Shown here: positions 1 to 64,000 of the stretch, piece after piece | How positions within the stretch are numbered: position 1 is the stretch's first letter | How the letters are laid out: each line of letters opens with the position of its first letter | From: Arbacia lixula | Taxonomy: Eukaryota > Echinodermata > Echinoidea > Arbacioida > Arbaciidae | Length of the DNA stretch: 64,000 bases | Direction of reading: 5' to 3' | NCBI GenBank assembly: GCA_963669155.1 | Contig: OZ022576.1 | Coordinates: forward strand, 27,802,866-27,866,865 | Made by a program: the position numbers and the translations under genes | The notes under the pieces: generated by a model | Database searches by the model: none | What the model was told of the DNA's origin: nothing | Seen by the model: the letters and a program-made list of their open reading frames with translations, nothing else

Positions 1-347
1 TTCGGGACTTGGTGTTTGTGTTCTCACTACTTGCACTTGCATGGGTGACAACCAAAAAAATACACGGGGGCGGCGGGCGAATTCGCCCCGGAAACACCTA
101 AAAGAGCCCCCGAAACAGGCCAAAAATGCAATTTCGTGGGCGACACGAAAATAGGAAATCGCCCCCGTAACATTTGGCACACGACTAGACTACAAGCAGC
201 CAATCCTAGCTTGACGGCCGCGCACTGCACTGCGGCAATTTGCACAGCGAAGATTGAGAGCGCGCAAGCAAACACAGCATGTTTCACCGACTCACTGTAC
301 TGCTGAATGCATGCTGTGTGTAGTGCAGTATCCATCGCATGTGGAGC

Positions 348-509
348 GTTTCTTCCATGTGCGCGCGCCCGATATCTATGGTAAGCCGTTCCCGCCATAA
401 TGCGTGCCAAAACCATACGCGTACGTTCTGACTTGCACGCGTATGGTTTTGGCACGCGTTTTGGCGGGAACGGCTCTTCATAGTTTCTTCCATGCGCGCG
501 CGCCCGATA
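348..509. repeat. Hairpin flanked by 27-bp direct repeats
   Basis: Arms at about 384-421 and 437-474 are near-perfect inverted copies (AGCCGTTCCCGCC against GGCGGGAACGGCT, continuing through CCAAAACCATACGCG). The hairpin is bracketed by a near-identical direct repeat, GTTTCTTCCATG plus a GCGC run plus CCCGATA, at 348-374 and 483-509. This looks like a small foldback element inserted with, or trapped in, a duplicated target. No coding content is seen in the first 640 bases, and the ORFs that cross this region are palindrome shadows. Confidence 0.7.
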
Positions 510-649
510 CGAATGCATAGTAGTGCATACCTAGCTAGGCCTAGGCGCGCCGCTCGGCTAGACTGCCAGTCGGCCATGCATATGATCGTACGTGTACTGT
601 GTAGTGTATGCAAAGCATACGGGGTACATGAATAATGAATGCTTCCGAG

Positions 650-833
650 GCGAGCTTTGAAGTTTGAGAAGAACATGGATAAATTCCTGGTTCGAGCGGA
701 AACAACAGGGGTTCAGTATCTAATGACCCGTTCATTAGCGGTACGACTAAAACAAAGAAGTTTTCGGCTTCCCGCACAGCTGCTCGAACCAGGAATTTAT
801 CCATGGCGTTTTCTTTCTCAAACTTCAAACTAG
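650..833. repeat. Foldback (hairpin) element
   Basis: The left arm begins TTTGAAGTTTGAGAA and continues through GGATAAATTCCTGGTTCGAGC. It is repeated in inverse at 782-833. The internal segment 729-775 is in turn repeated in inverse at 1463-1508, so this hairpin is nested with the next foldback. Confidence 0.7.
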
Positions 834-877
834 CTTCAAAACTTCGGCCGTCAAGCTGCTAGTGCTATGCTATGCAT

Positions 878-1464
878 GGCATAGTCAGACGTCAGCGACT
901 CAGCTCAGTCAGAGCCAGGCCTAGGGGCAGGGGCATAAACGTAAACATGCACAGTACATACGGTACGGTAAATACAATTTGATATAAATCTTGTCATCTA
1001 AATTTAAGATTTGATAAATGTTATGTAGATCTAATGTAGTTGAATTTTGAAGATTTTCAATGTCAAGGAATATGAAAAAAAATGCACGGCAAACTGTGTT
1101 GCCCATGAATTGTCACAACGGGATAGTCACAATAGCTCTCCCGTAGTTACGGCCGCCTTATTAGTCGGCAAACGGGTATGGCAGCTGCTGTGGCATACCA
1201 GTTTGCCGACTAGTAAAGTGGCCGTAACTACGGGAGAGCTATTGTTTGATTGTGACTATCCCGTTGTGACCATTTATGGCCGGGCAACACAATTTGCCGT
1301 GCATTTTTTTTTCATATTCCTTGACATTGAAAATCTTCAAAGTTTAACTACATTAGATCTACATAACATTTATCAAGTCTTAATTGCAGATTACAAGATC
1401 TATATCAAATTGTACTTACCGTATGCATGTTTGTGCCCCTGGCCCTGGCTAGTCTGACTATGCC
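878..1464. repeat. Large foldback element, about 585 bp
   Basis: Almost the whole stretch is one imperfect palindrome centred near 1190, where TATGGCAGCTGCTGTGGCATA is the turn. Outer ends read CATAGTCAGA and TCTGACTATG. Matched inner blocks include TAGATCTACATAACATTTAT-type sequence and CGTAGTTACGGCC-type sequence. Both strands give spurious ORFs of 60-136 codons here. No transposase is present, so it is read as a foldback-type non-autonomous element. Confidence 0.75.
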
Positions 1465-1597
1465 TGAAAGCCGAAAACTTCTTTGCATTAGTCATATCGC
1501 TAATGAAATATTTAACCTGAATCAACTTTTTAATTTGTTTTAAAGTCAACAAAATAGGCAGCAGAGCAGCCCTGCACTGCTGACCATCATCCCTTCA

Positions 1598-1953
1598 ATG
1601 TGCCACACACACACACACATACACACACCAGTAGCATACGCAGGGGGGGGGGGGGGGGGGGGGTTCAGGGGGTTTAACCCCCCCCCCCCCCCCCCTTTTA
1701 GTTTTTTTTTTGGTCAACCCCCCCCCCCCCCTCCTCTTTCGCCTCCAATTTTTTTAGTTTTTTTGGCTGAACCCCCCCCCCCCCCCCCCCCCCCCCCACT
1801 AAGAGCACTGTTTGAGACTTGACGGAATGGAGAAATTTGTGAAGAAAAAACACTCCCCAAAACCCACCACTACCACTCCCCCCCCCCCTCCATGCTTATC
1901 AACTTCTCGTAACCCCCCCCCCCCCCCCCCTTACAAAAATCCTGCGTGCGCGA
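1598..1953. repeat. G/C-tract element with TIR-like ends
   Basis: After a short (CA)n, the segment begins GTAGCATACGCAGG and ends CCTGCGTGCGCGAC, which are imperfect inverted ends. Inside are runs of G then of C, 10-22 bases each, separated by T-rich spacers. The poly-proline or poly-glycine ORFs here are composition artefacts. Confidence 0.5.
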
Positions 1954-2017
1954 CTGACACACACACACACCAAAAAAAAAAAAAAAAACGCAAACAAAAC
2001 CGCGAAATAGCTCCAGA

Positions 2018-2112
2018 AATTGTAGCCCTGGAAAGTGGAAAAAGAGCCCTGGAAAATGAAAAAGTAGCCCTGGAAAATTTTTAAGTTTCTCCAAAAAGAG
2101 CCCTGGAAAGAA
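2018..2112. repeat. About 21-bp tandem repeat (AGCCCTGGAAAAT)
   Basis: Four copies of a unit like AGCCCTGGAAAATGAAAAAG lie in tandem just after an A-rich tract. From here to 3030 I see only AT-rich unique sequence with no supported gene. Confidence 0.6.
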
Positions 2113-3030
2113 AAACAGTAATTTTTTGGTTGATGGGTGAATGTGACTTTTGGCTTATTTCTATAGAGATTCATTTGCAAATTGATAGCGCCCGTGGCTT
2201 GCTATGTAGCTATAGCTAACTAGCAGCAGCACACATGCACAAATGTTTATACAACAAACGGTAGTTCAGCAGATAGAATCCGTTCATGTTTATCATGCTT
2301 TTTGTCGTATCAATTTTGACACGATATTAAGCCCAAACTTTGAAATATCATTCGTGTGTGATAGGCTCTTGCAGACATGTATGATGATCAAATGTATTTT
2401 CTTCCTTTTGTCTATGTTTGCGGCAGTTAAGTCTCCCCTGCCCCACTGGTAACAGGCGAGTGGCAAGGTAGCGCTCGATCTTTTTCCATGTGTTTTTTTT
2501 TTTTAAATTGTGGCCCCAAAGTCGGGGTGCAGCTTTTACGCGCATGTAGCTAATACGACTGTCAGTACGGTAGTTCAAAAGTTTTGAATACATTACGAAA
2601 ATGGCTTATTGAAAAGTTGCTCTGTATTACAATTCACTCATTGTGATGCAGGGGCCTTTAAGATTCAAACATGCCAGATTGCGTTTTCTAAAGGGAGTCG
2701 AAAAAGATCGTTTCGTTCGCAGCTGCAACACTTCGTCAGGTGTGATACAAAATTGTAGTAAGTAGTGGTTTAAATACCCTATGGTCAGTGCAGCGCACTA
2801 ACCGAAACCCACTCATAAATGATCCAATACTAATGGCCGGCGCATCCGGGTACAATCGACCGCTGATGCGGCTCGCATCGTCAGGCGGTAGGTTGTTCCA
2901 AAGTGACACATTGTTTCTCTGTGTTTCATACTGTAGAGGAAGAGCAGCAGAATTTTTTTCTTTTGAGTGAAAGAAAAATCTCCTTACCCAATGTCATGTT
3001 GAACATTAAGGTTAAAAAATGTATTTCCTA

Positions 3031-3594
3031 TTAAAGGGTTACTAAATTAGAAAAATGAATTACCACTAATCTATGTAAAATCATCCACTAAAAACGAATT
3101 TCTCATTCGTTTGCTGCAATAGAGTCTCATTTTGACAAAAATTTGAAAAAACGCACGCCTCCTGTTACGTTTGAGAAGTAAAAATTCCATAAATGCCAAC
3201 GGCGTAAATAAAATGTTTTATTCACGTCATTCAAACAATACGTTATCAATGGGAACCCCAAAGCTTGTCCGAGGTTTGTCAGAGTACTAATAGACTAATA
3301 GATTCAAAGTGCATTCCATCCATTGAATCTGAATGACAAGATACAGGTGAATACAATAACGCGTTACTACGCAATTAGGGGGAAAGTTGTGAATACATTA
3401 CGAAAATGGTCTATTGTTGACTTCCATACAATCTATGAAAATTTGACTTCTCATACGTCACTGGAGGCGTACGTTTTTTCAAATTTCTGTCAAAATGAGA
3501 CTTTATTGCGGCAAACAAATGTGAAGTTCGTTTTTAGTGGATAATTTTACATAGATTAATGGGAACTTATTTTTCTAATTTAGTAACCCTTTAA
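3031..3594. mobile_element. TTAAAGGGTTACT foldback element, copy 1
   Basis: The ends are TTAAAGGGTTACTAAATTAG and its inverse at 3573-3594. The centre is near 3208, around GGCGTAAATAAAATGTTTTATTCACG. The left arm is shorter than the right, so part of it is lost. A second copy lies at 41359-41758. TTAA at both ends suggests a TTAA target site. There is no coding sequence. Confidence 0.75.
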
Positions 3595-3720
3595 TAGTTG
3601 TAAAATGACAAATAGCAAAGATATTTCCAGATTATGAATAAAGATCTATTCATGATGTTATCAAGTATGCATTACTACCTGGAGTATCACTGTGTTAAAA
3701 AAAATCAAAAAGATTTGATT

Positions 3721-3830
3721 CAGTGAGATCATGTTAACGTCATTTATTTATTTATTTACTCATTTATTTTATTTTATTTTATTTGTTTATGTGTAAATTA
3801 AATTTTTGTTTTGTTTTGTTTTTTGGTGGT
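3721..3830. repeat. ATTT-rich low-complexity tract
   Basis: Tandem TTTA/TTTAT blocks are followed by TTTTG repeats. No function is visible. Confidence 0.6.
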
Positions 3831-3914
3831 ATTTGAACACTTTTGATTTTGCCTCGAATGCATTATTGTCTGTTTTGAGACCAGCAAGAGGAAACAGGGA
3901 CAGTTGTATTTGGG

Positions 3915-4287
3915 TTAAAGGGCATATACTGTACTGGGAAGGCAAAAAAGCCTTCAAAATGTAATTGTTAGCAATCTTCTTGCCAATGGTCTTAAATTCA
4001 TGTATTGTCTATTTTAGAAGCTTGCTGAAAATTATTTGCCCTCAAATGATCTACATTTGGAGTAATGAGTGATTAAATCACAAATCCTCAAAATGTTTGA
4101 CCCGAACATTTTGAGGATTTAATCATTAATCATTAATTACTCCATATGTGGATCATATGAGGGCAAATAACTTTCAGCAAGCTTCTAAAATAGACAATAC
4201 ATGAATTTAAGACCATTGGCAAGAAGATTGCTAACAATTACATTTTGAAGGCTTTTTTGCCTTTCCAGTACAGTATATGCCCTTTAA
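3915..4287. mobile_element. TTAAAGGGCAT foldback element, copy 1
   Basis: This is a 373-bp near-perfect hairpin. It starts TTAAAGGGCATATACTGTAC and ends GTACAGTATATGCCCTTTAA, with the loop near CCCGAACATTTTGAGG at about 4100. A second copy with the same ends and body lies at 62296-62644, inside RNF32. The terminal TTAA fits a TTAA-targeting transposase (piggyBac or Kolobok type, inferred). Confidence 0.8.
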
Positions 4288-4569
4288 GCTTCCCCTTCAA
4301 AGGTAGACATGTACTGTGGTGTTGTCAGCAATCGTTCTGATAGAAATGAGTCACATGATGAAAAAGAAGAATGTATTTCCTTCCTACTGCTCAATATCAG
4401 TTAGAGAACTTTTTCCCCAGTCACATTCAATCAATACAAGAGTCAGCCCACTTTGCAAAGAGAGTACGTATTATCAGGCATCCAGATTTGTTTGTCTTCT
4501 TCCACTACTATTTCATCCCATTTATTTGCAGTTTAAAACATTGAAAACCGAAGCTAAAAATAGTATTTT

Positions 4570-4665
4570 GTAAGTGTTATAAAAATAGAAAATAATCTCT
4601 CCTCTTTTCACTTTTCTTTCTTCACCCCATAAGTGGGTCAATTATCCGAAAGAATACAACCTCAT
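4570..4665. repeat. Dispersed repeat fragment (CTTTTCACTTTTCTTTC type)
   Basis: On the - strand this matches 18222-18300 and 47424-47520: a block with TTGTATTCTTTC followed by A/G-rich GAAAAAGAGGAGA sequence. It is an interspersed repeat of unknown class. The rest of 4288-5007 is AT-rich with nothing recognised. Confidence 0.45.
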
Positions 4666-5007
4666 GATGTTTCCGAAAGTTCTACTATTTTCTGAATTTA
4701 TTAGTAGATTTGTTTTTATTGTACATGCCAAGTCTTTGATGAAATGCACATTTATTGCTTCCAGTCATATAAAAACAAAATGCTTTGCATGCTTTGGAAG
4801 TGATAGTAAACAAAAGAATTTGTGTTGTATTAACAATATATTTGTGTTTTCCAAATAGCTGTGCTATTTAGGATTTGAAATTGCTTTTACATTGAATGAT
4901 TGAAATACTCATTTCTGACTTGAATGCAACTTATTTGCAATTTTCAAGGAAATGGTAATCATTTTTGCATCAAATCCAATTTTTTTCAAGCATTGCATGA
5001 ACCTCAA

Positions 5008-5597
5008 GTATGATGCAGTCGGCTCAAACCGGCCCTCTTGTTTTCTTTTAAATATATTTGTACCAAAATGAACAGTTACAGTACTGAAATTTCACTCATA
5101 GATCAGCAATATTATGCTCCTTCAAGAACTATATATTTTTTTATAATTGAAAATTAGCGAGAAACTTGGAAATTGCGCTTTGAATATTTCTCAGTAAAAC
5201 ATTGTTCATTCAAATCACTGAACCTTGAATCCAGCCCCTACCATTAATGTGCGCTATCTCTGTCAATCCGATGAGTACAGTGCCGACATTTCACCAGTTT
5301 TGCGTCTCAATCATGTTCTTTTCAGTGGAATGAAAAAATGACAGGAAACTTTCTGGGATCGACGAGAAAATCACGGAAGTACGAAAGGAAGTTGAAAAAT
5401 AGAGATATTTCAAATAAAATTGTGCAATTGTCAAATGTGTGCACATTTTCTAAAGTTTTCTTTGGAAAATCTTGAATTTTGTTTACTAATTAGTAAGCAC
5501 ACAACAAATTGCACGTCCAACCTTTGATAACTTGCATTGAGCACAAATATATACAGGGGCCAGTTTCAGGGATAGGGGCTGGTTTGTGGATCACCCA
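5008..5597 (-). mobile_element. CAAACCGGCCCC TIR element, copy 1
   Basis: It begins AGTATGATGC plus CTCAAACCGGCCCTC and ends GGATAGGGGCTGGTTTGTGG. It is homologous along its length, in inverse orientation, to 56441-57031. It is diverged and has no ORF. It is read as a roughly 590-bp non-autonomous DNA element. Confidence 0.65.
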
Positions 5598-6529
5598 CTA
5601 TACAGCAAAATGCGTGTAGGTACAATTTTGTGTAAACTTAACAGTGTAACAGAATTCAAATAATGCATGAAAACATAACTCTGCGATTTTGTTCAAATTC
5701 ATAATGAAAAGTTAAAGCTCATAGTGATATTTCGTTTTTTGCCCTTCTAATCATATCATATCACAAACTTGACAAGCAGTAATCTGATTGAGTCATTTAA
5801 ATTGTTATGTTCAAAATCACATAATCAATGTAAGCATCTACAGGTGCTGGTGTTATTTTTAGATGACCCACCCAAAATTTATGTTAAATGCTTAAGTTAC
5901 CGGTAATACAAATCCATCAAACTCACTTTTCAGTTTTTTCATTCTGAGAGAAGAAACACTTCGTTCTTCTATAGATAAGTCATGGTGTTTACCCAGCTTA
6001 ATGTTTTAGGCATGCAAAAGGGATACTCCATATGTAGAAAGTTTACTAGTTCATAAAGGCTAGTGGTAAAGCTTCCAGTGACCAGTGGATGATATTTTAT
6101 ATGTTCCACTGTTCATGGGTAACTAATGTGCGGCTGGCATGTGGTACTGGTTCTGATACCATGGGTTAATGCTGAAAGGTGTTCAGATGAATGATTTTTT
6201 TTTGTGAATGTATTAGCAGGGAATCTACTCGAGCTATAGGGTATATATGCCACTAAATGCGAAAAACGTTTTTTAGATTTTCTGTTGCCTCCTTCCGATG
6301 TTGCCTTACATGGAAATAAATTAAAGTAGATACTTGGATGAAAATCGTGCCCTAGAGCCAAGGTTTAGTTTGTGATCCTTGCAAGAAAGTGACAACAAAT
6401 ATGAGTATGATCTCAAAATAATTGCGTTATTTTATCCTTGGAGTGGTATTGTGAAAGACATTAATTGAGATTTAAAAGACAATTGAGGAATACCCCTATC
6501 CAATATAATTATGTTATCAATGTTTGCAG
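5598..6529. other. AT-rich sequence, nothing recognised
   Basis: No exon, repeat or RNA gene is recognised. If the small exon at 6530 is real, this is an intron of the amphiphysin-type gene. Confidence 0.4.
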
Positions 6530-20020
<13,491 letters not shown>

Positions 20021-23000
20021 TGACAGCACCAGGATGGTATCTCACCCCATCACTGTAACGTTTATGTAAACATATAGAAATATTTATTCATAAGAAAATT
20101 CTCCCCCAGAGGCTCAAAACGGTGTTCTTGTCGGGTACTTTACGGTCAATGTGAGCACTCGGTATCCATTAAATGCAGGTGTATGATGGGAGCTGGTGAT
20201 ATGTCAGGCATACATCTTCATTGTCCCCACAGCTGATATCCACCTGTGATCCTGTGCCCCATTAAAATTGCTGCAAGGCGTCCATCTGAGTCTAATACTG
20301 GACGCATTTTGTGCTGCATGTCACAAAGTCATAAACTATTTCATTATGGTTTGGATCATCGTTGAAGTCAAGTTCCTCTTCAGCTTATCCATGTAAACTA
20401 GGTCAACATCTTAGTGATATCACTAAACAATTAGCCATGTATGAAAAAAAGAGATCCTGATCCTCTTTGGCATGGAGTAGTGTATATGCCATGTCTCTTT
20501 TACCAATATATCTACAATTTTCTAACATTTCTCTTCATCTCTTTGATTGAAGTTGGGTTGCACTTTGTGACTGCAGAGTTGAACCTGAGGGAAGATTCTT
20601 GCTTGTTGTATTAGATACCTGACTCATCTCAGTCATCATAAGTAGGAGGGTGACCGCAATACCTCATGCTTTTTTTACCTTGAGGAAGTGACTGTGACAA
20701 CTTTGCTGCAACCACATTTTTATTTACACCAGTGTATTATTAAAATGTACATGTCCACTCATTTATTTACTCTGTGGTTTCAATCAAATTTGATTGTTCA
20801 GGCTTTGACCAGCCATTTTACTCACCTATGATGAACATATTTGTGTGACTTGTGTCTAGATACAGTTGTAGTAAATAGGAGCTGAAGGACTTTGCAAACT
20901 TAAGGTGTGGGAAGAATTAGTTTTGTCATGTAGCAGCCAGAACTGGTCTATTTCTTGTCCAAAACATGTATCCCAGGAAGTATTTAAAGGCCCCGAATTG
21001 TCAGCTCATATTGTTTGAGGTATTAGTTTTCCTGAAAATTTAAGTCTTTAAATTTGAGATGAGAGCACAAATTTTCTTGCAAAAAACTCCTGCAAATATT
21101 TTCATGAGAATTCCTTGGAAAGTTGTTTTTTTGTTCATTTGAAGTGAGTTACACATATTAAGTTGTTGCTTGCAATAAATCATATTTTGTATACATTTAT
21201 ACATAGTGCAGCACTGACACAAAATTCCAAACTCAAGTTTTGCATTTTTCTATTTTCCAGGAAGGCCAGTGGAGCTCTTAGTGCTTTTCCTTGAAGCATG
21301 ATCCATTATGTGATCATAGAACTACATTGAGTTGTTACCAGATGTGATACTTAAATTTAAAAAGAAAAAAAAACAGGGAAACTAACATCCTTTCATTTTA
21401 CAGGTCACCAATACAGCTTTCATAATGTGTATTATATCATGTTGGCTGCCTGTTCAATCAAGCTTTAATCTCTTTAACTTGCATGATTTTTCCATGCATC
21501 CGGTAAATGATGTATATGGAGATTTTACCCTTTTTTTATCAGATTTTGGGATCCATTCTATAAAACAGATGATGCATGTGTTTATTTTGCGGGTCAGTAG
21601 GATATGCGTTACCTCTGAATTTTGCCTGAAACCCACTTGGCTTTGCCTCGTGGGTTCAAGCAATTCAGAGGTACTATACATTTGGGCCTTAGATCAACGT
21701 CACAGCTGATTGCAATCTATTGCAGTCAGACTGCAGTCAATGTATGGAGCTGATTGCATTTGATTGCAGTCACTGTGCATTTGATCTCAGGCTCCACTGT
21801 ACCTTCTGTACATAATTCCTAATGACTTACTCAAACCTGTGCATCATTTGTATACTGTTGAATAGAGATGATAATGTGTATTACATTAGATTTAGTTTTT
21901 ATGTCGAAGATGCCCACTTCATAATTTTTGTTAATTTCTGAGCAATTCTAATTTTTTTTATTGAATATCATGCTGAATAAAAAAATTCTTTGATTTTATC
22001 TGGGCATGTTTTTTTTTTACTAAAGTGCTTTCCAAAAGCAAATATCTGTTTTTTTCAACTGCTTTATTTAAAAAAACACACACACAATACAATTTGATAG
22101 ACAGTTTTGGAAAGCAATAAGTGATTTTTAAGTGAAAACTAGCCTAACAAACAGTGCTGTTAGAAGTATATACGCAAATAAGATTATCATCATTGTTAAT
22201 TTCTGCTCATAGATCACTGGGCATGGTGGAGGGTCAAATTATGTGCAAATACCAGAAAATTAAGAGAGGGTGTTTTTCTTCTTCTGTTTGTACACAGTAC
22301 AGCATTAAACATATGCAGAGAGTGTCATGGAGATAATCAAACACAGAATCATCCAAACTTACACTGCACAAAATCTTTTTCCAAAACTTTTATGTAAAAT
22401 GATGTGTGCATTTTTGGTAATTCTCTGAATTCTTTGAAACCTGGCCCAACTAGTGTTACAACATCCATTCTTATTCACTGACGCAGTGTAAGATTTCTGT
22501 CTTTGTAGCACATTTAACTGATGTGCACTAGAGCTGAAGGGGAAAAGGTTGAAACCTTTGTAAGTGTGTTGATTCTGAATACTTACTCTATCACTGGTGG
22601 TCAGCACAGTATCTTGTATGCTGACAAATTAACCAGCGAAACATCGAGGAAGCATGTATTTATATAAGAAATGTGTACTAAAATCAAGAGGAATATACCC
22701 AGCGCATGTACTAATTATGATCATTGAAATGGAAGTTTTATTATGTCACCCCAATAGGGCTGTTTAATCAGTATTTCCCTTTTTCCATTTTCTTTATTAA
22801 GCTATGCAAATTAACTGCATTTTAATTTGATTTTAAAGCAAGTGATTGCATTCATTATGTTAGTTGTGAGATGTTTTCAGTTTTGTAGATATATAGGCAA
22901 TACATGAATGTGTTTTGATTACAGATTGCATAGAATTGAAATAGGTGTGGATTTTTTGCATATATATGACCATTTGATCGAAGGGTGTATATATTTCACA

Positions 23001-23475
23001 TTTTTTACAATCATACTTTGGAAATTGTCACAAATGTATATTGCTTGCATGAAATTGCAGAATATGTATTTCCCCTCATTTATTCACTATGCTTATTTGT
23101 TGAGTATATGTATACATACATTTCATTTTTTCAACCTATGTAGATGACTGTAGTACCTTAATGATCATGAATATTACTTAAGATTATGTAAATTAAGACA
23201 GCTTTAATTATTTTGTAAACAGAATATTCAATATGTCAGGGTTATTTTGGATTTATAGCTTTACAACTTGAAATTTACATATCACTTGTAATCACCGTGC
23301 CAATACTAAACAAGCTCAGGTTCACTGTAGCTGTTTCCATAGAAGTTAACGATTGAATTTGAATTACAAAACTTGCAAAATATATATACAACATAGCCCA
23401 ATTGAATAATGATCGGCCAGATTCTGTTTCTTCCAACCATGTGCTGCAACATTATACCCGAGACATTTGCCATTA

Positions 23476-23905
23476 GCGTGCTTTCGATCTGCGACAGGGA
23501 ACACTTTGTACGGGGAAGTCAACAGACCGTGGCCGTACTCGAGCTACGTTCCCGTCCCGCCCAAAAGCCTTTTCGTTCGCGCTATCGACAGGTACAGGGC
23601 TTTACGTACGGGTTACGTCAGAGTAGTGCGACTACCCTCAGCGTTCAATCAAATATAGGGAATTTGTACTATACACGTATTAATACGTGTGCAATATGTG
23701 CATGCTGTGCGGCATGTATTGTTCTTTACATGCAATCACACGTAAATTGTCGCTCTACGGTGCAGATCGGAGAGGACACAATTTTGCTTCATGACGGTCT
23801 CGGATTCCGTGGTACAGAGAAATTTCAGGAGGTCGCGCATGTGCAGATCGATTTTCGTCTCTAGTTACTGTCCGAAATTTCTCCCGTCGCAGATCGAAAG
23901 CATGC
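23476..23905. mobile_element. 430-bp TIR element (GCGTGCTTTCGATCTGCGAC)
   Basis: The left end, GCGTGCTTTCGATCTGCGAC, and right end, GTCGCAGATCGAAAGCATGC, are near-perfect inverses of about 25 bp with TA on both sides. The body is GC-richer than its surroundings, with no transposase. The ORF crossing it is not a gene. Confidence 0.8.
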
Positions 23906-24059
23906 TATTTAGGCTGACTTTGCCAGAATAATTTAAGAGAACATGTCTGTACTCCATAGGTGAAGAACGATTGATATTCTATAGATCGTTTGAGAATGCT
24001 ATCTTGAATTGTTAAGTTCTGAGTTAGGTGTTAGCTACTAGTTTGAATTAGAAATAGGT

Positions 24060-24258
24060 AGCGTGGCTTCCAGGCTGCAGGGCATTTTGAATTTTCAATG
24101 GAGGGGTCTGGCTGCAGTAGACTACTGGTACTCATTCTCAATTTCTTCTCCAGGTCCCGTCTGCGGAAAAAGAGAATGACACAGTGACTAGTCTTAGAGT
24201 ATTAGACTCCATTTGTCAGCTGGCATCAGACATGTCTGGCAGCCTGGAAGCCAGGCTA
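24060..24258. mobile_element. Short TIR element (GGCTTCCAGGCTG)
   Basis: It begins TGGCTTCCAGGCTGCAGGGC and ends GGCAGCCTGGAAGCCAGGCT, which are inverted ends of about 14 bp around a 200-bp body. A partial copy lies at 17676-17785. Confidence 0.65.
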
Positions 24259-26929
24259 TTCATATGGCCATATTGAGTATGAAGTGAGGCTAGTCACATG
24301 TATCAAATGGCACATTCTATCTCCAGATTGGTAGTTTAAGTGGATACAATCATGTGTGCGAAATTACTAAGTTACTTGGAAATTGCTAACATTATGTGTG
24401 ACGCTTTTCTTGTTTCATGCCCCCTAAGAGGCCTTTACATGACACTATTTTAGAAATGGTTGAATGGTGAATTCATGAGACAGGGTGACAGCACCATATT
24501 CTTTTCTCCTAATCAATTTTAAGAAATAATTAGCATCACATTAATGGTTAAGGAGCTTAGTGGCGATCACAAATCAAAGTTCACTTTCTAAGGCTTGTAA
24601 AATTAGTGTGTGAGTTTTCACAATCAGTGTAAGAGCAAAATTGTGAATGAGATGGTCAAAATAGTAGAAAGGTTTCTATATCAGCACCTGTATATCTTGC
24701 ACATCTTATCACATCACTCGTGACCCTCATAAATATAAAATAAATGAAGTGAATATTACTTGATTTGAAGGATTTTTTTTTTTTTTTTGCTGATCAGTTT
24801 TGTATAGAACGATTATAGGGATATTGTGTGTAGAACTCCTGCTATATTGATTTATCCAGGTGGTATAATGTAATCAGAGAACCTGTCGTGTGCCCTTTGT
24901 TGAAATTCATTTATGAATCTCTGGGTGTAGTGTGCTAGTAAGACAACCACCAATGAAAAGGATTTCTTGGATCAAGCACCATAAATATGTGGTTTTGGTC
25001 TACATTTGTTGATGTCATGTCTTAAAATTGATACGAGATGCATCAAAGGAAAGAGCACAACAGTGTTCTATTTCTGCATAGCATAAGATAAATCATTTGT
25101 TGCCATTTTGTGTTTTTATATATCACCTTTATATTGAATTTTCAAAGCAAAATAAAGGTGAACTTATTAAATCTTCAAATTGGCAACACACTGAAAGTTT
25201 CAAGTCTCAATTTTTCTCTTCTAATTGGCACAATTGCTACTTTAAATTGATTGTTTTGATCCCTTGAGTAAAAATAGAGTAAAACAAAAAGTGTTCCCAA
25301 TTTGAAAGCCAAGATAATAATAATTAGTGCTTTAAAAATGCCCTGGGTACAAATAGGGGGCCATGTCAGTTGAGGATTTGTCACCCATAGCATGAATCAA
25401 ATAAAAATGAATTGTTTGTGTAAAATGTATATCTCTTAAAAACCCAGCAGTGTGCAAGGCCATAGATGCAAAACACCATTCAAACATCTTTAAAAAAAAA
25501 AAAGGAACTGCTTTTGAAATTTGATTATGCTTTTAATGGAAGGATAAAAGTGTGATATGTTTATTTTTTCAGTTTATGCTGGATCAGTACAAATATAACT
25601 GTATAAAAGTACGTTTGGAGAGTGTAGATTATCAGAGGACTTATATATTTTACTTTACATATTGTGAAGATGCATTGCTACTGTGAGTTATTTAAACACC
25701 TTTTAGCTGAGTGTATATAATAAGAATAGTAATGTGTTGGAAAGGACTACAGGGCTAAAGGATGAAGCACATAACTCAGTGTAAAAGCCCTCACTTCCAT
25801 AGGCAAAAACTGTTATTGATTTCAGACTGTTACTTTTGGGTACTCAGAGGGTTAATGGACTCTAGTTATTCATGTTACAAACTAGAGTGACCTGTGATCA
25901 TATGCACATACATGAATTTCTGAAGGGGCTTATGCACTTGGCAGGAAAAGGCAAAAAAGGAATTAGGAATGTGAAAGTGAAATCTAAGTGTTGACATTGT
26001 GGTAGAGATGGTATAAATTAATGAAATTTCCACATTTCAAATTCAGTACATATTTGTTATTTCATGATAATAATGTTATTAATGAATTGTTTTTAAAATA
26101 ATGAAGGATTATCAGCTCGATAACAGCTGGTGCTATATGTTTGCTGAGAATCAAGGGATTATGGATTCTATTCTACTTCTTTTTCACTTCATATTAAAGC
26201 TGAGGAAATGTAGTAGATATTTCCCACTGGTTTCTGAGAAATACACAGCAGCATTCTTGAAAAAGAAAATGCAGTCACATGTTTGCTTTTTTGTACAAAT
26301 ATATATGTAAAGAGAAAGACAACCTAACAATACTTTGTATAAGCTATTTATATATCACTTGCATCAAAGTGTATGAAAGTGCATTGTAAACCTTAAGGCA
26401 AGCTATATAGCATGACTGTAATGCATTACTGTGCTTTGTATACTCCCTGTCTATGTTATACGTGTGTAGAGTAGATGTTCTAATAATTATGGTTGGCAGG
26501 AGCGATGATGTGAAAGCTAAACTGAAGATACACTGTTGAAATTGTTAACATCATTTTGTGTGTAAATGTACATACTATTAAAACAATTTTTCAATACACA
26601 TCTACTGGTAGTTGTCTTTGCAGGTTTATGTAATTGCTTTTCGCTTGTTTAGACCATGTATCACAAATATTTTTTGATTTTGAAATAAATCAATGTATTT
26701 TTTCATTTAATTTTTATTACCATTTTGCCCACTGCATCATAATGGAGGTATATTGGGGCTAACACACAAATTTAATGCATTGACAATTGTACAGAAGGGG
26801 AAGTAGTGATAATTATTACCTGGCTATGGATATATTTTGAGAGATGATTCCTTCTTGGTATCCTGAAATAATGAGAAAAGACTGGGACACATGGTTGTAG
26901 TGAGGTGGTTAAGCAACAAATATGAGGTG

Positions 26930-29770
26930 AATTGTGCACTTTTTGTCTACAAGCACCAAATTTGGTACATATGTTTAGAATTATATACTGAACAAAGTTG
27001 GATATAGAGGCACTTCAAAATTTGACCTTCAGACACCATTTTCCAAGATGGCGTCCAAAATGGCTGTCAAACCTATTTGTTTAGCTTTATTTTGTTCTAC
27101 ACTTTCAAACAAGCACCAAATTTGGTACATATGTTTAGAATTATATACTGAATAAAATTAGATATAGAGGCACTTCAAAATTTGACCTTTAAAAGCCATT
27201 TTCCAAGCTGGCGTCCAAAATGGCTGCCAAACTGATGTTTTTTTTAGGTTTATTCTGTTCTACATTAACGTATTAACACCAAATTTGGTACATAGGTTTA
27301 TGATTATAAACTAAACAAAATTGGATGTAGCGGCACTTAAAAATGTGTCACTGAGACACCATTTTTCAACAATGAAATTCGGTACATAGGTTTTGAATTA
27401 TATACTAAGCATACGTAAATACAGAAGCAATCAAGAATTTTGATCTTGAGACGTAATTTTCCAAGATGGCCGCCAAACTAATATACCAATCTTTATCCCC
27501 CCCCCCCCTACTTTGTTCCATTTGATGGAGATATGTTCATAATGAAGGCACTAATAAGAAAAGAGATAATTGGCAATGTAAAGACACAAAAGAACAATGA
27601 GAATGGTCTTAAAAACCAACCCCTAAACAAAAGAATTAAATTTGATCTGATCTATATTGTTTGTGAGGCTTTTTATCAAATTAAAAATGTATATATATTT
27701 AGCATTTATGATTGAACATTTTCCTTTACATAGGAACATAGGGCTGTACATGTAAGCTCTGCCTTTATGCACCTGCATCTTGCTGTCTTACAGCATTAGA
27801 AACACCCACACATAATGGGTTCTTGACAAGTTTTTGACGCCTCAGGACTTGTGACTATGTCCACAATGGCTGGAAATGTCTGTCAGAACTCTTGGTCCAT
27901 CCCCATCCAGAGAAAGGACTGGGCAGCTGCTGAAGAGGAACTAGCACCGGGACTGCTCCGCACAGCGGGCTGGTCGCAGTAAAAGAGGAACATGACTTTA
28001 TCCCCACACATAGTCTCCCCGGAAAACTGCTACCCTAACATGCCGTTCAAGTTCATTTGAAAACAAAAATTTGATGTGCTCGCACTCCGGACTTTGCATT
28101 GCATGGAAAGAATATCACCATGAATCCCTAAAAAAAAATAACGGTAATTATAGACATGCACTTTCTTGCAACACTTAATGTAAGATACATTATGTATCTA
28201 TAAACTACTGGTGCATCAATGTTATCTTCCCATTGACTCTGATTTTTTTTACGGATGTCTATCCCATCTAGCCTTTTCACTATTGAAGCTATCATACATC
28301 ATTTAGTGATGTGACAATTTGTGTTTTGTTTAATCAAATTTTGGTGGCCATTTTGAAAAATGATTGACTATTTCGTTTATACTTTCGATTATAGTTGCTT
28401 TTGTGATGGGAATAGTTTTTGCATCATTGTTCTTTCATATTTTGACCACTAGCGATTGAGCACTAACCACCTTATATAATTATGGTAACACAAGTTTTTG
28501 AATATTTGTAAGTATTGTTATGTCATGATGGCGGCTATACAGAAAAATGGCGACCTTGAAAATATTTTGAGATACCTGAAAATGATGTCTCATATCATTC
28601 CAAATAGTATTTTTTTAACATATGTTCAAAATTTGGTGCTTAAGACAAAAGTGAACAGAACGGAAGAAAAAAAACTTGGAAAATTAATACTAAGGGAGGG
28701 AACGGAGTCACCCCATGAAAACAAGAGAGTAAATGACATGAAAGGCCCATGTTTATTTGGAGGGGGGGGGGGGGGGGGGGTCCTCCATGTCTCCTCATCA
28801 GGTGAGTACGCGACTACATGTGTGTGTTCAATGTGTGGGGCTAGTCTATGTCAGGTGGGGTCCCCAATGCCTGATAATAAATCCTACTTTCATTATTTCA
28901 GATAAGTATCCCTTTTTTCCAACCTTAGGTCCTCTTTTTCCGAGGTGACTTCTTTCAAGTTTGGTTAAAATACAGTCATTAACCTTTGAGAAAAAAAAAT
29001 ACCCTGGGGGTATTTTGGGGTCTCCCCCCCCCCCCCCCCCCTTGCCATTCGCGTACCCTCAGTTCCCTATTACCTAAGGATGATTCCTATCAGGTTTGGT
29101 TAAAATCCATTATTTTCCAGAAAAAGTCACAAATAAGAGAAAGTCCCCCCCCCCCCCCCCCCGTGGAGGCATTTGAGGGGCTACCCTCTCCCGGCCCCTT
29201 GCCATTTGTTTTCCCCCATTTTACAACCTAAGGTCCCTATTGCCTAAGGGTGATTCCTATCAAGTGGTAAAAATACAGTTATTTATTCTTGAGAAAAACA
29301 TTTTTTTTTTTAGAAAATAAGAGAAAGTTGCTTCCTGGGGGGCGTTTTCGGGGATACCTCCCCCCCCCCCCCACCCACACACACACACACACACGGCCCC
29401 TTGCCACTTGTGTACCCCAAGTTTTACTTAAGTTCACATCTTGAGTTCCCTATTACCTGAGGATGATTCTTATTATCTTTGATTAAATCCAGTTATTTAT
29501 TCTTGAGAAAAAGTCTCTAAGAAATAACAGAAAATTACCCATGGGTGGGGGGGGGGGGGGGAGGGGGCTATCCCCCGGCCCCTTGCTACTTGTGAACCCA
29601 CATTTTAACGAGGTAAGGTCCCTATTACCTAAGGTTGATACCGGACATGCCCCCAGACGACACTGATAATATTTTGAGATGTCTCTATATTCCTAATATG
29701 ATTTTGAATATGTGTTCCAAATTTGTTGCTTGTAAGCAAAAGTGCACAATTTTTTTCACCTTATCCTTTA
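26930..29770 (+). repeat. Complex dispersed repeat, forward copy
   Basis: First come four to five diverged units of about 120-150 bp with ACCAAATTTGGTACATA, GATATAGAGGCACTTC and CCAAGATGGCGTCCAAAATG. Then, after 28740, units of about 170-200 bp combine a G or C run, CCCCTTGCCA, CCCTATTACCTAAGG and TGATTCCTATCA. The same two unit types occur in inverse order and orientation at 49085-52750. Only short ORFs. It ends next to the BAR gene's 3' end. Confidence 0.65.
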
Positions 29771-29777
29771 TTTTTAT
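29762..29777 (-). terminator. Possible poly(A) signal of the BAR gene
   Basis: The - strand reads GAATAAAAATAAAGG about 240 bases past the BAR gene stop, giving overlapping AATAAA hexamers. Confidence 0.4.
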
Positions 29778-30014
29778 TCACCTTAGAAAAGTGCTCCATT
29801 ATGATTTCAGGTTCTGTAGTCGTTACCACCAATACCCCTTCCTTTTCACATTCACACTCCAACAAACAAAAACTTACACAACACGTTGTCATTCCCATTT
29901 CTATTTTCATACATGTATTTACAATTTCAAATATTTTAAATACTTGTACTTATCCGTTTCATGATTAAGTTTAAGGACACGTTTGGTACATTATTAATCG
30001 GAAATATAAGTTGA

Positions 30015-30418
30015 TTATAGGATCACCCTTCCAGTCGCATCAAACATGGGAGAATCCATGGCATGTATGCCCATGTCTGCACCTCTCCCTACCCCTCTTC
30101 CTATCCCTCTTCCTCTACCCCTACCACCACCACCACCACTACCACCACCTGTTCCTGGTAGCACCGGGCCCCTCCCGATCCCGTGTTCCCCCGACGGCTT
30201 GGGCGGAGCAGGGGACCCAGTGCTACGCTTCCCTTGTACACGGTCAAAGCTGCGAGGGGCTGGAGGTATTTGTTGCGCTCCTTGTACCACTGGGCCCCTC
30301 CCGATACCATGTTCCCCCGACGGTTTGGGTGGAGCAGGGGACCTAGTGCTGGACTTCCCTGGCACCCGTTCAAAGCTGCGAGGGGCTGGTGGTGTTCGTT
30401 GTGTTCCCCTTCCGGGAC
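30015..30418 (-). CDS. BAR gene last exon: Pro/Gly-rich repeat tail
   Basis: Two 42-codon repeats run PPAPRSF(E/D)RV..GK and SPAPPKPSGEHGIGRG. A Gly/Arg run follows, then DMGIHAMDSPMFDATGRVIL before the stop. The Arg-Gly pattern resembles RG-rich low-complexity tails. The acceptor is either CCGAAG before GTCCCGG or an AG about 20 bases upstream; both keep the frame. Confidence 0.7.
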
Positions 30419-31178
30419 CTTCGGGGTAGATGACAGTAACTAGTACTTGTTCTCTTTTCTTGATAGTCTCCCATATTTGACTGGAGTATTGCGTTGATCA
30501 GTTCAAATACATAATTAATCTACTACTAAGGTACTGATCATAGTAAATCATTTGATGTTAACATTTTATTGCAAAATTCATTTACGAATTTCCGAGATGG
30601 TACCCCTCGCGGTGATACAAGATGAGCGTAGTTGTTCTTTTATCAGTGTAAGCACACTTTGATTTGCAAAAAAAGAGATCATGATTGTTGTTTTTTGTCA
30701 CAGCTTTCATGTTCATAACATATTCGATATTTGTGATAAAAAGAACAGTATTTGAACCGCTTCCAACTCTGTGCTTACCCTTCGTTGCGGCAGATAACCC
30801 TTGTTCAACGAGTTGTGGACATGATCCAGCAGGAGGAACATTCCCTCTGCCCGTCCCTGCGTGTGCGAAGCCTCCCCCAGCACCGGGGGCTGCTGGGCTT
30901 GGCATGCCCGGGGAAGGCGTACTGCTATGAGCAGCGGGCCCAGCCCAACCTATACGGGGTTTGTTCGTGCTTGCGACGCGGCGGTGACGGCCCTGTCCAA
31001 CGCTCATTTCTAGTTTGATGTTCTCGAGCCCCGTGACCATTCCGAGAATAGAGCCCGAGATCTGATCCAAAAGTGATCGATATATATACATTGTAAACGT
31101 TTTCCTCAGTGAAAAGGAAATCCCAAAAATATTTCTCAGCTGGTCTCTCCTTGTCTCTCCATGCATCTCTTTCTCCCT

Positions 31179-31269
<91 letters not shown>

Positions 31270-34200
31270 TGTACATCATGTCTCTCTCTCTTCCCCCTAT
31301 CGCAATCCTTATCCCCCACCCTCTTTCCTTCCTTTCTTTTACGTACGGCTCCCATCTCCCCTTCTCCCTCCTCACCTGTGCTAATTCCGAGTGGTAGTCG
31401 TGCTGAGCAGTGTACACTGACTTGAAGATGTCGATGACGAACCCTCCTCGTCTGCAAACGAAAAGAAAATTAAAAACAAAATACCTGCTTAATTAATACG
31501 CTAGAAAAACGTTGCGCCTTCAGATATGTTGAGAACGGGAATGGCATGAATTCTGTACAAATTCATATTATGTAGATGTGTTATACCAAACATAGGATTT
31601 TTAATTGGTGATGATATTAGCCATGTGAAACAAATTAATTGAATGCTTGTTCATTACCTCCTTTAACGTCGAACAGGAGATCATGGTTTTGCTTCATGAA
31701 GAGGAAATGCAAAAAAAAAAAAAAAATCAAAGTCATGGCACTTCAGCAGCTGATTACCATGTCTTGAGAGAAATATAATATCCAAACATGAACTCACTGC
31801 TGAAAGAGTGATATTGAATATGATATCCAAACAAGAACTCACTGCTGGAAGAGTGGTATTAAATATGATATACAAACAAGAACTCACTGCTGGAAGAGTG
31901 GTATTAAATATGATATACAAACAAGAACTCACTGCTGGAAGAGTGGTATCAAATATGATATACAAACAAGAACTCACTGCTGGAAGAGTGGTATTAAATA
32001 TGATATACAAACAAGAACTCACTGCTGGAAGAGTGGTATTAAATATGATATCCAAACAAGAACACACTGCTGGAAGAGTGGTATTAAATATGATATCCAA
32101 ACAAGAACTCACTGCTGGAAGAGTGGTATTAAATATGATATCCAAACATGAACTCACTGCTGAAAGAGTGATATTGAATATGATATCCAAACAAGAACTC
32201 ACTGCTGGAAGAGTTGTATTAAATATGATATACAAACAAGAACTCACTGCTGGAAGAGTGGTATCAAATATGATATACAAACAAGAACTCACTGCTGGAA
32301 GAGTGGTATTAAATATGATATACAAACAAGAACTCACTGCTGGAAGAGTGGTATTACATATGATATACAAACAAGAACTCACTGCTGGAAGATTGGTATT
32401 AAATATGATATCCAAACAAGAACTCACTGCTGGAAGAGTGGTATTAAATATGATATCCAAACAAGAACTCACTGCTGGAAGAGTGGTATTAAATATGATA
32501 TCCAAACAAGAACTCACTGCTGGAAGAGTGGTATTAAATATGATATCCAAACATGAACTCACTGCTGAAAGAGTGATATTGAATATGATATCCAATCAAG
32601 AACTCACTGCTGGAAGAGTGGTATTACATATGATATACAAACAAGAACTCACTGCTGGAAGATTGGTATTACATATGATATCCAAACAAGAACTCACTGC
32701 TGGAAGAGTTGGGTTAGATCCTCCACCATTTCATCATTGACATTCTTTAGTTTGTTACGTCTCTCGTCTGACTCCTCTTGAAGCTGTGGTGGACATCAAC
32801 GGGAAAGATCAGAAATAAAGCGACCAATGGTAATGAACTTATCTTACATACCCAGTGGGTGAGACGGGTTTGTTGTAAAAGGCTGATTGGTATCATGATG
32901 TTCGAGAGACCAGTCTGCACATTTTCTACGTGGACTACATTTGCGATAGAAAGAAATGCTGGAAAGAAACGGCAGCCATTTTTAAAAATGACCGCCGTGT
33001 AAATGAAGTATTGAACACTATTTAAGATAATATTTGAATGAAACATTTTGCTATTTTATGAGGTGTTATATAGAATAAGATATCATTTCCTACATGATGA
33101 TACCACATTTGTTGGGCTTAGTGGTGATTTTTATTACAATTCGGGGCAAAGAATGTGAATTTTATTATAATGCATATATCCTAAAAATTATTCATTAACG
33201 AATTGAAACTTGTGAGAAAACTGTCAAAACATCGGTCATATACGATGTGTAAAAATCAATGACAGTGCTTATCAGCCTTATGAAGTGACAGTAATCTAAA
33301 GTCCATACCTTGATATTAGCCAAAGCCGTTTTATCTGTTCCTCTGCCCTGTATGTGTCCATAATGGGCCCTTTGTATCTGCATCTTCTCCCATATTACAA
33401 TTTGTTATTTGTCTTCATCATCATGCTAATGTTTGGTAAAGAGATGGGTGGTCCTAATGTAGATTTATGTGTACGCAAGACTGACGTAGGTGAAAATCTC
33501 CAAGTGAGGAACCCGCCTTACAGGTTGTATTTCAATGCATGTTTGCATGCCTACGAATACAGGTTTTTTTTTATCACTGAGTCCTGAAATGCGCTATATC
33601 GCCTTAAAGTAAAAGTAGAATGACATGCTGCACTTGTCTTGACATCCACTATGACCTACCAAATGACCGCCATTTTTCATATTAACAATGTAAATTGGTC
33701 CCCGAGAGAGTGCTTCACTGGCATGTGCGTATGTTACAGGTGTGCATGTTTTTTTCTCGTTTTTGAGGAGGAAGATGATTTAGATAATTTGTCCACAGTT
33801 TATCCATTCTTACCCTTTGTCCGAAAGGATCTGTTAATTCTGAGTTCTTGTGACCACCGCGTGTTGACTGCTACAAATCAAAAACGAAAAAATAAACGAA
33901 AAAAAATCACTATAAAAGTCTTAACATTTGCACATTCGAAATACAACATCAGTGCTATTTACACGATGCTTTCCAACTCTTAAAAACGACATTAACATGT
34001 CTGTCCAATATATGTAATCGTTTAGCAATCATTTACAAGCATGTATTTTATTGTTTGGGAAAGATTTTTAACAATTAATATTTATATGAATACGCAGTTG
34101 ATGTAGCACCATTGAAACAATGGGAGCCGCCTTGAAAAATCAACACTCAATACTGTCTCTACATTTATGATCTTGCCATTTTTAAAAATAATCGTTATCA

Positions 34201-37200
34201 TTATTATTTATTCTTTTTTTTTTGGGGGGGGGGGGCGAAACATAGAAGAAATAAACAGCAGACGCGGTAACCGTAAAAAAAAAATCAATTTCATTTCACC
34301 CTTTAACACCGACCTGTTTCGTCTTTGCAGTGGATACCCTGCCTTCTGTGAGTTTCATATCCCGCTTCTTCAGATACTTCTGTAACCATGATAACAAGAT
34401 CACGCAAAATTATAAGCAATATCAATAGAATAAGATAGAGGCATAACAATATTTTTTTATGAACAACCGAAAAAAAAATTATTATAAGACTCTGGTTGAA
34501 GATGCAGGGAGTGACAATATCTGCAGAAGTATTGGTAGGAAGTTTTCAATTCAATTGTGATAGGAACATACTGAGACGACAGTTGCATACCTCTGCTTCT
34601 ACTCCGAGCTGCTTGAATCTGCGAACAGGCTCTCCCAGTTCATGAACATGGCGTGTGAAAATGCTCCACACTTTGTCGCTGTCCTGTTAAAGAGGGGGAA
34701 AGTAAACACTTTTGGATTTTAATGTAAACAACAAAAAGAGTAAGTCCCCCCCCCCCCCTAAGCAAAATAGCATAACTATTTATCGAAGAAGTTTTGAGCA
34801 AACTAACTCGGCAGGATTGTTTCTTCCCTTATTGACTAACTTCTGTCTGAAAACCACATTTATTCAATCAGTCATGCATGAGTGAGCACAAATTAAAGGC
34901 AAAATTGTTACTTTTCAAAAGTCACAAGAGTCAGTTTTGGGGAACTGTGAAACACGATTTTGTCAAATTCTGTTTCTGGTGTATGTTTAAATGTTGTTGT
35001 TGTTGTTGTTTGGTCATCCATTGTTTCATCCTCTCACACCTATTCTGACACTTTTAATGTTTTTACACGGTTGATTGAGCACAATTTTAGGGGGGCAATC
35101 GCTTCATTGAACCTTTCTAATAATACATCACCATTCCCTATATCAAATGAACTGACAATAGATGTTGTTAACAGCATGTATCATCACATGCTGTGTGAAC
35201 ATGGTTGATTGAGCACACTTTAAAGATGAAGAAAAAAAAAATCCTAAAAATTTAATGCTAATGTGCCAGAGATGCATCCTTTTATTTCCCAATAATTTGT
35301 TGATTTTAGCATTGTATGTGTATCATCATATCCGTTTTCAACTTTCTCAAACCTAATATGTTATTGTGATCGATAATGTAAGGTTGAGTGAACAAAATAT
35401 TACAGGCACAATGCTGATATTTATGATAATTATGGCATATTTTGAAGCAAAATGAAAGATGAATGTGACCCATCTTGCTGAATGTGTGTTATTCTACTAA
35501 ATACACACATTGATACACGAAAAAACTCAAACTTGAATGATAAATGGCATATTTGAAATAGGTATAAAGTGTGTTGGGAGAAAGACTAATCTAGGATTTT
35601 GGATATAAGATGTAACTATATGCCTGCAATGACCTCCTCAAACAATGGTATTGAATTTCCACAACATGTGCGTTAACAGGCAATGATGGATCAAAAGCAA
35701 ATACTATTATCATGTTGCAACAAGTGGAGAGCACTCCTATAGAAAGCAAAGATATGTGTCGTCAAGCCCCAATGTTATGCAATATTACATGTTGAATTTT
35801 CTTCACAGTTCGAAGATTGTTTTTATGTGTGTTTTTTTTTTGTTTCATGGAAGACCTGAATAATGACCCTGTCGCTTTGATCATTCATAAAATAATATGT
35901 TCTTTGTTACCAGGCAGTCTGTACTTAACAGAAAATTTCGAGTATGGTGATGGAATTACCACTACTGATATGAATTTATATATTCGCTTGCAATGGAAAT
36001 TCAAACATAACGTTTCATCCATTATCAAACAATGAGTGAATAGGTCATTGTAGGGACAGAGTTGCACATTAAATCCCAAAACACATTTGATATTTATCTT
36101 AAGATTTAAATTTGATTTTTTAAATATCAATTGTAAAACTTTAAAGCGTGACATGAAGATGTTTATTTAACATAACGCACATTCTGTAAAATAGGTGACA
36201 TTCATCTTTTACTTTACCGGAAAATATGCCGTGATTATCATCCAATTGAATATCCCCATTACGCCTTTAATATTGTGTTCACTTAGCCATGCAATATGGA
36301 TCAAAATAACAGATAAGGTTACAGAAAGTTGATAATGGGTAATGATACACATACAATGCTGAAATCAACAAATCATTGGTATATAAACAGGCACATCTGT
36401 GCCATATTAACATTACATTTTAGGATTTTTGCTTCATCTATAAGTGTGCTCATTCAACCACGACTTTCTCTATATGTTCTCACAGCATATGATGATACAT
36501 GTTACATGATACATAGCCTATATGATGTCTATGCATTCCATGAAGTCAACGGATGTTGCAACATAGGCCTATAAAGGGTGCAACAGAGCAACCCCCCCCC
36601 CCCCCCGTAAAATTGTGCTCAGTCAAGCGTTAAACGGCGTCAAAAGTGTCAAAATAAGTGTGAAAGGACCGAACAGTGGATGATCAAACAACACTTAAAC
36701 ACACACCAGAAACAAAATTCACCAAAATCTTGTTTTCTCAGACAAAAACAAAACTGACTCCTGGGACTTTTGAAAAGTTACAATTTTTTCCTTTAATATG
36801 TGCTCACTCATGTATGAATGATTGGATTAATGTGATGTTCATACAGAAGTTAGTCAATAAGTAAGCCTAAATGAACAATCCTGCCGAATTATTTTGCGCA
36901 AAATGTTCTGCTATTTTGTTTAAGGGGGACTTACTTTTTTGTTGTGTGTAGTTAATAGTCTGTTTGTCTACTTGCCATATCGTCTACTAGCACAAGCTGA
37001 TATGGTTAAACCATGGAGCTAATGATAGCTCCATGCGCAGACCTACATGGCAACAACTATTGATAATAATTAAAAAAAAAAAAAAAAACGTCTGTTGCCT
37101 ATACACACAGGGTAAACAACTTCTAAATGCAAGTTAAACTTTGAGAGAGTCTTGGTAACTTTCAATTTACTAAACAATGTTTGCTCTTCCGAAAAGGAAG

Positions 37201-37769
37201 TCAATTCAGCTAAAAATGTCTGAAATACGATATGGCTTTCGATTGCCGTTCAAAAAGAGATGAACGGACTCCATAGATCTCACCTTCAGCGCCACCTTAT
37301 ACTCTTTCTGCTGCGGCCAGAAATCTTCGTAGAATTCTTCTAAACAGTCGTTGACGTTCGTCATGCATGACTTTGCTTCTGTAATGTAAAGCATCAACAG
37401 CACGCAGTCGCAAAAATAATCATGACTTTTTCATGTCCTTAGTTTTGATTATTAATTACAATAAAAATCATACCACCCCATATTTTAAGTACAAATCACT
37501 TTTAATATGTTTGGGTACTGTCTTGTTCACAAACCCTCGGGACACCATTCATGAAGCTTATCTTCGGGAATGGTGATGCTAAGACGGGGGTCGAGTTGAC
37601 ACGATTCTTCAGTTAATTATAGTATCCGCAGAATGTTGCTGCTGTTGGCCACGTGCCCCACCACTTTATATTGGTGGGGTACGTGACCAACAGCAACAGG
37701 ATACAGTAATACGAATAACACAGTAATACAAACAGCATGAAAACCTCATACACCTGCCCCCCCCCCCCC

Positions 37770-37816
<47 letters not shown>

Positions 37817-40568
37817 AAAAAATGAAATAAGGCTTGAAAATAATTTATTTTCGCCTTACCTTTTATTGCATTATTGTATCTTTCGACAGCCGACTGAAGG
37901 TGTTCAACTTGAGCTATTTGTTTCTTAAAGGAGTAGTGAAATTCTTCGAAGAGTATATCGCCGCCTGTTACCCCTGCAACCCGCCTTGGCTGAAATTGTG
38001 ACAGAACACGATATACAGCTGAATATGTTAATGGTGATCGAAGCACATTTCATATTCTATGATATGCGTATATAGTTATGTATATAATTTTGTACATTCT
38101 TCTTTCTGTATAACGACAATTGACATTGAAAAGTTCTAAGTGCACAATCTACTTTGGAGTTTAATAGAATTTAATGCGTTTTGGTGGCCTTTACAGCGCT
38201 TTAAATCAATTTAACAGGTTGTTGTGGGGTTTTTTTTTTTTATGCAGGAGCGTGTATACCCAGGTCGAAATTCCCATAGAAACCAGTAGAAACCAGTAGA
38301 GACCGTCTACTGGTTTCTACTGGTCCAGTAGAGTCTACTGGTCTGAAGAGGAACTACGAAATCAAACCAGTAGAAACCAGTAGAAACCAGTAGAGTCTAA
38401 TGTGTTGAAGACCAGTATAGAAACCAATAGAAACCAGTGAGATCTAATGGTTTGAGAAGGAGTGTGAAAAAAACAAAGTCAAACCAGTAGAAACCATTAG
38501 AGACCAGTGGATTCTAATGGTATTGAAGACCAGTAGAAAACATTAGAATCCACAGGTCTCTAATGGTTTCTACTGTTTTTGACCTTTTTTTACACTCCTT
38601 TTCAAACCATTAGATCTCACTGGTTTCTATTGGTTTCTACTGGTCTTCAATACCATTAGAACCCACTGGTCTCTATAATGGTTTCTACTGGTTTGACTTT
38701 TTTTTTCACACTCCTTCTCAACCATTAGATCTCACTGGTTTCTATTGGTTACTAATGGTCTTCAATACCATTATAATCCACTGGTCTCTAATGGTTTCTA
38801 CTGGTTTGACTTTGTTTTTTTCACACTCCTTCTCAACCATTAGATCTCACTGGTTTCTATTGGTTTCTACTGGTCTTCAATACCATTTGAATCCACTGGT
38901 CTCTAATGGTTTCTACTAGTTTGACTTTGTTTTTTTTCGCACTAATAGAAACTAGTGAGATATAATGTTTTGAAAAGGAGTGTGAAAAATTCAAAGTCAA
39001 ACCAGGAGAAACCATTAGAGACCAGTGAATTATACTGGTGGAGACCAGGATAAACCAATAGAAACCAGTAAGACCTAATGGTTTTAAAAGGAATGTCAAG
39101 AATTCAAAGTAAAACCAGTAGAAACCAATAGAAACCAGTGAGATCTAATGGTTTGAAAAGGAGTGTGAAAAATACAAAGTCAAACCAGTAGAAACCATTA
39201 GAGACCAGTGAATTCTCCTGGTCTTGGAGATCAGTAGAAACCAATAGAAACTAGTGAGATATAATGTTTGGAAAAGGAGTATGAAAAATACAAAGTCAAA
39301 CCAGTATAAACCAATAGAAACCAAAAGGAATGTCAAGAATTCAAAGTAAAACCAGTAGAAACCAATAGAAACCAGTGAGATCTAATGGTTTGAAAAGGAG
39401 TGTGAAAAATACAAAGTCAAACCAGTAGAAACCATTAGAGACCAGTGAATTCTACTGGTAATGGAGACCAGTAGAAACCAATAGAAACCAATAGAAATAG
39501 AGATGCTCATGAATATTCATGCATGCATTTACGTGTCCTAATTTTGTACTTTTAAACAGATAACCTCCACCTAACCAGATAAAAGGAATTTTACCAAGTA
39601 ATGATTTCAAGTTTAAACGTAAAATAGTGAATGTCACCTACTTAAGTGAAGACAATAATGATAACGACAACAAAAATGATCTTCTTAAATGTAAGTTAGA
39701 GTAACCAATATCTTATGAACCTTATAACCGTACTGCTATATATATGAAAGTCTGTGAAGGATAGAATAGGAATTAGGATAGGTATAGGATAGGATAGGAA
39801 TAAATAAAGGATAGGATAGGATTAGGTTAAAACGATAAGGAGATATGCCATAATTCGGATTATCATATACTAAATATAAATCGATATTTCATCAACATTT
39901 TTAATTTTGATTCCTATTGGTCTCCTGATGGCTCCAGTAGACCTATTCTACTAGTTTCTACTGGTATTCTGATGGATCCAGGAGAAATTGCTATTCTATT
40001 CTACTGGTATTTTTCTAATGGTTTCTACTGGAAATCATTTCACTTTCCATATTCAAACCAGTAGAAAAATTCCAGTAGAAACCAGTAGGAAGCTCTATTG
40101 GATCCAGTAGAGATTCCTACTGGTTTCTACTGGTATTCTACTGGTCTTCTATTGGTCTTGTATTGGATCCAGTAGAGATTTCTACTGGTTTCTACTGGTA
40201 TTCTACTGGTATTTTTCTAATGGTTTCTACTGGAAATCATTTCACTTTCCATATTCAAACCAGTAGAAAATTTCCAGTAGAAACCAGTAGAGATTCTAAT
40301 GGTTTTTCTCTACTGGTTTCTACTGGTTTTTCGTCCTGGGTAATCACAATATTTGCTCTACATTCACAACCAAACACATTTCATCTCATTATTCTCTATA
40401 TAGGGGACGGATTTTTGTACCTTAATCAGAAGTTCCGAAAAGTTATGAAAAGTCGGCTATCCGGGAAGTCAACCCCAGCTTTTTTTTTAAAAAAAATGTT
40501 ATTATTATTTATGAATATGCAAGTTTTACCTGATAAGAAGATTGCTGAGGGGAAAAGTTCTGAGCCAT
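30015..40568 (-). CDS. Amphiphysin-like BAR protein with Pro/Gly-rich tail, no SH3 (10 exons)
   Basis: Exons on the - strand: 40568-40530 (ATG), 37989-37860, 37378-37284, 34683-34591, 34379-34314, 33347-33309, 32783-32698, 31451-31376, 31061-30779 and about 30418-30015 (TAA). All have AG/GT edges and the phases fit, for about 436 residues. Exons 2-8 align in order with the BIN1 BAR domain: FEEFHYSFKKQ with FEQCVQNFNKQ, NVNDCLEEFYEDFWP with KLNECLQEVYEPDWP, DSDKVW with NNDLLW, LKKRDMKL with IAKRGRKL, and RGGFVIDIFKSVY with RVGFYVNTFQSIA. BAR domains dimerise and bend membranes. The tail has two 42-residue repeats with SPAPPKPSGEHGIGRGP, then a GGGSGGGGGRGRGRG run. The N-terminus is short (MAQNFSPQQSSYQ) without a clear amphipathic helix. 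The acceptors of exons 6 and 10 are the least certain. Function is inferred from the family only. Confidence 0.8.
30779..31061 (-). CDS. BAR gene exon 9: end of BAR and linker
   Basis: Starts ISGSILGMVTGLENIK, which fits the last BAR helix, then a basic GQGRHRRV and a Pro/Ala/Gly-rich linker (STPSPGMPSPAAPGAGGG). Ends in GTAAGC. Clearly GC-rich against its introns. Confidence 0.75.
31181..31267. repeat. (CA)n microsatellite, about 43 units
   Basis: Pure CA run in the intron between BAR exons 8 and 9. The poly-(VC) and poly-(TH) ORFs here are artefacts. Confidence 0.97.
31376..31451 (-). CDS. BAR gene exon 8
   Basis: Completes a split Gln codon with exon 7 and reads RGGFVIDIFKSVYTAQHDY, the BIN1-like RVGFYVNTFQSIAGLEENF segment. 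Ends CACAG before GTGAGG. Confidence 0.85.
31780..32709. repeat. 45-bp minisatellite, about 20 units, repeating a splice donor
   Basis: The unit on the - strand reads CTCTTCCAGCAGTGAGTT, then CTTGTTTGGATATCATAT, then TTAATACCA. It starts exactly at the 3' end of BAR exon 7, so each unit is a copy of CTCTTCCAGCA and its GTGAGT donor. Variants (ATCC or ATAC, ATTAAA or ATCAAA, TGAAAGAGTGATATTG) recur in the same order about every 8-9 units, a higher-order repeat. Because 45 is a multiple of three, both strands stay open for over 300 codons, but neither ORF is a gene. Confidence 0.95.
32698..32783 (-). CDS. BAR gene exon 7, donor at edge of minisatellite
   Basis: Reads LQEESDERRNKLKNVNDEMV then EDLTQLFQ and a split codon, aligning with the BIN1 segment that includes EEELIKAQKVFEEMNVDLQ. 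The donor is CAGCA before GTGAGT. Reading past the donor in this frame meets TGA at once. Confidence 0.8.
33309..33347 (-). CDS. BAR gene exon 6 (micro-exon)
   Basis: 13 codons, GRGTDKTALANIK, between ATACAG and GTATGG. An alternative acceptor 24 bases upstream would add eight in-frame codons. Confidence 0.6.
33348..34313. other. BAR gene intron 5, nothing recognised
   Basis: AT-rich, with a G run near 34222. No repeat shared with other parts of the window. Confidence 0.5.
34314..34379 (-). CDS. BAR gene exon 5
   Basis: 22 codons beginning KYLKKRDMKLTEGRV, the basic RGRKLVDYD-like segment of the BAR domain. Phase 0 at both ends. Confidence 0.75.
34591..34683 (-). CDS. BAR gene exon 4
   Basis: 31 codons, DSDKVWSIFTRHVHELGEPV then RRFKQLGVEAE, between TTAACAG and GTATGC. 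Aligns with the NNDLLWMDYHQKLVDQALL part of BIN1. Confidence 0.85.
34727..36948. mobile_element. AACAACAAAAA TIR element, 2.2-kb copy
   Basis: Inverted ends of about 200-230 bp run from AACAACAAAAAGAGTAAGTC and CACACAACAAAAAAGTAAGT inward through TTGGCAGGATTGTT-like and CATGAGTGAGCACA motifs, with TA on both sides. The interior carries repeated TTGAGTGAGCACA-like motifs: near 34885, 35075 and 35205, and inverted near 36280, 36450, 36612 and 36806. There is no transposase. It fills nearly all of the intron between BAR exons 3 and 4. A 744-bp relative is at 42554-43297. Confidence 0.8.
37284..37378 (-). CDS. BAR gene exon 3
   Basis: The split Glu codon is shared with exon 2, then AKSCMTNVNDCLEEFYEDFW and PQQKEYKVALK. 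It matches the ASKKLNECLQEVYEPDWPG part of BIN1. Confidence 0.85.
37625..37695. repeat. Short hairpin (CTGTTGGCCACGTGCCCCACCA)
   Basis: GCTGTTGGCCACGTGCCCCA is followed after about 16 bases by its near-perfect inverse. Small foldback in BAR intron 2. Confidence 0.75.
37756..37812. repeat. C-run, A-run and (TA)n tract
   Basis: Low-complexity tract of poly-C, poly-A and about 14 TA units, immediately downstream of BAR exon 2. Confidence 0.9.
37860..37989 (-). CDS. BAR gene exon 2: start of the BAR domain
   Basis: Reads PRRVAGVTGGDILFEEFHYS then FKKQIAQVEHLQSAVERYNN and AIK, ending phase 1 before GTAAGG. FEEFHYSFKKQ is the FEQCVQNFNKQ segment of BIN1 helix 1. Confidence 0.88.
38269..40340. mobile_element. 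2.07-kb TIR element made of CCAGTAGAAA repeats
   Basis: Ends CCCAGGTCGAAA and TTTCGTCCTGGG are inverse with one mismatch, flanked by TA. The body is built of dozens of 10-12-bp units (AAACCAGTAG, AACCATTAG, GAGACCAGTG) in alternating orientation: forward at about 38281-38560, reverse to 38935, forward to 39500, then a unique AT-rich core to 39915, then mixed to the right end. A longer period with TCACACTCCTTCTCAACC is overlaid. It sits in BAR gene intron 1. No coding capacity. Confidence 0.8.
39755..39835. repeat. GATAGGATAGG microsatellite
   Basis: Short tandem AGGATAG units within the unique core of the preceding element. Confidence 0.7.
40530..40568 (-). CDS. BAR gene exon 1 (start)
   Basis: ATG GCT CAG and so on gives MAQNFSPQQSSYQ, 13 codons, then GTAAAA. 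Phase 0 agrees with exon 2. It is the only in-phase start I could find upstream, so the model is plausible but not proven. Confidence 0.55.
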
Positions 40569-40954
40569 AGTTCCGGCGAAGGGTGAGTCACATCAGTATT
40601 TCTTAGATGTGCATCCTTATCTCTCTCTTTTTTTTTTTATATATATTCCTTTGGTATTATTGTGCTGATTGCATCTTGTTTATGCTGTCTCGGTCCGTCT
40701 TTAAGGCCTTCTTTAAACTTTAGCGGGAACCATGATTTATTGTGTAGCTTGTAAATGTGCAGTGCTGATGGAGCTTGTATTGAATGGCAATGATTGGGCC
40801 TCGTGCTATTGTTTCTAGATATTAGTTGCTACCTATACCATAACCAGTGAGCGTGCGCAATAAATGCGCGTTGGTGTTTCGTAATAAAGAGAGGTCCTTC
40901 AATAATTTACGCGCCTAAAATGTGTGCGCGAGCACGGTTGGGGCATAGATGTAT

Positions 40955-41101
40955 AAAGCGTTACCAGGAGCAGCCATATTGGAGTCGGACAAAACAATAA
41001 AAAACTGTGCATCAGACCATGAAAACAATGACTTTTCATGGTCTGATGCACAGGGTTTTTTTTTTGTTTTTTCTCCAATATGACTGCTCCTGTAAACGCT
41101 C
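40955..41101. repeat. 147-bp hairpin element
   Basis: AGCGTTACCAGGAGCAGCCA is inverted at the far end as TGACTGCTCCTGTAAACGCT. An inner perfect hairpin, GTGCATCAGACCATGAAAA and its inverse, has a loop of about 6 bases. Confidence 0.8.
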
Positions 41102-41358
41102 AATTATAGGTTGAGAGGTCTGAAGCTTATTAAAATCACCATGTTCAATAACTGTACTCCATGTGGTTAATTTTTTCATCGCCATCTTATTTTCAACAAA
41201 TGCATTTTAAGGCATTTCTTAAAATCACCCCACAATCAAACTCATTATTCTTCTCCTTTTAATATATTTGTTCCTTTTCTGAAGACAGAGGCTTGTCGTT
41301 ATACATGTACATGTATCTAATTCGTTGATTCATAAGCTATATTATTCTTAATTATGCC

Positions 41359-41758
41359 TTAAAGGGTTACAAAATTAGAAAAATAAGTTCCCACTACTCT
41401 ACGTAAAATCATCCACTAAAAACGAATTTCACATCTGTTTGCCGCCAAAAAGTCTTGTTTTTACGAAAATTTGAAAAATGCAAGCCTCCAGTGACGTCAG
41501 AGAAGTCAAAATGCCAGAGATTGTACGGAAGTCAACAATAGACCATTTTCGTGATGTATTCACAACTTTCCCCCTAACTTCGTAGTAACGCGTTATTGCA
41601 TTCATCTGTATCTTGTCATTCAGATTCAATGGATGGAATGCAATTTGAATCTATTACTTGTTGCTACTCGGACAAACCTCGGACAAGCTTTGGGGTTCCC
41701 ATTGGTAACATAATGTTTGAACGGCGTGAATAAAATTTTTTATTCACGCCGTTGGCCC
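41359..41758. mobile_element. TTAAAGGGTTAC foldback element, copy 2 (partial)
   Basis: Inverse of the long arm of 3031-3594, ending just past the central hairpin (TTTATTCACGCCGTTGGCC). The other arm is missing. Confidence 0.75.
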
Positions 41759-41784
41759 CCGTGTAGTATGTTTCCGAAATTGTG

Positions 41785-41820
41785 GTGTATTGTGTGTGTG
41801 TATGTGTGTGTGTGTGTGTG

Positions 41821-41872
<52 letters not shown>
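41785..41872. repeat. (TG)n microsatellite
   Basis: Long TG run with a few interruptions. Adjacent ORFs are artefacts. Confidence 0.95.
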
Positions 41873-41873
<1 letters not shown>

Positions 41874-41956
41874 CGTTTTAATTGAAAGAAATAAAAACAG
41901 AAAACACACATGTATTTGGTATATAAGAGTATATCTTAAGGGTAATCGAAGTTATC

Positions 41957-42026
41957 TTTGTGATTTTCAAGAACGTCTTAAGATTATACAGGTGTATAAT
42001 CTTAAGACGTTCTTGAAAATCACATT
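41957..42026. repeat. Perfect hairpin, about 30-bp arms
   Basis: TGTGATTTTCAAGAACGTCT then TAAGATTATACA is followed after G by its exact inverse. Arms are identical, so it is recent or under constraint. Confidence 0.85.
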
Positions 42027-42229
42027 TCCGGCAGGCAGGCAGTCGAATAAATCAAAGAGAATACGAGTTTTTTGTATGATAGGAACGTGTATTTTCGCGA
42101 GGAGGGCAGCGAGGCGGAGGAGGAATGGAGGCAGAGTTGAAATAAGGGTGGAGGGGAAAGAGGGGCGGGGTAATGAAATGGAGGAGGACGAGAGGCTGTG
42201 GAGAGACGATAATTTTACTCTCTTCCCGA

Positions 42230-42435
42230 TGTTTTCCTCCTCCTTCTCTTCCCTTTCTGCTATGCCCCCCCCCCCCCTTTGTCCGCCATTTTCTTCATCC
42301 ACCGTTCCCTCCTATTCCTTTCATATCCCCCTCCAATTCCTCCTCTAACCACTCCCTCCATTTCCCCCTCACACCCACTCGTCACGCCCCCCCCCCTTCC
42401 CCACCCCACTCTTTCCCCTCCTCCTCTCACCAGTC
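42230..42435. repeat. C/T-rich polypyrimidine tract
   Basis: Strongly pyrimidine-biased + strand with C runs. ORFs on both strands follow from composition. Confidence 0.8.
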
Positions 42436-42553
42436 CCTTATTATTTTGTATACACAATTGGCACAAATTGTGTAAATGTACTGTGAGAGAGAATGGGAGC
42501 GAGACCAGACATCCTTCACCAGCACTCGATTGTAATGACATGTACATGTACTA

Positions 42554-43297
42554 AACAACAAAAAAAGTAAGTCCCCCCTTTTTCTCAACCGCATAACTTT
42601 TTAACCAGGAGGTTATGGACAAAATAATTTGGCAGGGGTGTTGCTACACTCATTGGCTAACTTTCATGTGAAAATGATATTGATCGGTCCAGTCATGCAT
42701 GAGCGAGCAAACGCTAAAGGCAAAAATGTGACTTTTCAAAAGTCACAAGGGTGATTGTTTATGAGGTACATTTTGGCATGTCTTGTGCAATTTTTAAAGT
42801 GTATCCACTCAACCATGATACAAAAATGACTTCTTACGTCCATGTAACAGGTCATGTTACATCTTTATCAAAATATCCTGAGTTTTATTTTTTCACTAAA
42901 ATAAAGGGTTTAAAAAAGTTTCAAACTCAAGAGGAATGGGTATTTTTTAAATGGTGCTCACTCAACCGAACAATGGGGTAAGTGTCGGGATAGGTGTCAG
43001 TGTGTCAAGAGAGGGATGATAAAATATGAAAGAATACAAATTATGCACCAGAAATAGAATTCATTTAAAAATTATATGACAGAATCCAAAAAATTACCCT
43101 TGTGACTTTTGAAAAGTGACAATTTTGCCTTTAATGTGTGCTCACTCAAGAATGACCGATTGGATTCATGTGATTTTCACACGAAAGTTAGTCAGTAGGT
43201 GAAGTAACAATCCTGCCAAGTTATGTTGCTGAAAACCACTTCAATAAAATGTAATGCTATTTTGCATAGTTGGGAAACTTACTTTTTTTGTTGTGTT
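42554..43297. mobile_element. AACAACAAAAA TIR element, 744-bp copy
   Basis: The same ends as 34727-36948 (AACAACAAAAAAAGTAAGTC; inverse AACACAACAAAAAAAGTAAG) with TA each side, the same subterminal blocks (GACTTTTCAAAAGTCAC, GTGCTCACTCAA) and a much shorter core. Confidence 0.8.
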
Positions 43298-44549
43298 TAG
43301 TTTCTCACCCACACTCAATCACATACATGTTCTCCTTTCTATATAAACCTCTTCCCCATTCTCTTTTTCATCATCATCTTCATCCGTCTTCTATATGACC
43401 ATATTAATTGCATGCAGGATATGTACTACATGTACATGAGATGTGTACTGCAGACATCCACGTCACACGATCAAATAGAAATCAGCTGTGCATGTACTTT
43501 GATGTCATCCCACATTTCATAAACCATGGCAAATCATTTACATCATAGATAAACAGTACACCATTAGCACGTACGAGGCGATACAATTCAAATTTTAATT
43601 TACCAACTATAGAAATTGGCATCTCCTCAAGTATTGTTGTCAAACAACATTTGCCTCAATGGCTCTGATAAAAATTGCATTTCCTGTGGGCAACATGCAT
43701 TCAGTATGTGTATACATGCATACAATAGGCTCCATGAAGAAGAAATTAATATGCATGTACTACAGTAGTTAAATTTTTTCCTTGTTTCAAACTGTGAAGA
43801 CAACTGATGTGTGACATCACAGGATGAAAGTGCCAAAATGACTACCTAGTGATGTGATCATACAAGAGAATTTTAATGAGTGCCCACTGCTTAAAACTAG
43901 CCAGATTGGACATTGTGTAATCCACTGACATTTTACCTGATGCATCATATTACAGGAGGCTTTTTCTGACTGTTTAATTATTGTTCATGTACATAACACA
44001 TGATTTTACATAATGCAGTAATGCATTAATCGGTCAATTGCTTGAAATTGATTTTAGAGTTTTAAAATCAAGACACATTTTTTTATGAAGATTAGTCTCG
44101 ATAACTTGTACTCATTGCACAATAAACTGTATATGTACAATCTCAACATTTCCACCCCCCCCCCCCAACTCTAAATCTCTGTCACATAAACAAAAAGGCA
44201 TAAACATTTGTTTAAACGCATCAACATACTTATTAATATTATCAACTTCCAATGAAGTTGAACCGAGTGATACTTGATCTTGGCCCATTCTGGAAAAATA
44301 ATAATTTCACACTGATGATGGTCGATGGACATTCCTTTTCCATACAGGCAACATGATTTCCACAATGCCAACATATCTAATCTTTAACATAGAAAAACCT
44401 CATCGATTTTCATTCCTGTCACCTCAATAGAGTTCACTTCACAGATACAGTGTACTCCAACATGCACTCAGGCAATGCTCCAGATATACACCCACATGTG
44501 CTTTCACACTTTGTACACTGTCTTTCATTTCTAATGTCCCAATTAAGCG
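43298..44549. other. Non-coding, AT-rich
   Basis: Region downstream of COX14, probably including its 3' UTR. No other feature recognised; a C run at 44155-44167. Confidence 0.4.
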
Positions 44550-44750
44550 CTATGTATTAACAGCTCCTGTCTGTGCGACTGGCTCGGCCACATCCACGTT
44601 TCCTTTCGGTAGCGTTTGCTGGTCTTTAGGCTTTGATACGAGTCTGTAGTATCTTAGTCCGAGTGACCCAGTCCCGTAAAGGGTCAAGGTCACCATGGAC
44701 AAGGTGAAACCCCTGTACAGGAAATCCATGACCTTTTTAGATGTCGACAT
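44550..44750 (-). CDS. COX14: COX14, cytochrome c oxidase assembly factor
   Basis: 66 residues in one coding exon. MSTSKKVMDFLYRGFTLSM then VTLTLYGTGSLGLRYYRL lines up with human COX14 (a K-hydrophobic start, the YKTFSTSMMLLTVYG core). One membrane segment covers about residues 14-31, followed by a basic, then polar, tail. COX14 is a small inner-membrane protein of mitochondria that works with COA3 to stabilise newly made COX1 and couple its translation to complex IV assembly. The tail is longer than in mammals (about 57 residues in human). The exon begins at about 44811 after AAACAG, so a short 5' UTR precedes the ATG. No duplicates are seen. Confidence 0.85.
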   Translation of the reverse strand: MSTSKKVMDFLYRGFTLSMVTLTLYGTGSLGLRYYRLVSKPKDQQTLPKGNVDVAEPVAQTGAVNT

Positions 44751-45159
44751 CTTCAGTGTTGGGGAGAGTGGTAGATGGTGAAATCAGCCACAAGCTGTCA
44801 AGAGTCTGCTGCTGTTTACAGAATATGGGGAAAACCTGATGTGAGAAATATGGAGCAAAATGAAAAATTATAAGCCAACATTTCTTTTTTCAATTTGAAA
44901 AATACGCAACATTTCTTTTTGCAATTGCATGCACACAGCACTGCACTGACACAATGCACTAGTTACTAGAATATAGTCAAGTCTCGATCCTTACTTCACT
45001 ACCGGTATTCACCTCTCAGTATATATAATAAGAGTAAGGAGTTGATTACCGCCAGATGTATAAAAAAAAAATAGCTCAGGAATACAGTATAAACAAATAA
45101 CATGGGCACAATTGTGAGGTTTACGACGGGTCGTCCAAACCACGACGAAATATTATCCA

Positions 45160-45303
45160 TAGACTGTGTGTGTACAACGGATAGATCGTCTGCACAGCGA
45201 TTCGGAGACCGCTGATTGGGCAATCGCGCAGATCACGTCATGACCACGTGGCTGCCTTCGGACTGCGTGTGGAAGTATCGATAGCGATAACGATATCCTG
45301 TCA
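45160..45303. repeat. Repeat shared with 12186-12440, inside the COX14 intron
   Basis: Inverse-oriented copy carrying CGATAGCGATAACGATATCC, GATCACGTCATGACCACGTG and GACCGCTGATTGGGCAATCG. Confidence 0.55.
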
Positions 45304-45535
45304 CATTGTGTACGCAGGAAATGGTCTTGGTTCGTGATCGGATCGCTCCAGTATCGATCAAAAATTATCGAAACTCTGCAATTTCATGCATATTGACTCA
45401 CGGTCCTAAAACCCGGAAGCCAATTGACTTTGTACATGTTGCGATAGACTCTACAAATTCCAACAAACACGATGCGGGGGTGACACTAATTCGTACGATT
45501 TTGACGGAAAAGCAAGAAGCAAGAAATTCGCTTAC

Positions 45536-45620
45536 CTGTGCGGTATCGGTGAGAAAATAGATCCTCTGAGAATACCTTTCAAAATTCATATAAAATATAG
45601 GAAAGTGAAATTCTAGGTCG
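45536..45620 (-). other. COX14: Probable non-coding first exon and promoter side of COX14
   Basis: The - strand reads GATACCGCACAG before GTAAGC, a strong donor pairing with the acceptor at about 44811. The upstream end is not defined. The local sequence is richer in CpG than its surroundings. There is no coding sequence. Confidence 0.4.
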
Positions 45621-45959
45621 ATTTTGGTACGAGGTGATAGAGAATTTCACACTTAATTTGGTGGAATACTGTGTGGGGACATAGAAGGCTTGCACTGCGC
45701 ATGCTTACTATATTTTCATCCATAAATTGGCGCTCGGCAGTGGCTGGATGACGTCATGTAATAACCAAAAATGTACACGACCGCTAGCGACCGTGCTCCA
45801 CTATCTGTTGTACACAACTTGTCGATGTGCAAACCTAGCTCCTGCATCTTGTAGCCTATACAGACCGGAGACCGCTGTCCGCATCACAGCTCATGCATTT
45901 AATTCATGGCGTGCTCACTGACAGAGACATTGCAAACTCAAGTACGTAACGGGCAATAC

Positions 45960-46162
45960 GATTACGAATGTCAAGTCCCTTAAATTGTTGGTGAACGAAG
46001 CAGCAAGCAAGAGGCCACCAGGCCTCATCTGGCACAGTTGAGAACTCCAATGGTTGATGCAATTTAATGTATATATTCATATTTTATATCTGATTGTAAG
46101 CGCTGTGATACTTTTTGTGTATAGCGCAGATAAATAACCATTATTATTATTATTATTATTAA
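45960..46162 (+). mobile_element. Retroposon 3' end with (ATT)n tail
   Basis: GTAAGCGCTGTGATACTTTT then TGTATAGCGCAGATAAATAA and a run of about seven ATT units. This GCGCT...ATAAATA plus microsatellite tail is the common 3' end of LINE/SINE copies in invertebrate genomes. The 5' limit is uncertain. Confidence 0.5.
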
Positions 46163-47185
46163 GTATACCTGTACATATATGTTGATGCTACAAGAAGTGG
46201 AGTTCGAACATAAACAAGGACAGTTTTTAACTTTTCCTGAAAATGTTTGAGCTATGGCTGAAAAATTTAAATAACTTTCTCAGAAAAGCATACTGCTGAT
46301 TCTTGCCCCATTTCCAATTTTATAAGTTTTGCAAATGGGCCACCCTGATGACGTGACAGGGATTACAGACCGATGTTTTACATAAAATAGTCGAGTTATG
46401 GAGTGTTTTTTATTTCCTGAATCATAACTATTTTGTGTTACTTTGTCAGCTGTTGAGTGAACAAAGTCAAAGCCAAAGGACCTGGGGAAACGGTTGTAAC
46501 ACCCCACTTAACTTTAAAAATTACTTCTTAAGTACATGTAATTCACAATTAAAGTCAAAGCCAAAGCCAAAGAAAGGACCTGGGAAACGGTTGTAACATT
46601 CACAATTCTTTGTCAAAACTTAGTGAATGCTACCAGGGAACATCTTCACTTTGCTTAAAACCTCATTTATCTTATAAATTGGTACTGGTGCCCACAAAAC
46701 TAACTACTAACTTTTGTAATGACGTGCACTTGAACGATCCCAGCTGGCCGAGGCGAGGCGATATCAGCCGGAGAAAGAGGTTTAGAGAATAACGCGTCTG
46801 CTGTTCCCCCGACGTTGCGGCTACGCTGGTTAGTTTTTGTCCGCTCAGGCACGCAAGGCGACGACGAGCAAAGACTCCGGACGCGGGCAGCTTTCTAAAT
46901 AATTCGTGAGCTGCAAAATTAAAAAGAAAAGACATTATCATTGGTGCATTGGCATTAAAGGCATTCACTAAATATATAGTACAGGTATTTCTGTAATTGT
47001 GTTAATGATAATATACCTTTTTGTTGTTTTGATCGTTCGAGGCTCTTTGATTAGAGTAGTTTACATCACTGGATTACGCACGAGCCCGAATAATGAAGAT
47101 AGCAAAGATTTATGCGAAAAAAGAGTTGCCAATTTTAAGATTTAAGCTGACCTTAAAAGAACCTCAGTCTGTTCTCAGTTTGCAA
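46163..47185. other. Non-coding, nothing recognised
   Basis: Contains a doubled block (CAAAGGACCTGGG.AAACGGTTGTAAC at 46475-46500 and 46572-46598). Otherwise featureless. Confidence 0.4.
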
Positions 47186-47335
47186 TTTGAAATTTGAAGT
47201 TTATTAATTATTTCTGTCGACCCCTTTTGAGATATGAAAAAATACATAATAAATTGAACAATACAATTTATGATACACACATATGTTTTTTTTTTAAGGA
47301 AAAGAAAAAAAGACAAGAAAACAGTATGTAGGCTT
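47186..47335. repeat. Uninterrupted copy of the Tc1 target repeat
   Basis: Runs from TTTGAAGTTTATTAATTATT through CACACATATGTTTTT to the A/G-rich tail, matching both flanks of the Tc1 element at 7446-9142 with a single TA where that element sits. Confidence 0.65.
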
Positions 47336-47423
47336 ATTGATGGGGGACCATTCTCGTCGCACTCACGATTGGAGAGGAAAAATACTATTTAGAAAATAGT
47401 ACAACTTCCAGTAACCCCGTGTG

Positions 47424-47520
47424 GTTGTATTCTTTCAGATAATTGACCTACATGTACTTATGGGGTCAAGAAAGAAAGTGAAAAAGAGGAGAGGTGAATT
47501 TTTATATTGTATAATACTTA
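47424..47520 (+). repeat. Dispersed repeat (TTGTATTCTTTCAG type)
   Basis: Same family as 18222-18300 and, inverted, 4570-4665. Between here and 48717 there is AT-rich unique sequence with no supported gene. Confidence 0.45.
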
Positions 47521-50009
47521 CACTTATTTTTAGCTTTAGTTTACGGTGTTTTAAACTTAAACTAAATGGGATGAAATGGAGGTAGAAGAAGAGGGTGGGT
47601 GGTGATTGAGAGTTGTGAACTGCACAGAGTATAGCTATAAAGAGGAAAGAAAGAAAAAGAAATGAGAAAAGTGAAGAGAATGTAGAAAAGTTATAGTAAG
47701 TGTTGCAACTAACTACACAGAAATTCTTTCAAAATCTGAAAGAGAGAGGATCAGTCTCGACTTTTCGGACAGGCGTACCTCTGTCGCCATCCGGAGCCAA
47801 TAACAAATATGCATTTTATTTTACTCTTACACTAAGTCGCACTTACTTTGATGCAGTATACGTTCAACATTTAAATACTACAATATTTTGAGTAAACAAT
47901 TCCTAACATATGTATTTCACTGACAAAACTATCAGCCTGTCAATATTTATCGCCGAAAATGTTTGTCTCCTTAAACACCGCAGCGTTTAAGTGTATTATG
48001 AATGGGCTTTCCCTGATTGATGGCATTTGTTTTTGATAACAGTGAAAACTTTTCCACTTACACCTCATGCCAACATTTTAAGGATCTATCGATTAAATCA
48101 CAATCTTTATTTGTAATCAATCGCAATAAACGCTTTTTAGGTTCATGCAGTTGTTGAGTAACGTACTGAACGAAAACGATAACACTACTAGCATTAAACA
48201 GAGAAACAATAATGTGCATGGCAAAAGACGTTTAATTTTTCAGGAATTCATTCCTCATTAAATATCAGAGGCCTTATACCATTTTTCAATTTCTGATCAA
48301 CGAGCTAAGTTCCACAGTACTTTATAAACGGGTCATTGTCATAATCAGCCATGTTCAAAAATGCGTCCACGGGTGGCTGTGCAATTCATTCCTTGAGCTC
48401 CATGAGCCTGAAACATTATCTCTATTCCCTATGAGTTTAAAATGATCCACAAATACATTTAAAGGAACTTTATCGCTTATAAAAAAAAGCTTTTCTGAGG
48501 GATTATTTTTCTTCCAAGAACGTCAGCTTTTTATTTAATGCCGTTGTAAATAATCTCATCTTATGTCTCGAGTCGACAACTCTTTGTAAGTCGCCAAGAC
48601 TGAACTCAGAGTCTGAACATGTACCATCCTTGCGTGAGCGCGTGACGTTTCACCCTCACTTCGGATCAGCTAAGCCCGGCTATTATGATATGAATTTGAG
48701 TGTGCATGAAAGCAGGGCCGGTGTCATCGCGTCAGATGACCGTCGCGTCAGATGACCGCCGCGTCAGATGTCCAAAATATTTATGGTGTCGTTAAAGAGA
48801 CCCACGGACGAAAAAAGGGGCATCATATTAACGCTATTGTTCGTAGATATCGGATGACTAGAGGACACCGTAGCAATTTGTTTATTTACCTCCTACATTC
48901 ATTTTTGTATGGTATCTTCAAATGTTTGGATGAATTTCACGCTGACCGTATTTCAGATTGGCCTGGACATCTGACGCGAGATGAAGCACGGCGCAACGAA
49001 CTCGAAATTCGCGTGCGCGTGCGTGCTTTTTGAGGGGAGGACTGTATGCTAGTGGGTTGGATAAGGTGAATAATTGTGTACTTTTGTCTTCAATCACCAA
49101 GTTTGGCACACATGTTCAAAACCGTATTTGGAACAATATTAGATATAGAGGCATCTCAAAATATTTTCAGGGTCGCCTGGGGGCAGCCCCCAAAGTGCTC
49201 CAGGGGCCATATGTTATTTTTACTTCTTTGCGAAAACGCACGGCCGGACTTTGTAAAAATCCTTATAGGAATCATCCTAAGGTAATAGGGACCTAATAGC
49301 CTTGTTCAAATGTGTGGTCATAAGTGGCAAGGGGGCCGGGAAATAGCCCCCCAAATGCCCCCTGGGGGCATTTTTTTCTTATTTTGGGATATTTTCTCAA
49401 GAACACAGAAATGGAATTTAACCAAAGTAGATAGGAATCATCCTGATATTAAAGGGACCATTATTTCTTAAACTTGGGTTACACAAGTGGCAAGGGGCTG
49501 GGGAAAGGGGGGTAGCCCCCAAAACGCCCCAGGGGGAATTCTCTTTTATTTGGTAATACTTTTTTTCTCAAGAATAAATAACTGGAACTTTCTTAGGTTT
49601 TAGGAACCTTACGTTGTTAGAATGGGGGACACAAATGGCAAGGAGCCGGGGGGGGGGGGTAGCCTCCTCCCCCCCCCCCAACAAAAAATGCCCCAATGGG
49701 GCAACTTCCTCTTGTTTGTGACATTTTCAGAAGAATAAATAACTGGATTTTAACCAAACTTGATAGGAATCATCCTTAGGTAAAAGGAACCATCAGGTGG
49801 TAAACTTAAAGTACACAAGTTGCAAGGGGCTGGGGAAGCGGGAAAGGGGTAGCCCCCAAAACGCTCCAGGGGGGAAATTTCTTTTCTTATTTTTTTTTCT
49901 GAAGAATAAATAAATGGAACCATCCTTAGGTATTAGGAACCTTAAGTTCTTAGAATGGGGAAACACAAATGACAAGGAATCACGGGGATGGAGGGGGGTA
50001 CCCCCTGTT

Positions 50010-50250
50010 ACACCCACAAATGTAATAACGCCCACAAATGTAATAACGCCCACAAATGTAATAACACTTTACCCACAAACGTAATAACGCCCACAAATGT
50101 AATAACACTTTACCCACAAATGTAATAATTTCACCCACAAATGTAATAACACTTTACCCACAAATGTAATAATTTCACCCACAAATGTAATAATTTTGAA
50201 CCACCCATAAATGTAATAATCACTTTACCCACAAATGTAATAATTTTTAG
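50010..50250. repeat. CCCACAAATGTAATAA tandem array
   Basis: About a dozen CCCACAAATGTAATAA units with variable spacers (CG, CACTTTA, TTTCA). Confidence 0.9.
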
Positions 50251-50261
50251 GGGATATTTTG

Positions 50262-52052
50262 TCGAATTTCTTCAAAACTGAAACCCTGTACTGATGCATC
50301 GGTATAGCGCGCAGTCTTTATTCCAGACCCAATTATAGGCCCGATCACATACTCTCTGTGGAATAACGTGAGAATGGCGCCTAGTATTTCCTCCAGACCC
50401 GAAAATTTCAAAATAAGAACGTAGTCTTTTTTCCAGACCCAATTATTTCATTTTTGGAATCTTCTAAACCAAGGCCAGATCGTCTTATTTTTGTGGCATA
50501 ACATGAGAATCGAGCCTAGTCTCTCCTCCAGACCTGAAAATTAAAAAAAAGCGTAGTCTTTTTCAGACCCAATTTTTTCATTTTTTTTAATCTTCAAAAC
50601 CAAGGCCTGATCATCTCATTCCAGAGGGATAACCTCTAAACCCAATTATTTGAAAAAAAAAAAAATGAGAGCCTAGGCTTTTCTCCAGACACGTTTCATT
50701 CATTTTTTTTAAATCTTCAAAGGCCCCATCATCTCACTCCTGTAGAATAACATGAAAATTGATTCTAGTCTTTCCTCCAGACCTGGTTATTTCAAAAGTA
50801 AGAGTGTAGTCTTTTCTCCAGGCCCAATTATTTCATGTTTTCAATTCTTCAAAATCAAGACCCCGTCATCTTATTCTTATGAAATAACATGAGAATCAAG
50901 CGTAGTCCTTCCTCCAGACCCGATTATTTTAAAATTAAGAGCGTAGTCTTTTCTCCAGACCCAATTATTTAATTTTTTCAAATGTTCAAAACCAAGGCCC
51001 CATTATATTTTTCATATGAAAAATAACATGGTAATCGAGCCTAGTCTTTCCTCCAGACCCGTGTATTTCAGAAATAAAAGCGTAGTCTTTTTCCAGACCC
51101 AATTATTTCGTGTGTTTTTTTAAATCTGCAAAACCAAGGCCCTATCATCTTATTCTTGTGGAATAACATGAGAATCAAGCCTAGCCTTTCCTCCAGACCC
51201 GGTTATTTCAAACGTAAGAGCATAGTCTTTTCTGCAGACCCATTTAATTAATTTTCTACATCTTCAAAACTAAGGCCCAATCATCTCATTCCTGTTGAAT
51301 AAGATAAGAATCGTTTCTAGTCTTTCCTCCAGACCCAGTAAGTTTAAAAGTTAGAGCGTAGTCTTTTCTGCAGACCCAATTAATTAACTTTCTAAATCTT
51401 CAAAACCAAGGCCCCATCATCTTATTCTTGTTGAAAAATATGAGAATTGATTATAGTCTTTCCTCCAGACCCGGTTATTTTAAAAGTAAGAGCATAGTCT
51501 TTTACCAATAACCAGGTCTGGAGGAAAGACTAGACTCAATTTTCATGTTATTCTACAGGAGTGAGATGATGGGGCCTTGGTTTTGAAGATTTAAAAAAAA
51601 TGAATGAAACGTGTCTGGAGAAAAGCCTAGGCTCTCATTTTTTTTTTTTAAATAATCGGGTTTAGAGGAAAGACTAGACTCGATTTTCAGGTTATCCCTC
51701 TGGAATAAGATGATCAGGCCTTGGTTTTGACGATTCAAAAATTGAAAAAATTGGGTCTGGAAAAAGACTACGCTTTTTTTTTTTAATTATCGGGTCTGGA
51801 GGAGAGACTAGGCTCGATTCTCATGTTATGCCACAAAAATAAGACGATCGGGCCTTGGTTTTGAAGATTCCAAAAATGAAATAATTGGGTCTGGAAAAAA
51901 GACTACGTTCTTATTTTTTAAATTTTCGGGTCTGGAGGAAAGACTAGGCTCCATTCTCACGTTATTCCACAGAGAAAAGGTGATCGGGCCTAAAATTGGG
52001 TCTGGAATAAAGACTGCGCGCTATACCGATGCATCAGTACAGGGTTTCAGTT
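50262..52052. mobile_element. Foldback element built of mirrored ~140-bp tandem units
   Basis: The ends TTTCAAAACTGAAACCCTG-like and CAGTACAGGGTTTCAG mirror each other through CGGTATAGCGCGCAGTCTTT. The left half has about nine units of roughly 137-140 bp (CTTTCCTCCAGACCCG, GCGTAGTCTTTTCTCCAGAC, TTCAAAACCAAGGCCC, GGAATAACATGAGAATC). From about 51505 the same units run inverted for about four copies. Arms of about 530 bp pair with the outer left units; the other left units form the loop. No ORF has coding character. It splits the complex dispersed repeat. Confidence 0.8.
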
Positions 52053-52808
52053 TTTAAAAATAAATACCTGTAACTGAATTCTAACCAAACTTGATAGGAA
52101 TGATTCAAGGGACCTTAAGTTCTTAAAACTGTGGTACGCAAGTGGCAAGGGGCGGGTGGTGGAAGTACCAGCCCAAATGGCCCCAGAGGGCAAATTCCAT
52201 TTATTTTTTTACTTTTCCCCAAAGGTACATGACTTTATTTTAATGGGGATCCCATCTGACATGAACTAGCCGCCCCCCTCCCCCCCCCCCCTCCCCGGCT
52301 GGAAAGATCAGTGATAAAACATCTAACTCCCAATTTTGGTAAACATGACATTGAAATCATAAATGCATATCTTATATCATGTTATAATTTTGGGCATAAA
52401 ATGTTTCGGAGTTGCTTTTCAAGGCCACTCTTTGTTCTTTTGTCACTTGCCAATAATCTTTTTTCTTATTCATGCCCTCACTATGAATATATCTCGATCA
52501 AATGAAACAAATTGGAGGGAATAAAGATTAATAGATTACATTGACGGCCATCTTGGAAAATGGCGCATCAAAATAAACATTGTTAATTGCTTCTATATTG
52601 TAAAATTGCCTAGTTTATGATTCGAAAACTATGTACCAACTTTCATTCTTGTAGGTTATAATAAAACAGAAAAAAAAAACACTGCGTTGGCAGACATTTT
52701 GGACGCCTACTAATTGGAAAATTGCATCTTCAGGACACATGTTTAATAAAAGTAGCCCGTCCCTTTTGCAGACCTAATTCTGAAAGATCCCTGACTCTGT
52801 CATTATTT

Positions 52809-52812
<4 letters not shown>

Positions 52813-52846
<34 letters not shown>
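52813..52846. repeat. (GA)n microsatellite
   Basis: About 17 GA units. Confidence 0.97.
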
Positions 52847-52849
<3 letters not shown>

Positions 52850-53225
52850 TATATCACCCTTTCCTGGAAACGGCAAAGCGTAATATTCGGTTTTGAGGAA
52901 ATAATCTTCGGTAATTGTTCCAGCTTTCTTTTTTCGTACCACAAAGATAGTCAACTCTCAATGAAAACTAGTTAGATTTTCATTTATTCTACGGGAGTTA
53001 CGTATAGTACATGTGACCTTATAATTTCAGATACATTTGAGAAGACATTCCCTTTTACTTGAAATGTTGGACCGCAAGGCGCATTTCTGAGGTGGTGGGG
53101 GAGGGGCTGTGCTGTAGCTAGTTAATGTCAGATGGGTTCTTCCTTTGTAACAAATCTTTCCCATTGTCTGAGAAAAATCTGTCGAGTTTTTATGAAATCC
53201 AACATTTATTTATAAATCACATTTG

Positions 53226-53933
<708 letters not shown>

Positions 53934-53934
53934 A

Positions 53935-55090
53935 GAGTAAATCATTGGCTTCAAAATGAGCCATGCAACATCGTGTTTGGTCATCACGTGACAGATCATT
54001 ATGGGCATGAATTTCGCATTACTTGTCTGAAATATGTGTCACACAAATAACGTAAAATCCATGCCCATTGATCTGTGATGTGATGGCCAAGCTTGATGAC
54101 ATGTATGCCATTTTAAAGCCAATGATTTATTCTTTGAATATTGAGCAAAAATAAATAAAATACATGTACCATGCCCCATAAGAGTACGTACTAAAAAAGT
54201 CACTTTTTTGGGTCACACACATCAGAGAATGGCCAAAGGAATAATGGAGACGCGGGTGATAATCACCTCCAGTGATATTTCTATAGTTATAATTGGATTG
54301 CATCATTACATTAAAAGAATCTTTCTTTGATTTTTTTTGTGTTTAGTTTGATTGATATAGTTTGAAATATCTAGAATCACGTTTGTTATACAACATTCAT
54401 GTATGCTCCAGCAGCTAAAGACAAATGTTTAAATGCATCTTTAGTATTTTATAGCAAAATCATGCTTTTATGATCGAGGTGGTTTACTTTAAGAATAGTG
54501 TTCTTTTGCCAAAAGGAAGCAATATTCATTTGTAAATTCCCATCATTCTTTTTATGGAACTACTTAATTTATCTACTTAGTTTATCTTTGTCTTTACTGG
54601 TAAGGGAGTGGTATTGTGGGGGCAAGGTTCAACGTGTTCAAGACGATTCACAGAGTGAAAGTTAGCATAAACATCATTGAAAACCTGAATTCAATCAATG
54701 ATATAGGACAATTACCCATTTTTTGTTTACATGTTTCGGACTTTATCATGTGGTTAGTCCAATGCCCAACATATGGAGCAACTAACAATTTTATGTTTTT
54801 TTTTTAATGAGGAAGGGTATGTGCAGGACATTTATCAATGGCGTTAAAACATTTGTTATCCATAAGATAAATATTGTAGGTCAAATGCGTCATCGAACGA
54901 GGGATTTATTTTTAATGTAGCACACACCTTGAGGCAGAAGTATCACTGTCATTATTTATGTAATACATGTACATGATAATAAGCTTTGAAATAAACTTGC
55001 CACATATCTAATTCAATACTTTGACATTTGTGTTTTTGTTGTTGTTTTTTGTCACTCCGGATTGTTTTCTTTTCATCTGATCCGCAGTCG
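53935..55090. other. AT-rich interior of the composite region
   Basis: No coding match and no repeat shared elsewhere in the window. Confidence 0.4.
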
Positions 55091-55506
55091 GTCCTACATT
55101 GAATGAAACAGTGTCTGAAAAATAGACTAAAAGTATATATACATGTAGATTTCTTTATTTCAATTTAATTTCAATTTAAAAATGAGTCTGTGTAATAGGC
55201 TACATTACATACAAAATCTGGTCATCTGACGCGGTCGGTCTTACATTAAATGAAACAGTGTCTGAAAAAATATAGGCCTACTACAAGTATATACATGTAG
55301 ATTTCTTTATAATTTCAATCTAAACTAGTCTGTGCAATAGACTACGTTATGTACAAAGATCTGGTCTTCTGACGCGGTGACGCCTGGACACCTGACGCGG
55401 TAACGACAATCTGTATGTGTTCCTAGTTTTTACTGAGACCATTTGACGATACCGTAGAAAAATCTGGTCATCTGACGCGGGTGGTCACCTGACGCGGTGA
55501 CACCGG
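55090..55506. repeat. Subterminal tandem units with ATCTGACGCGGT motifs
   Basis: Two units of about 175 bp (GGTCCTACATTGAATGAAAC, ACATGTAGATTTCTTTAT, CTGGTCATCTGACGCGGT) are followed by clustered CACCTGACGCGGTGAC motifs at the right end. Confidence 0.75.
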
Positions 55507-55910
55507 AATAAACAATGAAGTTTTCCCTTTTTGGTGATTGCGCCTTTTGCTTTATACACCCGCCGTGTTCTTTGAAAAGATGAGTACGCATTCAGGAACC
55601 CGCTCTTATTGGCCGAGTAAGGACGGCACTCATTTGACTGTTAAATTACTTCAAATGAAATCATTTTCATCCACTTAATACAGAGTTCGTGAAAAGTTGT
55701 TTTTCTTTTCTGTTTGACCCTTCAGACACCATAATCTGGTCGCGGCTCTTGGTCGCCAGGTTCAAGGAGCGGGAGCGGGTGACAACATATATAAACAACC
55801 ATATATCCACCTTCTTTTGTGTCATTTTATCACGAATGATTATTTTTAATTTTGGCATGCTAGTCATAGCGTTTTAGAGACACAGGGTCTCACTGATAAA
55901 AACAACGAGA
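55507..55910 (+). promoter_or_regulatory. Putative RNF32 promoter region
   Basis: The 400 bases between the TIR region and the RNF32 start are unique, with an inverted CCAAT box (TTATTGGCCG near 55608). The transcription start is not defined. Confidence 0.3.
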
Positions 55911-58900
55911 ATGCAGAGCCGGAATGCTGCAAAGATGCCTAAAGTAAGTATAGTCTTATATTATATATTATATTATAGACCGAAAAATCAGTCTGTATAC
56001 TGTAGGACGTTGGATCCGCTGAGATTGTACTTATAACTTAGCCTCGGGACTGCTCCCGTGCAGTGGGAGCAGTCCCGGGGCTGGTCGCAGTAACTGAGAT
56101 TGCATCTGGCCCCTTCAGGGGTAAGTCCAAAAATGAAATGTTGATTAAAGAATGCCCCAAATGAGACGGTTATTCCTGTCTAAGTCTAACTAGAGCATTG
56201 GTTTCTGTGTTGCCTTGGTCAGACCTTCTTGATCTTTGTCAACGTCGACCTCCCGGCTCCTGACGTAAGTAAAAGGTTATTATGTTTGCTGATGATACAA
56301 AATTGTATGTTTGCTCGGAGAAATACAAGAAATTCTGTTGTGCAACTTCAAACTGACTTGTTGAAACTGAAGAATTGGCTGCAAAGTGCATCCTGAGAAG
56401 TGCACTGTCTTAAGCTTGGGAATCAAAACACAAATATCATAAGTGGTCCACAAACCGGCCCCTACCCTTGAAACCGGCCCCCGCGTATTTCTGCGCAGTG
56501 CGCGTTATCGAAGGTTGGATGCGCGATTTATTATGTATTTACGCATTAGTAAACCAAATGCAAGATTTTCGGAAGCAAAATTAGACAAAATGTGCACTTA
56601 TTTGGCATTTGCACATTTTCGTTCGAAACATCTCCGTTTTTCAACTTGCGTTCGTACTTCCGTGATTTTCTCGTCGATCGCCAAAACTTTCCCGTAATTT
56701 TTTCACTGCACTGGAACGAGCATGATCGAGACGCAATACTGGTGAAATGTCGGCACTGTACTCGTCGGATTGACGGAGATATCGCACATTATCGGTAGGG
56801 GCCGGTTTCAAGGTTCAGTGATGTGAATGTGCGACGATTTATCGAGCGATATTCGAAGCGCAATTTCTCCGAAATTTTATCGTTAATCTTCAATCCAAAA
56901 ATAGTTTTTGAAAAAGCATTATTTTGCTGATTTGTGCGTGAAATTTTAGAATTTTATTTCGTTATCTTGGAATGAAAATATTCAAAAGAAAACAAGGGGG
57001 CCGGTTTGAGGCACCCGCATCATACTGTATATGCAAACAGAATATTCATATGACGAGAGAATCTTGTATAGGTCTAGACTCTAGTAAATTAAGTCCATGT
57101 ACGTTGAGAAAGATCTAGGAGTTTAAGTACTTAGACTAAAGACTGTCTTTCAAAAATCAAGTCTCCCAAGCAACCCTGATTCAAGCTAACAGAGTGTTAT
57201 GAATCGTAAGAAGGATATTTGTGAATCTTGATGCTGAACGATGTTGTTTTTGTTTTTAAGCTGGAAGAAATCTTTACCTGAAATGGTGATAATTCTATGT
57301 TAATATTAGTCAATACAAATGAAACTGATGTTCAACATGGTTAAAACTGTTCATAATGATGTTACGATCAGTTCACGCCAGAAAGGATCGCACAAAATGT
57401 CATGATACCAATATTTAGTTTATGTGTTCTTTATTATATAGGGTATTTCCCCTTTTGAAATCAAGACAAAGTTTCACAAATTTGTACAATGGGTTTCTCA
57501 CTTAATCTACGAATATTATACAAGTGAACGTAAGCTTACGGTGCTGGAGGATACTGAAGTCCAATGGATCCACGGCTCTCGCTGATGGTCCAGTTGATAA
57601 TCCGATCCAGTATTCCCAAATAATGATCGCAATGTTGATCCCAATGTTGTACGCTGACGAGCAGGTATTCCAGATAGTCAAGTCCAAATAGATGATCCAA
57701 GATGGTCAAATGTTATTCCACAGAGCTTTCACGGCTTCCACAGGCAGGATCTCATAAACGCTATTTAACAGGCAGGTTTTTATCCACGTAGAGAAAAATC
57801 CTCGTATGAATCCACAGGTAAGTATTGGGCCAGGGTCACAACAAAATCTTAGATGCAGGTTACTATATACCACAGGTGACTGGAGCGAGATGATATGAAA
57901 CTGAGCTCCTATCTCAAACAACTCATATATATATACCACAATCTTAGATTCTAGAAGGTTCTATTAACTGTGTTTCCAGAAATTTCTCAATATATCTAGT
58001 CAGTTCTATGCTTGTAAACATGCTTGTAAACATGACAATCAATATTGACCTGACCTAGATTACACTGATGAGTCATCACTAGCATACTCCAGTCAGTGCC
58101 TCCTTTATTATGCTAATGAGTGCAACATTCTTTTAGGTAATTAACACATGCCAGAACCTTCCACAGGCAGTATACTTTTCGAAAATGTTTATTTCACCAG
58201 TGAGGAATTTCACAAGCACACAGAGTGCAGCTCATTCAAGGGCTACATGTATGGCTATATGTACAACTTATACACATTTGTAACAATGAAGTTTGTTGAG
58301 ATATTGTCATCCTACTTCTTGATTTTAACTACAAGCAGTCGACATGTTGAAACTTCTCACAATCCTTGAATTTATTTTTCTTTTATTTATCTTCCTTTTC
58401 TTTCCTGCCCATGTGCTCTCTGGCCCCTTTGTTTCTCTGTGTATTTGTCTGTACGTCCCTCACTTTCACTTTCTTTTCTCACTTCCTTTTTTCTTCTTTT
58501 CTCTCTTCTCTCCCCTACCCTTTTGGTCTCTCTCACAATCACATCCCATATCTTTAAGGGAGGAGGTAGCACGGCATTGACAGCTGTAGCCATCCAGGAC
58601 CATCTCATGAGGAACCTTTCCCTGGCGGACCCCTTCAAGAAGCCGGGAGTGAAGAAGCACCTGCCGAGAATCTGGCCCTCCAAAGACATCAAGCCTGTGG
58701 TGGATACAAGACTGGGAAGGCAGAGGCCCAAGAATCCCAAGAGACCGCAGCCAGTGGAGTACGTCCTTGATCCAAAGCCAAAGCCATTGTCGCTCGGTAG
58801 GTTTTTGTCAAGTTATCATTCCAATTATTACTTTTGATATACAGAGTGCAGACTATGTGAGATACATGACTCCAATGATGGAAGATAAAACTTTCCTTGC

Positions 58901-61900
58901 CTAGGTCAACCCTCAAAGGGTGTGGAACTACAGATTCTAGCATCAGTCTTTGTCATATCTGTCTGTGCCGTGCAAATGTTATATTTATAGGTTGACATTT
59001 TCGAACTCTTGATCTAATAGACCGATTAGATGTGTACTTGGCAAGTGTGGGTATTCTGAAAATTGACTTAGGAATGATTTTTATCTCATCTCAGGGCATT
59101 GGAAAAGTGTGTGAGCCTAAGTGATGACATTTTAATGCAAATTAACTAAGTAGTATTCTTAATGCACTTAGGATAAAAGATCAAACTAATCCAGAGCATT
59201 CTTTCCCAGATGCAGATGCCTAGGACTTGATTTTTCTTCCAAACACCAATCACACATTCAATTTCTTGTGAGACCAGGGCATTGAATGCAATAAGGATAT
59301 TGATGCACACTGTCTTTGCTAGTGCCATGACGTCAGATTTCATTTTGATAATGTTAATGTAAGCAAGAGACTTGAAAGAATGTTCATTATTGGATGCCTT
59401 GGGATAGGTGTGGGGTAGATGTGATTCAAAGCACCAAAATAGAGATATTACATAGGCAGATAAAATTATCTGTGGTGGATTTTCTGAATACCACTCTTTT
59501 GCTTATCACTGCCTTTTTGCGGTTGTGCTCTGTTTCGCAGCCCAGAAGATGGGGATCATTGATGCACCTGACCAGCCCCTGTCGGAGAATGACTGGGCCC
59601 AGGTGAAGCTGCAGTCTAACAAGAGAGACGACTCCGTCCAGCCGTGTGCCATCTGTAAAGAAGACTTTGGTCTACATCAGCAGGTGAGACCTTCATTGTG
59701 TTCCGTTATTTGACAATCTAATGAACCCTGTACTGTTTATAATACAGAAAAGTTTTTTCCCAGAATGCATGGCACAGCAACATTTTCTGCAGTTATATAC
59801 TAATACATTAGACCAAAAGGATGACTGTAAACAAATGCTGGCTGTCGCTGCATGGCGTGTTATGGGACACCTTTTCTGTATGCCGAATAAAGAATTCTAT
59901 GCCATTTCTCAGTTTCCCACAGTTTGTGTTTTGTGCTGCTCTAGCGATTCTGATAGATCAACCCAAAAGACAGGACAGTATGGAGTATAGCCATATCAAG
60001 GAAATGAACAGTCTAACCCCACAAAATGGGAAAAACGGACCTTAAATGTTGATGATGATAGGGCTGTGTGAGCAAAAAGTCTCTGCACATGACTAAAAAT
60101 TGGCTTGTGTGGCTCTCTTGAACTGTTCTAATGAGGGTATTTCTGTGATGTTTTGCTTGAGAGAGTCCATCTGAATCTCTGAGTGTCCTTTGGAAGAAGT
60201 TGTGTTTTTAGGCATCCAAAGTTGAGCCAAATCTCATGAAGCATTGGTGTTGACTGCTTAGTGTTATAATATATCTCTGTAACCCCCTTCAGACAGCACA
60301 AAATTTGCCCGCGCTGAGCCGGCTCTGCTACCCCTCCACTTTCTGTCTGAATGGTTTACGTGGGGGACAATGGGTATTAAGCACGCCCACTCTGAGCCCG
60401 CTCTGAACCACCTCCGGAGGTGTTTTAGAGCCGGCAAAAGAGAGTAGCTACTACGGTTCACCTCTTGTCTGAATGAGTTAAGCCAGCGCTGCTACTCATT
60501 GCACAGTGATGCGTACGCCGTAGGTCAGAGTTCACAACTTCCGCACGAAAAGCAAAGACAACGGCCCGTAAGAATAATACTGACCAGATTTAGTGTTGTA
60601 TGGCAGCCTCACATGCATGCACAGAGGTGCGATGTTTACGTAATACAGCACATTTGAACTGTTTTGATACTGAGTGTAAAAGCAGACCAATAGCAACCTA
60701 AACATACATGAAAACAAGCCTTCCAAGGACTGCGCCATGATTTCAACAAACGTATCACGCGCGCAATTCACAAACGGAGGAACATTAAATGGATCGCGTA
60801 TTACGCTCGTCATAGTTCAATGCGTGAAACACACTTCCTGTTCCAGTATTGCCGGGCACGGAGCAGTGGAATGCATCCGGCGCTATGGCAAAGACTCCGC
60901 CTATGTGGGCGCTGTGTGAATGGTTTAACCCTATCTAGCCCGTGGGGGGGGGGGGGGGGGGGAGAGGGCGATAAATTTGTAACACTAAAAGATTGCGCCG
61001 CATCGTTTCATGACTTTTTTCCTCCAAGTCTCACTCGGTTCCGAAGTTATGAAACATTTTGTACATGCACGTCGGACCAAAAATTGCTCAAAAACGTGAT
61101 TTCATGTACAAATCCAATGCAAATTCTGTATCTAGCCAAAATTCATAAATGTATCATTAGCTGTATTTTTACTGATGAAAAACAATAGATTTCATGTTAT
61201 TTATGACTGGAATAGTGTTGCTAACGATTTCCATCGAAAAAACAATGACAAATATAAAGTAAAAAAAACAAAGAAATACATAAGAAATTCAAAAAACGAT
61301 AAAATACATAAGAAAAAATTGATATTGCCATTGTTTTAAATCCTAATTTGATAATAATCCTAAAATGAGTGTGTGAACTGAAATCTAGCAGTTTTGGGGC
61401 TACCAAGATTTATAGCGAAATGAAGGATTTTATGCATTAATTAGCATGATTAATTAATTAAAAATAAATGTGAATAATTTTGGTGTAATTGACAATTGAA
61501 TTGTGGAGATTACATCAAAGGTGATGTACATGCCAATTTTTGTTGCGATCGCGCGATCAACGGTTGAGATCTTGGGGGGGGGGGGCTGTTTTCGCCCCCT
61601 CCCCCACCCCTCCCGGGATATGCAATGTCAAAATAGCCCAGGCTAGATAGGGTTAAGACGGCAAAAATGTGTAGCTGCTACGCAAATTCTTGGCTGTATC
61701 AATTGTGATCAAACTTGGTACAAATGATCCTTGGGTAATACCACATGTGTTGTCATGAGGATGATGGGGTCAAAGGTCATCTAAGGGTCAAAAGGTCAAA
61801 TGATATGAGGCCATGTGCATCATTTTTCTCAAAGTTTTTGTTTGACTTGCTTTCATTTCTTTATTTCTGCATCAATTGCGATCACACTTGGTACAAATGA

Positions 61901-62186
61901 TTTTTGGGTAATACCACATGTATCTCTTCATGAGGCTGATGGGGTCAGAGGTCATCTAGGGGTCAAAAGGTTTGAAAAAAATATTTGAAAAGAAAACTTA
62001 GTACTGTTTATTGATTGCGAAATCAGGCGAGACTCGTGGTTTTTATTGTTACATTCTACTAATTTTATTACAGAATGTTTTTGATTAGGTTAGGTGCATT
62101 AATGTACATTAATTCTTCTGTTTTTTTGTCTCTGTTGTCATTCTGTCTCACAGGTTCTCTTGTCATGCTCACATGTCTTCCACCGA
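55911..62186 (+). CDS. RNF32: RNF32, RING finger protein 32 (5' part)
   Basis: Exons 55911-55943 (ATG), 58559-58796, 59541-59683 and 62154-62186 have AG/GT edges and agreeing phases. The start MQSRNAAKMPK runs into GGGSTALTAVAIQDHLMRNL. Next come [38 protein letters not shown] and [11 protein letters not shown]. These match the RNF32 order: [53 protein letters not shown]. C-A-I-C and C-S-H-V-F-H are the first five zinc ligands of the N-terminal RING-H2. The family has a second RING and an IQ motif further on, so at least half the protein lies beyond the window. RING proteins usually act as ubiquitin ligases; RNF32 is noted for testis expression in mammals. Confidence 0.88.
56040..56105. repeat. 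Short GC-rich hairpin (GGGACTGCTCCC)
   Basis: CGGGACTGCTCCCGTGCAGT then GGGAGCAGTCCCGG and GGCTGGTCGCAG. A related GGGACTGCTCC and GGCTGGTCGCAGTAA are present at 27945-27980. Confidence 0.7.
56250..57290 (+). mobile_element. LINE reverse-transcriptase fragment, split by a TIR element
   Basis: Before the insertion: MFADDTKLYVCS (the catalytic YADD-type box of LINE RT), LQTDLLKLKNWLQ and LKLGNQNTN. After it: VEKDLGV, LSFKNQVSQATLIQANRVL and VRRIFVNL. These follow the order of a CR1/L2/Jockey-type RT C-terminal region. Several stops and shifts show it is dead. It is a 5'-truncated remnant in RNF32 intron 1. Confidence 0.75.
56441..57031 (+). mobile_element. CAAACCGGCCCC TIR element, copy 2
   Basis: Starts GTGGTCCACAAACCGGCCCC and ends GGGGGCCGGTTTGAGGC. 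Same family as 5008-5597, inverse orientation. Internal GTAGGGGCCGGTTTCAAGG repeats the end motif. It interrupts the LINE RT frame. Confidence 0.7.
57359..58165 (-). mobile_element. Possible solo LTR (retrotransposon fossil)
   Basis: On the - strand it would run from TGTGGAAGGTTCTGG to a CA end. It has a TATA-like GGTATATATATATGAG and, further on, an AATAAA. Unique-looking, with no coding part. There is no clear target duplication, so this is tentative; it could be unrelated AT-rich intron sequence. Confidence 0.25.
58559..58796 (+). CDS. RNF32: RNF32 exon 2
   Basis: 79 codons plus one base, after a pyrimidine-rich acceptor (TCTTTAAG). TAVAIQDHLMRNLSLADPF and [13 protein letters not shown] are diagnostic. 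Donor GTAGGT. Confidence 0.9.
58797..59540. other. RNF32 intron 2
   Basis: No feature recognised. Confidence 0.5.
59541..59683 (+). CDS. RNF32: RNF32 exon 3: start of the first RING
   Basis: Completes an Ala codon with exon 2. QKMGIIDAPDQPLSENDWAQ then [15 protein letters not shown]. Donor CAG before GTGAGA. Confidence 0.92.
60270..60928. repeat. GC-rich dispersed repeat around a TTAA insertion site
   Basis: Repeated motifs CTGTCTGAATG(G/A)GTT, GTAGC.GCTAC and GCCGGC face both ways. The repeat resumes after 61656 (GACGGCAAAAATGTGTAGC), so the next element split it. Confidence 0.5.
60929..61652. mobile_element. piggyBac-like non-autonomous element (TTAA target)
   Basis: Ends CCCTATCTAGCC and GGCTAGATAGGG are perfect inverses directly flanked by TTAA (60925-60928 and 61653-61656). 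CCC/GGG ends plus TTAA duplication are the piggyBac signature. The 724-bp body has G runs next to both ends and AT-rich, ORF-free sequence. Confidence 0.8.
61683..62045. repeat. Tandem repeat element ending CAGGCGAGACTCGTGG, second copy
   Basis: Two units of the 11648-12185 family, ending with the inverse of its GGTCTCGCCTG start. Confidence 0.65.
62154..62186 (+). CDS. RNF32: RNF32 exon 4: RING H2 ligands
   Basis: 11 codons, [11 protein letters not shown], between TCTCACAG and GTAAGT. Carries the Cys, His and His ligands of the first RING. Confidence 0.9.
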
Positions 62187-62295
62187 GTAAGTATTCCATA
62201 TATGGTTTTGCATTCTGAGTATTACATTTTAATTTTCTAAGAGAATTACAAGAGAGTAGAATTAGCTTTACCATTAATGTATAACCTTATTCTTC

Positions 62296-62644
62296 TTAAA
62301 GGGCATGTACTGTACTGGGAAGGCAAAAAAGCCTTCAAAATGTAATTGTTAGCAATCTTCTTGCCAATGGTCTTAAATTCATGTATTGTCCATTTTAGAA
62401 GCTTCCTGAAAGTTATTTGCCCTCAAATGATCCACATATGGAGTAATTAATCATTAAATGTTCGGGCCGAACATTTTGAGGATTTGTGATTTAATCACTC
62501 ATTACTCCAAATATAGATCATTTGAGGGCAAATAACTTTCAGCAAGCTTCTAAAATAGACAATACAAGACCATTGGCAAGAAGATTGCTAACAATTACGT
62601 TTTGAAGGCTTTTTTGCCTTCCAAGTACAGTATATGCCCTTTAA
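62296..62644. mobile_element. TTAAAGGGCAT foldback element, copy 2
   Basis: A 349-bp hairpin, close in sequence to 3915-4287, about 110 bp downstream of RNF32 exon 4. Confidence 0.8.
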
Positions 62645-64000
62645 TGTGTTTAACGCGTATGAAAGTGTATTGTTTGTAAAGAGTTGTATTTATTAAAGCT
62701 AGATGTAAAATTTCACAAACAATTTTCAGTTTTCCTGTCTTATAGTATAAACTCTTTATGTGCCCCCCGCGCTACGCTCTCTGTGCCACGCACACAAAAG
62801 GCCTGTGCCAGGTTTTTGCACACTTTCTAAGATAAGTTCTTGAGTGATGGTTGGTATAATTTCAAATCGAATTTCAAATTTCAAAACTTTTTACATGATG
62901 GTACAGCAAGAAAATACTGTGTATATAACTTTCAGGGAATTTTATGCACTATGGGGGATGTCTTTTAATTGCATCCTGTGGCTTTATTCTTGAAAAATAT
63001 CTGTTTTTATTCAACCTATGTTTATTTCATGTCTTTTCGCTTCCTGTACACATGATTTGCATGCATATAAATGTTCTTGTTTAGACACTGGTAACGGTAT
63101 GAAGGTCATGGGTAGCTGGGGATCTAAGCTTTCTTGTGGTACCAAGTTCATTTTCAGTTTGAAAGAGGCCCATATCATAGCTTATGAGAGGTTCCTTGTT
63201 TTACGAAAGAGCAGGATGTGCGCCTTATGAGCTCCTTAGGGCTGGGTAAATTTCTAAAGAAGTTGGCCTCGGGTGTTACCTCAGTAATATTGAAATGTGT
63301 TACATATGTTTGTGCACGAATATGCCTGCCATAGGCTGTAATCTTTGTTTGGTGTCTGCAGGCCTATTGTGGAGCCAGTGAGGGCACCCTCTTTATGAAA
63401 GACCAGGAAGTGACACACCCAAACCATTTTCAAACCATAATCAATTAGGGAGCGGGTCCTTTGAAAACTTGACAAAGCATGTAAGCACAATAAACAGGAC
63501 AGGAATTAATTTCTATAGAAGAGATCCCTTGGTGTTTCCAATCAATAAAGCCACCATGTTCATGAAAGTGGTGGTTGGGTTGTAAACATTTCTGCGAAAC
63601 TCTCAAAATCAGTAAAACCACCATCTCTGTGCACATTACTCTGCCCTGTACTGAGTTAATGTAAAAATGAAAAAAATAAAAAAAAAGTTAAAAAGTATTG
63701 TGGTCGTATATTTGTGTTGAGCAAATACAGTGTTGCTCTCACTGGCAGAGCGATCTAGCGATAATTCAGAGACGAAAATCTGCCATTTCCAGTACATATT
63801 CTACAAAGACGAAGCAAGGCTTTTCCTGGGGAGGTGGCATGTTATTGACTAACTGTCCCTCAAAATCGTGAAAGAATCAGAAATTTTGAATATAAAAGAT
63901 GTCTATAACAACTGCGTGTCGGTAGAGTAACATGTGTACAATGTGTTCTTGAGCCCCCAAATAGCTGCACAGCGTTAAATACAGTACAATACGCATTTCC
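62645..64000. other. RNF32 intron 4 (open at window end)
   Basis: I searched for the next RING exon (the ACLQAFEKF-like segment) and did not see it, so the intron is at least 1.8 kb. No other feature is supported. Confidence 0.5.

Follow-up and report, generated by a model that had tools for sequence, protein, structure and literature searches.

Minisatellite-like tandem duplications of exon/intron boundaries have been described in lancelets under the name of mirages, with examples in Adh3 and in the globin genes BflGb6 and BflGb9 (PMC3087553); troponin C and PGBD5 were added to these cases by the account given in PMC3902484. The Adh3 data and the study's own RT-PCR suggested that regular splicing is undisturbed, and both length and somatic instability have been reported (PMC3087553). 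The same study points out that many of these repeats contain signals with the potential to serve as cryptic splice sites. As far as the account in PMC3902484 goes, mirage structures are likewise without effect on regular splicing.

Human genes offer further examples. The VNTR in intron 18 of ABCA7 comprises 23.7 units of 25 bp in the human reference and includes the donor of exon 18; in the sections of PMC5954066 that deal with splicing, retention of one unit is put at 2±1% and is unaffected by array length in cell lines, and skipping of exon 19 rises with array length. In IFI6 (6-16, G1P3), splicing also takes place from two downstream repeat units, so that three mRNAs are made (PMC4526556); this goes back to Turri, Cuin and Porter 1995, as cited in PMC4526556, PMC2915984 and PMC2572611. 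More broadly, tandem repeats and duplications are described as changing gene structure or making introns in the relevant parts of PMC2812944 and PMC2891723, and the origin of introns from tandem duplication is treated by Zhuo et al. 2007 and in the Rogers model, both as cited. Lancelet and human genes thus already provide described cases of this structural kind, to which the array presented here is added.

The window, that is the whole stretch of 64,000 nucleotides of Arbacia lixula DNA that was analysed, contains a minus-strand gene for which six exons (A to F) could be traced. The features discussed in the following are:

37860..37964, minus strand: BAR exon A, 5' edge uncertain
37284..37378, minus strand: BAR exon B
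34591..34683, minus strand: BAR exon C
33309..33386, minus strand: BAR exon D, with an uncertain 5' edge and an atypical acceptor
32698..32783, minus strand: BAR exon E, 86 nt, LQEESDERRNKLKNVNDEMVEDLTQLFQ(Q), with a phase-2 end; the exonic part of unit 1 consists of its last 11-12 nt
31764..32708, minus strand: minisatellite of 21 units of 45 bp, each with an exon-end-like 11-mer and a donor (from TRF and the unit split)
32692..32697, minus strand: the first GTGAGT, presumed to be the authentic 5' splice site (from the sequence and from the intron position and phase of a paralogue)
31792..32652, minus strand: the other 19 copies of GTGAGT in 45-nt steps, the first at 32652 (unit 2) and the last at 31797-31792 (unit 21) (from the unit split)
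31452..32697, minus strand: intron E/F, 1246 nt, its first ~930 nt occupied by the array
31376..31451, minus strand: exon F, 76 nt, completing the split codon and continuing with RGGFVIDIFKSVYTAQHDYHSELAQ; preceded by TTCGTTTGCAG

The six exons were joined by hand, with a script used for the E to F join alone. Together they encode 177 aa, a protein that matches the Pfam BAR family PF03114 (E=9.5e-8, 32.4 bits vs a cut-off of 28.5) and, over nearly its whole length, the structures of BIN1 (2fic, E=1.4e-11) and amphiphysin (3sog, 4e-10). Seven of the ten PDB matches at E<=1 are to BIN1, BIN2 or amphiphysin. Judged by this homology, the minus-strand gene encodes a BAR domain of the amphiphysin/BIN1 type. 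Its first and last exons were not found, and queries with SH3 domains gave no convincing match for this gene in the window, only for its plus-strand paralogue. Two side observations were made nearby: the acceptor of exon D (TTGTAATATGGGAG) is without a clear pyrimidine tract, and at 30153-30401 a 126-bp (42-codon) unit occurs twice within an open proline-rich minus-strand frame; lying downstream of the BAR exons, it may be a coding repeat.

The paralogue provides a control for the exon edge on which the array sits. It was found by tblastn with human BIN1 after the 50 kb before the window had been added, and turned out to be a second, more canonical gene of the amphiphysin/BIN1 type. It occupies the plus strand, and the two genes are arranged tail to tail. 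Its BAR exons lie at window positions -37334 (E=0.002), -14316 (4e-6), -8714 (2e-7), -8286 (0.003) and -1912 (9e-5), and its SH3 domain falls into two pieces at 18408-18497 and 19937-20017 on the plus strand. A protein search of the animal's own genome with the BAR protein returned, at E<=10, the six exons A-F and nothing else, and so missed this diverged paralogue.

Exon E reads CTCTTCCAGCA at its 3' end, followed by GTGAGT, with 32698 as the last exon base. In the paralogue, the exon homologous to E ends in ...CTATACGACAG and is followed by GTGCAT, and the next exon opens with TCGCATTCCG after ...CTATCCCAG. A comparison by eye places the intron of both genes after the second base of the codon preceding an R (CA|A, then CGA in the gene with the array). 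This agreement in codon and in phase 2 is evidence that exon E ends at 32698. Further support comes from the alignment with BIN1, which spans the E/F junction (query ...tqlfqqrggfvidifksv vs BIN1 ...pslwnsrvgfyvntfqsi); the exon end proposed by the initial annotation thus has the support of homology. The common intron position further suggests that intron E/F is older than the array within it.

Split from the exon edge, the 45-bp unit is repeated in tandem 21 times on the minus strand, running from 32708 to 31764 over 945 bp with an incomplete final unit. TRF reports a period of 45 for 31771-32709, with 20.9 copies, 94% matches and a score of 1654, and chance is far from accounting for such an array. 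As in the mirages, unit 1 comprises the end of exon E, an edge placed by homology, and the start of the intron, and the units carry a splice signal: GTGAGT recurs at 45-nt steps in 20 of the 21, with GTGTGT in unit 15 (32078-32034). As in ABCA7, the array lies at the 5' end of its intron and takes in the donor, presumably the authentic one, of the exon before it. On either side the array passes into sequence unlike the unit. At the far end, unit 21 differs from the consensus at eight positions, five of them in its last seven bases, where the repeat has ended.

The initial annotation had reported a donor-bearing 45-bp minisatellite that amplifies an exon edge together with its donor, and both the array and the amplified edge are real. 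Its description of every copy as carrying CTCTTCCAGCA followed by GTGAGT goes too far. An exact 11-mer is present in 16/21 units, with an initial A in units 2 and 8 and CTCTTTCAGCA in units 4, 13 and 21, and 11-mer plus donor are exact in 15/21, i.e. unit 1 and 14 other units have an identical 17 nt of exon edge and hexamer. The unit had also been said to start exactly at the exon end; instead, the common sequence begins 11-12 nt inside exon E, upstream of which exon and units diverge, and each unit is composed of about 11-12 nt of exon and 33-34 nt of intron. The designation of the exon as number 7 is unconfirmed, E being the fifth of those traced.

Further observations on the array concern its ends and the interior of its units. 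CTCT is found at both ends, in the exon as CTCTTCC (near 32708) and in the far flank as ATATTTCTCTCAAG (near 31770), a possible microhomology of the first duplication. In most units (31764-32708, minus strand), an acceptor-like stretch such as TTTAATACCACTCTTCCAGCAG, of the NAGNAG form, stands just before the donor. The units thereby resemble tiny complete splice modules, and use of their acceptor-like stretch would add 2 nt.

How the units multiplied can be read in part from their variants. Among the first 20 units, 11 of the 45 columns vary. One block of variants, with changes at columns 38 and 43 in a unit and at columns 6 and 20 in the unit after it, occurs at units 3-4, 12-13 and 20-21, hence at spacings of 9 and 8. 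Shuffling the order of the first 20 units gave p=0.053 for lag 8, p=0.006 for lag 9 and p=0.055 for the best of 12 lags. The recurrence of variants in blocks of 8-9 noted earlier is there, and with its three occurrences it lends modest support to segmental expansion by 8-9 units, which is plausible.

What follows from the choice among these donors? From the first, the frame is open into exon F. Retention of 1 to 20 units leads to the identical TGA after LTQLFQQ in 20/20 cases (in one of them the donor is GTGTGT), which confirms the immediate stop past the first donor and the common point of truncation that had been predicted. Transcripts from later donors would be open to nonsense-mediated decay. 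A coding reading of the array itself was considered, as 45 bp equal 15 codons and long frames are open on both strands (328 aa on the plus, 304 aa on the minus strand), and was rejected: the frame of exon E meets TGA, and the long frames are treated as by-products.

We consider it likely that the array is a mostly neutral minisatellite of the mirage type, spliced mainly from its first donor, rather than a dedicated regulator. The history we infer would start with a tandem duplication across the boundary between exon E and its intron, creating a 45-bp unit of about 12 nt of exon and 33 nt of intron. It would then have grown to 21 units by slippage or unequal exchange, perhaps 8-9 units at a time. 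Splicing would proceed mainly from the first copy as the sole donor that keeps the protein frame, whereas later donors would rarely be used, each use ending at the same TGA with nonsense-mediated decay as a possible outcome. By analogy, the lancelet and ABCA7 cases point to such a dominance of the first donor. The initial annotation had left the choice between a decoy or buffer for U1 and a neutral by-product; published analogues, the lack of a genome-wide motif excess and the lack of significant constraint on the donor favour the by-product, but IFI6, in what PMC4526556 relates of it, shows that later units can be active. Other points also stand against neutrality. A longer ABCA7 array raises skipping of the next exon in the results quoted above, so long alleles need not be neutral, and the potential cryptic sites in many lancelet repeats (PMC3087553) point the same way.

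One alternative would give the later donors a function: under tissue control, donors 2-21 would yield a poison extension, the outcome being either decay or a truncated BAR protein with the end ...LTQLFQQ. The uniform stop after 1 to 20 retained units fits this, and the accounts of the human genes show that retention of one unit does occur in ABCA7 and that downstream units are used in IFI6. Yet the level in ABCA7 is 2±1% and about equal in the tissues tested, and nothing found in this analysis points to regulation. We regard such a regulated extension as unlikely.

A buffer or decoy for U1 seems quite unlikely. It would build on the non-consensus exon side of the donor, with ~20 copies either raising local U1 occupancy, which would let the exon be defined although its donor is weak, or keeping U1 away from that donor. 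The intactness of 20/21 GTGAGT copies speaks for it and against neutrality; recent homogenisation explains this number, but selection also could. In addition, the donor of exon E has the weakest pairing with the U1 5' end among the six traced donors of the gene, at -5.4 kcal/mol compared with -10.0, -9.6, -5.8, -6.2 and -11.6 kcal/mol for the other five; three donors of the paralogue lie at -6.6 to -6.8 kcal/mol. These energies cover 9-mers only and ignore pseudouridine and longer context, and the weak pairing is one weak observation in favour of a role for donor number, which could then matter. On the other side, conservation within the donor 9-mer does not significantly exceed that in the remaining columns of the unit (1/9 columns variable vs 10/36 elsewhere, p=0.42, at low power), and the published lancelet cases splice regularly.

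Genome-wide counts do not favour a role in U1 recruitment either. Three AGGTRAGT motifs spaced 20-50 nt apart gave 243+96 (339) matches, no excess over the 416+453 (869) of a control with the motif read backwards; these are counts of matches rather than loci, and a few long arrays dominate the matches listed. The array of the window is itself absent from the count because its GTGAGT follows CA, not AG. Among the matches listed there are at least about ten clusters on contigs C1 to C5, so arrays repeating a donor-like motif exist elsewhere in the genome, but not in excess. The same search showed many copies of AGGTGAGT in arrays at G000:C5:160030-163205 and C1:15456726-15457491. Closer to the locus, TRF (period 15-100, >=5 copies) gave three rows in the 124 kb of context including the window, two of them for one place, and no other 45-bp array of >=5 copies. 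In 140 kb from 14 other places it gave four rows, all in one place, too few to derive a rate from. At 38364-40233, short repeats built around AAACCAGTAGAAACC are clustered; they occur in both orientations and with several periods.

In a further reading, the weak donor of this gene would be rescued in function, or tuned in quantity, by ~20 downstream copies that jointly recruit U1, and the length of the array would set the ratio between full-length BAR protein and poison transcript. We hold this to be very unlikely.

It is highly improbable that the copy number is wrong through collapse or expansion in the assembly, or that the array is an assembly artefact altogether. There is a precedent in one mirage whose draft assembly was aberrant (PMC3087553), but here the contig (C1) extends over 55.6 Mb, the units are told apart by point changes that follow a partly ordered pattern, and both array ends run into sequence unlike the unit. 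A 90-nt query of two units had 9/9 of its matches in the 607-Mb assembly within this array, with a tool that skips very common words; as it matches one place in the assembly, a second haplotype was not found with it.

Stepwise (recursive) splicing, with the units as ratchet points, is suggested by the unit sequence itself, which has an acceptor-like stretch (e.g. TTTAATACCACTCTTCCAG) before each donor, but it is hardly conceivable, since the CA between AG and GT means that each step leaves 2 nt and shifts the frame, and the intron has just 1246 nt.

By itself, the array leaves the current understanding unchanged. A literature search met no paper on an array in this BAR gene, a negative that says little. 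The locus does offer a clean natural setting in which to test how the spliceosome selects one of several identical donors, as only the sequence further upstream differs between them. With it, a BAR-domain gene joins globins, Adh3, troponin C, PGBD5, ABCA7 and IFI6 as a published or newly described site of a boundary-spanning minisatellite.

The comparison with these systems brings out what is common and what is particular to this locus. Like the lancelet mirages, its repeats span an exon/intron boundary and carry a splice signal, and its 45-bp unit falls within the 10-72 bp of the Adh3 units (PMC3087553). It differs from BflGb6, whose haplotypes have 6 and 3 units of 150-160 bp at the 3' end of an intron, in having 21 units, and while transcript and instability data exist for lancelet mirages, this array is known from sequence alone. 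With the ABCA7 VNTR, as PMC5954066 describes it, it has in common the position at the 5' end of an intron, the inclusion of the exon's donor and a premature stop upon unit retention. The 25-bp unit of ABCA7, by the same description, begins with the donor GT, and retention of one unit shifts the frame; here the unit has 45 bp, of which 11-12 nt are exonic, and the stop lies in the exon's own frame. The IFI6 minisatellite resembles it in offering multiple splice donors, with the difference that use of downstream units is reported there (PMC4526556), whereas the donors described here have been seen in genomic DNA. Finally, a sequence bearing a splice site is tandemly duplicated here as in models of intron origin by duplication; in those models, as cited, a new intron arises, whereas at this locus the intron has the same position in the paralogue and the donor alone has been multiplied.
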